A stretch of DNA of 53,510 bases from a bacterium (lineage in GTDB: Bacteria > JAJRZV01): NCBI GenBank assembly GCA_024275095.1, contig JAJRZV010000123.1:1-53510 (forward strand). The letters are read 5' to 3'. A program made the translations under genes and the position numbers. The notes beneath the pieces are model-generated. The model was not told the origin of the DNA, did no database searches, and saw nothing but the letters and a program-made list of their open reading frames with translations. How positions within the stretch are numbered: position 1 is the first letter of the stretch; each line of letters opens with the position of its first letter. This document shows, piece after piece, positions 1-53,510 of this stretch.

Positions 1-2
1 AG

Positions 3-1571
3 GTGATTTTATTGACCGTTCGTTTGACAAATTCAGGGGGCGACATTCCAGCATCATCACAGGATGACACCAGCACACCAAAACCTTCACTTGCTGCACA
101 GCTTATTACAATGGGAGTGAAAATTCCGGGCTCGCTTCTTCCGTACGCACGTAGTGGCGGGGCAGGTCCCTCTGAAGGGATAACTGTTTTTCTGGAAGGA
201 AAACCTCTCAATGTCCCCTGCACCTCATGGTACGTTAAGGAATCACCCTTCTCCCTCCGGGAAGAAGCAGGCGAATTTCATCTCGTGGATGATCGTACCA
301 GATTAAAAATTCCTGTGGGACTCCGCTGCGGACGGAATGTGGAAAACAATAAACAATTTGCTCTTTATGCCCTTCCTCACGGGCAAGATTGCCTTGGTAC
401 CACTGTATTTCAGCACTGTATTCACAAGGCACGCGGAGAAGGTTGCATGTTCTGCGGAATTGAACTTTCCGCATGTCAAAAATCGACAGTATGGATGAAG
501 CGTCCTGAACAGGTTGCAGGAGCGTTGCGATACTACAGCACACGACAGCAGATCAACCACGTAACCGTTACCACAGGAACGCTGGGCTCACGAACAAGAG
601 AGTTTTCATATCTTATTCAGATCATAGAAGCGATAAAACACGAACGCAACAACGTGTTGGTACACGTCCAGTTTGAACCTCCTGCATCCAGGGCCATTCT
701 CCAGGTTATTAAAGAAGCAGGCGCTGATACTGTGGGCATTCATATAGAAACTCCGGACATTACGGCTCTGCAAAAAATCGCCCCGGCAAAAGCCCGCTAT
801 GGACTGAACGGATTTTTCAAAGCATGGTATGCTGCTGTGGAAGTATTCGGTCGAGCACAGGTAAGCACCTTCATCCTCGCAGGTATAGAAGAAAATCGGA
901 GCAAAGTGTTCAAGCGCATACCCGAAATTGCATCTGCTGGAGTAATTCCGTACGTTGTATCTTTCAGACCTATCCCGGGAACACCTCTGGAAAAATCAAG
1001 ACCCCCCGAGGCCTTATACCTTGAAGAACTTACAAATTGCGCCATAGAAAGCATGTATGCGGCAGGATTCTCCGCGCATCAACATCTTGCCGGTTGTGTA
1101 AGGTGCGGTGCATGCAGTATTTTTCACTTTTGCGAACCGCAAGACTTTTATTTAATGCTGGCAGAACATCCACGAATTCTTCAAAAATGTCTTAGATTGA
1201 GACATGAAGTATTTGTAAACGAAGAAAAACTTTTTCCTAACGGAGACAGTGACGACCACGACTCAAATGCCATTCATATCGCTGCTGTGAGATGGGGAGA
1301 AGTGATTGGAACCGTAAGAATTTATCGAGACTCCCGGGGGCAGTGGTGGGGTTCCCGCCTCGCCGTAAAGAAAGAATATCGCGGCAAGGCAGGAACAGCA
1401 CTGGTGAAAAAGGCAATTGAAGAAATGAAAAAACGCGGTGGCGTGGAAATGAAAGCATGGATACTTGAAGGTCGCGAAAACTTTTTCCGAAAATTGGGGT
1501 GGCAGAGAGAAAACAAAAAACGGATCATTGGGGGCAAGCAACATTCTCTCATGAAGTGGTGCGACAGTTAA
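3..1571 (+). CDS. Radical SAM protein fused to a C-terminal GNAT acetyltransferase domain (MSMEG_0568-like + Sll0786-like)
   Basis: The N-terminal 390 residues or so form a radical SAM enzyme. The iron-sulfur cysteines are spaced C-x8-C-x2-C (about C139, C148, C151) rather than CX3CX2C, as in the MSMEG_0568 family. A second cysteine group, AGCVRCGACS near residue 367, follows the barrel. From about residue 398 the sequence becomes a GNAT domain (LRHEVFVNEE, GTVRIYRD, RLAV...YRG, FFRKLGW) that matches the Sll0786-type acetyltransferases of Nit1 clusters. In the clusters I know, the GNAT is separate or fused to the AIR-synthase domain, so joining it to the radical SAM domain is unusual. The next gene starts in TAATG, overlapping the stop by one base. 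The GTG at position 3 is the first possible start, but the true start may lie before the window. The substrate is unknown. Confidence 0.8.
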   Translation: MILLTVRLTNSGGDIPASSQDDTSTPKPSLAAQLITMGVKIPGSLLPYARSGGAGPSEGITVFLEGKPLNVPCTSWYVKESPFSLREEAGEFHLVDDRTRLKIPVGLRCGRNVENNKQFALYALPHGQDCLGTTVFQHCIHKARGEGCMFCGIELSACQKSTVWMKRPEQVAGALRYYSTRQQINHVTVTTGTLGSRTREFSYLIQIIEAIKHERNNVLVHVQFEPPASRAILQVIKEAGADTVGIHIETPDITALQKIAPAKARYGLNGFFKAWYAAVEVFGRAQVSTFILAGIEENRSKVFKRIPEIASAGVIPYVVSFRPIPGTPLEKSRPPEALYLEELTNCAIESMYAAGFSAHQHLAGCVRCGACSIFHFCEPQDFYLMLAEHPRILQKCLRLRHEVFVNEEKLFPNGDSDDHDSNAIHIAAVRWGEVIGTVRIYRDSRGQWWGSRLAVKKEYRGKAGTALVKKAIEEMKKRGGVEMKAWILEGRENFFRKLGWQRENKKRIIGGKQHSLMKWCDS

Positions 1572-2521
1572 TGAAAATCTCAACCCCTGAAATAAAGGAT
1601 ATTGTTGAGTGGGCTTACGCATCCAAAGCTTCACAGCGACATGTTCTCAAAACATTAAAGCAACGTCCACCAGCAGGAGATGCTGTCTCCCACGAAATCC
1701 CTGATGGTGGACGTATATTCACAACGGCAGACGCCATACATCCCAACCTGCTCGAAAAGGATGCATATTTCGCAGGCTGGTCAGCGGTACTCGCATGTGT
1801 CAATGACCTCTACGCTGCGGGTTCAGAACCTCTGGCTCTTATGAACTGCTGTGGCGCTGTTGACGCTGTTCAACTTACAGGTATGCTCCGTGGAATGGAA
1901 GAAATGGCTTCGGTCCACGAACTTCACATCACAGGTGGACATGCTCACCTGAATGTTTCTCCTTATCTCGCGATATTCGCATGGGGCACGTCCCTTACCA
2001 ATAGCAGCATCAACACGTTTCAACCAGGTGTCGGGGATGTTCTATTTGTCATCACCCATACTGAAGGAGTTTCCGGCACGCCACACTACCCTTCGTGGAA
2101 CAGCTTTTATGGATACGCACCACACGAAATCCGTGAACTTTACGCAGCTCTGAGGGAAATGTGGACAGTTACACAAGGAAAAATGTGTCTCAGAGACGTG
2201 AGCGGAGGAGGACTCCTTGCAGCTCTTATGAGTTTTGCAGAACAGTACAATATTGGAATGAAAGTAAACGTGGAGATCCTGCCTCGCCCGGAGAATGTAA
2301 CGCTGGAATTTTGGCTCAAATGTTTCCCTTCTTTTTCCTTTATAGGTGCATGTCCCTTCAACACAATTTCCCGCGTTGAAGAAATTTGTTCAAGGTACGG
2401 ATTAAATTTTGCATTTTTGTGCGAGCTGTCATTGCAAAGTGAAGTGATAATCATCTGGACAAACGTCGAAGATGTAATATTCTCAAAGGAAAAAGGTGAT
2501 GTGTTCCTGGCAAAAGAGTGA
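1571..2521 (+). CDS. AIR synthase-like (PurM-fold) protein, Sll0787 family
   Basis: The protein has 316 residues with the two-domain AIR synthase/selenophosphate synthetase-like layout, including DAIHPNLLEKD and FAGWSAVLACVNDLYAAGSEP (nucleotide-binding region), ITGGHAHLNVSP and LRDVSGGGLLAALMSF. It looks like the Sll0787/MSMEG_0567 C-terminal family that goes with radical SAM and GNAT proteins in Nit1 clusters. These families are thought to bind ATP, but the reaction here is unknown. I chose the ATG at 1571 because it overlaps the previous stop as TAATG. The open frame runs upstream to a GTG at 1499, but that part lies inside the GNAT domain in another frame. An AAGGA site near its end serves the next gene. 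Confidence 0.78.
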   Translation: MKISTPEIKDIVEWAYASKASQRHVLKTLKQRPPAGDAVSHEIPDGGRIFTTADAIHPNLLEKDAYFAGWSAVLACVNDLYAAGSEPLALMNCCGAVDAVQLTGMLRGMEEMASVHELHITGGHAHLNVSPYLAIFAWGTSLTNSSINTFQPGVGDVLFVITHTEGVSGTPHYPSWNSFYGYAPHEIRELYAALREMWTVTQGKMCLRDVSGGGLLAALMSFAEQYNIGMKVNVEILPRPENVTLEFWLKCFPSFSFIGACPFNTISRVEEICSRYGLNFAFLCELSLQSEVIIIWTNVEDVIFSKEKGDVFLAKE

Positions 2522-3596
2522 GAGATTTCCCCTGGAGGAAAGGGTGGGGTTGTTGGCCATGGGGGTGAAGTTTCCGCCTGAGGTCATTTCTCGGTTTACA
2601 CGTTATCGATACAAAAGAGCTTCTCTGTCTGAGGGTTTGTTTATAGAGATCCGAAAAGGTGCATATCGCTCCTCACTGAATGTGGCAGCACTTGAACCCT
2701 TTGTAAAACATTCCCCGTACTCGTTTAATCCTGCAAAGGGCCTACTGCTAAAAAACGGAGAAATACTGTGTAATGCAGAGGTAATATACGATCCTTCGTG
2801 GTACTCGTTTACACTGGAAGATGGAACCCCAATTGCCCGTGTTATCCAGGCACACGGTCGTTACACCCTCACGGCCTGTATTACTCCTTCCTGTTCTTAT
2901 ATTCTCCAGGGCAGGGGTTGCAAATTTTGTGCAATTGCCACCTCGGAAGCCTCTGTTACCAGCGGCTGGGAAATAGCTCACGCTGTACGGAAGGTGCTTA
3001 ATGCAGGATTTCCCTATCGAGAACTCAATATCAATTCAGGAACACCCCGCCGCGACAGGAAGGAAGGAGTAGAACACCTCAGGCGTATAATTCAAGAAAT
3101 AAAAAAAGAAGCACAACTACCTATCTATTTGCAGATGACTCCACCAGCCGATCTCCAGATGCTTCACGAACTCAAAGACGCTGGTGTAAATTCCATCAGC
3201 TTCAACATAGAAATCTTTGACTAAGATATGAGAAAAACCGTCTGTCCTGGAAAATCTGAAATTACGATAAACGAATACGGGAAAGTAATAGAATATGCCG
3301 TGAAAGTATTCGGAGAGGGGAATGTATCATCGTGGCTCATTGCAGGATTGGAGCCAGTAGAATCTACAATCCAGGGGATTGACTTTATTATAGAACATGG
3401 AGGCATACCGTTTCTTGCAGTTTTCAGACCTCTTGTAGGCAGTGCCTTCGAAAAGTTACCGCCCCCTGAACCACAGACAATACTTCCTGCCTTCGAATAT
3501 TTGCAGGAAGCGTTATCACCCAGAAGTAAGCTGCTTCGCTCTTCTTCTGCCGGGTGCGTCAATTGTGGTTGTTGTTCTGCTCTTCCAGAAACTTAA
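2499..3596 (+). pseudogene. Second radical SAM gene (MSMEG_0568-like) interrupted by an in-frame TAA
   Basis: The ATG at 2499 follows AAGGA by 8 bases and overlaps the preceding gene. The protein is a paralogue of the first radical SAM protein. It has the same C-x8-C-x2-C cluster motif (CSYILQGRGCKFC), the same LLAMGVKFP opening and the same AGCVNCGCCS element near the end, but no GNAT domain. The reading frame stops at TAA (3222-3224) and resumes in the same frame with DMRKTVCPGKSE, which continues the barrel and reaches a stop at 3594-3596. The interrupted position sits in the family pattern IE-x-FD-x-(4)-V-x-PGK, so a single GAA-to-TAA change would explain it. As written, the product is a 241-residue fragment and the downstream half may be untranslated. 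Confidence 0.75.
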
Positions 3597-3604
3597 AAAA
3601 TGTC

Positions 3605-5206
3605 TTACCTGGATCCTTTCCCTTTTTTGGGTGCGGTAGTTTTTTTTGCTTTGTACTCGCGTGATATTTTCTGCTTAACATAATCAAGTATGCGTCTCAC
3701 ATCTTCGTCATTGGGTCTGACTCTAAGATACGCTTCAAAAAAGCTCATGGCCTGCTGAAGTTTCCCTTCTTTGAGTGCACAGTGTCCGGCAACTATAGCA
3801 AGATCCGGAACTGGTGCCGAACTTTTATTCACATATTTAACATAAGAATCGAGGCTATCTTTACAACTGCCTACCTGATAGTTTGCAAGGGTGAGAAATT
3901 GTAGAGCTCTCAAACCGTAGGTTGTCTGAAGAAGATTTTTAAATATGGACATGGCCTGAAACAAATCCTTCTGTCCACCCTTTTTGTCGAGGCTGCCGGC
4001 ATAATATTTGGCGAGAGCGAGATAATAAGGAATTTCCTCTATATCAGGGTTAATAATGTACGCCTTCTGAAAATATTCAGCGGCCCTGCGAAAATCTCCC
4101 ACACGATCGAGGGTCAAACCTTTAATCGCACGTTCAAATACGGTTTTTCCGGCTTCGAAGTACAGCAGGTCTTTAATCTTTCCCGGGTTTTTCAATGCGT
4201 TCTTTAAAATATTTTCTGCTACGGAATAAAGTCCCTGGCGCCTGTAAACAGCAGCGTTCACCATAAGAGAAAAGGGATCAAAGAACACTTCTTTCTTTTC
4301 AATACGAGCCCACAAAGACCCTGATGCCACACGATAATAATCCGGGTAGTCTCCCGCATTAAGGGAAGAAGCTGCAAGCATGATCCCTGCCACTTTAAGA
4401 GCCTCTCTGTCTTTTTTTCTGGACGCATTGTATATCCGTACATACTGAGCTTTTGCTTCACTATACTTTCCCATCTGGTACAGCACGTTCGCGAGTACAA
4501 GTCGCAACCACAGGTCATCCGGACGCAGTGTCAGCGCTTCCCTGTAGTACCTTTCAGCTTCTTCAAAGACCCCTCTCTTTTCTGCAATGGCTCCCAGGCC
4601 TGTAAGTCCCTGAACCCGACTGCTGGTATCGCCTCTCGTGAGAATTCTAAAAATCTCTTCTGCACCTGACATGTCTCCTGCGTAAAGAAGTGATAGGCCT
4701 TTCAAAAAGTACGCTTCTGTCATATCGGATTTGATTTTGAGTGCTTTATCGAGTGCCCTTGCCGCTTCTTCATAATTACCGATCTCATAAAAAACAAGCC
4801 CCAGGTTGTAGTAAAAGTAAGGGTTGTTTTTCTTCCCGGTAGCAGCCCTGTTGAGGTAAAGAAATGCTCTGTCGGGCTGTCCCAACCTTGCGTATATCAC
4901 CCCAAGTGTATTCATAGAGGTGTAGTCCTGTGGATTAAGTTCTACCGCTTTAAGAAGGTACTTCTCGGCCTGCTTATAATCCCTTTTTTTGAAGTAAAGG
5001 TATCCTCCCACAGCGTTAACCTCGGCATGATCGGATCCGAACTCTTCGAGCTTCTTAAAAAGCTTTTCCGCGGTTTTCACTTTTCCCTTCTTTATCAGAC
5101 TCATAACCCTCTTTAACGAACTCGTTGAAAACTTCTGTTCAACCGCCGAAGCGTTTACGGCAATAACAAGCAGGATCAATAAAACACTTAATCCAAATTT
5201 ACGCAC
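3605..5206 (-). CDS. Exported tetratricopeptide repeat (TPR) protein
   Basis: The protein has about 533 residues, with a signal peptide (KFGLSVLLILLVIAVNASA) followed by TPR units over most of its length. Clear ones read AEVNAVGGYLYFKKRDYKQA, DYTSMNTLGVIYARLGQPDR, PYFYYNLGLVFYEIGNYEEA and DLWLRLVLANVLYQMGKYSE. The C-terminus is lysine-rich. It is probably periplasmic or a scaffold at the inner face of the outer membrane, and no enzymatic motif is seen. GGGAGGG lies directly before two ATG codons (5212, 5209) and a GTG (5206). The GTG has the best spacing (7 bases), so I use it, but the ATGs cannot be excluded. The gene overlaps rlmE and lies in the operon of the giant outer-membrane protein, suggesting an envelope assembly role. 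Confidence 0.75.
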   Translation of the reverse strand: MRKFGLSVLLILLVIAVNASAVEQKFSTSSLKRVMSLIKKGKVKTAEKLFKKLEEFGSDHAEVNAVGGYLYFKKRDYKQAEKYLLKAVELNPQDYTSMNTLGVIYARLGQPDRAFLYLNRAATGKKNNPYFYYNLGLVFYEIGNYEEAARALDKALKIKSDMTEAYFLKGLSLLYAGDMSGAEEIFRILTRGDTSSRVQGLTGLGAIAEKRGVFEEAERYYREALTLRPDDLWLRLVLANVLYQMGKYSEAKAQYVRIYNASRKKDREALKVAGIMLAASSLNAGDYPDYYRVASGSLWARIEKKEVFFDPFSLMVNAAVYRRQGLYSVAENILKNALKNPGKIKDLLYFEAGKTVFERAIKGLTLDRVGDFRRAAEYFQKAYIINPDIEEIPYYLALAKYYAGSLDKKGGQKDLFQAMSIFKNLLQTTYGLRALQFLTLANYQVGSCKDSLDSYVKYVNKSSAPVPDLAIVAGHCALKEGKLQQAMSFFEAYLRVRPNDEDVRRILDYVKQKISREYKAKKTTAPKKGKGSR

Positions 5207-5804
5207 CATCATCCCTCCCGGTAAAACCTTGAAGAATCAGGTATGTCTCCCGCGACATCGTGCGTGAAGCTATTGGTTTATAAATCTTGACTTTAAGAAA
5301 TACTTCTTTCAATTCTTTTTTAAATTCAGCAAACCCCTCGCCTTCGAATACCTTTAACACGCACCAGCCTCCGTGTACTAAATGCTTTGAAGCACGGCGA
5401 ATGACTTCAGAGCACATCTCCAAACTGCGACTCACGTCTTTGAAAGCAATGCCGGTGGTTTTGGGGGCAGCATCGGAGAGTATCACCTGGAAAGGGCCCT
5501 TTGCAATTTCGAATGCACTGTTCCATGTCTCGTCCTGAAAAAGGTCACCCTGAACGAATCTGAAATTGGGTGCATTCAACTCCACCTTCTCAATATCAAA
5601 ACCGACAACCAATCCTTTCCTGCCGACAGCATTGAGAGCCACCTGAGACCAGCCCCCGGGAGCACATCCTACATCCAGTACCTTCATTCCCCTGCGTATA
5701 ATATGATACCGTTTGTTCATTTCTAAAAGTTTATATGCCGCTCGGGAAAGGTAGTGTTCCCTCTTCGCCCTTTTATAGTAGTAATCTTTTTTATTGTAGT
5801 ACAT
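5199..5804 (-). CDS. rlmE: 23S rRNA (uridine-2'-O)-methyltransferase RlmE (FtsJ/RrmJ)
   Basis: The 201-residue protein has the full FtsJ layout and usual length. The SAM-binding loop is DVGCAPGGWSQVAL near residue 45. The catalytic K-D-K-E set can be placed as K in SRAAYKLLEM, D in ILSDAAPKTTG, K in VLKVFEGEG and E in SRETYLI. The family methylates the 2'-O of U2552 (E. coli numbering) in the ribosomal A loop during late 50S assembly. The start lies three bases after the stop of the giant outer-membrane protein gene and its end overlaps the TPR gene, so this housekeeping gene is placed inside an envelope operon and is probably translated by coupling. Confidence 0.92.
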   Translation of the reverse strand: MYYNKKDYYYKRAKREHYLSRAAYKLLEMNKRYHIIRRGMKVLDVGCAPGGWSQVALNAVGRKGLVVGFDIEKVELNAPNFRFVQGDLFQDETWNSAFEIAKGPFQVILSDAAPKTTGIAFKDVSRSLEMCSEVIRRASKHLVHGGWCVLKVFEGEGFAEFKKELKEVFLKVKIYKPIASRTMSRETYLILQGFTGRDDGA

Positions 5805-5807
5805 GTA

Positions 5808-8800
5808 CTAATAGTATCCCTCAACTCTCACAAAAAAACCATGGCCCGTGTAACTGTCCAAATCGTAATCTCCAATTTCTACGCTTGAAAAATTATATCC
5901 TGCAGCAAGGTTAAGATGTTCGATAATGTTTCTGCTTACCTCAACAAGTGCACCATGAAATACACCATGGCTCCGGTAGTCCAGAAGGTAGTCCACCTCA
6001 GCTTCCCATTTGGAGAAGAAACGCAGATGAACTGCCGGACCAACGAGAAAACGATCCTGAGCATCGGAAATTGTATCAACTTTATCCCTATCACGCCGCC
6101 AGCCCGTTTTAAAAGAAAATCCAAGCCAGTCATTCACATCACATGCGGTGTCAGCAAAGGCTGTGAGAAATTGGGTTTTCACAGGCACACCAGCACCCGT
6201 TACATCCTCCCTGAGATCTGAAACCCGCGAAAACTTCATAAGCATGTCCAGCCTGCCGAAAAGGTCACGAAGAGCCCCGCCTGCAGTGACTTCCGAATAT
6301 GAAGAAATAACTCGTGAGGGCTCTGTGGGAGTATCAGCTTTGTACAAACTTCTGCGGTATCGACTGAAGGTGTAAAGATTCTTCGTGATTTTAAACCGGC
6401 CTGCAATTTCCGCATTCATCCCCTGAGAAGTTGTCATACTGGATGAGCGCGACAGCTCAAACCGTCCATAAATTCTGAATTTCGGAGTCTGAAAAGTGGT
6501 GACAATTCCCCCTGTATCGCGTTCAAGACTTCCACTTGTTACCCTAATTTCACCCTTTTCATAGTAGACATTTACATTGAGGCCCTTGGCCGTTGCCCAT
6601 TCAACACCCACAACGTTACTTCGCTGATTTGTACCGCCATGAGCAATACGCTGTTCCCCGTAAAATTTCATGCGCTTGGTCAGGTAATACGCTGTTCCAA
6701 AAGCAAACTGCCCGATAGTGGTACCCGTTCGGTTCATAATACTGTATGAAGCATAAGTGGTATCACCCTTGGTACCGCGGTATCCCAAACCCACACGCGC
6801 AGCAGCCCCGGATTCCCCGTAAGAACCCTCTGCAGACACCATTACCGGTTCGAGCACGTCAGTAACAACACCAAGTGCTACCTGGTGACCACCCTGATAA
6901 ACGTGACCCCGTGACGCGAGCAAAAACTGCGCACGAATGAAAGGATTTACGCTCTGTTTCTCTCCCACGTGGAAGCGGTAGAGAATGGACGGAGAGATAT
7001 ACGCCTCGCGTCCGTATTCATCTTTTCCTGGAAAGCGCTGGGCCCACGAAAATACAAGACCCGCTTGAAGAGAACGCCACCTGTAATTTCCGCTCAGGTC
7101 CACCCGCTGAACAACATTCCTGTCAGCGCCTTCTCCTGAATCCACATAATCATAGTAAAAGGCACCTCCAAGAGGCTGTGGACGTCGAGATATTCTCAGG
7201 CCATACTGTTCCAGCCCCCCGCTCTGACTTCTACCGCTTGTAAAACCTTTTTCTCGCCTCATATAAAATCCCGATGCGCTGAACCAATCGTTATCACTCC
7301 CGAGCTCAACCCGCCAGGCATCCTTCCAGTCCGACCCTGCATCTGTAATGCTCTGAGTATAGAAGCTGACACCCGCATCATCAGACACATCAAGAAATGG
7401 TTGAGGACGCCGGGAACGGGCGAATTCAAAGATTCCCCTTACGTACCGGTTAAAATCAAATCGTACATCAATTCCACCGAGCGCATAACTTCCATCTTTT
7501 ACTGCCGTGACCCCAAGCTTCACATTCTTATGAGGTTCAAGCTCAACTCTTTCACCGTAAAGAATATTTTCCAGGCCATCGCTCAGGTATTCGTACTCCA
7601 CCACCAGATAAATCTCATGTCCTTCCTGAAAAAGATCTGGCCGCTGCGAAGACACAAATGTGGTTAGAGGATAGTAAAGATCTATCATTCCCGAAGAGTA
7701 ATCTATTGAATAATCTCTATTTCGTTTCAATACCAGATAATCTACCACCACTCCAGATACATGTTCGCGAAGTTCGACAAGAACTTTCTCAGAACCTTCC
7801 ACTACGTTTTTACGACGCAAAAAGTACAGGCTACCTCCTGTAGAGCGAAACTCATCGCGTTCAAAAGCAGTGTTTTCGCGACTTACAAAACCCTTCAAAC
7901 GCAGTGTGGGCAGGTTCTTTAAAAGTTCTGCTGACGAGAATTCATATCTTAGGCCGTAAAGGCTACGGTTGTAATACGTGAGTTCTGTATCTGTAAAAAG
8001 CGTATCATACCCCCCAAGAACAAGCGAGGCGTTTTTTCTGAACTGCAATCTCAGGAAGGTATCACCTGCCGAAGCAGTGGCATCCCAGGAACGCGCATCG
8101 TCACCGTATTCAGGATATTCTCTATTCAGTTCAATTGCCTGGAAAATTCTATCCGTCCGCTGAGGGGTTATCTGAATAATTTTCTTCCACATTTTTTCAA
8201 AATCACTTACTCCACTATCTATCCCGAACTCAAAAGTAAGGCCTTCGGGATGTTCACCGTATCCGTAAACAGAGAGTTTTCCCTTTTTTATGAATTTATT
8301 CTCCGTCGAATAGCCAAAAATTCCATAACCCAGCGCATTAATGTAGATGTCTTTTTTATCAAAATATACATTCTTTTTTATCTCCACGTTTTCCTCCGGC
8401 AAAAATGCCTGAACGTGAAGCAGTGTTGCAGTTACATTTTCAGGAAAGTGTATAAAGGAATGGAAACGTCCCTCACTGTCCAGGGATACCAACTGTCCAT
8501 TAACAGTGACGGTACACGAAATCGGCGCTTCACCCGAAATAAATAAATTACGCGATGACAGGTGGATGTCTCCCTCTGGAAGATTAAGCACAAGATACGA
8601 TCTTACATAACCTTCCTTCACAACGGGAGTGGAAGTGTATTCCAGTACATACCTTACAGGCAGGTGTTCTTTGAAAAAACCTGTAATGTTAAACCGTCCC
8701 TGGGGCTGCTTGATAAAAAGAGAAAGTTCCAGACCTTCATTTGCAGGCACATCATAACGTTCACCATCCAACAAAACATATTGAAGTCCCTCTCCTGATA

Positions 8801-11800
8801 TGGACAAATCCACAACCTTTCCCTCTTCAAGGGCGAACTCAAAGGAGGTGGGAGCCCCTACGATGAGATGCCCGAACGAACCTTTAAAGCGCTGCTCCTT
8901 ACCCGTGGAGTCAGTAATAAAGATAGACAGTTTGTCTTCCATAGGCGGCAACGTATATCTAAAGCGCGCCGACGGATCAACGTCCACTTTTTTACCGTTT
9001 ACCTTTACCTCCGGTTTAAAAGAAGACAGCTGTAGCAACACCTTGCCGCCTTCGGTCTTTATTTCCACACGTCTGTTACGGGCCATATTCTCAGGGGTAT
9101 CATTGGGATAAAGAGGTCTGGATTCACCATAACCGATCGTGGTGATTCGGTCAGAAGAAATACCTTCAACAATTACCAGATAATCTTTGACCATTTCCGC
9201 ACGTTTCTTTGACAGTTCCAGATTGTACCATTCCGGCCCACTTGAATCGGTATGACCCTCAACAATAATTTTCAACTCGGGATTTTCCCGAAGGTAAACC
9301 GCCAGTTCTCGGAGTTTTTTAATAAATTCTGGAAGGAGGTAATAAAGGCCCTTTTCAAAATAAACTCCTCTCTCAAGTGTCTTCATCGGTGGTGATGCAA
9401 GTACAACAAATGTTTTCACAGAACTGCGGGCATACATGCCATCTTTTTCAGCTTCAATATAAAAAGAATACTCATTGCCCGTGCGTAAAAGCATGTGCCC
9501 CGACCTGTCCCTTCCATTCCACGAAAAAGACTTGGGAGGATTACCCGAGCCTTCCAGTGTGTAAATATCCTTTCCTGAAGAATCTTTAATAACAAACCGG
9601 TAACTGTCAGGTGGCTCTTGAAAATTATGGGATGTCATAAAAGAAAGCTTTACATCCAGTCGGCCTTTCCGGAGTATGAAGTATCTTTCTTCTTTTCTTA
9701 CAGAAAGGTCAGCATCTACATACGGAAGTTTTATACGCTTGCCGTTGATGTAAATAACGCCCTTGGCAGCGTTACCTTCTATCACATGATGGGTCATTCT
9801 ACCCGAGAAGGATCCCCTGTATTTCATCAATGTCTGAAACGGGATTTTTACAGGTTCCAGTTCCATGAACACAGGGAAGTTGACTTTGCGGGTTTCTCCA
9901 CGCTGAAGTTCAACTATGACTGATGGTTCGGATAGCTGAAACCCCGGTGGCAGATAGGACATATCAGGTTTAACCTGAACCCGCTCGTATATCATTCCGC
10001 TTGTACCACTTTCTCCTACTTCAATGTTGTTAATGTGATACCGACCGTATTCATCCGTGATAGAACATGCTCCTTTATCTATACACACGCGAACGCCGGC
10101 AATACCGGGCTCATCAGGATCTCTCACACCATCGTAGTCTATATCCATAAACACAGATCCAATAATCCTGGCATTATCCGCGATAGGGTCAGGGGTTACA
10201 GCAAGTGTATTCATCGCCTGGTTCGATATGTTTGTGGAATTTACCGCGACAACAGCTTTCAAATTAAATGTACCTTTTGTAACACCTGGTACCGGTACAA
10301 AATACCCCACGAAAGTCCGCCTCTCCATGGAGGCCAGAGACGTAAGCGAAAGCGTGTAAGGTGAGCCTCTGGATATTTCCATCTGGCCGTTCTTACTGAA
10401 AAGCCTGCCCCGGTAGATTGCGAGTTGAGGCGGCACATCTATCAAGAGTGTTGAAGGTGCGACAGGTAAAGGATTCGGATTCTCAATAACCAATCGAAAG
10501 GGAGCCATCGAAGAAGTACCTACGATTTTCTTTAACACCTCCAGCTTTAACTTGAGAAAAGATTGAAGAGCTACCGCGGTATCCACGGACCTGTCAGTAA
10601 TGTCAACCGGATCCTGGTAAACAGCCGCAACAGTAAGGCCGTTGGAAGGAGATTGTATAACTCCATCGTCCGGGACCCCGGCAGAAAATTCAACTTCTAC
10701 TCTGTCAGACATAAAAATGCCTGTATTGTCGCCTGTTTCTTCGAGTTTTATAACTTCTCTATCGGCATATTCACCGGGAGCCTGCCAGCCCACAAAAACA
10801 ACGGCTGTTACTTCATCAGGACTTGCGGTAGCTACATTGCGATCAGGGTCGGAAAGCTCCAGATAGAGGTCGGTGGTATCATTGACGATTTCCAGTTTGG
10901 AGCCTCCTGCGTCAACGATTTTTAATACAGAGGGTGTACCCGTATCAACTACATTTGCTTCAGCCTGACATACATCGTCAGGGGCATCCGGATCGGTAAA
11001 TACAACAGAAATCACCTCGTCGGGATTGGCCGAGATAACTCCGTCGTTTGACTTCACATCAGAAGAATTCCTGTATTTGGAAACGAATATTTCACCGCGA
11101 AATACCCCGGTGTTGTCACCGTCCTCCACGAGAGTCAACAGCTCTACGTCCCCGCTTTCGTCATTTCTCACGGTAATCTGCACCTCATCGGGCAGTTGGG
11201 AATTTCTATTTTCATCCCTGTCCTGAAGTATAAAGTACATTGTGCTGTTCACGGGGTAAGAGGAAACCTTGGTATCTGCAGCGTTTACAATATCCATCTG
11301 GCACGGAGAATTGCCCATGATCTCCGCGCAACTGACCCGAGGATTTTCGCCAACCTCCTGAGTTGATACGCAAAACCGATAACCAGGTTCAACATATATT
11401 GCGTTTGCACAGCCTGTTTGATTCAGTTCATCCGCCAGCTCCTGTGAAGTAACAGCCTGGACGTACCCCAGGAAATAACCGTCAGCATATTCCGGGTCTT
11501 CAGGATGATAATCCGCAAAAGTCTCCTTTATGGGAATTGAATAACATATACTTTTCGTCTTTCCGCTTGGGTCCTTGACTATATAATTAACACGTTTATA
11601 CGTATTTGCACTTCCGTCACGCTTGTCCAGGTCATAAACAAAAAAATCAATGCTTGTTGGGGCTGGAAACGTGGTAACAATTCTAATGCTGTCATCCTGG
11701 GTTTCATAAAAGTATATTTCCGAATTGGTGATTACCCGAACCTCACCCGAGCAGGAGTCTATCGGAGGGTAAGTATCCGTCTGGCTGATGAAAGTCGCCC

Positions 11801-14800
11801 TCACATACTGGGTCCCCTCCCCTGTGGCCTCAACACAGCAATCCGGATCTCCTGACACGCCCATCTCACATACACCATTATCATCATCAGGACACGCCTC
11901 TTTCACGTTCAAAATCGGGGAACGAAATTTTCCTGAATCGCCGGCTGTTTCCCTTACCTGCACCACTGTACGATCAAGCACATCAGTCTTGGTTCGATCG
12001 TAAACCCTTACAGTGGCGGTTATGACATCCAGCACTGAATCGTCCAGGTTCTCGTCTGGGTCCACAATTTCCACCACAAGCTGGGCGCCGGGTTTAATGT
12101 ACGGGCTGATTCCTCCACCCGCATAGGGCAGCTTGGCTGAGCAGTGAGTCTCCATCACCAGTACAGCGGCCTGGTAGTGACCGTTCTGATTCACCCCTTC
12201 AAAACCCGGCGTGGTGGATGGAAGAGCATATCTCATGGGTTCGTCATTGTTGGTATTCCCATCCCATGAATACCAGCCCTGTTGGGAAAGTGTATCTTTC
12301 ACCGCGACGAGATGTGCAGATTGAAAATTCTGAGTGGTCCCGTCAGGATACAAAACGAGTTGCGTGATATAACCCCACGTCAGCACATCATCTGCACGTG
12401 GATTAGACCTTCCCGGGGCACCGATCCCCTGGGAATTGGTCGTAAATGAAACATCGTCACCGTTGGTATATTCAAGAGTTATCCGTGCGTTGCCCACAGG
12501 GTTCCCATCTCGATTTATCACATAAACGATTCCATACCATGCCTGCATAACCGCAAGTGTAGTAACGTTGAAAACGTTTCCCGAGGTTCCGGCGATAATG
12601 CTGTCAAAATTGGAAGGGGTGGTGTCCACGCTGAAAATGGCTCCCTGGGCGGGGGACCCTGCAAATGTGTTATTCGTAATCACCGGTGACGAAAATATGT
12701 CATCCGCGGTACCCGAGGGACTCCGATCAGTCCCGTAGTACGGGGATATGTAAATACACTCTTGTGTACAGTCAGAGAAAGAATTGCCATCTATAGTTGG
12801 AGAAGACCCGGAAATATAAATGCCAGTTACTGCGGAAGCAAAGGAATTATTGGAATTGATGGTGACACCTGAGGAGAGGATGACTTGTAGATTGTATGCA
12901 CCACCTGAAACGCTATTTCCCTGGAGCAAAAAGGTGTTCCCACCTTCAAGGTATATTCCTGTATCCGTGGTATTCGAAATGAGATTATTCTGAAGAGTAA
13001 CGTTCGATGTCCCGTTAATGGATCTTATACCGTAGTAGTTAGAATTAATTCCTCCGGACCCCGAGACCTGGATTGTATCGCATGCGTCAGCACATACACC
13101 GGAACCTGAATTATAACAATTTGAAGTTTCTTCCGCGGAGGGTTTGCCCGCGTTGCTGATGTCCCCTATATTCGACAGCGTTATGTTCGACGAGCTTTCA
13201 CATGCAACGTTAGCATGAGTATTATTACTTATGGATGTAAGATTGGAAAGAGTAACCCCAGATGAGGAACCGGCGATACGCACGCCGTAATAAAGATTAT
13301 TTGAGACATCTCCACCGTCAAAGCTTACGGTGGAAGAGTTAAACAAATAAAATCCGGTAGAGCCGTTCCAGCTCATTGAAGTAGAAGATATGGTAATAGT
13401 AGAAGAGTTCTTGATTTCCACACCGGATGAAACGTTATTTTGAACAGTGGTATTTGAAATATTAACGGTGGAAGCATTATTTATATCAATACCGACTCCC
13501 GAATTGTATGTAATTGTACAATCGGATATGGTGAAGTTCTGCAGTCCTCCATTTGTGGAGGCATTCGCCACGACACCGCTGCCACCGTTGTTATTTACTG
13601 AACATGAAGGCCCTGATATGGTTACTCCATCAGCCTCCAGAATATGGACACCACCATCTACATTGTTATTTATGGTATTTTGCTTGATTAAAATATTATC
13701 AGAGCTATCACCTGTAATTTGAATCCCATATTCACCATTGTTGCTGATCGTATTTATAGCAATAATGTTTCCTCCAGAATTATTTATAAAAATACCGTGC
13801 GAACCACTTGATGAAATAAGACCTGAGTTGTACACAACACTGTCCGTCGCATCATTCAAAAGGTATACACCGTAAAAATGATTCCCAACAATTTCCACGT
13901 TATCTGTAACTACGTTCCCGTATGTGCCCACGTCTGAGATGGTAACTCCTACATAAAGTGAATTATCTATAATATTTGAAGGGCCAATCATATTATTATA
14001 TGCACCATAATTTATGAATACTCCGGTAAAATTTCCATCGATAGTTGAAGAAGCCACACGGTTGTTATACGAACTTTCGGAAATAAAAACGCCGTTTTCT
14101 CTATTATCAGATATTGTGCATCCGTAGATCAGGTTGTCGTGAGAACTGAGAAAAATGTAAATGCCCTCGTTGGCATTAGAACTGACAGTGGTACTTGTAA
14201 TGGTGTTCGAATAAGCACCACCAGCAATCTTGATGCCGTTCTCTCCATTGGATTCAAACGAGCTTCCTTCTATGTAGTTACCTGAAGAACCCGTCCCCAG
14301 GATTTCTAATCCGTTAAAATAATTCCACGAAGATGTAATATTAAAAAAACTATTGTTTGAAGCATCGAGAATAACAATAGCTGAACCCTTAAAATTGCTT
14401 ATGGTCAAATTTTCAAAGCAACTATCCGAAGAATATATCTCGAAAGCGTTGAAAATGCCTGAAGCAGATATCCCGTCCACGTACACTCCTGACGTGCCTC
14501 CTGATATAACCACGCCCTCGGTGAGTGTAAGTGCTCCCGAAGTGATAAACACGTGCGTTACAGAGGCAGCAAAAACAATGCCGTCAACTCCCGGCGTGGT
14601 ATTGGCCCATTCAACAGCTGCACGCAATGAACCTGGACCGGAATCCGCGGCACTGGTCACTGTCGTAACAGAAGCAGGCAGGGAACATGCAGACCAGGCT
14701 TCCGGGGCTGTATAGAAAAATGTCATTATAATAAAACAAGTTAAAAGTACCAGTTTCAGTGTTTTTATTTTTCGACGATGAGAATTTCTTTTGTAAAAAG

Positions 14801-14825
14801 ATGAAATAAAAAAATCCTTTTCCAC
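5808..14825 (-). CDS. Giant (3005 aa) outer-membrane protein: beta-helix, DPD-type repeats, DUF11-like, SdrD-B-like, OmpA-like and C-terminal barrel regions
   Basis: Visible order: signal peptide (1-46, ending AWSA); CSLREA-like start (VTTVTSAADSGPGSLRAAVEWAN) and right-handed parallel beta-helix to about 740, rich in N/S/T and hydrophobic rungs such as GVHILEADGVTIS; at least three Ig-like units with the pattern DPD-x-N...DEV...ETGDNTGIF (about 900-1420); DUF11-like domain (1425-1555); SdrD-B-like unit IDYDGVRDPDEPGIAGV (about 1570); OmpA-type peptidoglycan-binding motif EGHTDSSGPEWYNLELSKKRA (about 1855), which is internal; further beta domains; then a region (YPEYGDDARSWD, DTELTYYNRSLYGL, about 2230 on) leading to a strand-rich part ending FFVRVEGYY. 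A terminal aromatic is typical of BAM-inserted barrels. It probably spans the outer membrane and presents the helix in the periplasm or outside. The GTG start lacks a clear ribosome site. Confidence 0.8.
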   Translation of the reverse strand: MEKDFFISSFYKRNSHRRKIKTLKLVLLTCFIIMTFFYTAPEAWSACSLPASVTTVTSAADSGPGSLRAAVEWANTTPGVDGIVFAASVTHVFITSGALTLTEGVVISGGTSGVYVDGISASGIFNAFEIYSSDSCFENLTISNFKGSAIVILDASNNSFFNITSSWNYFNGLEILGTGSSGNYIEGSSFESNGENGIKIAGGAYSNTITSTTVSSNANEGIYIFLSSHDNLIYGCTISDNRENGVFISESSYNNRVASSTIDGNFTGVFINYGAYNNMIGPSNIIDNSLYVGVTISDVGTYGNVVTDNVEIVGNHFYGVYLLNDATDSVVYNSGLISSSGSHGIFINNSGGNIIAINTISNNGEYGIQITGDSSDNILIKQNTINNNVDGGVHILEADGVTISGPSCSVNNNGGSGVVANASTNGGLQNFTISDCTITYNSGVGIDINNASTVNISNTTVQNNVSSGVEIKNSSTITISSTSMSWNGSTGFYLFNSSTVSFDGGDVSNNLYYGVRIAGSSSGVTLSNLTSISNNTHANVACESSSNITLSNIGDISNAGKPSAEETSNCYNSGSGVCADACDTIQVSGSGGINSNYYGIRSINGTSNVTLQNNLISNTTDTGIYLEGGNTFLLQGNSVSGGAYNLQVILSSGVTINSNNSFASAVTGIYISGSSPTIDGNSFSDCTQECIYISPYYGTDRSPSGTADDIFSSPVITNNTFAGSPAQGAIFSVDTTPSNFDSIIAGTSGNVFNVTTLAVMQAWYGIVYVINRDGNPVGNARITLEYTNGDDVSFTTNSQGIGAPGRSNPRADDVLTWGYITQLVLYPDGTTQNFQSAHLVAVKDTLSQQGWYSWDGNTNNDEPMRYALPSTTPGFEGVNQNGHYQAAVLVMETHCSAKLPYAGGGISPYIKPGAQLVVEIVDPDENLDDSVLDVITATVRVYDRTKTDVLDRTVVQVRETAGDSGKFRSPILNVKEACPDDDNGVCEMGVSGDPDCCVEATGEGTQYVRATFISQTDTYPPIDSCSGEVRVITNSEIYFYETQDDSIRIVTTFPAPTSIDFFVYDLDKRDGSANTYKRVNYIVKDPSGKTKSICYSIPIKETFADYHPEDPEYADGYFLGYVQAVTSQELADELNQTGCANAIYVEPGYRFCVSTQEVGENPRVSCAEIMGNSPCQMDIVNAADTKVSSYPVNSTMYFILQDRDENRNSQLPDEVQITVRNDESGDVELLTLVEDGDNTGVFRGEIFVSKYRNSSDVKSNDGVISANPDEVISVVFTDPDAPDDVCQAEANVVDTGTPSVLKIVDAGGSKLEIVNDTTDLYLELSDPDRNVATASPDEVTAVVFVGWQAPGEYADREVIKLEETGDNTGIFMSDRVEVEFSAGVPDDGVIQSPSNGLTVAAVYQDPVDITDRSVDTAVALQSFLKLKLEVLKKIVGTSSMAPFRLVIENPNPLPVAPSTLLIDVPPQLAIYRGRLFSKNGQMEISRGSPYTLSLTSLASMERRTFVGYFVPVPGVTKGTFNLKAVVAVNSTNISNQAMNTLAVTPDPIADNARIIGSVFMDIDYDGVRDPDEPGIAGVRVCIDKGACSITDEYGRYHINNIEVGESGTSGMIYERVQVKPDMSYLPPGFQLSEPSVIVELQRGETRKVNFPVFMELEPVKIPFQTLMKYRGSFSGRMTHHVIEGNAAKGVIYINGKRIKLPYVDADLSVRKEERYFILRKGRLDVKLSFMTSHNFQEPPDSYRFVIKDSSGKDIYTLEGSGNPPKSFSWNGRDRSGHMLLRTGNEYSFYIEAEKDGMYARSSVKTFVVLASPPMKTLERGVYFEKGLYYLLPEFIKKLRELAVYLRENPELKIIVEGHTDSSGPEWYNLELSKKRAEMVKDYLVIVEGISSDRITTIGYGESRPLYPNDTPENMARNRRVEIKTEGGKVLLQLSSFKPEVKVNGKKVDVDPSARFRYTLPPMEDKLSIFITDSTGKEQRFKGSFGHLIVGAPTSFEFALEEGKVVDLSISGEGLQYVLLDGERYDVPANEGLELSLFIKQPQGRFNITGFFKEHLPVRYVLEYTSTPVVKEGYVRSYLVLNLPEGDIHLSSRNLFISGEAPISCTVTVNGQLVSLDSEGRFHSFIHFPENVTATLLHVQAFLPEENVEIKKNVYFDKKDIYINALGYGIFGYSTENKFIKKGKLSVYGYGEHPEGLTFEFGIDSGVSDFEKMWKKIIQITPQRTDRIFQAIELNREYPEYGDDARSWDATASAGDTFLRLQFRKNASLVLGGYDTLFTDTELTYYNRSLYGLRYEFSSAELLKNLPTLRLKGFVSRENTAFERDEFRSTGGSLYFLRRKNVVEGSEKVLVELREHVSGVVVDYLVLKRNRDYSIDYSSGMIDLYYPLTTFVSSQRPDLFQEGHEIYLVVEYEYLSDGLENILYGERVELEPHKNVKLGVTAVKDGSYALGGIDVRFDFNRYVRGIFEFARSRRPQPFLDVSDDAGVSFYTQSITDAGSDWKDAWRVELGSDNDWFSASGFYMRREKGFTSGRSQSGGLEQYGLRISRRPQPLGGAFYYDYVDSGEGADRNVVQRVDLSGNYRWRSLQAGLVFSWAQRFPGKDEYGREAYISPSILYRFHVGEKQSVNPFIRAQFLLASRGHVYQGGHQVALGVVTDVLEPVMVSAEGSYGESGAAARVGLGYRGTKGDTTYASYSIMNRTGTTIGQFAFGTAYYLTKRMKFYGEQRIAHGGTNQRSNVVGVEWATAKGLNVNVYYEKGEIRVTSGSLERDTGGIVTTFQTPKFRIYGRFELSRSSSMTTSQGMNAEIAGRFKITKNLYTFSRYRRSLYKADTPTEPSRVISSYSEVTAGGALRDLFGRLDMLMKFSRVSDLREDVTGAGVPVKTQFLTAFADTACDVNDWLGFSFKTGWRRDRDKVDTISDAQDRFLVGPAVHLRFFSKWEAEVDYLLDYRSHGVFHGALVEVSRNIIEHLNLAAGYNFSSVEIGDYDLDSYTGHGFFVRVEGYY

Positions 14826-14910
14826 ACGTCAAATACACTCATTTTTCAAATTCTTATGGAAGCAATATATATTTTAAATCCCAACCCTCCCTTTACCTGG
14901 GCTGATTAAT

Positions 14911-14939
14911 ATTTTATAACCTTTTATTATTAAATTCAA
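14911..14939 (-). promoter_or_regulatory. Candidate promoter for the giant outer-membrane protein operon
   Basis: On the minus strand TTGAAT (14939-14934) and TAAAAT (14916-14911) are 17 bases apart, matching sigma-70 hexamers at 4/6 and 5/6. They lie about 85 bases before the start codon in a 296-base AT-rich spacer (14826-15121), where I see no gene, tRNA or terminator. AT-rich genomes give such matches by chance, so confidence is modest. Confidence 0.35.
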
Positions 14940-15121
14940 GGGAACCCGGCTTTAAACTGTGTAATAAACTTTTTGTCTATTAAAAAATGCAACAAAAAAT
15001 AAACAGTTAGATATATTTACATTTAAGGCATTTGTTATATTTCTCTCATATTTTTCATTTCTTCTTTATTTGTCGCCACTTTTATTAAAACCGGGAATGC
15101 CAACAAACAAAGCGAGTCTTA

Positions 15122-16699
15122 TCAAGGACCAAACCGCACCAATTCGAGAAAGTACTTTTTAAACTCATCGCTATCTGAAAGTTCGAGATGTGCGACTCGT
15201 TCAGCAAGTTCAAACGCTTTGTCTATGCATTCATCAAGAATAATTCTTTCACAGCCTCTCAAAGCGGCATTACCTGTAAACGAAATTTTGGATATCTCCA
15301 CTGGAGGCAGCACATTGAGTTCCACAAGCGCTTCTGCTGTGATATGAAGACCCATTGCTCCCGCAACGATGATTTCCTTTAAATCTTTAATCTGTACATC
15401 AGCCTTTCGCAGAAGAACCTCTATTGCACTACGCACCGCGCTTTTTGCAAGCTGAAAATTTCTGATATCGGACTGGTTCACAGTGATGGTGATTTCGGGG
15501 CTTCGGAAGAGTACAAACGCACGACCGTTTTCACCCTGTACCACTCTATCACCGAGTTCGCTTTTTATGTGGTACGATTCGCGAATGGTACCATCTTTAT
15601 CAATTATTCCTTTGCGATGTAGAAAGTGAATAACAGCAAAAAGTCCTGACCCACAGATACCAAGTGGAGTTCGGCGATCACCCACAATTTTCAGAGAAAA
15701 CCCATCATTTTTCTCTTCTATTCCGCATATAGCTCCTTCAACAGCCGGCATCCCGTGAATTATGTTTCCACCTTCAAATGCAGGCCCTGCAGGGGCGGAA
15801 GTAGCTACCAGGTGATTATCCGGGGTTTTAAGCACAATTTCCGCGTTTGTACCGAGATCAACAAAGATGAGCGGTCCGGGCCTTTCTTCTATACTTACGG
15901 CAAGAAGACCCGCCGTGATGTCACCTCCAACGAATGGGCCTATTACAGGTACGGTGTCAATGTGAACCTGTGCTTTATCCCCGGCCGCAACCATTTCCAC
16001 ACTCTGGGATGTAAAAACACGCTTTCTCAATGGAAAGGGGTATCGAGTTAACTCTACCGGCGAAAGACCATTAAATATATAAGACATGATGGTATTTCCA
16101 GCAACGACAGCTCGTTTGAGGTCTCGGCCATGTACGGTTTTCACTGCTCTCTTCAATCCCTTCTTGAGAAGTGAAAATACCATCTCCCTCATACTTCTCA
16201 AATTTTCTTTGTCCTCATCAATGGCGTGGACACGTGAAAGAACGTCTGCTCCGTAAATGCATTGAGGATTATAAGAATTCCCTTCTATGACCTTCGAACG
16301 CGAAACAACATCAACAAGAGAAAGGCCGATGGTGGTTGTACCCAGGTCAACGGCGGCAGCACATTCTACACTTTTTGCATGTGGTTCAGAAAAAAAGAAG
16401 TTGTAAGAAACAACAGGAACCTCTACTGTGAGGTGGGTGAAACGCCGTTCGCTACAGGCAAGTACATAACCCTGTGCAAGCATTTCACTTGGTACATTTC
16501 TCTGCGTAACATCTGATATATCTTTCAAATCTCCATTTACTACTTTCACCAGGCACCTGCCACACCGGCCCGTTCCTCCACATGTAGCAGGAAGAAGAAT
16601 ACCGGCGATTCTGGCTGCGTCAAGTATAGACGCGCTGGAAGATACTGTAACTTCCTTTTTACCCGGGATAAAAAGAATTTTTTTTGGAGGTCCTGACAT
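15122..16699 (-). CDS. 2Fe-2S ferredoxin/ASKHA-domain protein (corrinoid reductive activator-like, DUF4445)
   Basis: The 525-residue protein begins with a plant-type 2Fe-2S ferredoxin domain: C-x5-C-x2-C in TCGGTGRCGRC (about 39-49) and the fourth Cys in YVLACSER (about 82). After a linker comes an ASKHA ATPase fold: AVDLGTTTIGLSLVD phosphate-1 loop, VVAGNTIM, GPFVGGDITAGLLA, IFVDLGTNAEIVL, and EIIVAGAMG near the C-terminus. This family reactivates corrinoid cofactors by ATP-driven reduction of Co(II) to Co(I) in corrinoid methyltransferase systems. No corrinoid protein is next to it, so the partner is not known. It starts 8 bases after apbE in a four-gene operon with fabI and a sirtuin gene. 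Confidence 0.82.
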   Translation of the reverse strand: MSGPPKKILFIPGKKEVTVSSSASILDAARIAGILLPATCGGTGRCGRCLVKVVNGDLKDISDVTQRNVPSEMLAQGYVLACSERRFTHLTVEVPVVSYNFFFSEPHAKSVECAAAVDLGTTTIGLSLVDVVSRSKVIEGNSYNPQCIYGADVLSRVHAIDEDKENLRSMREMVFSLLKKGLKRAVKTVHGRDLKRAVVAGNTIMSYIFNGLSPVELTRYPFPLRKRVFTSQSVEMVAAGDKAQVHIDTVPVIGPFVGGDITAGLLAVSIEERPGPLIFVDLGTNAEIVLKTPDNHLVATSAPAGPAFEGGNIIHGMPAVEGAICGIEEKNDGFSLKIVGDRRTPLGICGSGLFAVIHFLHRKGIIDKDGTIRESYHIKSELGDRVVQGENGRAFVLFRSPEITITVNQSDIRNFQLAKSAVRSAIEVLLRKADVQIKDLKEIIVAGAMGLHITAEALVELNVLPPVEISKISFTGNAALRGCERIILDECIDKAFELAERVAHLELSDSDEFKKYFLELVRFGP

Positions 16700-16707
16700 T
16701 TTTTATC

Positions 16708-17634
16708 TTAAATGATAATAACCTTTATCTCCTCACCCCATTCACTTATGACCGTCTCGAGTGCTTTTGAACCTCCGGCAAATACTGCCGTCGCAATAGC
16801 ATCGCATAACATGCCATTGTGAGCCAGAACAGTAACGGATTTAAAGTATCGGGCCGGAAAGCCCGTAAGAGGGTTGATAATGTGAGGTAAACGCTGAGTA
16901 CCAACGCGGAAATATCTTTCGTATCCACCCGAGGTGCATATAAATTCAAAGTTTTTTACCTCGAGCACAGCTGCAATTTTCTCGGATAATGCAGGGCTTA
17001 CCACTCCTATTGTCCATGTCCTCCTGCGATGGCCGTACAGCAGATCGTCACCGCCTGCATTCACAACAGCCCATGGTGTTCCGGCTTTTTTAAAAATTTT
17101 CCATGCTAAATCCAGGGTATACCCCTTGGCAATACCTCCCACATCCACCATAGCACCCGTGTCAACTTTTACCTTCCCCCCGTAAAAATGTACTGAATTG
17201 CACGAAGATCCAGCGAGTGCCCTGACAATAGTCTTTCGTGAAGGGAAAGCATTATTCCGTGATGCCATGTCCCACAGCCTGTAAACTCCAAAAATGGCTG
17301 GATTGAAATATCCGCCAGTACGCTTGCAAATTTCCACAGCCTTTTTCAAAACCTTTAGCGTATGTGAAGAAACTTCTATCCACTGACCCTGCGATCTATT
17401 GAGACGTGAAATATCACTGGTGTGTTTATACTTACTCATGAGCTCAGTTATGGTATCCATCATGTTTTTCACTTCTTTCGTCGCATTTTTATATCCATCG
17501 GGAAGGGAAATTTTCACAACAGTTCCCATAGACTGAAATGTAATGGAATAGATACTCTCCTTGTGTTTATTGCAACTCGTACATACCGACAACGACAAAA
17601 CCAACAACCCACGAAAAACAATTCTCTTTCTCAC
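16708..17634 (-). CDS. apbE: FAD:protein FMN transferase (ApbE family), lipoprotein
   Basis: The 308-residue protein has a lipoprotein-type leader (RGLLVLSLSVCTSC) followed by the ApbE fold. Hallmarks are FQSMGTVVKISL at the mature start, VDVGGIAKGYTLD, VNAGGDDLLYG, HIINPLTGFPA and the Mg-binding CDAIATAVFAGG near the end. The family attaches FMN covalently to Ser/Thr of extracytoplasmic flavoproteins such as Rnf and Nqr subunits. No such target is visible in this window. The lipobox is atypical (Cys at -3), so lipidation is inferred. Its start overlaps the sirtuin stop by four bases (ATGA). Confidence 0.88.
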   Translation of the reverse strand: MRKRIVFRGLLVLSLSVCTSCNKHKESIYSITFQSMGTVVKISLPDGYKNATKEVKNMMDTITELMSKYKHTSDISRLNRSQGQWIEVSSHTLKVLKKAVEICKRTGGYFNPAIFGVYRLWDMASRNNAFPSRKTIVRALAGSSCNSVHFYGGKVKVDTGAMVDVGGIAKGYTLDLAWKIFKKAGTPWAVVNAGGDDLLYGHRRRTWTIGVVSPALSEKIAAVLEVKNFEFICTSGGYERYFRVGTQRLPHIINPLTGFPARYFKSVTVLAHNGMLCDAIATAVFAGGSKALETVISEWGEEIKVIII

Positions 17635-18356
17635 TGCGAAACAAGCTGGGGAAGCACTTCTCCAGCCTTCCCTCTCAGGGACACATCGGCCGTATATGAA
17701 ATAGGCGTGGCCTGGGGATTGACCTCGATAATAAATGCTCCACTCACTTTAGCTGCATCGGCAAGCGATGCAGCTGGTTGAACGACACCGGAAGTGCCCA
17801 CCACCAGGCACACGTCACAGGAGCGAACCCTTTCCATTGATATACGAATCACACCTGAAGGAATGGCCTCACCAAACCACACAACGCCCGGCCTTTCAAG
17901 GCTTCCACACCCCGGGCACGTGGGTAACCCTTCAAATTTCACGGTATCATCGAACCTTTCGTTTCCACAGCGTGTGCACCTGTTGATCCATATGTTTCCG
18001 TGAAATTCCACCAGCCTCTCATTGCCTGCTTTTCGATGTAAACCGTCAACGTTTTGTGTAATGAGAAAGAAGCGATCCAACAGGCGATCTTCGAGAGTCT
18101 TTAATGCCAGATGACCGGGATTGGGCTCAGCTTTTCCAATAATGGACCGTCTCCAGTAATACCATTCCCACACCAGTTCAGGATTACGCGCAAATGCACC
18201 TGGAGTGGCAAGCTCTTCAGGGCGATAATTTTTCCACAGTCCATCTTCGCCTCTGAAGGTGGGCACACCGCTCTCTGCGGAAATACCTGCACCCGTTAAT
18301 ACGACCACCCTGGAAGCCCGGAGCAGCGCATCCATTGCTTTTTCTATATCTTCCAT
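17631..18356 (-). CDS. NAD-dependent protein deacylase (Sir2/CobB family)
   Basis: The protein has 241 residues. The NAD-binding loop is GAGISAESG (22-30), followed by VPTFRG, the ITQNVDGLHRKAG element and the catalytic His in EFHGNI. A complete zinc ribbon follows (CTRCG...CPGCG), then VVWFGE and the VVGTSGVVQPA nucleotide loop. Sirtuins remove acyl groups from lysine using NAD, producing O-acyl-ADP-ribose. GAGGTG lies at good spacing before the ATG. The operon places it between fabI and apbE, so a link of acyl metabolism and flavoenzymes is possible but not shown. Confidence 0.9.
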   Translation of the reverse strand: MEDIEKAMDALLRASRVVVLTGAGISAESGVPTFRGEDGLWKNYRPEELATPGAFARNPELVWEWYYWRRSIIGKAEPNPGHLALKTLEDRLLDRFFLITQNVDGLHRKAGNERLVEFHGNIWINRCTRCGNERFDDTVKFEGLPTCPGCGSLERPGVVWFGEAIPSGVIRISMERVRSCDVCLVVGTSGVVQPAASLADAAKVSGAFIIEVNPQATPISYTADVSLRGKAGEVLPQLVSQ

Positions 18357-18365
18357 GTAAACACC

Positions 18366-19142
18366 TCACAGGCCCATGATGTGGTATCCTGCATCTACAA
18401 AAAGTATTTCCCCGGTAATGCCCGAGGCAAGAGGAGTCACGAGAAAAAGCGCAGCTGAAGCCACCTCCTCGTGGGTGATATTCCTTTTCAACGGTGCACG
18501 TTGAGGATAGACATCGAGGATCCTGGAAAAACCTTTTATGCCCCTTGCCGCCAGCGTGTTAAGTGGGCCGGCAGATATTGCATTAACCCGTATTCCTTTT
18601 TGTTCTCCAAGCTCCCATGCGAGATACCTGACTATACTTTCCAGTGCTGCCTTAGCCACTCCCATCACATTATAACCCGGTACCACTCGTTCAGACGCCA
18701 TGTATGTCATCGTAAGCACACTGCCGCCTTCTTCCATAATTTGCACTGCATGGTGGCTCATGAGAATAAGTGAATAAGCACTGATGTCCAGAGCCTGCGC
18801 AAAGCCATGGCGTGAAGTATTCAAAAATGAGCCACCAAGCTCCTCTCGTGGTGCAAAAGCAATGGAGTGAATAAGGGTATAAACCTGTCCCTTTTCTGAT
18901 TTAACTTTCTCAAAAAGATTCTTTACAGCATCTTCATTTGTCACATCACATTCTACCAGTAGTGGCTCGCCCACCTCTCCGGCGATTTCTTCTACCCGAC
19001 GCTTCAGTTTTTCGTTTTGATAGGTGAGTACCAGTTCAGCCCCGGCTTCATGAAGCCTGCGGGCCACAGCCCAGGCAATGCTGTACTTGTTGGCAACCCC
19101 GGCAACAACAGCAACCTTACCAGAAAGGTCCATCTTAACCAT
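18366..19142 (-). CDS. fabI: Enoyl-[acyl-carrier-protein] reductase [NADH] FabI
   Basis: The 258-residue short-chain dehydrogenase has the FabI-specific signature. The N-terminal glycine loop is VAGVANKYSIAWAVA instead of a normal TGxxxGxG, and the catalytic Tyr-x6-Lys lies in GYNVMGVAKAALE, with the second conserved Tyr in MTYMASE. It reduces trans-2-enoyl-ACP in the last step of each fatty-acid elongation cycle. I chose the ATG at 19142 because GGAGG stands 5 bases upstream. The open frame extends to a TTG at 19154 without a ribosome site. It is the first gene of a minus-strand operon. Confidence 0.93.
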   Translation of the reverse strand: MVKMDLSGKVAVVAGVANKYSIAWAVARRLHEAGAELVLTYQNEKLKRRVEEIAGEVGEPLLVECDVTNEDAVKNLFEKVKSEKGQVYTLIHSIAFAPREELGGSFLNTSRHGFAQALDISAYSLILMSHHAVQIMEEGGSVLTMTYMASERVVPGYNVMGVAKAALESIVRYLAWELGEQKGIRVNAISAGPLNTLAARGIKGFSRILDVYPQRAPLKRNITHEEVASAALFLVTPLASGITGEILFVDAGYHIMGL

Positions 19143-19224
19143 GTTCACCTCCAATTCTGTTATTCTTCACATGTGTTTTATCATGCTTTGTTCTTTCTCA
19201 CAAATATCCCTGCGAACCTTGCGC

Positions 19225-19252
19225 ATTTTAAAATTCGGTCATCGCAGATCAA
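19225..19252 (-). promoter_or_regulatory. Candidate promoter for the fabI operon
   Basis: On the minus strand TTGATC (19252-19247) and TAAAAT (19230-19225) are separated by 16 bases, about 83 bases before the fabI ATG. The -10 matches consensus at 5/6 and the -35 at 4/6. The assignment rests on position and match only. Confidence 0.3.
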
Positions 19253-19331
19253 TAGCGTTTTTGCATATTACTTTCTACTACTCTCCTCTGGGTCCCTTTC
19301 CCAAACCGTTCTTTTACCAGAACCGAAATGA

Positions 19332-19337
19332 TATAAT
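19332..19337 (+). promoter_or_regulatory. Perfect TATAAT hexamer placed for a leaderless start
   Basis: A consensus -10 hexamer ends 6 bases before the ATG at 19344. Transcription would begin at or next to the start codon, and no ribosome-binding sequence is present. No good -35 is seen. It may be a chance match in AT-rich DNA. Confidence 0.3.
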
Positions 19338-19343
19338 TGGAAT

Positions 19344-19553
19344 ATGAAAAAGAAATTCACTATCACCTTTAAAAGATTTTCCACGTTTCGGGAAGAGAAC
19401 AAAGAAAGTGAGAGGTGGTGGCTCTCTTTCACACCAGAGGAAAGAGTTGCACTGGTTGATTCAATGATTACCGACATTTTGAAATCAGAGGGAGTGAAGG
19501 TTGAAAGTCCACCCAGATTACGAAGAGTTCTTAAAATCGTTAAACGAAAATAA
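19344..19553 (+). CDS. Small conserved-looking hypothetical protein paired with the nucleotidyltransferase
   Basis: A 69-residue basic and acidic protein with SERWWLSFTPEERVALVDSM. I do not assign a function. A short protein with an RWW-x-LSPEER-like motif directly upstream of, and overlapping, a small nucleotidyltransferase gene is a familiar pairing, similar in layout to toxin-antitoxin and MNT/HEPN-like loci. Its end overlaps the start of the broken nucleotidyltransferase by 53 bases. Since the partner is decayed, this gene may be a relic too. Confidence 0.55.
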   Translation: MKKKFTITFKRFSTFREENKESERWWLSFTPEERVALVDSMITDILKSEGVKVESPPRLRRVLKIVKRK

Positions 19554-19951
19554 CGTCAAATATCTCATAATTGGTGCGCACGCTCTTGCATATCAAGGAA
19601 TTCCTCGTGCAACGAAAGATCTGGGTATATGGATTGGCAATTCACGGGAAAACGCTTATGCTTTTAAAAGCACTGAAGGATTTTTTTGGAGAATGTTTCG
19701 ACATTTCGATCAGGGACATCACGGAAGGAAAACATATCTTCCAGTTTGGGGTGGCGCATGTAAGAATCGACATAATTACCGGCTTGGACAAAATTAATTT
19801 CGAAGAAGCGTGGAACAAAAGAATAATCGGAAGATACGGCTCCGTCGGCACAAATTACATATCAAAGGAAGACCTCATAAAAATCAAGCACCTGGCAGGA
19901 AGGCTTCAGGACATTGCAGACATCGAACAAACTCAAAGCCTTGGAGCCTGA
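19501..19951 (+). pseudogene. Decayed nucleotidyltransferase (AbiEii/MNT-like family)
   Basis: The reading frame opens at a TTG (19501) preceded by GGGAGTGAAGG and encodes HPDYEEFLKSLNENNVKYL, IGAHALAYQG and PRATKDLGIW, the start of a small nucleotidyltransferase domain. Homology then moves into another frame near 19657: LLKALKDFFGE, RIDIITGLDKINFEEAW and SKEDLIKIKHLAGRLQDIAD, which are typical of the second half. One extra base in GCTTATG explains the shift. In addition, the expected metal-binding D-x-D reads D-L-G (19618-19626). Two independent defects suggest real loss of function rather than only a sequencing error. Confidence 0.75.
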
Positions 19952-20058
19952 TTCTTCGTCCTGATAATAAATATACCTTAACCGCAATGTTGAGTTCAGA
20001 GCAATGCACTCGATTACCATGCAGGACTTCACCAAAATATATTTCAAGCGTCTACAAT

Positions 20059-20075
20059 GGATTTTCCAAAAATCC
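20059..20075. repeat. Perfect 7-bp inverted repeat
   Basis: GGATTTT and AAAATCC flank a 3-base centre. The site lies in the 350-base gene-free stretch 19952-20301, where I otherwise see one longer palindrome and the tetR promoter. There is no T tract on either strand directly after it, so I do not call it a terminator. Confidence 0.35.
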
Positions 20076-20159
20076 GTGTAACTGTTAAAAAAAACTGCCT
20101 GAAAGCTCTGCTCCAGTGATATAAATGCACAACGCATATAAAAAAACAAGGTGTGAGGT

Positions 20160-20196
20160 ATACCCGGGACCGGTTCGAACGTTACACCCCGGGTAT
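20160..20196. repeat. Perfect 9-bp inverted repeat ATACCCGGG...CCCGGGTAT
   Basis: The arms are at 20160-20168 and 20188-20196, with 19 bases between. It is the most GC-rich part of an otherwise AT-rich spacer. It could be a hairpin at the end of the relic locus or a protein-binding site. No T-run follows. The loop contains GGTTCGAAC, which resembles a tRNA T-loop, but no tRNA fold is present. Confidence 0.45.
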
Positions 20197-20252
20197 CTGT
20201 CCGGATGTTAAAACTTTGTAATTGTGCGAGAGTAATACAATGCCGGTATTTC

Positions 20253-20282
20253 TTGACAGGTTTTTGAAAGCGAGTTCATAAT
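20253..20282 (+). promoter_or_regulatory. Strong sigma-70-like promoter of the TetR-efflux operon
   Basis: TTGACA (20253-20258) is a perfect -35. CATAAT (20277-20282, 5/6) lies 18 bases downstream. Transcription would start near 20289, about 12 bases before the tetR ATG. The -10 is covered by an operator-like palindrome. Confidence 0.6.
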
Positions 20283-20289
20283 TTGAACT
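20273..20289. promoter_or_regulatory. Putative TetR-type operator overlapping the -10 box
   Basis: AGTTCA (20273-20278) and TGAACT (20284-20289) form a perfect 6-bp inverted repeat with a 5-base centre. It covers the -10 hexamer of the promoter in front of the TetR-family gene. Such placement is the usual arrangement for autorepression. Binding is inferred, not shown. Confidence 0.5.
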
Positions 20290-20301
20290 AATATTCAGAA
20301 A

Positions 20302-20922
20302 ATGAATGGACATTCAAGAATATTGACGCTTAAAGACCGGGAGCGCAACAGGCGTAAAAAGGAGATAATGAAGGTGGCATCGCGCCTGTTCGCTCAAAAA
20401 GGTTATTCCAATACCACCATGGCTGACATTTCGAAAGCCACAGGCTTTTCTATCGGGCTTCTCTACGAAATGTTTGAAGGAAAAGAGCAACTGTACATTA
20501 TGGTGCACCAGGAAAAAATCACCAAGCTTGCCGAGCAGCTGAGAAAAGTAACAGCATCTGGTACTCCCACCGAAAAGCTGGAAAAATTTATTGAAACTTA
20601 CGCTTCTTTCTTTGTGAAAGAGCGCGATTTTTTTCGAATTTTTGCTCAGGAACACATGACATTTGGCAAGCGCAGGGGCACACTACTTCGCGAGCAAATC
20701 CGACCGGTCATACGTGAATTTTTTCACCTCGTGCGCTCCATAATCAAAGAAGGAGAAAAAAAGGGAGAATTCAATGTTCCCTCTCCCGACGTGGGAGGGT
20801 CCCTCGTAATGGGGGGTATTCACGCCACACTGGGGCTCTGGATCACTGGCGAAATTAAAGAAAAACCCCAAATTCTTAAAAGACAGCTGAAATCATTATT
20901 GATGAAGGCGGTGAGGCGATGA
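20302..20922 (+). CDS. TetR/AcrR-family transcriptional regulator
   Basis: The 206-residue protein has the TetR DNA-binding domain at its N-terminus: IMKVASRLFAQKGYSNTTMADISKATG, then FSIGLLYEMFEGKEQLY as the helix-turn-helix and helix 4. The remaining helical part is the ligand and dimer domain. It is the first gene of an operon with TolC, a membrane fusion protein and an RND permease, and its stop overlaps tolC by four bases. It most likely represses the operon until an inducer binds. The ATG at 20302 lacks a ribosome site. An internal ATG at 20368 has AAGGAG nearby but would cut helix 1, so the upstream start is preferred. Confidence 0.88.
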   Translation: MNGHSRILTLKDRERNRRKKEIMKVASRLFAQKGYSNTTMADISKATGFSIGLLYEMFEGKEQLYIMVHQEKITKLAEQLRKVTASGTPTEKLEKFIETYASFFVKERDFFRIFAQEHMTFGKRRGTLLREQIRPVIREFFHLVRSIIKEGEKKGEFNVPSPDVGGSLVMGGIHATLGLWITGEIKEKPQILKRQLKSLLMKAVRR

Positions 20923-22265
20923 AAAAGATACCCGTACTTGTCTTATCAGTATGTGCTTTATCCAGTTTTCATCTTCTGGCAGCTGAGCCCTCCTCCCTCA
21001 CTCTCGAAGAATGCCAGCGCATTGCAATGGAACACAACAAACAATACCTGGCAGCCCTTAAAGAGAAGGAGCGCGCTGATCTCAATTACAACCTCGCGTG
21101 GCAGATTTACATGCCGAAACTTTCAGCCAATTTTACGTACACTCTCGCAGAAAAACTCAGGGCATTTGAAATTCCTGAAGACTCACCCCTTTATCAATTT
21201 ATGAACCTCGCGGGAGAAATATCCTTCGTCATCGACTTTACTTACGACTACAACGTGCAGCTCAATATCGTTCAGCCCATTGTTAACACCCAGATTATTC
21301 TCGGTATTGATTCAGCCGCACTGGGCCGAAAGTTGGCCGAGGAAAAGGTGCGCCAGGTGAAAAATTCGGTTCTCTACAACGTAAGAAATGCCTTCTACAG
21401 GGCACTTCTCGTTGAGAATCTCGTGGAAGTTGCTCGTGAAGCGCTGAAACTCGCAGAAGAACAATTACGGGTCACGCAGGCGCGGTACAAGGTGGGAGAA
21501 GCCATGGAATTCGAACTCCTTAGAAACGAAGTAGAAGTTGCAAACGCCCGAACAGCGCTGATCGAAGCAGAAAACAACCAGAAAAAAGCGTTGCTTTATC
21601 TCTTACTTCTCATGGGGCTCAACACATCCCAACTGCCTGAAATTCAGGGACAACTTGAAAAGCCCCGGTTTTCGGGAACAGAAGATGAATACATCGCAAT
21701 CGCTCTCAAAAAAAGGCCGGAATTGAAACAGATTGACCTGCTCATTCAAATAAAAAAGCGGGAAAAACTCACGCATTCACTGGAATATGCTCCGTCATTG
21801 AATGCAATTGGAACACTCAATCTCTTCACGAACGATATTAACGGCCGGTGGCACAATGACTACAATTTCATGCTGGCCCTCTCGTGGAATCTTTTTACGG
21901 GGGGAACATCATACACGCAATTGAAATCCGTGGAAGTGGAAATTGAAAAATTATTTCAACAGAGAAAACTCCTCGAAGATACCATAAGAATGGAAGTGAA
22001 AAATGCTTTTCTCGATTTGAAAAAGTCCTCCCAGCTTCTGGCCGCCACTGAAGAGGCCGTGAAAACAGCGCAACGCAGTGTAGAAATTGCCCGAGAAAGA
22101 TTTCGAAACGGGCTTCTCACATCACTCGAGCTCATGGATGCCCAGATGGCACTTCGACGTGCCAGAACAGCTTATTACAATGCTATCTACCAGTACACGC
22201 GGGCAGTGGAAAAAATCCACTTTGCGGCAGGAATTATGGACTCATACGTGGAGGGTGAAAAATGA
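20919..22265 (+). CDS. TolC-family outer-membrane efflux protein
   Basis: The 448-residue protein has a signal peptide (IPVLVLSVCALSSFHLLAA) and two halves with the outer-membrane efflux protein (OEP) repeat: LTLEECQRIAMEHNKQYL near the start, long coiled-coil helices (LVEVAREALKLAEEQLRVTQARY), and the repeat in the second half (VKTAQRSVEIARERFRNGLL). It should form the trimeric outer-membrane and periplasmic tunnel of a tripartite pump. It overlaps both neighbours by ATGA, so stoichiometric translation with the fusion protein and permease is likely. Confidence 0.9.
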   Translation: MKKIPVLVLSVCALSSFHLLAAEPSSLTLEECQRIAMEHNKQYLAALKEKERADLNYNLAWQIYMPKLSANFTYTLAEKLRAFEIPEDSPLYQFMNLAGEISFVIDFTYDYNVQLNIVQPIVNTQIILGIDSAALGRKLAEEKVRQVKNSVLYNVRNAFYRALLVENLVEVAREALKLAEEQLRVTQARYKVGEAMEFELLRNEVEVANARTALIEAENNQKKALLYLLLLMGLNTSQLPEIQGQLEKPRFSGTEDEYIAIALKKRPELKQIDLLIQIKKREKLTHSLEYAPSLNAIGTLNLFTNDINGRWHNDYNFMLALSWNLFTGGTSYTQLKSVEVEIEKLFQQRKLLEDTIRMEVKNAFLDLKKSSQLLAATEEAVKTAQRSVEIARERFRNGLLTSLELMDAQMALRRARTAYYNAIYQYTRAVEKIHFAAGIMDSYVEGEK

Positions 22266-23200
22266 CCGGTCACAAGTTGCTCTCTTTGAGGATTGGCTTT
22301 GTACTCGTATGTGCTATTGCAGTGATTACATCCTGCAAAAGCCAGAAGAAAGAAGCGTCCTCCGAAAAAAAAGAACAATCACAAGAAGCACAACCCGTTG
22401 TGGCTGCAAAAGCCATACGCATGAAACTGAACGATAAAATTCTTCTCATGGGCGATGTACGGGGTATTCGAGAGGCGGATGTATATCCAAAGGTACCTGG
22501 AAAACTGCAGGAATACCGTGTCAAAGAACGTCAGTGGGTTAAAAAAAACCAGGTAATAGCGGTGGTTGACCAGGACCTTACAGGAGTAAAGTACAACCCC
22601 GCACTCATAAAAGCACCTTTCAGTGGGATGGTGGTACAGCTGTACTTGGACCCGGGTGAAGTCGTAAATCCTCCCACCATGAGCAGAACAATGGGAACGC
22701 CTATCGCCCGTGTCGCCGATTTAAAAAAGGTGCGTATTGTCATGCATGCACCTGACAGGTTCGTAAATCGGATACATCCGGGCATGCCGGTCGAAATTAA
22801 CCTATCGGGTACAGACAGATGGATACGCCGTGGGAAAGTAACCCGCATTACTCCACAGGTAGACCCTCTTACACGGACATTTCTCGTGGAAGCGACTGTT
22901 CCTAACCACGACGGCTTGTTCGTTCCGGGGATGTTTGCACGTGTCAGGGTAATTACCCGTACCGAAAAAGACGCTCTCGTAATTCCACGCGAGGCTCTCG
23001 TATCTCGAAATGGAAAAACCATTGTGATGAAGGTAGAGGATGGAGTGGTCCGGGAAGTTGAAGTAAAAACAGGAATTGTAACCGACCTTTACGTTCAAAT
23101 TCTCTCCGGTCTCGAGAAAAACGATATGGTCATCGTAATGGGCCCGGATCTCTTCCACGAAGGCGACCGTGTCACAATCGCTGAGGAGCTGCACCCATGA
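22262..23200 (+). CDS. RND efflux membrane fusion (periplasmic adaptor) lipoprotein
   Basis: The 312-residue protein has a lipobox around C25 (VITSC), then a short biotinyl-lipoyl-like half (KVPGKLQEYRVKERQWVKKNQVIAVVD), with the second half LIKAPFSGMVVQLYLDPGEVV, and the beta-barrel and membrane-proximal parts (IRRGKVTRITPQVDPLTRTFLVEATV, GMFARVRVITR). The helical hairpin found in AcrA is nearly absent: only about 12 residues link the two lipoyl halves. Such short-hairpin adaptors exist, but contact with TolC must then differ from AcrA. The gene overlaps tolC and the permease gene. Confidence 0.87.
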   Translation: MTGHKLLSLRIGFVLVCAIAVITSCKSQKKEASSEKKEQSQEAQPVVAAKAIRMKLNDKILLMGDVRGIREADVYPKVPGKLQEYRVKERQWVKKNQVIAVVDQDLTGVKYNPALIKAPFSGMVVQLYLDPGEVVNPPTMSRTMGTPIARVADLKKVRIVMHAPDRFVNRIHPGMPVEINLSGTDRWIRRGKVTRITPQVDPLTRTFLVEATVPNHDGLFVPGMFARVRVITRTEKDALVIPREALVSRNGKTIVMKVEDGVVREVEVKTGIVTDLYVQILSGLEKNDMVIVMGPDLFHEGDRVTIAEELHP

Positions 23201-24150
23201 GAATTGCCGCATTCAGTGTGAGAAGACCTGTCTTTACGTCCATGATCTTCATGGGACTCCTGGTGCTGGGCGTTTATTCCCTGAGATTTCTCCCCGTGGA
23301 CCTTATGCCGAATATGACTTTTCCGGGGCTCAGCATCATTACCATCTATCCCGGGGCATCACCGGAGGATGTTGAGCAACTTGTTACCAAAACCATCGAA
23401 GACTTCGTCAGCACAGTACCCAATCTAAAAGAGATCACCTCTCAATCCTTAGAGAACATCTCTGCCATCACCATGCGTTTCCAGTGGGGAACCAACATGG
23501 ACGAAGCGGCCAATGACGTGCGCAGCCGGATAGACATGGCCAAGCGCCTCCTGCCCGAAGACATCGAGAATCCGGTCATATTCAAATACGACATGTCCAT
23601 GTGGCCCATCATGTTTTATGGAGTGCTTGCAAAGGAAAGTTATCCCAAGCTTCAAGAAATTTTGAAAGACAAGATTGTTGACCCGCTCAAACGCATTCCA
23701 GGCGTGGCGATCGTGGACATATTCGGCGCACCTGAAAGAGAAATCCATGTGTACGTAAAACCCGACCGCCTCGCAGCATACAATCTTTCACTCGAACAGG
23801 TAAAAAAAGCCATAGCAGCCTCGAACCTTAACATTCCAGCTGGACACATCAAAATCGGCACACGTGATTATGCCATCAGGGTGCCTGGAGAATACACTTC
23901 ACTGAAAGATATAGAAAATACAATAGTAGGATACAAATTAACCCGGACGTTCAGGCCGGCTCCCATTCTTTTAAAAGACGTTGCAGATGTGGTGGATTCA
24001 TTCAAAGACAAGGAAACTGTCGTGCGCGTGAACGGTGTCCGCGGAGCCCTGCTTATGATTCAAAAGCAATCCGGGACAAACACAATTGAAGTTGTGGAAA
24101 AAGTGAAAAGCGCATGGAAGAACTCAAAAAGAATCTTCCCTCCGATGTAA
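23197..24150 (+). CDS. RND permease, N-terminal part (split by a frame change)
   Basis: The 317-residue open frame covers TM1 (PVFTSMIFMGLLVLGVYSL) and the first porter subdomains of an AcrB/HAE1-like permease (MPNMTFPGLSIITIYPGASPEDVEQ, RSRIDMAKRLLPEDIENPV). It ends with NSKRIFPPM and a TAA at 24148. The expected next element, MEELKKNLPSDVKI, lies in the overlapping frame from 24114, so the family sequence crosses frames at about 24112. The fragment has only one membrane segment and cannot be a pump alone. A one-base deletion or an assembly error is most likely. Confidence 0.8.
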   Translation: MRIAAFSVRRPVFTSMIFMGLLVLGVYSLRFLPVDLMPNMTFPGLSIITIYPGASPEDVEQLVTKTIEDFVSTVPNLKEITSQSLENISAITMRFQWGTNMDEAANDVRSRIDMAKRLLPEDIENPVIFKYDMSMWPIMFYGVLAKESYPKLQEILKDKIVDPLKRIPGVAIVDIFGAPEREIHVYVKPDRLAAYNLSLEQVKKAIAASNLNIPAGHIKIGTRDYAIRVPGEYTSLKDIENTIVGYKLTRTFRPAPILLKDVADVVDSFKDKETVVRVNGVRGALLMIQKQSGTNTIEVVEKVKSAWKNSKRIFPPM

Positions 24151-26303
24151 AAATATTACTTGCCATAGACGCATCCAAGTTTATTAAACGATCAATATCC
24201 AACCTCACACAGGCGGTATTTTTTGGAGGCCTGCTGGTTATACTTGTTGTATTTATATTTTTGAGGCATCTGCGTGGGAGCTTTATCATCAGTTTAACTC
24301 TCCCTTTTTCGTTAATCGTTGCTTTTACGTTCATGTATCTGATGGGTTATTCCATCAACATGATCTCACTGTTTTCGCTGGCGATCGCTGTCGGCATGGT
24401 GGTGGATAATGCCATTGTGGTGTATGAGAACATTTACCGCTTCCGCACCAAGGGGATGAGTGCGTCCGAAGCTGCTGTTGAGGGAACGGCAGAAGTGGGG
24501 AATGCCATCACAGCAGGAACCCTTACCACGGTTGCGGTGTTCCTGCCCATCATTTTCACCCGTGGAATAGCAGGCGTACTGTTCAAGCAGCTTGGTTCCA
24601 TTACAACCGTCGTCATACTTGCCTCGCTCTTCACAGCACTTACACTTACACCCATGCTTTCCTCTCTCCTCCTGGCGAAGAAAAAAACCGGCGAGAAAAC
24701 AGGATTGCTGGGGTTTTTCTACAGATTGTTTGAAAACTTTTTCAACGCTCTTGAAAATACATACAGATGGGCTCTCACAGTCGCTCTTAACTACCGCAAA
24801 ACGGTGATTACGTTCACGGTACTCCTTTTCTTCGTCAGTTTATGGAGCATCCGTTACATTGGAACAGAATTCATGCCCGAGGAAGACCAGGGTGAAGTAA
24901 GGGGCTTTATAGAACTGCCCCTGGGCACCCGTGTGGAAAAAACAGACGAGGTTGTTCGAAGAATCGCCAAAATACTGAAAGAAAAAGTGCCGGAAAGAGA
25001 AATCTTTTTCATGCGTGCAGGTGCGACAGAAACAGGCTTCGGAGCCATGATGGGCAGAAAAGAAGGCACCAATACCATTCTCTTCGCGTTAACGCTTGTG
25101 CCCAAGGAAAAACGCACACGCAGTAACAAGGAAATTGCCCATTTTCTTGAGCATGAGGTTTCCAGAATTCCGGGGCTGAAATCAGCTGATTTCTTCACCG
25201 AAGACCCCATCAATGCTCTTGCCCTCGGAACAACGAAGGCTTTTACACTTGAAATATATGGCGATGATTTTAAAACGATGGAAGCATTTGCCAAACGCGT
25301 CAAAAAGGCACTTGCAAAGGTCCAGGGGCTCACAAGCATTACAATCTCCCGTGAAAAAGGAAAGCCGGAAATCTGGATATATCCTGACCGATGGAAAGCA
25401 GCGCAGGTTGGACTGAGCATTTATCAGATTGGAACGGAGCTGCGAACACTTTATGCGGGTGACGTTGTATCCAAATACAGGGAAAAAGGAAAGGAATACG
25501 ACATCGTGGTCAAATCACCACCATCATATCGTGATGAACTCTCCGATCTATCTCAAGCTGTATTTGTGAATCCTGTAGAAAAGTGGATACCGTTAGATGT
25601 ATTTGCCGAGTACCGCACTGGTGCAGGACCTGTTGCTGTCGAAAGAAAGGATCAGCAACGTCTAATCAAAGTAGAGGCTGACATTTACGGCAGACCACTG
25701 GGAGCCGTAACAGCGGACGCAAAAAAGGTGCTTGCACGAGTCCCCATACCTGCTGGCGTTGACTATAAATTCGGCGGCCAGATAGAAGAACAAAAGGAAT
25801 CCTTTGCCGATCTGGGAATTGCACTCCTGCTGGCTACTCTGCTCGTTTACATGGTCATGGCTGCTCAGTACGAATCGTTTCTGGACCCGTTCATTATCAT
25901 GTTCTCGGTTCCCTTTGCAATAACAGGAGTACTTCTGGGACTTCTCCTTACCGGAACAACGCTCAATCTCATCACCATAATAGGCACAATTACCCTCGTG
26001 GGTATAGTGGTGAACAATGCTATCGTGCTTGTTGATTATTCCAACATCCTGTACCGTCGAGGACTTCCCATCAAGGATGCCCTTGTTACCGCAGGTACAA
26101 CGCGTTTGCGGCCAGTGCTCATGACAGCCATCACCACCATATGCGGCATGGTTCCCCTCATCGTCATGAAACGCGAAGGTTCCGAACTCTGGAGACCTTT
26201 CGGAATTTCTGTCAGCTCCGGCCTGGCATTTTCAACTTTTATTACACTGATATTTGTACCCGTGCTCTACTCTATCCTCAAAGCAAGAAAACAGGCTCGT
26301 TAA
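24114..26303 (+). CDS. RND permease, C-terminal part (split by a frame change)
   Basis: The 729-residue open frame carries TM2 to TM12 and the second porter half. TM4 reads AVGMVVDNAIVVYENIYR, and the matching segment near TM10 is LVGIVVNNAIVLVDYSN, where AcrB has DD and Lys. The DN/NN version is widespread in other RND subfamilies. Together with the upstream part the length is about 1040 residues, normal for the family. The ATG at 24114 has no clear ribosome site, so independent translation seems weak unless coupled to the upstream stop at 24150. The frame is open from 24090, so the change occurs between 24090 and 24147. Confidence 0.82.
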   Translation: MEELKKNLPSDVKILLAIDASKFIKRSISNLTQAVFFGGLLVILVVFIFLRHLRGSFIISLTLPFSLIVAFTFMYLMGYSINMISLFSLAIAVGMVVDNAIVVYENIYRFRTKGMSASEAAVEGTAEVGNAITAGTLTTVAVFLPIIFTRGIAGVLFKQLGSITTVVILASLFTALTLTPMLSSLLLAKKKTGEKTGLLGFFYRLFENFFNALENTYRWALTVALNYRKTVITFTVLLFFVSLWSIRYIGTEFMPEEDQGEVRGFIELPLGTRVEKTDEVVRRIAKILKEKVPEREIFFMRAGATETGFGAMMGRKEGTNTILFALTLVPKEKRTRSNKEIAHFLEHEVSRIPGLKSADFFTEDPINALALGTTKAFTLEIYGDDFKTMEAFAKRVKKALAKVQGLTSITISREKGKPEIWIYPDRWKAAQVGLSIYQIGTELRTLYAGDVVSKYREKGKEYDIVVKSPPSYRDELSDLSQAVFVNPVEKWIPLDVFAEYRTGAGPVAVERKDQQRLIKVEADIYGRPLGAVTADAKKVLARVPIPAGVDYKFGGQIEEQKESFADLGIALLLATLLVYMVMAAQYESFLDPFIIMFSVPFAITGVLLGLLLTGTTLNLITIIGTITLVGIVVNNAIVLVDYSNILYRRGLPIKDALVTAGTTRLRPVLMTAITTICGMVPLIVMKREGSELWRPFGISVSSGLAFSTFITLIFVPVLYSILKARKQAR

Positions 26304-26391
26304 ACCGGACCGAAAGCGAACTGCTCTAACAAAGAAAGTTTGGCCCATTCCGTTTGAAAAGTTGTGGCTTGAAATGCCAAGTCGGAGTAAA

Positions 26392-27561
26392 TTAGAGTTT
26401 GCTCAGTTGAACCTTTGCACCCTTGTGATCCGGGTTAATCTCCAGGGCCTTGAGAAATGAATCTCTCGCCTCTTCTATACGCCCCAGGTTCTTCAAGACA
26501 ACCCCGCGGTAGTAATAATTGCGTGCCTCCTCGGGCTCAAGTTGAATAGCTCTGTCAAACATTTCAAGAGCCTTTTCCAGTTCCGGTTCATGCCCGGGAA
26601 AATCCGCTGCGAGTGCAATCCCCAAACCTGTGAAGTATTCTCCCCTGGTAGGATCGAGCTCCACGCTCTTCTGAAAAAGCTCCAGGGCTTCCTTTTCTTT
26701 TCCTGTTTTAAAGAATTCCTTGGCCAGTTCAAAGAGTTTCTTCGCCTTTTGAGGATCCTGAGGAGTAGCAGCTGTTGCGACTTTTTCTTCTTTTGAAGGA
26801 GTCGCTGCCGGTTGTGTTACCGCTGCTTCCGGTTCGGCAGGAATTTCGTCCTTTTTAACGACAACAAGAGTCCGCATGAGAAGAAGTGCTCCTATCGTCC
26901 GGTACACAATATCCTCTTTGCCCGGAAATTTTTGAGAAATTTCTTCTACCGTCCGTTTACCGTCAATAGAAGATATAATTTGGGCCTCTGTTTTCTTGAG
27001 GGTAAGTTCCCTAAACCGGTACTTTGGGTCCTTCGTAAGAGCAACGACCGTGTTAGGACCTCCCACCAGCCTGCGAAGCTCATCCATCGGAAAGCGTTTG
27101 CGTATGCCTTCCATAATGAGATTGGCCGCGGAAATTTGAAGGGGAATAATATCATCATCCAGCATTTCTTCCGGAATAAACTCGTATGTTCCCCCACGCC
27201 ACTCAAAAGTACTGTAAATAATTTCCTCAATCTGGCTTACAACCGCGTCTACAAGTTCATCGGGTTCCAACTTGCCCTGCTCAACCAGTACCTCTCCCAG
27301 CTTCTTCCCTGTCTCGGCAGATATCTCCAGCGCATCTGTAAGGTCATCTCTGGTGATTTTCCCAATGCGTGTGAGATAAGCTCCCAAACGATCGTTTTTG
27401 TCATTACTCGTTGCATACACAGGCATCCCCATCTGGAAAAAGATGTTTTTGACGGTGCCATCCTTTTTGAGCCGGAGTATCCCGGTATAGCCCTTTATAT
27501 AAGCATCCAGCAAAATTTCAGGTACCGATTTCTCTTCCAGTGAACCTTTCAGTTCGTCCAA
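26392..27561 (-). CDS. DUF4388 domain protein with C-terminal TPR repeats
   Basis: The 389-residue protein begins with a DUF4388 (PATAN-like) domain: GSLEEKSVPEILLDAYIKGYTGILRLKKDG and VKNIFFQMGMPVYATSN. A middle helical part follows (LGAYLTRIGKITRDDLTDAL, LGEVLVEQGKLEPDELVDAV). A Pro/Ala/Glu linker (about 245-265) leads to three TPR units (ARNYYYRGVVLKNLGRIEEA). DUF4388 proteins are common in delta-class bacteria and are linked to gliding, two-component and GTPase signalling, but the role here is unknown. It is monocistronic and convergent with the RND operon, with an 88-base gap in which I see no terminator. Confidence 0.82.
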   Translation of the reverse strand: MDELKGSLEEKSVPEILLDAYIKGYTGILRLKKDGTVKNIFFQMGMPVYATSNDKNDRLGAYLTRIGKITRDDLTDALEISAETGKKLGEVLVEQGKLEPDELVDAVVSQIEEIIYSTFEWRGGTYEFIPEEMLDDDIIPLQISAANLIMEGIRKRFPMDELRRLVGGPNTVVALTKDPKYRFRELTLKKTEAQIISSIDGKRTVEEISQKFPGKEDIVYRTIGALLLMRTLVVVKKDEIPAEPEAAVTQPAATPSKEEKVATAATPQDPQKAKKLFELAKEFFKTGKEKEALELFQKSVELDPTRGEYFTGLGIALAADFPGHEPELEKALEMFDRAIQLEPEEARNYYYRGVVLKNLGRIEEARDSFLKALEINPDHKGAKVQLSKL

Positions 27562-27734
27562 CAGTACACCCTCCTGAAAAAATCCTGTCAGGTGGAAAAC
27601 AAATCTCTACCCTCTTTCGACTCCGTATGCTTTTTCAACGCTTCATTCCTCCGTTAAAATATAAATCTAACACAGTCTTTTAACTAATTCATCCTTCATT
27701 AACAACAAACCTGTATTTTTCTTCCGCGATCATT

Positions 27735-30170
27735 TTAGAGCGTTGAAACAGGATCAACATCAATATCCAGTTTCACGGTCTTGCGGTTGATGTTACCGGC
27801 GAATTGACGCACTTTAAAAAGCACCCTGTGCATAGCAGGGGCGGTCGGGCATTTGAGTATTACCTGATACCGGTACCTTCCACGCAGGTAGTGATACGGT
27901 GAAGGTGAAGGGCCAAGTACGCGGACATTTCTACTTTCCGCTACAGTGCTGATGTCATCAACCAACTTAACAGCTGTTTCTTCCGCGTACTCAGCCCTGG
28001 TACCCGAAACCGTGATAACCACCATCCGCGTAAAGGGCGGATACCCAAGAGTTTCTCTTCTCGCCAGTTCATCCCTGTAAAAGGCTACGTCATTACTTTC
28101 CTGAATGTACCGAATAATCCTGTTGTCAGGTGAAGATGTCTGAATAATCACCCGCGTTTCACCACCCTCCCTTCTGCCGGCCCTGCCAAGCACCTGCTTG
28201 AGAAGCTGAAACCCCCTCTCCGGAGCACGAAAGTCAGGGATATTGAAAACGGTATCAGCGGATACCACCCCTATCACGTCCAGGCGGGGAATATCCAGCC
28301 CCTTGGCCACCATTTGCGTACCGATAAGGACATCTATTTCCCCCCTTTCAAACTTCCCCAGAATCCTGTCTGCTTCTCCACGACGAGCTGCCACGTCTGA
28401 ATCGAGCCTTGCGACCTTCAGCAGTGGGAACAACTCTTTCACTTCTTCCTCCACACGTTCGGTGCCGAAACTGCGAAAGTTGCTTTCTGAAGACCGACAC
28501 AAGGGACACGGAGAAACCCCGGGTTCCGTGTACCCGCAATAGTGACACTGCATTGCGTACTTTTTTTTGTGATACGTGAGGGTTACATCACAATGAGAGC
28601 ACTTCCACACATATCCACAACCATTGCATATACGAAAAGGTGAATAACCCCTGCGGTGTGCAAGAAGAAGTACCTGACGGCCCCGATCAACCGCTTCTTT
28701 CACAGCACCAAGAAGCCTTGGAGTAAAAAGACGCCTGTGTGAAGGATGCAATTTAACGATTTCGATGTTCTGCGGTTCTGCTCCCCGGACTCGCTTTGTC
28801 AGGGAAAGGCGTGTATATTTGCCTGTAATCGCATTGTGATAGCTCTCCAGAGAGGGAGTCGCAGAACCCAGGAGTACAACAGCATTTTCTAACTTTCCCC
28901 TCACCACTGCCACATCCCTTGCATTGTATGGGACAACATCTTCCTGTTTGTAAGAAGTATCATGCTCCTCATCCACCACGATAAGGCCCACGTTTTTCAC
29001 GGGGGCAAAGACAGCAGAACGCACGCCAATCACGACTCTGAATTCTCCTGCGAGGATGCGTTCGAAATATTCCGCCCGCTCGGTACGCGTGAGGCCACTG
29101 TGAAGTACCGCCACCTTGCCCAGGGCCGTTTTTATCCTCGCGAGCAGATGTCCCGCGAGGGCGATTTCAGGAAACAAAAGAATTACACTGCGTCCTTTCT
29201 CAAGCACCTTTTTAGAAACTTCGAGATACACCTCCGTCTTTCCACTCCCTGTTACACCGTGCAACAGAAAGGTTTTAAACAAGTTCTCGTCAATATATTT
29301 TTTTACAGCATCCACTGCTCCCAGCTGCTCTGGGGTCAGAGTTGCCCGGGGACCCTTAACATCCATACCCGGGCTCTCGCTCAGGGGCCTGGTTAAATCA
29401 ACAGGTTGAAGTACCTTTTTTTTCACAAGGTTTTTGACCACTTTGAGACCAGAACCTCCATAATGAGCCAGGAGTTCAGAAGAAAGAGCTATGGTACGCC
29501 ACCGTATAAATTCAATAATATCCCTTTCATCACCCGAGAAATCTCCGCTGTTTATATTTCTATCCACCAGCATGAAAGCCTGATATTTCCGCACGTTTTC
29601 CCCGCGCTTCACAGATGCTTCGAGTATTGAAATAAAGCCTTCTTTTTCAAGTTTTTTCAGTCTGGACCTGGTGACACCGATATTCTCGACTGCCCGGCGC
29701 AGCGTTATTCTTCCACGCTTTTCAAGTGCCTGGCGCAGGCGGTCTTCTGCTTCGGAAGACGGCCTAAAGTAGCCAAAACATTCTCCCCTTTTCACCATCA
29801 TGCGGGATTCGATGAACCGACCGTGGCTGAGAAGTATGCTGAGAACATCGCCAAGACATGCCTGATAATAACTGCTCACCCACTCAACAAGATTCAACAA
29901 TTCCAGAGAGAATGCAGGTTCATCGTCGAGCACCTCTTCTATTTCCTTCAGCATTACACCGTCCGGAGCCACACCACCGGTACGAAAAACAACACCCGTA
30001 ATCCTGCGTTTTCCATACGGTACAATCACTCTCACGCCTGGACTGACCCGACGAATGTAAGGATGAACGGCGCGGTAAAAAAACAGGCCATCAACAGGAA
30101 GCGGCACTCCTACCTGAACCAATATCTCCCCTGTTTCCACTGGCTGGTCGGTATGGCCGATAAGTTCCAT
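27735..30170 (-). CDS. priA: Primosomal protein N' (replication restart helicase PriA)
   Basis: The 811-residue protein has the PriA arrangement. The 3'-DNA-binding domain is at the N-terminus (VQVGVPLPVDGLFFYRAV). Walker A is LLHGVTGSGKTEVYL, Walker B is IVVDEEHDTSYKQ, and the eight-cysteine zinc region is CNGCGYVWKCSHCDVTL with CHYCG and CPLC. Helicase motifs V and VI are GTQMVAKGLDIP and QVLGRAGRREGG. PriA reloads the replisome at stalled forks. It is the last gene of a five-gene minus-strand run and begins 9 bases after the SPL-like gene. Confidence 0.95.
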   Translation of the reverse strand: MELIGHTDQPVETGEILVQVGVPLPVDGLFFYRAVHPYIRRVSPGVRVIVPYGKRRITGVVFRTGGVAPDGVMLKEIEEVLDDEPAFSLELLNLVEWVSSYYQACLGDVLSILLSHGRFIESRMMVKRGECFGYFRPSSEAEDRLRQALEKRGRITLRRAVENIGVTRSRLKKLEKEGFISILEASVKRGENVRKYQAFMLVDRNINSGDFSGDERDIIEFIRWRTIALSSELLAHYGGSGLKVVKNLVKKKVLQPVDLTRPLSESPGMDVKGPRATLTPEQLGAVDAVKKYIDENLFKTFLLHGVTGSGKTEVYLEVSKKVLEKGRSVILLFPEIALAGHLLARIKTALGKVAVLHSGLTRTERAEYFERILAGEFRVVIGVRSAVFAPVKNVGLIVVDEEHDTSYKQEDVVPYNARDVAVVRGKLENAVVLLGSATPSLESYHNAITGKYTRLSLTKRVRGAEPQNIEIVKLHPSHRRLFTPRLLGAVKEAVDRGRQVLLLAHRRGYSPFRICNGCGYVWKCSHCDVTLTYHKKKYAMQCHYCGYTEPGVSPCPLCRSSESNFRSFGTERVEEEVKELFPLLKVARLDSDVAARRGEADRILGKFERGEIDVLIGTQMVAKGLDIPRLDVIGVVSADTVFNIPDFRAPERGFQLLKQVLGRAGRREGGETRVIIQTSSPDNRIIRYIQESNDVAFYRDELARRETLGYPPFTRMVVITVSGTRAEYAEETAVKLVDDISTVAESRNVRVLGPSPSPYHYLRGRYRYQVILKCPTAPAMHRVLFKVRQFAGNINRKTVKLDIDVDPVSTL

Positions 30171-30179
30171 CCCGCTGCT

Positions 30180-31211
30180 TTACCTTCCCGACATCCAGAA
30201 CCGCTGGCTAAAGCTGATGCTGAACATTTCATCAATAGCATCTGATGAGATGGGCGAAGCCCCAAACACCTCTTCCCATACGGTAAAACTTTCCATACAC
30301 AGGTAAACAAACACATCACTTCCGGCACACTTTCGGATAACACCATACACGTAAGAATACATCTCTTCACGCAATGGCCTGATATACCTCATTTTCCCAT
30401 CAGCGCATTTTACCTGCTCGCGGATAAATCCACGGCATTTCTGCCGGTAGAGTATGGACATGCGTGCAGGATACCGCAATGTTCCCAGGCTGATCCACGC
30501 GACCTTCTCCGGTGGTATTCGACGGAATATCTCCTCCACAATCGCCCTGTATTCACGACGCCATCGTGGATAGTAAACAAGCGGATCGAAATGAAAACCC
30601 ACAGGATAACCGCGTGACGCCACCTTGGCCGCTGCTTTTATCCTTTCCACAGGGTGTGGTGACTTGCTCTCCAGCAGTACAGCCGGAGTCTCAGCATTTA
30701 GTGACCAGGAAAACACCACATGGGGTTTACCACTGAGAGGTTTTATCCAGTCCACATGTACGTGCTTCGTCTTAAATTCAAGAATCGCGCCTTCCAGTGC
30801 GTCAAATTGTTCCATAAGCCGGGTATTGAGTGGAGCAATAAAAGGATAAGAAAGAGAATCAGAAAGCTCTCCTGTACCAAAGCGTGTTACTTTTCCCTCT
30901 CTTTCTCCAAGTACATTCATGATCTGGCAAAATATCTCTTCCAGGTCTGTATTCACGAGTGTATAAGGTTTGCCCAGATATCCGTGAAGGATGCAGTAAG
31001 CGCAATCCAGAGGACACCCCTCTACCATGTCAATCACGTAATAACCACAACAAATGTACGGTGGTAACGTTCCGGGACACGGATGCACCACCTGGCCGCG
31101 TATATCGGTAAGTAGAATATCCCCCGGCTGAAAATCGTGTGCACTTGATTCTGTAATTTTCACACCTTCCATTTCCGGCTTCCAGCGCGCTTCCGGACGG
31201 GCGTAAATCAT
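30180..31211 (-). CDS. Spore photoproduct lyase-like (SPL family) radical SAM protein
   Basis: The 343-residue protein has the radical SAM cluster C66-x3-C70-x2-C73 in EGCPLDCAYCIL, followed by GYLGKPYTLVNTDLEE, FGTGELSDSLSYP and FKTKHVHVDWI. Those elements match the SPL/DNA-photolyase-like family, whose founding member repairs spore photoproduct in Bacillus spores. This organism shows no sporulation genes here, so the substrate may differ. AAGGTG precedes the ATG at good spacing. It lies between a ParB-like gene (3-base gap) and priA (9-base gap), which suggests a DNA repair or maintenance setting. Confidence 0.85.
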   Translation of the reverse strand: MIYARPEARWKPEMEGVKITESSAHDFQPGDILLTDIRGQVVHPCPGTLPPYICCGYYVIDMVEGCPLDCAYCILHGYLGKPYTLVNTDLEEIFCQIMNVLGEREGKVTRFGTGELSDSLSYPFIAPLNTRLMEQFDALEGAILEFKTKHVHVDWIKPLSGKPHVVFSWSLNAETPAVLLESKSPHPVERIKAAAKVASRGYPVGFHFDPLVYYPRWRREYRAIVEEIFRRIPPEKVAWISLGTLRYPARMSILYRQKCRGFIREQVKCADGKMRYIRPLREEMYSYVYGVIRKCAGSDVFVYLCMESFTVWEEVFGASPISSDAIDEMFSISFSQRFWMSGR

Positions 31212-31214
31212 TAA

Positions 31215-32132
31215 TTACACCTTTTTATCCCTGAGTATACGCCACGCTCTCTCCAGCACCTCTTTCAGCCACGGCGTCAATTCAGAAAGATTCTTCTGCG
31301 CCACTTTCGACCCGTAATGAACTTCAAGTACCACTTCGTCACTTTCCAGGGTCCGATCCCAGCGTAGCTTGAACGGGCCACGTTTGCGTACTTCCAGGTC
31401 CAGCTTGTCCAGAGCTTCATTCACAGCCCATAACCGGGGCCTTGCCATGCGTTCCACATAATACATGAACATGCACGAGGAGTGTTCCTCCCGCATCAAC
31501 TTATCCAGCCAGGCGGCGGTCTCTGCTGCACCCTGGCGATCGTATATATTGGCCGCAGCCTCCATAAGCAAGCGCACGCGCGAGATGGACAGATTATACT
31601 TTTCAGCAGCCCGGGCCACTGCGGCCTGAATCTCACGTGGCAGGAATACCGCCCACTCATAAAACTTAAGAGTTGCACGACGCTTCTCCAGCACAGAAGC
31701 AAGAACAGGATCAAGGTCTTTCACCCTTGCGAGAATATTTACCACCTCCACAGAAGGCTCCAGTCCGCATGGGGGAAGAAGATGTGATGCCACTTCTTCC
31801 ACCGAAAAGTTCGCTTCCAGCACAATGCACACACTCTGGGCCGCCTCTCTCATGCCACGCGATTTATCCCAGAAATTTCTTCTGCACCGCTCCCTCATCG
31901 CATCCAGCAGCGAACCTTCTACGAGCACAACGGGTATATTCGTTTCGTGCTTGAAGGCTTCTACCCGGGAATACCCGTCAATCAGAACATATCGCTCTCC
32001 TTCACGCCATACAGCAAGAGGGTTCAGCAAGCCATTACGCCTCACGTCTTCAACGACGGCTTCATTTACGGGGCGTGTGAAAAACCGCGCATCCTTTTTA
32101 ATATCTTCTTCGTGGAGCAGAAGCACTTTCAT
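31215..32132 (-). CDS. ParB-like N-terminal domain protein
   Basis: About 305 residues. The ParB/sulfiredoxin fold is seen in VVEDVRRNGLLNPLAVWREGERYVLIDGYSRVEAF (the last part is the DGYSR box), followed by helical segments that may hold a helix-turn-helix. No parA is adjacent, so a partition role is unlikely. ParB-fold proteins bind or hydrolyse CTP, but binding here is not shown. I chose the ATG at 32132 because GGAGG lies 11 bases upstream. The frame is also open from an ATG at 32171 that would add 13 residues. It overlaps the end of the glycosyltransferase gene. Confidence 0.72.
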   Translation of the reverse strand: MKVLLLHEEDIKKDARFFTRPVNEAVVEDVRRNGLLNPLAVWREGERYVLIDGYSRVEAFKHETNIPVVLVEGSLLDAMRERCRRNFWDKSRGMREAAQSVCIVLEANFSVEEVASHLLPPCGLEPSVEVVNILARVKDLDPVLASVLEKRRATLKFYEWAVFLPREIQAAVARAAEKYNLSISRVRLLMEAAANIYDRQGAAETAAWLDKLMREEHSSCMFMYYVERMARPRLWAVNEALDKLDLEVRKRGPFKLRWDRTLESDEVVLEVHYGSKVAQKNLSELTPWLKEVLERAWRILRDKKV

Positions 32133-32958
32133 CCGGAAGTGTTCCTCCGTATTTAAGAATCCTGGCCGCATAATCCCGTGCAGCTACAAGCCTACCCCGC
32201 TTAAGCGCTCCCTGATAGAGGATGTTGAGCTTTTTCAAAAGGGCTTCTCTTGCCATGGCCTTCATCTCGTCAGGTGCTTCACCTTCGAGAAATTTCTCTA
32301 TCGCGTATACGCGGAAACGATCCATAGCTTCGTATTTACGGGATAATTGATCTGCGTGACCACCACGCTTTATCACAAGTTTTTCAGGAATGTAACCCAC
32401 TTCAAACCATGGCAAAACCCTGAGCCACATGTCGTAATCTTCACATGCAGGGAGCGATTCATCGAAAAGCCCGACACGTTCAAATATTTTTTTGTGCACC
32501 ATTACGCAGGAAGGGGAAATAAGACACCTCTCGAAAGATCTCTTTGTAAAATCATCACCCCGCTTCATGTGCTTTTTCATTGGATTTACGACTTTACCCC
32601 GCCTCACCCAGATCTCCTCTGTCTGTGAAATAAGAACATCAGGGTGATCCTGGTGAAACTTTTTCTGTACTTTCAATTTTCCGGGAAGCCACAGGTCGTC
32701 TGAGTCGAGGAACGCAACCCATGGATAAGAAGCTGCCTGGACACCTGCATTTCGAGCAGCGGAAATTCCTGCATGAGCAATGCGTACGTACCGAACTGCG
32801 CCTTTAAACATATCCGCAAACAACGGTGTCCGATCATCAGACCCGTCATCAACGACGATAACCTCATCAGCAGGACTTTTTTGTGCGAGTACCGACCACA
32901 CGGCTTCTTTGAAAAACTCCTGGCGGTTATATGTGGTAATAATCGTACTGACTTTCAT
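32098..32958 (-). CDS. Glycosyltransferase family 2
   Basis: The 286-residue protein begins KVSTIITTYNRQEFF and continues with VIVVDDGSDDRT and the DxD-like metal motif AFLDSDDLWLPGKL, then FDESLPACEDYDMWLRVLPW as the acceptor side. This is a GT-A fold enzyme with no membrane segments. The ATG at 32958 overlaps the upstream stop as ATGA and has AGAGG 7 bases before it. Sugar donor and acceptor are not predictable. Confidence 0.87.
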   Translation of the reverse strand: MKVSTIITTYNRQEFFKEAVWSVLAQKSPADEVIVVDDGSDDRTPLFADMFKGAVRYVRIAHAGISAARNAGVQAASYPWVAFLDSDDLWLPGKLKVQKKFHQDHPDVLISQTEEIWVRRGKVVNPMKKHMKRGDDFTKRSFERCLISPSCVMVHKKIFERVGLFDESLPACEDYDMWLRVLPWFEVGYIPEKLVIKRGGHADQLSRKYEAMDRFRVYAIEKFLEGEAPDEMKAMAREALLKKLNILYQGALKRGRLVAARDYAARILKYGGTLPDESASAPRRRY

Positions 32959-33542
32959 AAACACGCCTCTTCAAGTACCGCAAGTACATCCTGCATTTTT
33001 TTTCGCACCATATTCAGTCTCAGAGCATATACATCTTCCGGGTTTTCGTCAGCAGCATCTGTAATCACCTTTGCCACGCCCACCCTGGAACCCTGTTGCT
33101 GAAAGAATCTGGCCACGTGATAGGCTTCCATATCCACCGCTGTGATACCATCAAGTGCCAGTTCTTGTTTCTTTTGAACACCTGCAGATTCGTCAACAGT
33201 GACCATAATTCCCTGGATTACATTCGAACTCCGCTGTTTACCGAGCGTGGCCATAAGCCATTCTGCTGCCTCTAATAAAACATCAGGTTCACCAGTACGC
33301 TGGAGCTTCAAAGGAATAACAATATCTCCAGGCCTCACATCCTGCCGAACACCTCCTGCTGAACCCAGAACGATGCACATGCCTGGTAGAGAGTCATTCT
33401 TCGCATTTTTCAGCTTTCGTGCCTTGAACCCCGCATCAATCCACAGCAGGCGTGTGGACAGGCCACGACTCTCTTTCTCGCCGGTAAATACAATCAGTAG
33501 TTCGTGCCTCTTTTTAACGAACATTTCAGCGGTACTCCACAT
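32955..33542 (-). CDS. Nucleoside phosphorylase-fold protein (MTA/SAH nucleosidase-like)
   Basis: The 195-residue protein has the PNP/UDP phosphorylase fold, with IVLGSAGGVRQDVRPGDIVIP and the ligand-binding AVDMEAYHVARFFQQQGSRVGVAKVITDAADE (Glu and Asp at the expected places). It is shorter than the usual 230 residues and resembles the short phosphorylase-like members. Purine or methylthio-nucleoside cleavage is likely, but the substrate is open. The first ATG (33542) lacks a ribosome site. An ATG at 33524 has GGAG 10 bases before it and may be the true start. Confidence 0.72.
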   Translation of the reverse strand: MWSTAEMFVKKRHELLIVFTGEKESRGLSTRLLWIDAGFKARKLKNAKNDSLPGMCIVLGSAGGVRQDVRPGDIVIPLKLQRTGEPDVLLEAAEWLMATLGKQRSSNVIQGIMVTVDESAGVQKKQELALDGITAVDMEAYHVARFFQQQGSRVGVAKVITDAADENPEDVYALRLNMVRKKMQDVLAVLEEACL

Positions 33543-33615
33543 AACATTTTATACGTAATCACTTTTTCATCGAAGGGGTACCCGTTCATGCACAACAAAA
33601 AACAGTCCGTCGCAC

Positions 33616-33651
33616 GAGACACATTAAGCATTACCATGTTCCACGTGTCTC
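33616..33651. repeat. 7-bp inverted repeat GAGACAC...GTGTCTC
   Basis: Perfect arms at 33616-33622 and 33645-33651, with a 22-base centre, in the divergent spacer (33543-33825) between the nucleoside phosphorylase gene and phoB. It might be a regulator site. No T-run follows. Confidence 0.3.
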
Positions 33652-33734
33652 AGAAATCACTATTCTTTAAGGGTTAGGCTCTAGCCAGCCAGGTGCATAT
33701 CAGCTTGATTGTTCAATTTCCGGGACGGTTTGAA

Positions 33735-33750
33735 TTAACATAACCTTAAC
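33735..33750 (+). promoter_or_regulatory. Candidate Pho box upstream of phoB
   Basis: TTAAC occurs at 33735-33739 and 33746-33750, extended to TTAACAT in both, with an 11-bp period. Direct repeats at 11-bp spacing are the signature of PhoB/PhoP binding sites. The site lies 76 bases before the phoB start. A similar but longer array precedes pstS, which supports autoregulation. Confidence 0.6.
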
Positions 33751-33825
33751 ATTTTCTCAAAGAATACCAAACACTACGGTGTTAATGTGTTAAATTTAAA
33801 AAGACATTAAGTGAGGAGCCATCCA

Positions 33826-34521
33826 ATGGCGAGGGAAACGATTTTAATAATTGAAGATGAAGAAGATATACTCGAACTGGTGGCGTACAATCTCGAAAAA
33901 GAGAACTACCGGGTGCTCAAAGCTGAAAGCGGTGAGGACGGCGTCGCACTGGCCAAACGCGAACTGCCTGACCTTATCATACTCGACCTCATGTTACCGG
34001 GAATAGATGGACTGGACGTGTGCCGTGAATTGAAACGAGAGGATAAAACCGCCGGCATTCCCATCATCATGCTTACTGCAAAGGGTGAAGAAGCAGATAT
34101 TGTGGTGGGATTGGAACTCGGGGCGGATGACTACATTACAAAACCCTTCAGCGTAAAAGTTCTCCTGGCACGCATAAAAGCCGTCATCCGCAGGAGCAAG
34201 AGGCAGTGTCACGAAAATTCCTCTACAACTTTAAAAATCCACAACATTGAAATTAACCCCGCGAAATTCGAGGTAAAAGTCAACGGTAAGGAAGTAAGGC
34301 TCACGGCGACAGAATTCAAAATTTTAAAATGTCTCGCTGAAAAGCCTGGATGGATATTTACACGTTCACAAATTATGGATGCAGTACACGGTGAAACATA
34401 CATAGCCACCGATCGCTCTATCGACGTTCAAATCGCAGGATTGCGGAAAAAACTGGGACCAGCGGGTAAGTTTATAGAAACCGTAAGAGGTGTAGGTTAC
34501 CGGATAAAAGATGAAGAATAA
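33826..34521 (+). CDS. phoB: Phosphate regulon response regulator PhoB
   Basis: The 231-residue protein has a receiver domain (IIEDEEDILELVAYNLE, phosphoacceptor D54 in LIILDLMLPG, the switch residues in LTAKG and the Lys in ITKPFS) and a winged-helix OmpR/PhoB DNA-binding domain (VRLTATEFKILKCLAEKPGWIFTR, RKKLGPAGKFIETVRGVGYRI). GAGGAG precedes the ATG at 33826 by 8 bases. The upstream GTG at 33811 overlaps that site and is unlikely. It overlaps phoR by 11 bases, and the pst genes follow, so the PhoB assignment is firm. Confidence 0.92.
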   Translation: MARETILIIEDEEDILELVAYNLEKENYRVLKAESGEDGVALAKRELPDLIILDLMLPGIDGLDVCRELKREDKTAGIPIIMLTAKGEEADIVVGLELGADDYITKPFSVKVLLARIKAVIRRSKRQCHENSSTTLKIHNIEINPAKFEVKVNGKEVRLTATEFKILKCLAEKPGWIFTRSQIMDAVHGETYIATDRSIDVQIAGLRKKLGPAGKFIETVRGVGYRIKDEE

Positions 34522-36310
34522 AAACAAATACACCCCGGGAAGACAGAGTCTTTTCTGGCAAATATATCCGGCATTCCTCGCTGTTGTGGCGCTGGCAGTA
34601 CTGATAACCGGAATATTCTCCGCGCGACTTTTCAAAAATGAATTGATAAATCACACCAAACGAGAGTTGTTTATCGCAGCAACCACGATAAGAGAAATCC
34701 TGTACAATTCCCCCTTTGACAGGTCGTATCTGGATGAAGAATGCAAAGACCTCGGCCGCAAGACAGGGGTGAGGATCACGTACATTGCACTGAATGGCAC
34801 GGTTCTGTGTGACTCGGAAAAAGACCCGGCCACCATGGACAACCACGCCGACCGCCCTGAATTTAAAGCAGCACTGGAAACAGGTACAGGAACATCCATC
34901 AGATACAGCCATACCCTTGAAAAAGACATGATGTATTTTGCACTGGCCCTCAGAAACCCCGCAAAGGGACACCCGGAGGGAGTCCTTCGAACGTCCGTGC
35001 CACTGGCATCGATCAAAATAGTCTTGCAAAAGAGGTACGGAGAACTTTTATACACCGGCCTGCTTGTCGTACTCATCGCCGCCGTGGTCAGCTTTGTAAC
35101 AGTAAAGGCTCTTACCAGGCCCCTGGAAAAACTGAGGGAGGGAGCGGAAAGGCTCGCCAGCGGAAACTTTAACTACAGAATTCAACCTGAAGGAACAAGA
35201 GAACTCTACAGGGTAGCAGAAGCCCTCAATCAAATGGCCCTCCAGATTAACAAACACATAGAAACGATCTCTCAGAGGCAAAAAGAACTGGAAGCGATAT
35301 TTAACAACATGGCTGAAGGGTTGCTCCTCATCAACGGAAACGGTGAAATCGTCCAAATCAACAAAACCCTGTGCAAAATGATTGGATCTCGATCCTCTGA
35401 AATAAAAAATATTTCTCAGATACCCTCTCTCATAAATATCTATGAAAACACCATGAATTCCGGAAAATGCGTGGAGGATGAAATAATATTTACAGCTGGA
35501 AAGGAAGAAACACACGTCAGGGTTCGATCCGTGCTGATAGAAGAAGGAGGTGGAGAAAGAGGTGTACTGATGGTCCTCAGTGACATCACCCGCTTGAAAC
35601 AGTTGGAAGAAATCAGGCGACAGTTCGTTGCCAACGTATCCCACGAACTCAAAACTCCGCTTACGGCCATAAAAGGTTGTATTGAAACCATTCAAAACGA
35701 GGAATCATCCGCGCCGCTGTCCGCATCAAAAACGTTTCTGGACATCATTGCCAAAAACGCTGACAGGATGCACGCCATTATAGAAGACCTGCTTACTCTC
35801 GCACGCATTGAACAGCAGGAACAAACCAAACGCCTGGATATCCAGTCCTGTCACCTCGCCAGGATACTGAATTCCGCGGTTGAATCCGCAATGCCAGGCG
35901 CCCGGGAAAAGAACATATTATTACACGTGGATTGCGAGAAAGGCCTTGCTGCTGAACTGAATGCATCACTTATGGAGCAGGCGGTGTTTAACCTGGTGGA
36001 TAATGCCGTAAAATACAGCGAAGAAGGCACACGTGTTGAGATAAAAGCCTGCAGAGATAACAATGATATCGTAATTCAGGTCATAGACGAAGGACCTGGT
36101 ATTCCTCCAGAACACCTGCCTCATATCTTCGAGCGATTTTACAGAGTGGACAAATCACGCAGCCGCAAACTCGGTGGCACAGGTCTGGGGCTATCAATAG
36201 TTAAACACATCGCCCAGTTGCACGGTGGACGTGTTGAGGTAAAAAGTACGCCCGGTAAGGGTACAACATTCACAATACGCATACCCGTACAGCACAAAAA
36301 TCTTATATAA
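34511..36310 (+). CDS. phoR: Phosphate regulon sensor histidine kinase PhoR
   Basis: The 599-residue kinase has two transmembrane segments (about 18-38 and 182-200), a periplasmic segment between them, HAMP (TRPLEKLREGAERLASGNF), PAS (IFNNMAEGLLLINGNGEIV), a HisKA dimer domain with phospho-acceptor H378 in NVSHELKTPLTA, and an HATPase domain (NLVDNAVKYSEE, DEGPGIPPEH, GGTGLGLSIVKH). The periplasmic portion is much longer than in E. coli PhoR, closer to the Bacillus-type PhoR. PhoR phosphorylates PhoB under phosphate limitation, with PstSCAB-PhoU input encoded immediately downstream. Confidence 0.92.
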   Translation: MKNKNKYTPGRQSLFWQIYPAFLAVVALAVLITGIFSARLFKNELINHTKRELFIAATTIREILYNSPFDRSYLDEECKDLGRKTGVRITYIALNGTVLCDSEKDPATMDNHADRPEFKAALETGTGTSIRYSHTLEKDMMYFALALRNPAKGHPEGVLRTSVPLASIKIVLQKRYGELLYTGLLVVLIAAVVSFVTVKALTRPLEKLREGAERLASGNFNYRIQPEGTRELYRVAEALNQMALQINKHIETISQRQKELEAIFNNMAEGLLLINGNGEIVQINKTLCKMIGSRSSEIKNISQIPSLINIYENTMNSGKCVEDEIIFTAGKEETHVRVRSVLIEEGGGERGVLMVLSDITRLKQLEEIRRQFVANVSHELKTPLTAIKGCIETIQNEESSAPLSASKTFLDIIAKNADRMHAIIEDLLTLARIEQQEQTKRLDIQSCHLARILNSAVESAMPGAREKNILLHVDCEKGLAAELNASLMEQAVFNLVDNAVKYSEEGTRVEIKACRDNNDIVIQVIDEGPGIPPEHLPHIFERFYRVDKSRSRKLGGTGLGLSIVKHIAQLHGGRVEVKSTPGKGTTFTIRIPVQHKNLI

Positions 36311-36386
36311 AAACAATCTGCATTTCATCCGTATTCACGGCCAGCAAATTGTGGAACAGTATTTTACTTCAAATTTTCAACGAATA

Positions 36387-36413
36387 TTAACCGAGCCTTA
36401 ACAAGCAACTAAC
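36387..36413 (+). promoter_or_regulatory. Candidate Pho box (three 11-bp-spaced repeats) upstream of pstS
   Basis: TTAAC at 36387-36391, TTAAC at 36398-36402 and CTAAC at 36409-36413 lie exactly 11 bp apart. A -10-like CATATT begins at 36424. The arrangement matches PhoB/PhoP direct-repeat sites and repeats the TTAAC element seen before phoB. The site ends about 55 bases before the pstS ATG. Confidence 0.65.
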
Positions 36414-36467
36414 AAAGGAATGTCATATTTACAGGTAGAAAAAAACAAGCATGAAAAAGGAGGAAAA

Positions 36468-37577
36468 ATGAAGAAAAGTATCACCGCACAAGCAGCAGGC
36501 TTTATGCTTGCATTCTTTGTGGTTATCGGCGGGTGTGGTAAAAGCGACAACAAAAGCGGAGCGACAAGCCTGGAGGCACACAAACAACGAAATAACAGGG
36601 TAAAAACCATCACAGGTGCCGGGGCTACATTCCCTTACCCCGTTTATGCACAATGGGCATTCAGATATCACAACCTTACCGGTATCAAAATCAACTATCA
36701 GGCCATCGGCTCAGGCGGCGGCATCAGGCAGATCAAATCAGGTATTGTTGACTTTGGAGCCTCGGACGCCCCGCTTACAAAGGAAGAGCTGGATGCTGCA
36801 GGACTCGTTCAGTTTCCCATGATTATAGGTGGGGTTGTAATTGTGGTGAATATTCCCGGTGTTGCGGCAGGGGATCTAAAACTCACACCGGAACTGCTCG
36901 CAGACATCATGAGAGGACGAATAAAAAAGTGGAATGATTCACGCATAAAAAAAATCAACCCGGCTGTTAATCTACCAGACCTTGACATCACCGTTGTACA
37001 CAGGGCGGATGGCTCAGGTACCACCTGGATTTTCACCGATTACCTGAGCAAAGTTTCACCTGAATGGAAAACCACGATCGGCAGGGGCAAGGCTGTCAGG
37101 TGGCCTGCTGGTATCGGTGGTAAAGGCAACGAAGGAGTATCTGCCTACGTAAAACGAATCAACGGAGCGATCGGCTACGTGGAGTTCGCTTATGCATTGC
37201 AAAACAACATGGCATACGTACTTTTGAAAAATCGAGCCGGCAATTATGTGAAACCCGCCATTGAAACGTTCCAGGCAGCAGCAGCAAATGCAGACTGGGA
37301 GCACGCTCCGGGATTCTACCTGGTACTCACGAATCAACCCGGCAAGAACACATGGCCCATTACCGGTGCCTCGTTCATCCTGATGCACAAGGAGCAGCCT
37401 GACGCTGCAAAAGCACGCGCGATACTGGATTTTTTCCACTGGTGTTACAGGCACGGGAAAAACGACGCGGTTAAGCTTCACTACGTGCCTTTACCGGACA
37501 AGGTGATCACGGCTGTAGAGAGAATGTGGGCCAGCGAAATAAAAAGCCACGGCAAGCGTGTGTGGGAGGGAAAATAA
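36468..37577 (+). CDS. pstS: Phosphate ABC transporter substrate-binding lipoprotein PstS
   Basis: The 369-residue protein has a lipoprotein signal with lipobox VIGGC (C23). The phosphate-binding fold shows GAGATFPYPVYAQWA, YQAIGSGGGIRQIKSGIVDFGASDAPLT and HRADGSGTTWIFTDYLSK, the three classic phosphate-contact segments. AAGGAGG precedes the ATG at 36468, so an in-frame ATG at 36420 that would lie in the leader is not the start. It binds phosphate in the periplasm and delivers it to PstCA. The gene follows a Pho box and begins the pst operon. Confidence 0.95.
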   Translation: MKKSITAQAAGFMLAFFVVIGGCGKSDNKSGATSLEAHKQRNNRVKTITGAGATFPYPVYAQWAFRYHNLTGIKINYQAIGSGGGIRQIKSGIVDFGASDAPLTKEELDAAGLVQFPMIIGGVVIVVNIPGVAAGDLKLTPELLADIMRGRIKKWNDSRIKKINPAVNLPDLDITVVHRADGSGTTWIFTDYLSKVSPEWKTTIGRGKAVRWPAGIGGKGNEGVSAYVKRINGAIGYVEFAYALQNNMAYVLLKNRAGNYVKPAIETFQAAAANADWEHAPGFYLVLTNQPGKNTWPITGASFILMHKEQPDAAKARAILDFFHWCYRHGKNDAVKLHYVPLPDKVITAVERMWASEIKSHGKRVWEGK

Positions 37578-37599
37578 GCCCCGGACAGGAGTGAATTTA

Positions 37600-38526
37600 A
37601 TGTTCTGCAAAAAGCAGAAGAACATGACACAGGACACACTGTTCAAACTCGCAACTGGCACCGCAGCATTTCTGATACCACTGATAATGGGGGGTATCCT
37701 GGGGGCCCTTGTATTTAATGCGCTTCCGGCAATACGAGCGTTCGGGTTGAAATTCTTAATCACCAACGAGTGGAATCCCGCCACGGGAAAATTCGGAGCC
37801 GCAGCAAGTCTTTTCGGCACTGTACTCTCCAGCCTGATCGCAATGTTGATGGCTGTACCTGCAAGCCTGTTTATCGCCGCATTTCTTTCCGAATTTGCAC
37901 CCCGGTGGCTGAAAAAACCGGTACGGTATGGAATAGAAACGCTGGCAGCCATTCCCAGCATCATTTACGGAATGTGGGGACTTTTCGTCGTTGCTCCATT
38001 TATGTCACAGCACGTCCAGCCCTTCCTCACCAGGTATTTCGGCTTCATACCCCTGTTCAAAGGACCACCCATGGGCATTGGAATGCTTAACGCGGGATTC
38101 ATACTGGCCCTGATGGTACTCCCTTTCATCACATCGGCCATGTACGAAGTATTTGTCATGACTCCTCGAGAAACGCGAGAAGCCGCATATGGAGCAGGAG
38201 CAACCGCGTGGGAAGTTCTTTCCAGGGTAACACTACCACAATCTCTGCCGGGTGTGGTCGGGGCTTTATTCCTGGGTTTCGGTCGTGCCATCGGGGAAAC
38301 GATGGCTGTAACGTTCGTCATCGGCAATACTCACCAGATCTCGTCCAGCCTCTTCAGTGCAGGAACAACCATAGCATCCACGCTTGCAAACGAATTCACC
38401 GAAGCCTCTGAAGGAATTTATCTTGGGGCTTTGTTTGAGCTCGGCATAATACTGCTGTTTGTAAATTTGATCGTAATCGTTATCGGCCAACAGTGGCTCA
38501 AAAAACTCAAGCAGCGCGGATTCTGA
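37600..38526 (+). CDS. pstC: Phosphate ABC transporter permease PstC
   Basis: The 308-residue membrane protein has six hydrophobic segments. The transporter loop with the EAA-like motif is TPRETREAAYGAGATAWEVLSRVTLPQSLPG, and AIPSIIYGMWGLFVVAPF is the typical PstC sequence. AGGAG lies 8 bases before the ATG at 37600, 22 bases after pstS. It forms the inner-membrane channel with PstA. Confidence 0.93.
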   Translation: MFCKKQKNMTQDTLFKLATGTAAFLIPLIMGGILGALVFNALPAIRAFGLKFLITNEWNPATGKFGAAASLFGTVLSSLIAMLMAVPASLFIAAFLSEFAPRWLKKPVRYGIETLAAIPSIIYGMWGLFVVAPFMSQHVQPFLTRYFGFIPLFKGPPMGIGMLNAGFILALMVLPFITSAMYEVFVMTPRETREAAYGAGATAWEVLSRVTLPQSLPGVVGALFLGFGRAIGETMAVTFVIGNTHQISSSLFSAGTTIASTLANEFTEASEGIYLGALFELGIILLFVNLIVIVIGQQWLKKLKQRGF

Positions 38527-38528
38527 AA

Positions 38529-39377
38529 ATGCGAATTCGGAACACGCGGGCGAGGCGCACGATAAATAATTTAATCAAGCTCATATCACTTGTATCAGCC
38601 GTTGCAGGAATCGCCGTTTTGTTCTGGATCCTCGCGGATGTATTTGTAAAAGGTGCCGGGGCCATCAACTGGCAATTTTTCACAGAGCCTCCTCCACCAC
38701 CAGGTGCGGGTACGGGAGGACTCGGAAACGCCATAATTGGAACCTTATTGATGATAATCTTTGCCACCCTCACAAGCGTGCCAGCCGGCGTGTTTGCGGG
38801 GGTATACCTTGTAGAGGTCAACCCTCACTCAAAACTCAGTGAATGGATAAGATTTCTAACCAACACCATGATGGGGATACCTTCGATTGTCACGGGGCTT
38901 TTCGTATACGCTGTACTTGTTAAACCCATGGGCACTTTTTCCGGTTATGCCGGTGGTGTGGCGCTTGCACTCATAATGTTTCCGGTCATCACGCGTACCA
39001 CAGAAGATGTGTTAAAGCTCGTGCCCGATTCCGTTCGCGAGTCCGCCCTGGCCCTTGGTGCAAAGCGATGGAAAGCCACGTTCAGTGTTGTGTTCAGGAC
39101 CGCGAGTTCAGGGCTTATCACCGGGAGTCTTCTCGCTGTCGCCCGAGTAAGCGGAGAAACGGCTCCATTGCTTTTTACCGCTTTAAACTCTCCCTACTGG
39201 CCGGAATCGCTCGCGCAGCCCACAGCAAACCTCACAGTTACCATATTCAACTTCGCCATGAGCCCCTATCCTGAATGGCAAAAGCTGGCATGGGGTGCAT
39301 CGCTCCTTATCACCACGGGTGTACTGCTGGTAATACTCCTGGTCCGCACAGCACTATCCAGAGGAGGAAACAAATGA
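38529..39377 (+). CDS. pstA: Phosphate ABC transporter permease PstA
   Basis: The 282-residue membrane protein has [19 protein letters not shown] and [30 protein letters not shown], which is the permease coupling loop of PstA. The ATG at 38529 stands two bases after the pstC stop, and its stop overlaps pstB as ATGA. The open frame can be extended upstream to 38493, but this would overlap pstC and has no ribosome site. Confidence 0.93.
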
Positions 39378-40192
39378 GTCAACCGGCTGTATCCCCGGTA
39401 AATCAGAAAAGGAGCAATATTGCATCCGAACCCGCAAGCACTCCCAAAATTGCCGTGCGCAACCTGAACTTCTATTACGGTAACCAACAGGTCCTGTTTG
39501 ACAACAACCTTGACATTATGCCTTACTCGGTAACGGCCATCATCGGTCCGTCTGGTTGTGGAAAGTCCACACACATCCGGGTGTACAATCGAATTTTCGA
39601 ACTCTATCCCGAACAACGCGCCGAGGGTGAAGTGCTGCTGGACGGGGTTAATATTCTCTCAAGGCAAACAGATGTAATAGAACTGCGGCGAAGAATCGGG
39701 ATGATATTTCAAAAACCGACACCATTCCCAATGAGTATATTCGAAAACGTCGCTTACGGATTAAGGCTCCATTACCGTTTAAGATCAGGAGAAATTGCAG
39801 CGCGGGTTGAAGATGCACTGAAGGCTGTGGGTCTCTGGGATGAGGTAAAAGACAGGCTCGATGCACCGGCCGTATCGCTTTCTGGTGGCCAGCAGCAACG
39901 GCTTTGTATTGCCAGGGCTCTTGCGGTAGAACCCGAGATACTGCTTATGGACGAACCTACTTCAGCGATAGACCCCGCCGGCACGGCTCGTATTGAAGCA
40001 CTTGTCACTTCGCTCAAAAATTCCATCACCATCGTCATCGTAACCCACAACATGCAGCAGGCAGCGAGAATCTCTGATTACACAGCATTCTTTTATGAAG
40101 GGCGGATTGTGGAATTCGGCCCGACCACGCGTGTATTTACCAATCCGGTAGAAAAAGCCACGGAAGACTACATAACAGGACGCTTCGGCTGA
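39374..40192 (+). CDS. pstB: Phosphate ABC transporter ATP-binding protein PstB
   Basis: The 272-residue ATPase shows Walker [20 protein letters not shown]-loop [20 protein letters not shown], signature [15 protein letters not shown], Walker [17 protein letters not shown] and switch His [11 protein letters not shown]. PstB normally has Phe-Leu after the Walker KST; here it is His-Ile, a minor oddity outside the catalytic residues. GAGGAGGAAACAA precedes the ATG, and the start overlaps pstA. Confidence 0.95.
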
Positions 40193-40217
40193 TTTGATTA
40201 AAAGAAAGGAGCACATC

Positions 40218-40886
40218 ATGTCAACGGTGCTGCAAAGGGAGCTGGAAAAACTTAAAAGGGCGATACTTGCCCAGTGTGCAGCAGTACAGTCACAGGTGAG
40301 AAATGCAATAACAGCCGTGGCCCGGCGCGATGAATCGCTTGCCGTGAAGGTCATACAATCAGACGCGGAAATAGATGCAAAGGAAGTCGAGATCGAGGAA
40401 GAATGCTTAAAACTTATTGCTCTTCACCAGCCGGTAGCTTCTGATCTCAGATTTATCATTACGGCATTAAAAATCAACAACGACCTCGAACGCATAGGTG
40501 ACCTCGCCGTCAACATCGCCGAACGGAGCGTTTCTCTGTGCAGGGAAAATGAAAAAGTCGTTCACTCATCACCCGTGGATCTCACGCGAATGGTCGAAAC
40601 CACACGCCTCATGCTGGAAAACAGCATCAAATCGCTGGTAAATCTCGACACTGAGCTGGCGAAAAAAGTAAGGCTCTTGGATGATGAAGTTGATGAAGAA
40701 AACCGTAAAATGTTTCGAACGGTCATTCGAGAGGCCCAAAAACACCCTGAAATCTTGCCCTGTTTGATGAGTATGCTTTCTGTGTCCAGATACCTCGAAC
40801 GAATCGCGGACCTCGCCAGCAACATTGCCGAAGACGTTATTTATCTTGTTCACGGCGAAATCGTGAGGCACCGCTCTTCCGGTTAA
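40218..40886 (+). CDS. phoU: Phosphate signalling protein PhoU
   Basis: The 222-residue all-helical protein has the two PhoU repeats with metal-binding E/D-rich motifs (INNDLERIGDLAVNIAERS and SRYLERIADLASNIAEDVIYL). AAGGAG lies 6 bases before the ATG at 40218. PhoU restrains PhoR when phosphate is sufficient and modulates PstB. It is the last gene of the operon and meets the convergent GH5 gene after 39 bases. Confidence 0.95.
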   Translation: MSTVLQRELEKLKRAILAQCAAVQSQVRNAITAVARRDESLAVKVIQSDAEIDAKEVEIEEECLKLIALHQPVASDLRFIITALKINNDLERIGDLAVNIAERSVSLCRENEKVVHSSPVDLTRMVETTRLMLENSIKSLVNLDTELAKKVRLLDDEVDEENRKMFRTVIREAQKHPEILPCLMSMLSVSRYLERIADLASNIAEDVIYLVHGEIVRHRSSG

Positions 40887-40925
40887 AAATGTTTCGGGCT
40901 CACAGCGGGTATATCGACCACGCAA

Positions 40926-42356
40926 TCACTGCAATGGTCGGATTTCCAGGTAATGCACACCTTCCTCTGGAATCTCGTAAATAATGAGCCTGCTCGCAGC
41001 ACTGTCAAAATAAAAAGTATCCCCGGGAAGGTCTGTGGAAATTTGGAAACCGTCCGGGTAATGCCGTTTTTGAGGCACAAAAATTTCGCTGACACCTGTG
41101 ACCCCTGGCTTGCTCTCAAATTCAAGTCTAAAAACCTTTTCTTCAATAGAAAATGAAAGTTTCCTGACTCTCCCTGCAAAAAACACGGGATATGGTCGTA
41201 CCAGAAGGTTAAGAAAGGGCTTTTCACTTCCATCGGGCCAGAGAACGGTCTGGCCCTCGCTTTTATCAAAAGACCAGTAAAGCCAGCCCACCAGACGTTC
41301 ATCAAGAAGATCAAGAAATGCGCCGATGTAATCCAGCTGGCCCGGCACCTGATCATCCCTCATGGTTCCAAATTCTCCGAGCCACCACGGCATGCCAAGT
41401 CTGGCGGCTTCCTCTTCAATTTCATTTACCGACCTTCTGATAAAACTTTCGTTTCCTGAGTATTTACCAAACGCTACGATATAGGGATCATATACATGCG
41501 GCGAATACATGAGATTGGGAGCATCGAACCTCTGCATGTACGTGGGAATTCCCATGTCGCGGAGGGGATTGGGTTCAATAAAAATAATATGATAGGGGTC
41601 TACTTTTCTGATGGCTGCAATTGTCCTCTCGTAAAATGGCTGGAGATATTTTATGTCGAATTCAGGAGCTCCAAAAAGCGTGCCGAAACTTCCGTAATAG
41701 GGCTCATTTATAATGTCATATCCAGCAATGTACGGTTCATCCTTAAATCTTTCTGCCACTGCTACCCACACCTGGACAAAATGATCCTGAACTCCGTTGG
41801 TATTCTTCCAGAAATTATCGAAGGCCCTGATGACAGCAGGTTGGTAGTAATTGAGCGGCCAGGGACTCAAACATTCAAATTCAATACCTTCATCAAGGCA
41901 AGCCCACTCAGGTGCACCATCACCACAGTACTTTTCAGAGTAAAGGTCCTGATGCATATCAAGAACGGTGTAAATACCCAGTTCAGCTGCCCATTTTACC
42001 CTTTCGGCAATATACTCGATGTAATCATCGTTAATCACACCAGGCTCGGGCTCCAGGGCGGCCCACACAATGGCCAGCCGAATAACCGAAAAACCCCATT
42101 CTTTCAACTTTTGAAAATCTTCCCTTGTGTGCCACAGTGTATAAGGCTTCTTGGGGGCGGCAAGTTGAAGTCCTCTCAAAAGCACTTCTCTCCCCTGACC
42201 GTCCACAACCTTTGACCCCTCCACGTGAAGCCAGGGACCGGGTAAGGGTGTCGGCTTTTCTTCTTCTCCACAGCTCCCCAGAAAAAACACCAGCACCATA
42301 CAGGACAATATTATTCCCGATTTTTTGAACAAAAATATAAGATGTTCAGCTTTCAC
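40926..42356 (-). CDS. Glycoside hydrolase family 5 lipoprotein (endoglycoceramidase-like)
   Basis: About 476 residues, starting at a GTG (42356) with AAGGAAAGG just upstream. The lipobox is FFLGSC (C29). The catalytic barrel shows VEGSKVVDGQGREVLLRG, LKEWGFSVIRLAIVWAALEP, YTVLDMHQDLYSEKY, the acid/base Glu in GYDIINEPYYG (about 217) and the nucleophile Glu in WWLGEFGTMRD (about 330). The DMHQD sequence and the C-terminal beta domain recall endoglycoceramidases (EGCase), which cleave glycan from ceramide. Other GH5 glucanases remain possible. The start shares one base with the TAG of the broken DUF362 gene, so translation may have been coupled to it. Confidence 0.83.
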   Translation of the reverse strand: MKAEHLIFLFKKSGIILSCMVLVFFLGSCGEEEKPTPLPGPWLHVEGSKVVDGQGREVLLRGLQLAAPKKPYTLWHTREDFQKLKEWGFSVIRLAIVWAALEPEPGVINDDYIEYIAERVKWAAELGIYTVLDMHQDLYSEKYCGDGAPEWACLDEGIEFECLSPWPLNYYQPAVIRAFDNFWKNTNGVQDHFVQVWVAVAERFKDEPYIAGYDIINEPYYGSFGTLFGAPEFDIKYLQPFYERTIAAIRKVDPYHIIFIEPNPLRDMGIPTYMQRFDAPNLMYSPHVYDPYIVAFGKYSGNESFIRRSVNEIEEEAARLGMPWWLGEFGTMRDDQVPGQLDYIGAFLDLLDERLVGWLYWSFDKSEGQTVLWPDGSEKPFLNLLVRPYPVFFAGRVRKLSFSIEEKVFRLEFESKPGVTGVSEIFVPQKRHYPDGFQISTDLPGDTFYFDSAASRLIIYEIPEEGVHYLEIRPLQ

Positions 42357-43141
42357 TACCCTTTCCTTCTCACTCTCACATGTTCTCTGAATATTGATAC
42401 CAGATTCAGGGCGAGACCACCAGTGCGCCAGCGAGGTTTTTTCCACGTTCCTGAAACAACCGCCTGTGGTTTCGAACCCACTAAAATGTACGATGGATTA
42501 AAACCTGCAGAAATAGCGGCTCTGAGATAGGCAATATCCTTTATTGTAAATCCTATAATTTCTGCAAGGGCAAAATCGGCAGAAAGTGCATCATTGGAAG
42601 TGATGATGAAATTTGTCTCTTTGGGTTTACCAGCTACCGGGGCGTAACCTTCATACGAAATCGTTCCGTCCACAACCACTATGTGAGAAGGGAAACTTCT
42701 GTAGATGTCCAGAAACACCTGCCCTTCAGTATCTGCAAAACCTTTGGTATGATAATGCAAAAGTTTAAAAGGAGCAGGAAGAACACCAAACATATTCTTA
42801 ATGGGTCCGCTCATTTTGTAAAAGGAATGGGTTTTGGCAACAGGTAAATTGATAACAACTGGGTCACCATTTTTCAATAAGACTGTCTTTCAAAAGAGGG
42901 CCCAGTCTCCACCATACAATAGAACCGCTTTCGCCGATAAAAATTGGAATATGGGGGTTAATGTCACGCAAAATATCAACAACTGCATTGACAACTGCTG
43001 GTGAGGTTTGACTCCTGGCCTGTCTTTCATTCCACCTGCAAGATTGGGCTTAATAAGAACAAGACTATGAGTTTTTAACAAACCTGCCAGATAATTCAAA
43101 CCATTCCACTGATACGGACTTTTACTTCGAATCAGAGGGGT
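42356..43141 (-). pseudogene. DUF362 family protein, multiply frameshifted remnant
   Basis: Homology to DUF362 (proteins often associated with Fe-S clusters) runs through three frames. The part HSLVLIKPNLAGGMKDRPG is in one frame to about 43010. TSPAVVNAVVDILRD and IFIGESGSIVWWRLGP are in a second frame to about 42873. The part from VVINLPVAKTHSFYKMSGPIKNMFG to the end returns to the first frame. Two compensating indels are therefore needed. In addition, the stretch between IGES and NLPVAKTH is shorter than usual, implying an internal deletion. Upstream, a TGA at 43142-43144 closes the frame and no proper N-terminus exists. Confidence 0.72.
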
Positions 43142-43470
43142 TCAACAGTGGATTTACCGAACGCGCTGGACCTCACAACCCCATTATTTCTTATGAAATT
43201 GGGGCTGATTGGTATGCCTATCAAATTGAAATTCGAAAGTTCAGTCATTACTGGACAGTTACCACAGAAGATAATGGCGTTGAATACTGGATTATTGACC
43301 TGAAATCCCTTCTTGACAGAGGTTCCCGCTTCTCAGGTCGAGAACTCGACGAGTACGAACGGTACTATGTGGACGTGGTCAGCGAAAACATATGTATAGG
43401 AGGGCAAGCAGGAGAAAGTACTGCACGGCAGACAATTCACTATTTTGATATTCGCATCAAACTGAAATAA
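43057..43470 (+). pseudogene. Gene fragment: C-terminal open frame without a start codon
   Basis: A plus-strand frame is open from 43057 to the TAA at 43468 (137 codons) with no ATG, and no GTG or TTG until close to its end. The part from about 43111 reads like a real protein: DTDFYFESEGFNSGFTERAG, SYEIGADWYAYQIEIRKFSH, YWTVTTEDNGVEYWIIDLKS and TARQTIHYFDIRIKLK. It is rich in aromatics and acidic residues, like a beta-sandwich. I cannot assign a family. Its 5' portion overlaps the minus-strand DUF362 remnant, so the two are probably joined at a rearrangement junction near 43100. Confidence 0.5.
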
Positions 43471-43643
43471 CCAGAGCCCTGTGGTTTCTTTTTCGCTTAT
43501 TTCACTTACATGCCGGGATTTAATCTACATTATTATCTCGTCGGCACCGTATCAAGATTATGTCTGGGCTGCCTGATTGAATCCCCGAAATGAATCATTA
43601 CTGTAAAAAATGCAAACACAAGAACAAACCGTAAGCACTGGGT

Positions 43644-43649
43644 TATAAT
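43644..43649 (+). promoter_or_regulatory. Perfect TATAAT -10 hexamer before the FG-GAP lipoprotein gene
   Basis: TATAAT ends 10 bases before the GTG at 43660, so transcription would start about 4 bases before it. There is no ribosome site, which is consistent with a leaderless start, and no clear -35 is seen. Confidence 0.35.
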
Positions 43650-43659
43650 AATTACTGCA

Positions 43660-46566
43660 GTGCCGGCCCTGAATAAATATTTAAAAGCCGTGACCATCTC
43701 TATATTACTTATTAACTTCTCCGGATGTAGTGGAAAGGATAAACAATATATATCTGGTTGCCTCTTGGATTCCGATTGTGATGCAGGGTATACATGTCAA
43801 AACGGAAACTGCATAGATGTGACACCTCCTGAGCCTCCCGACATCACGCGGATTATCGTGAACCAGAATCCCCCGGGAACAGATGATACAGTGTCGGGGA
43901 CACCGGGAGCTGTGGAAGAAAACGCCTGCGTGGTTATATATGCAGACCCGGAGCTCACGCGTGAAATCGGCAGAATCCAGGCCCATAGCAACGGGGGATT
44001 CCCTCCGATCAGCATAGGAGACAACCTGTACGAAACAGTTTACATTGTAGCTGAAGATGCTTCCGGGAACAGGAGCGCGTACATCGTTGTCAATAATGAC
44101 ATTACCCCCCCGGATACCAATATCGTTTCGACACCTCAAGATCCCACCAGCTCAACCCTTGCGACTTTTGAATTTATCTCTACAGAAAATGATTCCACGT
44201 TTAAATGCAAACTGGACACCGGCCACTGGTATTCATGCACTTCTCCTGAGATACTCACAGGGCTGGCGGAAGGTTCACATGTTTTCAAAGTGTATGCTAT
44301 TGACAGTGCAGGGAATATTGATTCCACCCCTGCCGTGTACACGTGGACAATCGATACAACACCGCCTGACACCAGCATCACCTCGTTCCCACAAAACCCG
44401 ACCTGCTATACTTACGCAACCTTCACCTTTACCTCCACGGAAGAGAACTCGACCTTCATGTGTCAAATCGACAATGGGGGATGGTACGAATGTGATTCTC
44501 CACATGCGGTAGATACCCCCTCAGAAGGCCTGCACGTATTCACAGTGAAAGCCGTTGACCAGGTGGGAAATTCTGATCCCACCCCTGACACTTTTACATG
44601 GGAAATAAAAGGAAACATCGCGGAAGCAGTGGACAATGCAGAATACGCGTGGATAACAGGTGGCGATTCCATCTGGTATCGCCAGAGAAATGAGTACGTC
44701 CACGATGGAGATGCTGCCCGCAGTGGTGCGATAAGGGATAACGAGCGCACCTATTTTCAAACCACCATTACCGTACCTGCTGACACCACGGGCTCCATAA
44801 ATTTCTACTGGAAGGTCTCCTCTGAGAGAGGGGGGGATTTTCTGAGTTTTTACGTGGACAATCTAACAGAAGCCTCCATCAGCGGCGACGTGGACTGGGA
44901 ATTTCAGTCATTCAAGATCACCTCCGGCACCCACACATTGAAATGGGAATACTCGAAGAATGAAGCACTCAGCATTGACTCGGACGCAGGCTGGGTGGAC
45001 TGGATCCTGATAGCGGTACCAGAAATTTTATGGAACTACTATGCAGGTGACCGGGTCCTTTCATCTCCCGCCCTTGGAGACGTGGACAATGACGGAAAAT
45101 TAGAAGTTGTTATAGGAGCAAACACAAATTATGTATACGCGTTTAATGGGGAAGATGGCACTCAACTATGGGCTTACAACACCGGCAATACAGTGGTCTC
45201 TTCTCCAGCCATCGGGGACATTGACAGTGATGGAATTTTAGAGGTTGTTGTCGGCAGCACCAGTGGCAACGTTTACGCCCTGAACGGTGAAAACGGCACC
45301 GTCCTGTGGACGTACAGCACAACAGGAGCTGTGTACTCTTCTCCAGCCATCGGGGACATTGACAACGACGGAAAACCTGAAGTGGTCGTGGGCTCAGGTG
45401 ATTACAACGTTTACGCTCTTAACGGAGAAGACGGTTCGCTGCTGTGGTTGTACACCACGGGCAACCGGATCGGTTATTCCTCTCCAGCTCTTGGAGATAT
45501 ATGCGGCAACGGCAGGCTCGAAGTCGTCATCGGGTCTTCGGACGGCTACGTGTATGCACTCAGTGGCGGAACGGGAGCACTGCTCTGGCAATACGACACG
45601 GGAGCAGGATTCGCGGTCAACTCTTCCCCTTCCCTCGCGGACGTAAATGGTGACGGAACACTCGACGTAATCGTGGGTTCTACCAGCAATTATATTTACG
45701 CCCTCAGGGGTGACACCGGATTGGAGTGCTGGACATTCTACACTGACGGCGATGTCACCTCCTCACCAGCACTTGGTGACATAAACAACGATGGTCAACT
45801 GGAGGTGGTCTTTGGCTCCGACGACGGAAAAGTTTACGCTCTTCGCTCAACCAGCGGAGTCCAACTGTGGTATTACAATACTTTCAACCCTGTAAAATCT
45901 TCACCTGCCCTGGGCGATGTTGACGGGGACGGGAAAATCGAAGTGATCGTGGGATCAGGTAACTACAAGCTGTACGTTCTCAACGGAGAGGACGGGTCCT
46001 TTCTGTGGGCCTACAGCACGGGTGACACGATTTTCTCTTCCCCTGCACTCGGCGACATCAACGGTGATGGAAGGCTTGACGTGGTGGTGGGTTCTTTCAG
46101 TGGTTATATCTGCGCCCTTTCGACAAGAACAAATGTACCAATTCCCGCTCTCCTGCCCTGGCCTGAGCTCGGAAACAGGAGTTACAATCGCACGCGCAAT
46201 CTGGACCCGTGGGAATACAACGACAGGTTTACAAGGCCCTCTCGCATTGCTGACCTCTCGAGAAACGGTGCCGTACCCGGATACATCTGGAAAGGAGGAG
46301 ATGTGGACTATTATTCGTTCCCTGTCATGACAACGCCGGCGACAATTACTGTGAGGCTCGAAAATATTCCCGCCGCACCCAACTATGACCTGTTTCTCTA
46401 CGACCCGCTTGAAAATCTGCTCGGGCAATCCACAAACGAAGCAAACGCCGATGAAGCGATTACGTTCCCTGTAAATGCAACGGGAACATACTCAATTAAA
46501 GTCACCTCTTCCTACGGGAATTCACCCGCAGAGCCATATTCTCTGTACATCCGGGTAGACCCGTAA
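43660..46566 (+). CDS. Large surface lipoprotein with Ig-like repeats, FG-GAP/PQQ-like beta-propeller and a C-terminal pre-peptidase (PPC) domain
   Basis: The 968-residue protein starts at a GTG with a leader ending at NFSGC (lipobox-like). A short cysteine motif CLLDSDCDAGYTCQNGNC follows. Two Ig-like repeats of about 84 residues begin PPDTNIVSTPQDPT and PPDTSITSFPQNPT (about 44107-44610). A jelly-roll-like domain follows (YFQTTITVPADTTGSINFYW). Eight propeller repeats (45061 on) fit SSPALGDVDNDGKLEVVIG-VYALNGEDG-LLWAY and end near 46130. The C-terminus is a PPC domain (GGDVDYYSFP, YDLFLYDP). It is probably outer-membrane anchored and outside the cell, binding sugar, metal or protein. No catalytic motif is seen. 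Confidence 0.82.
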   Translation: MPALNKYLKAVTISILLINFSGCSGKDKQYISGCLLDSDCDAGYTCQNGNCIDVTPPEPPDITRIIVNQNPPGTDDTVSGTPGAVEENACVVIYADPELTREIGRIQAHSNGGFPPISIGDNLYETVYIVAEDASGNRSAYIVVNNDITPPDTNIVSTPQDPTSSTLATFEFISTENDSTFKCKLDTGHWYSCTSPEILTGLAEGSHVFKVYAIDSAGNIDSTPAVYTWTIDTTPPDTSITSFPQNPTCYTYATFTFTSTEENSTFMCQIDNGGWYECDSPHAVDTPSEGLHVFTVKAVDQVGNSDPTPDTFTWEIKGNIAEAVDNAEYAWITGGDSIWYRQRNEYVHDGDAARSGAIRDNERTYFQTTITVPADTTGSINFYWKVSSERGGDFLSFYVDNLTEASISGDVDWEFQSFKITSGTHTLKWEYSKNEALSIDSDAGWVDWILIAVPEILWNYYAGDRVLSSPALGDVDNDGKLEVVIGANTNYVYAFNGEDGTQLWAYNTGNTVVSSPAIGDIDSDGILEVVVGSTSGNVYALNGENGTVLWTYSTTGAVYSSPAIGDIDNDGKPEVVVGSGDYNVYALNGEDGSLLWLYTTGNRIGYSSPALGDICGNGRLEVVIGSSDGYVYALSGGTGALLWQYDTGAGFAVNSSPSLADVNGDGTLDVIVGSTSNYIYALRGDTGLECWTFYTDGDVTSSPALGDINNDGQLEVVFGSDDGKVYALRSTSGVQLWYYNTFNPVKSSPALGDVDGDGKIEVIVGSGNYKLYVLNGEDGSFLWAYSTGDTIFSSPALGDINGDGRLDVVVGSFSGYICALSTRTNVPIPALLPWPELGNRSYNRTRNLDPWEYNDRFTRPSRIADLSRNGAVPGYIWKGGDVDYYSFPVMTTPATITVRLENIPAAPNYDLFLYDPLENLLGQSTNEANADEAITFPVNATGTYSIKVTSSYGNSPAEPYSLYIRVDP
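45061..46127 (+). repeat. Eight tandem coding repeats of about 46 codons (beta-propeller blades)
   Basis: Each unit starts with an SSPALGD-like motif, followed by a DxDxDGxLEVVxG metal-loop-like segment, VYAL and xxGxxLWxY. Eight copies can be counted. The nucleotide sequences of the units still look similar, so recombination or assembly collapse could change copy number. Confidence 0.75.
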
Positions 46567-46638
46567 GTGTTCAGCAAGGGAACTTTTGACAAAATGCCGA
46601 ATATAACATTCCCTCAAGACAAAGCGTTTAAAGACAGG

Positions 46639-46799
46639 CTTCCCGTCGGATTTCAAATATCCTGCAGTCGATGGAGACTGTGGGGAGTAAAGGACACTGG
46701 CTCTGAAAACTCACCGGTGGGAAGGAGCCGCGAATCGCACCATCCCTGTCCTGTTTATCGTGTTAATGGAAATGAAGGTGTGACGGTCAGGACGGGAAG
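46639..46799 (+). ncRNA. Candidate structured RNA with cobalamin-riboswitch-like elements
   Basis: The 302-base stretch 46567-46868 has no convincing gene. A 9-bp helix can form between CTTCCCGTC (46639-46647) and GACGGGAAG (46791-46799). Inside it are a GGAT/ATCC hairpin with loop TTCAAAT, CAGTC/GACTG, and CACTGG (46695-46700) with CCGGTG (46714-46719) followed by GGAAGG. The last element and ACTGT at 46677 recall the P6 helix and core of cobalamin riboswitches (E. coli btuB has a similar CACTG...CGGTGGGAAG). The usual B12 box is not intact and the 5' GGGAA is not in place, so it may be a degenerate or different RNA, or chance. Confidence 0.25.
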
Positions 46800-46868
46800 G
46801 CATCTATCAGGGTTTTATACCAAAAGCCCGGCGGAACAATACTTTGGAAAAAGCAGAATTCAGACCTG

Positions 46869-47720
46869 TTGATCGTGTGCACGGTGATTAAAAGTTCAAT
46901 CCTGGTCGCCCTCATGTGGCTTCCCTGTAACCCCGCCTCTGTTACGCAAAGCCTGACAAGAGGACTTTCATTTTTGCAGGCGTACGAGCTGCGCTATAGT
47001 GCAAATTACGGTTTCATATTCAAAGATATCTGCGACAAGACGCACCTGAAGGAAGCGTGTGAAATTTTCGAACATATAAAAAGAAATTCGTCTGCCTCCC
47101 CGTTTTACTTTACCGTTAACTTTTCATCAAAAAGTGCCCCCCTTTTTGAGCCGGAGGAGGTGTATAAAATCGAGCGCTTATACAGCGCCTATTCTCCTGC
47201 AAAAGATTATTATTCGGAATCCACACACAACTTCATCCACAATTTATTCCTGATCTTCAGGCAGGGGTTTGAAGCTATTGAGGGATGTTACAGTAAAATG
47301 TCAACCATCGAAAATCCCGGGAGAATTGCGGAAACGTTTGTCAATATGAAAGGCTTGAACGGGTATACGCTTTCACACCACTTTTATTTTCTTTACTTTC
47401 TCCGTCTGTCAAGATGCGATGAAAAACTCATTGATTTCAATGTCAGAGATATAATCAAGCGAGACCTCCAGCTGATGTGGAGAGAACACCAACAAGATAA
47501 AGAAATGCACGACCTGTGGTATGAAAGGCTGGCTTTCATCTCTTTGGCATGTCCCAAATGCCTTACCAAAGACGACATCTGCAAAATCCTGAGCGCACAA
47601 CGACCGGACGGCAGCTGGACTGGAACACGCGAAGAGGACAGGCATAGATCAAAAATTTTTCATACCACTTTACTGGCTTTATGGGCTTTAACAAATGCAA
47701 CGCATCCCCACGCGAAATAA
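46869..47720 (+). CDS. Exported protein of unknown function with a C-terminal alpha/alpha-toroid-like repeat
   Basis: About 283 residues. A hydrophobic leader (SSILVALMWLPCNPA) suggests export. The protein is mostly helical and Cys-containing. The C-terminal KILSAQRPDGSWTG and FHTTLLALWALTNA resemble the QW-type repeats of squalene/hopene cyclase-like and prenyltransferase-like alpha/alpha barrels, but no DxDD or DDxxD motif is seen. The start is uncertain: TTG 46869, GTG 46875 and GTG 46884 are all possible. It lies after the possible structured RNA and 69 bases before the GMC gene, so it may belong to the same transcript. I do not recognise its function. Confidence 0.6.
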   Translation: MIVCTVIKSSILVALMWLPCNPASVTQSLTRGLSFLQAYELRYSANYGFIFKDICDKTHLKEACEIFEHIKRNSSASPFYFTVNFSSKSAPLFEPEEVYKIERLYSAYSPAKDYYSESTHNFIHNLFLIFRQGFEAIEGCYSKMSTIENPGRIAETFVNMKGLNGYTLSHHFYFLYFLRLSRCDEKLIDFNVRDIIKRDLQLMWREHQQDKEMHDLWYERLAFISLACPKCLTKDDICKILSAQRPDGSWTGTREEDRHRSKIFHTTLLALWALTNATHPHAK

Positions 47721-47789
47721 TCGATGCCCACGAAATGCAAATCTGATAATATAAAAGCGGTTGTCACGCATCCTTGAAAAGGGCAGGAT

Positions 47790-49229
47790 ATGAGAGAACA
47801 AACAGACGTGGTTATCATTGGCTCTGGATTTGGGGGTGCCATTCCCGCCCTTCGGCTGGCGGAAGCCGGTAAACGCGTAATAGTGCTGGAAAGAGGAAAA
47901 AAATACACAGAAAAGGACTTCGAACAGCGCTGGGATATCAAGTACCTGATGAATTTATATGCTGTCTATTACAACGATGACCTGAACGTATTCTTCCGAA
48001 CATGCAGGATGTTAGGTGGAGGATCTGTGCTTTATTCAGGTGCAATGCTGAGGCCGCCCTCGGAAGTTTTCGAGTACAGAGATTCTTCCGGTTACAAGGT
48101 GTGGCCTGACGAGGTGACCCGGGAAACCCTGGACCCTTATTTCGAGCGGGTGGAACGCATGATGGAAGTAAGGCAGGCCACGTGGGACGAGGTTCCGCGT
48201 TCAGGAGCTGTCTTTGCCATGCTCCTTGACAACATCGGCAGAACGTGTGACAGGGGGCGTTTTCCTTATGTGAATTGCAGGCAATGCGGGTTCTGCGAAG
48301 CGGGCTGTATATTTGGTGCAAAAAGGCACCTGGGGTACAACTACATTCCTGCCGCCCAGGCACTGGGAGCTGAATTCCGCACAGAGTGTGAAGCACTCTA
48401 CATCAAGCACGAACTGGGACGTTACGTGGTGGAATATCGCACACGCGAAAATCAGCTCAGGGAAATCGAATGCGACGTGTGCGTGGTAGCAGCCAATGCC
48501 ATTGAAACTCCGGCCCTGCTTCTGAGGTCCAGGCAATATCTGCGGAACCTCAGCGACCAGGTGGGACGAAATTTTCATAACAACGGTGACGTCGCATTTT
48601 TCATTGAACTTCCCGAAGGATTTGCAGACTTCACCGTTTACAAGGGGCGAACGAATGCCGTGATGATTACTTACGACTACTGGGACGAACACAGAATTAC
48701 AATTCACACGGGGTGTCAGCCTCCGGTTATATTTGCAGCACTGGAGCTTTGTCCAGTGAATGAAGACATGATCCCTTTTGGACTGCAATACAAGCACTAT
48801 CTAAAAGAAATTTACCTCAACCGGCTCATCGGGTGTCTCGCCATCGGCCTAGTAGACGGTGAGGGCCGAATTTATGCAGGCCCCAACGGAAGACCTGTTA
48901 TTTATTTTCCCCTCACAGAGTCCCTGCACGCATATATCCAAAGGGTTGTCAACGAGGTGGCACGTGAAATCGCCGAGGGCAATGGGGGCCGCGTGCTTTA
49001 CACAATGAAAAAAGGGTTTGAGCACGGGGATGCCCATCCTCTGGCGTCCGTGAGAATGGGCGATGACCCGGCAAAAGCACCCTGCACACCCTATGGAGAA
49101 CTGCGGGGTTACCCGGGGATTTTCATTACCGACGGCAGTTCCATACCTGGAAGTACGGGAGTAAATCCAGCACTCGCCATCGCCGGTAATGCCGAAAGAA
49201 TTGCCGACTACATTGTGAAAAACTACTGA
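47790..49229 (+). CDS. GMC-family flavin oxidoreductase with a cysteine-cluster insert
   Basis: The 479-residue protein shows the FAD-binding GSGFGGAIPALRLAEAG (11-27) and RMLGGGSVLYSGAMLRPP. At the C-terminus are GDAHPLASVRMGDDP (catalytic His region), FITDGSSIPGSTGVNPALAI and GNAERIADY. Unusually, residues about 163-173 read CRQCGFCEAGC, spaced C-x2-C-x2-C-x3-C, matching a 4Fe-4S ferredoxin-type motif. Short GMC proteins of this type are related to sugar, alcohol or sterol dehydrogenases. The next genes encode a gluconate-dehydrogenase subunit-3-like protein and a cytochrome, so electrons likely leave FAD through the cysteine cluster to haem. The start lies after an AGGA site. Confidence 0.85.
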   Translation: MREQTDVVIIGSGFGGAIPALRLAEAGKRVIVLERGKKYTEKDFEQRWDIKYLMNLYAVYYNDDLNVFFRTCRMLGGGSVLYSGAMLRPPSEVFEYRDSSGYKVWPDEVTRETLDPYFERVERMMEVRQATWDEVPRSGAVFAMLLDNIGRTCDRGRFPYVNCRQCGFCEAGCIFGAKRHLGYNYIPAAQALGAEFRTECEALYIKHELGRYVVEYRTRENQLREIECDVCVVAANAIETPALLLRSRQYLRNLSDQVGRNFHNNGDVAFFIELPEGFADFTVYKGRTNAVMITYDYWDEHRITIHTGCQPPVIFAALELCPVNEDMIPFGLQYKHYLKEIYLNRLIGCLAIGLVDGEGRIYAGPNGRPVIYFPLTESLHAYIQRVVNEVAREIAEGNGGRVLYTMKKGFEHGDAHPLASVRMGDDPAKAPCTPYGELRGYPGIFITDGSSIPGSTGVNPALAIAGNAERIADYIVKNY

Positions 49230-49789
49230 TGGGTATCACAAGAAGAGAATTTAATCGCTTATTACCAGCTGCGCTCTTATCCGTCGCGTTGCTGGAGGGA
49301 TGTGGAGAATCTCGACAAAAGAAATTCGCGCCCCAGTGTCTTTCTCCTTCTACAGAAGATCAGAAAATTCTTTGCAGATTCTGTGAAGCAGTGATCCCCG
49401 GCCCCCGGGAAGACCCGACCGGTGCGCCAGGAGCGCTCGAGGTATGCGCGCAAAATTTCATGTACGATGACTCCCTCATGTTTCGTAAAATTGCTCCCAC
49501 AGTATCATTCATGCTCGAACAAAAGGCTCGAAAAATATACGGCAAAAGCTTTACAGCTCTTACTCTGCAGGAATGCACAGAAGTGATACTCGCTGTAGAA
49601 GAGGAATTCCCCCAGCTGACTCTCGTTATTCGATTTGTAAAAACCGCCTTTTACGCGGGGGGCTTGAGCAACGCAGGCTGGAAATACATGGGATACAGGG
49701 GACCCAACATGGGGTATTTCAACGACCCCCAGTTTACTTTCGGGAGGCCTGTGTGCAGAGAACGCACATCTGATGGAATCATGCCGTGA
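49229..49789 (+). CDS. Gluconate 2-dehydrogenase subunit 3-like protein with Tat signal
   Basis: The 186-residue protein starts MGITRREFNRLLPAALLSVA, which contains the twin-arginine motif RREF, and then LLEGC, a lipobox (possibly Tat-lipoprotein). The mature part has LCRFCEAVIPGPREDPTGAPG and a helical domain typical of the subunit-3 family, which escorts or stabilises the flavin subunit during Tat export. The GMC partner has no signal peptide of its own, so co-export through this subunit is plausible. The ATG overlaps the GMC stop (TGATG) and the end overlaps the cytochrome start. Confidence 0.82.
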   Translation: MGITRREFNRLLPAALLSVALLEGCGESRQKKFAPQCLSPSTEDQKILCRFCEAVIPGPREDPTGAPGALEVCAQNFMYDDSLMFRKIAPTVSFMLEQKARKIYGKSFTALTLQECTEVILAVEEEFPQLTLVIRFVKTAFYAGGLSNAGWKYMGYRGPNMGYFNDPQFTFGRPVCRERTSDGIMP

Positions 49790-50553
49790 AAAAGGCGCAC
49801 GTAAAACTCATCCACTGTACGCTCCTGCTGATGCTTTACACTGGGTGTGGCTCAGAATTAAATACTTCATCTGATACCTCCGCATGCTTTTACTGCCACA
49901 GCTCAGCCGATTTGACAGAGACGTTTCCTACTGCTTCATCCTCTCCCCAGGAGCACATGTTGTTCTACGGCAGCGGAGTGGAATCAGGACCTTCCTACGA
50001 TCCCACCGCAACGGCATCGTTTACAATAGAGTGGATCAAACGCGGGTACCATGACGAAGAATCACTGAGGGACTGTTCTCCATGCCATAACACGCTCGAG
50101 GACAACGAGCACGGAGGTTTTTTCTATCCTGCGTATTCCAGGGAGCAATTCTACTCCCCCGCAGGTTGTGCAAACGCCTGCCATAAATGGCTTTACTGCA
50201 CCTCGTGGGACCCGGCAGTGCTTTTATCCGAATCCGGTAATCCTCATGGTGATCTCTTTCGTAGAGGATATGAAGGTAACACCCGAAGCATCATGCTGGC
50301 GGAAATAAAACCCGGTTGCGGGGGCTGTCATTCAGTTGCGGAGGTGCGCCACGGCGCAATTCCAGGCTGTCTTGACTGCCATGATTTTTATACGGGTTCA
50401 AATACCGACGAGCACTCCCTTCACCTCGAAAGGCTGGCGGACGATAATTCCCCGTGCACCTGGTGTCACGGTGGCTATGGAGGCACAAAATACAAAGCCG
50501 CCTGCTATAACTGCCACGAAAGCGGCCACAACCCGCGTGCCATTAATCATTGA
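49786..50553 (+). CDS. Multiheme c-type cytochrome lipoprotein
   Basis: The 255-residue protein starts at a GTG overlapping the previous stop (GTGA). A lipobox, LYTGC, follows. Six CXXCH motifs are seen: CFYCH (about 34), CSPCH (97), CGGCH (178), CLDCH (194), CTWCH (224) and CYNCH (240). A seventh reads CANACH (about 127), a CX3CH motif that some cytochrome maturation systems accept. His residues for second ligands are plentiful. It probably takes electrons from the GMC dehydrogenase and passes them to a further acceptor. Its end overlaps the convergent pgeF gene by 11 bases. Confidence 0.88.
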   Translation: MKKAHVKLIHCTLLLMLYTGCGSELNTSSDTSACFYCHSSADLTETFPTASSSPQEHMLFYGSGVESGPSYDPTATASFTIEWIKRGYHDEESLRDCSPCHNTLEDNEHGGFFYPAYSREQFYSPAGCANACHKWLYCTSWDPAVLLSESGNPHGDLFRRGYEGNTRSIMLAEIKPGCGGCHSVAEVRHGAIPGCLDCHDFYTGSNTDEHSLHLERLADDNSPCTWCHGGYGGTKYKAACYNCHESGHNPRAINH

Positions 50554-51220
50554 CCGGTTCCTGACGGCCTATAAAGTTGATCTGCCTGAACTCCGTTCGC
50601 CCCTCGCGACGATGGGAAGCGTACTCAGGGCATTCAAAAGTACATTTGTCTATAAATGTAATCGCATCTTCTCTTACACCACTCTCTACCAGGTCATAAT
50701 ATACACACCGGGAAAGGTTCAAGTAATCACCGTGAAGAACATCTTCGGGATAGATTTTTCTGAACCTCTTTTTTACTTCATCACCCACAGGATAATGACG
50801 CGGGCATATATGTGGTCCAACGGCAATAACAAGTGCATCGGGACTTATACCATGTTTTTTTAAAGTGTTTACGGTCGCTGGAATAATGCGTTTTATCAAA
50901 CCACGCCAGCCCGCATGAATGGCAAATACTGCTCTTGATACCACCGATGCTCCAAGCACCGGCACGCAGTCGGCAGTCTTAACACCTATCCACGAACCGG
51001 AAAGTGAAATAAGCGCATCCCCGTCGTAAACCCGTGTGTGCTCAATTATTCTGACCGTCGATGAATGTACCTGACGAAGCGTAACCACAGGGATGTCTCT
51101 GCCATTGAGACACAGCTTTACTGGTCCTCTCTCTGGAAGGGAAGATAACCGTTCGCTGAAGTGGGCTTCTGCACCTGCTTTTTTTATCAGATCAGGAGAT
51201 ATGGTTCTCTTCAATTCCAT
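50543..51220 (-). CDS. pgeF: Laccase-domain/PgeF-type protein (purine nucleoside phosphorylase or peptidoglycan editing factor)
   Basis: About 225 residues from the ATG at 51220, which has GGAG 5 bases upstream. The longer frame upstream overlaps rluD in another frame and is not supported. The zinc ligands of the DUF152/YfiH fold are visible: the His in LRQVHSSTVR, the Cys in KTADCVPVLG and the His in IHAGWRGL. Family members cleave or edit amino-acid mistakes in UDP-MurNAc peptide (PgeF) or phosphorolyse purine nucleosides. It commonly follows rluD, as it does here (start overlaps the rluD end by 29 bases). Confidence 0.87.
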   Translation of the reverse strand: MELKRTISPDLIKKAGAEAHFSERLSSLPERGPVKLCLNGRDIPVVTLRQVHSSTVRIIEHTRVYDGDALISLSGSWIGVKTADCVPVLGASVVSRAVFAIHAGWRGLIKRIIPATVNTLKKHGISPDALVIAVGPHICPRHYPVGDEVKKRFRKIYPEDVLHGDYLNLSRCVYYDLVESGVREDAITFIDKCTFECPEYASHRREGRTEFRQINFIGRQEPVND

Positions 51221-52169
51221 AGAACTCCAGGATCCTTGCGAAGTGTCCACGAAATGGCGCTGAAACACAAATTTTTTTGTCGGTGACCGGATGTTTAAAG
51301 GATATTTGGCGTGCGTGCAGAAAAATACCCGGGTATTCTCCGGCGGCATTTCTGATCACGGCAGCACATTTGTCCAGCATGCTGGGTTTAAATCCATATT
51401 CTCTGTCGTTAACGATTGGATGACCGGCATATTCCAGATGGGCCCTTATCTGATGTTTGCGACCGGTGAGAATCTGTAATTTCAACAGCGAGACATGTTC
51501 ACGCTCTTTAATTACTTCGACCCGGGTCAATGCGACTCGACCCTTCTCTACAACTGTTATCTTGCGCCGCCTGTGTGGATGAGGCCCGAGCGGTGCACTG
51601 ATAAGAAATTCTTTCCTCTCCGGCACACCCCACACAAAAGCCCAGTAAATTTTTTCAACTTCCCTGGAGGCAAATAATTCTCTGAGAGCCACAGCTATTT
51701 CTGGCTTCTTCGCAAAAACAACCGCACCCGATACCGGGCGGTCGAGACGGTGAACAATTCCAGGGCGACGCGCCTCGTTTCCGCTGAAACCTCTTATTTT
51801 GTGAATCACCGCGTTAAGCAGCGTGGGCTCCCTGTTAACCCCGGGTACAGGGTGAACGAGAATTCCCGCCGGCTTGTTCACCACCAGGAGCCACCTGTCC
51901 TCGAAAAGCACCTGTACCGGAAGCGCCACGGCCGGCGGATATTCATTTCTGTTCTCATCCGGAACAACAACATCCACCACATCCCCTGCTTTCACCGGCG
52001 CTGCGGGTTTTTTTATCACCTGTCCATTAATACTCACATATCCCTGTTTGACAAAATAACTGACACGGGACCGCGAAACACCGGGAAGACGGGAAGACAC
52101 AAACCGGTCCAGACGAACGCCATTCTCATCTTTTTCAACACGATACCGTTGCGCACGCGAAACATTCAT
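51192..52169 (-). CDS. RluD-family pseudouridine synthase
   Basis: About 325 residues from the ATG at 52169, which forms ATGA with the patatin stop. The frame extends upstream to 52220 without support. An S4 RNA-binding domain is present (VRLDRFVSSRLPGVSRSRVSYFVKQG, VSINGQVIKKP). Then comes the RluA-type catalytic domain with the nucleophile Asp in VHRLDRPVSG and LTGRKHQIRAHL. It converts uridine in 23S rRNA; helix 69 is the usual RluD target, but target choice is inferred. Confidence 0.86.
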   Translation of the reverse strand: MNVSRAQRYRVEKDENGVRLDRFVSSRLPGVSRSRVSYFVKQGYVSINGQVIKKPAAPVKAGDVVDVVVPDENRNEYPPAVALPVQVLFEDRWLLVVNKPAGILVHPVPGVNREPTLLNAVIHKIRGFSGNEARRPGIVHRLDRPVSGAVVFAKKPEIAVALRELFASREVEKIYWAFVWGVPERKEFLISAPLGPHPHRRRKITVVEKGRVALTRVEVIKEREHVSLLKLQILTGRKHQIRAHLEYAGHPIVNDREYGFKPSMLDKCAAVIRNAAGEYPGIFLHARQISFKHPVTDKKICVSAPFRGHFARILEFYGIEENHIS

Positions 52170-53086
52170 GAACGGAAGAGCGAGAAAAACGTCCTGCGCC
52201 TTTTTTTCTGTTCCATGCACTTTCTTACTTCGTCCACCTTTTCCACGGCCGCCTCATATCCCCGACTGATACATTCCTTTGCCCGACCGTAGTCAGCCCA
52301 GTGTATATCTCCAACCCTGGGCCGCAATACAACATTCGCATCGCGCAAAAGAAGGTCTTTTACGTTCATTCTCACCATCTCGTATGATCTCAGAAGGATG
52401 TTAATACCTCTCATAAGCTCTTCCGGTTCCTCTGCTTCCTTTGATACATCCACCCCCACAACAATGTCCGGATGCGAGTTTAATAACGGTTTAATAGGCA
52501 CGAGGTGCAACCAGCCCCCATCCACCAAGAGTAACCCGTTCCATTTTACAGGAGGGAATATTCCGGGAATCGCGCTGCTGGCCTTAACCGCAAGCCTCAT
52601 GGAACCGGAGGTGAAAATGATTTCTTTGCCCTTCAAAATATCAAATGCCACAGCCATAAAAGGCAAACGTGTCTCTTCTATATTCACATTGGGTACCATG
52701 CCTGAAATCAGAAAATCAAAAATTTCTTCATCCACCATCGAAAGTTTTCTGACGGATGTAGTGTACACAATTCCCTTGCGGAGAGTTTGACGTACATTGT
52801 AAAAAAAACCATCCTTCTCTCCCTCGCGTGACTGCTGGATAAAACCAACTTTGATTTTTCTCATGGCCTCACTTGATATGAAGCTCATGAGCCTCTTCTC
52901 AACCACACGAGCATCGGTAAACACGCAATAATTGCCCCCTACAATGGCTCCTGCACTCGAGCCTGCGATCACATGTACAGGTATTCCTTCGTCCTCAAAA
53001 GCCTTCAAAACGCCTATGTGTGCAAAACCCCTTACCCCACCCCCACCAAGCGCCAGACCAATTTTCGGGCTGGAAGTTTGAGGCAT
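52166..53086 (-). CDS. Patatin-like phospholipase
   Basis: The 306-residue protein has the oxyanion glycines in LALGGGGVRGFAHIG (11-25), the nucleophile Ser44 in the GSSAG elbow and the catalytic Asp in LLVDGGWL near residue 190. This is a bacterial RssA-type lipase. No signal peptide is present, so it is probably cytoplasmic or membrane peripheral. Its ATG overlaps the stop of the upstream HTH gene (TAATG). Its role with rluD and pgeF is unclear and the cluster may be only transcriptional. Confidence 0.88.
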   Translation of the reverse strand: MPQTSSPKIGLALGGGGVRGFAHIGVLKAFEDEGIPVHVIAGSSAGAIVGGNYCVFTDARVVEKRLMSFISSEAMRKIKVGFIQQSREGEKDGFFYNVRQTLRKGIVYTTSVRKLSMVDEEIFDFLISGMVPNVNIEETRLPFMAVAFDILKGKEIIFTSGSMRLAVKASSAIPGIFPPVKWNGLLLVDGGWLHLVPIKPLLNSHPDIVVGVDVSKEAEEPEELMRGINILLRSYEMVRMNVKDLLLRDANVVLRPRVGDIHWADYGRAKECISRGYEAAVEKVDEVRKCMEQKKRRRTFFSLFRS

Positions 53087-53510
53087 TAAACTTCTCTCTC
53101 TCTTACCAGTGTTTCAAATCCCTTAACAATTTCATTGTCAGGGATTTGCAAAAAACGGCAATATTGCTTGATTAATCCCTTCAGGTAAACCCATTCGGGT
53201 AATCTTTCTATCTCTTCCTGTTCCAGTGCCTCGATAACCCCCACGGAGATCCGGGTCTGCATGTGCACATCCTTTACAGCAAGTCCTTTTTCTTCCCTGG
53301 CTCGCCTCAGCGTTACCCCAGGCCCCTCGGATGCTCCAACAGACACCTCCCTTCTTTCCCCAGGAACAGCATCCAGGAATCCCCTGCGGGACTTTACCAG
53401 ATACTGATCGTAAAAATATTTGCAGCGTTCATCACTGAGTATCTCATAAGCCATTGTTGCCCGGGCGTTGAATTCTTCTCTTTCTCTCTCTGTCATTAAA
53501 AAATACGTAA
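53086..53510 (-). CDS. J-domain remnant/RodZ-type helix-turn-helix protein, cut by the window edge
   Basis: The visible frame runs beyond 53510. The first residues (EEFNARATMAYEILSDER, FYDQYL) resemble helices III and IV of a DnaJ domain. The HPD loop would be upstream and outside the window. After a linker, residues from about 62 give VTLRRAREEKGLAVKDVHMQTRISVGVIEALEQ and WVYLKGLIKQYCRFLQI, the RodZ/HTH_25-type domain. A J-domain joined to this HTH is unusual. The ATG at 53496 may be internal, because the frame stays open upstream (TYFL precedes it). Confidence 0.65.
   Translation of the reverse strand, partial: TYFLMTEREREEFNARATMAYEILSDERCKYFYDQYLVKSRRGFLDAVPGERREVSVGASEGPGVTLRRAREEKGLAVKDVHMQTRISVGVIEALEQEEIERLPEWVYLKGLIKQYCRFLQIPDNEIVKGFETLVREREV

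Follow-up and report, generated by a model that had tools for sequence, protein, structure and literature searches.

FAD dehydrogenase complexes have been studied, and put to use, for direct electron transfer to electrodes via their triheme cytochrome. Among the closest described systems is the FAD-dependent glucose dehydrogenase of Burkholderia cepacia (FAD-GDH, BcGDH; PDB 6A2U), which consists of a GMC alpha subunit, a gamma hitchhiker subunit and a triheme beta subunit; its [3Fe-4S] cluster is bound by Cys212, Cys218 and Cys222, a His/Asn pair with His476 as the catalytic histidine is the proposed catalytic center, and the small partner is the export carrier of the GMC subunit (PMC6719666). 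The sixth ligands of its haems are Met109, Met263 and Met386 (PMC5979317).

Here, we describe a locus that combines this catalytic plan with an unrelated seven-haem carrier predicted to be all-bis-His. We posit that its three genes probably encode an exported three-subunit FAD alcohol/sugar dehydrogenase in which a seven-haem lipoprotein replaces the triheme His/Met cytochrome. The operon, its conservation, the residue motifs and the presence of genes for TatC and cytochrome assembly all suggest this reading at the level of sequence, and from them we infer that the subunits form a complex and in which direction electrons flow.

Layout and distribution of the three-gene unit

The window, that is, the whole stretch of 53,510 nucleotides analysed here, contains four ORFs between positions 46869 and 50553 in the ORF listing, all on the plus strand (Table 1). 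The GMC gene shares 1 base (TGATG) with the subunit-3-like gene, which in turn shares 4 bases (GTGA) with the cytochrome gene, and an opposite-strand gene 3' of the cytochrome gene overlaps the end of the unit by 11 bases. The preliminary description had the genes overlapping by 1–4 bases, which holds for the two junctions within the unit. Between the end of the alpha/alpha-type ORF and the GMC start there are 69 bases, so these two do not overlap. We found no support for this ORF as a member of the set. Its only resemblance elsewhere is a weak C-terminal match (31% over 71 residues), and no other locus bearing the GMC/cytochrome unit has a linked homologue, for which reason it was rejected as a fourth subunit.

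Table 1. Features of the locus, in window coordinates
Feature	Position	Strand	Remarks
Alpha/alpha-toroid-like protein	46869..47720	+	Adjoins the conserved unit but lies outside it; no Pfam or NCBIfam match
GMC-family FAD dehydrogenase, 479 aa	47790..49229	+	Pfam GMC_oxred_N and GMC_oxred_C; no signal peptide of its own
Cys cluster C163-x2-C166-x2-C169-x3-C173, predicted Fe-S site	48276..48308	+	Invariant in 13 GMC proteins
Predicted catalytic His416	49035..49037	+	The same in all 13 GMC proteins; corresponds to the BcGDH histidine in the alignment
Predicted catalytic Asn459	49164..49166	+	The same in all 13 GMC proteins; BcGDH and cholesterol oxidase share the His/Asn pair
Subunit-3-like exported partner (putative Tat carrier or 'hitchhiker'), 186 aa	49229..49789	+	RR at residues 5-6; lipobox-like Cys25
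Seven-haem c-type cytochrome lipoprotein (predicted), 255 aa	49786..50553	+	Cytochrome_C7; seven motifs; lipobox-like Cys
Haem motif 1, CFYCH	49885..49899	+	
Haem motif 2, CSPCH	50074..50088	+	
Haem motif 3, CANACH (CX3CH)	50167..50184	+	CX3CH at this place in 10 of 10 orthologues
Haem motif 4, CGGCH	50317..50331	+	
Haem motif 5, CLDCH	50368..50382	+	
Haem motif 6, CTWCH	50455..50469	+	
Haem motif 7, CYNCH	50503..50517	+	

A protein search with the window GMC recovered loci L003/L036 (genome G019), L032, L033 and L034 at 52–56% identity. The check proposed beforehand, a search for the same gene order in other genomes, was positive: GMC, subunit 3 and seven-haem cytochrome follow one another at L032, in the phylum of G019 (L036, L054, L055, L056, L058 and L059) and at L064/L065. 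At least three other deep lineages of uncultured bacteria share this order with the window. Genomes G158 and G296 also carry the unit, whose carriers are known here only from metagenome-type assemblies. Using a profile of three cytochromes, we found the cytochrome in 8 of the 9 genomes of the G019 phylum, and at the loci read there its neighbors are the GMC and subunit-3 genes, save at contig ends. Across 386 genomes sampled broadly over the domain, matches to the cytochrome (E <= 1e-12) and to the close GMC (E <= 1e-70) are confined to the identical six genomes, which represent three families and therefore not six independent events. The genes flanking the unit vary between lineages, marking out these three as the unit. 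Conserved order and perfect co-occurrence in the sample thus bear out the earlier suggestion that the three genes belong together.

At six other GMC loci in the window's genome, the stretches read contain no multihaem gene, so that the cytochrome belongs to this unit specifically. Conversely, the GMC protein may have other partners, since L033 encodes it alone, lacking an adjacent cytochrome or subunit 3, and L034 encodes GMC and subunit 3 but no cytochrome; judged by shared genes, L033 is a second GMC copy in the genome to which L059 also belongs.

Flavoprotein, putative exported partner and cytochrome

The window GMC protein scores above the cut-offs of both Pfam domains (GMC_oxred_N, 1.4e-19; GMC_oxred_C, 8.2e-9), begins its Rossmann fold at residue 5 and belongs to a 12-member clade of close copies (support 100/100). 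By profile comparison its nearest solved structures are cholesterol oxidase (8.9e-24), FAD-GDH (8.1e-22) and FDH (5.1e-18); an AlphaFold model from a four-sequence alignment reached a pLDDT of 37 and was uninformative. C163, C169 and C173 of its cysteine cluster show the spacing, 6 and 4, of the three [3Fe-4S] ligands of BcGDH, and motif and spacing together lead us to predict a [3Fe-4S]-type site, in which the fourth cysteine could permit a [4Fe-4S] cluster instead.

The subunit-3-like protein of the window scores 17.9 bits against PF13618, below the cut-off of 23.4, which its orthologues at L034, L036, L056 and L064 pass; that of L032 lies above the DUF5987 cut-off. Eleven copies, of which those of L055, L059 and L065 were read out from the overlapping frame, invariably have the twin arginine together with a lipobox-like cysteine. 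A subunit 3 profile gave no match among PDB sequences, and an AlphaFold model built with three sequences (pLDDT 56) gave a best E of 2.6 in a fold search of the PDB, likewise uninformative. All 6 genomes checked encode TatC and PF01578 cytochrome assembly proteins. By analogy with FAD-GDH, and because the GMC protein begins directly at its Rossmann fold, subunit 3 likely carries the GMC subunit across the membrane by the Tat pathway.

The third gene was initially described as encoding a multihaem lipoprotein rather than the usual triheme cytochrome, and this is corroborated by seven haem motifs (six CxxCH and one CX3CH), a lipobox-like cysteine and Pfam matches to Cytochrome_C7 (1.1e-7) and c3 types only. 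In 100,000 shuffles of its 255 residues, there were never more than four haem motifs. The seven sites align across ten orthologues, motif 1 being degenerate in L058, and all ten have a lipobox-like cysteine upstream of the first motif. Outside the motifs, exactly seven histidines are invariant in the ten proteins (H89, H109, H154, H189, H210, H213 and H248); together with the seven motif histidines they predict seven bis-His haems, which would be of low potential. A search of the PDB with the cytochrome profile returned one match, weak and unrelated.

Proposed mechanism, electron destination and substrate

We suggest that the GMC subunit would fold in the cytoplasm with its FAD and iron-sulfur cluster and then be exported through the Tat system, crossing the inner membrane on the signal of subunit 3. 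Outside the inner membrane its His/Asn pair would oxidise an alcohol group, with electrons passing from FAD through the Fe-S cluster to the seven bis-His haems of the lipoprotein and from there into the cell's multihaem cytochrome network. The window's genome encodes a tetrahaem class III cytochrome, several proteins with 8–11 haem motifs, a NapC-like protein and an NrfD protein, and on contigs C34 and C127 a Rieske/cytochrome b pair was recognised (by eye only). Given a genome so rich in multihaem cytochromes, we consider a periplasmic cytochrome pool at least as likely an electron destination as the cell surface.

An outer-membrane location of the lipoprotein, at or within the membrane, from which electrons would pass to a conduit at the surface and to an external acceptor, strikes us as rather unlikely. 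The genome does encode many multihaem cytochromes, including a cluster on contig C108, and the cytochrome bears its lipobox-like cysteine; a lipobox alone, however, fixes neither the membrane nor its face, beside no copy of the unit did we recognise, in the loci read, a gene for a surface cytochrome or an outer-membrane conduit, and the NrfD protein and NapC-like cytochrome on C34 would serve as ordinary periplasmic partners. The C108 cluster (L089, L090) is a large group of multihaem cytochrome genes around a gene for a 565-aa protein that lacks a Pfam match, and is a possible outer-membrane conduit. Distinctly doubtful, in our estimation, is an undescribed class of respiratory dehydrogenase, in which a GMC protein is coupled without intermediary to a seven-haem lipoprotein of low potential and then to an extracellular acceptor, which would allow quinone-free alcohol or sugar oxidation outside the cytoplasm.

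The nearest named relatives of the window GMC point elsewhere. These Streptomyces proteins (S. globisporus C-1027, S. goshikiensis) are 33–35% identical to it over 99%, and a DUF5987 gene precedes theirs, so that a small partner of a related family, the one whose cut-off the L032 subunit 3 passes, adjoins the GMC gene there as well. Two such pairs on Streptomyces plasmids (L103 and L105, the latter adjoining SgcE6 of C-1027) lie inside type I PKS clusters, and we take them to be the enediyne genes E8/E9. Were the window unit likewise biosynthetic, or run in reverse, its cytochrome would be an electron supplier or a small-scale sink. We regard this as improbable in view of the differences: the Streptomyces relatives have a CxxCxxMxxxC motif, with Met in place of the third cysteine (position 169), the DUF5987 partners in the PKS clusters start with no signal of Tat type, their listed neighbors include no cytochrome c gene, and the window unit has no biosynthetic cluster beside it. 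The Streptomyces pair instead looks like a relative of exported FAD dehydrogenases from which the export signal and one of the cluster cysteines are missing. Mere coincidence of neighbors, with the GMC protein and cytochrome never interacting, would sit well with the cytochrome-free GMC genes at L033 and L034, yet it is very improbable when the order is kept in at least four lineages despite differing flanking genes, the reading frames overlap and both genes have the same distribution in the 386 genomes.

As to the substrate of the exported dehydrogenase that we favor, several glycoside hydrolase genes lie nearby. A GH5 gene with a GH5_C domain is found in the window (40926-42446, minus strand), and similar genes neighbor L033 and, in G019, a further GMC pair (L043:6197-7699); the GH5 gene is of the type seen in the endoglycoceramidase and steryl-glucosidase families. 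A putative glycoside hydrolase of the GxGYxYP family (PF14323) adjoins the unit at L064:6844-8535 and L065:6665-8359 and the GMC gene of L034 (L034:2873-4654), whereas in genome G000 it lies elsewhere and not beside the unit. Since such neighbors vary by lineage and 6 of 12 genomes have no PF14323 gene, we do not claim a sterol or glycolipid substrate. The window further encodes, directly upstream of the locus, a lipoprotein-like protein of 968 aa containing a PPC domain and propeller repeats of the FG-GAP/PQQ type (43660-46566, plus strand) and, farther away, a protein of 3005 aa that combines NosD-like right-handed beta-helix repeats with an internal OmpA domain (5808-14825, minus strand).

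Comparison with known FAD dehydrogenases

Among solved structures, cholesterol oxidase is the best match of the GMC protein and also provides its best NCBIfam model (NF058674), whose cut-off of 850 bits is not passed by the window protein at 105 bits. Both have the motifs NLS-QVG--NG and GVNP in common, but the alignments stop short of the cysteine cluster, and we know of no partner cytochrome for cholesterol oxidase. The three-subunit fructose and gluconate 2-dehydrogenases resemble the unit in their overall plan and in that several subunit 3 orthologues belong to PF13618, and C169 and C173 align with FDH cysteines; their cytochrome subunit, in contrast, is of another profile type, and the GMC profile matches FDH with a lower score than it does cholesterol oxidase. 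A Caballeronia GMC protein with a Tat-signal partner has Arg at position 166. In the open-access literature searched we found no description of a GMC and multihaem cytochrome unit, which is weak evidence as subscription papers are mostly not covered.

The likeness to three-subunit FAD dehydrogenases, of which the preliminary description named the gluconate enzyme, extends to several tested residues, namely the His/Asn pair, the cluster cysteines and the twin arginine. As in BcGDH, the GMC subunit has no signal of its own, a small partner has a predicted Tat signal, the c-type haems reside on a separate subunit, and the cluster cysteines agree in motif and spacing. Unlike BcGDH, the window GMC has the additional cysteine C166 in its cluster motif, and the cytochrome has seven predicted bis-His haems and Cytochrome_C7/c3 profiles in place of three haems with Met as sixth ligands. 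If our reading holds, the electron-accepting subunit of this dehydrogenase class would be exchangeable, the unit might furnish a low-potential electrode enzyme, and these uncultured organisms would have a testable periplasmic oxidation route. The unit is thus built like the FAD dehydrogenase complexes but departs from them in the triheme His/Met cytochrome that defines them: its catalytic plan is already known, and what appears to be new is the union of that plan with an unrelated seven-haem lipoprotein.
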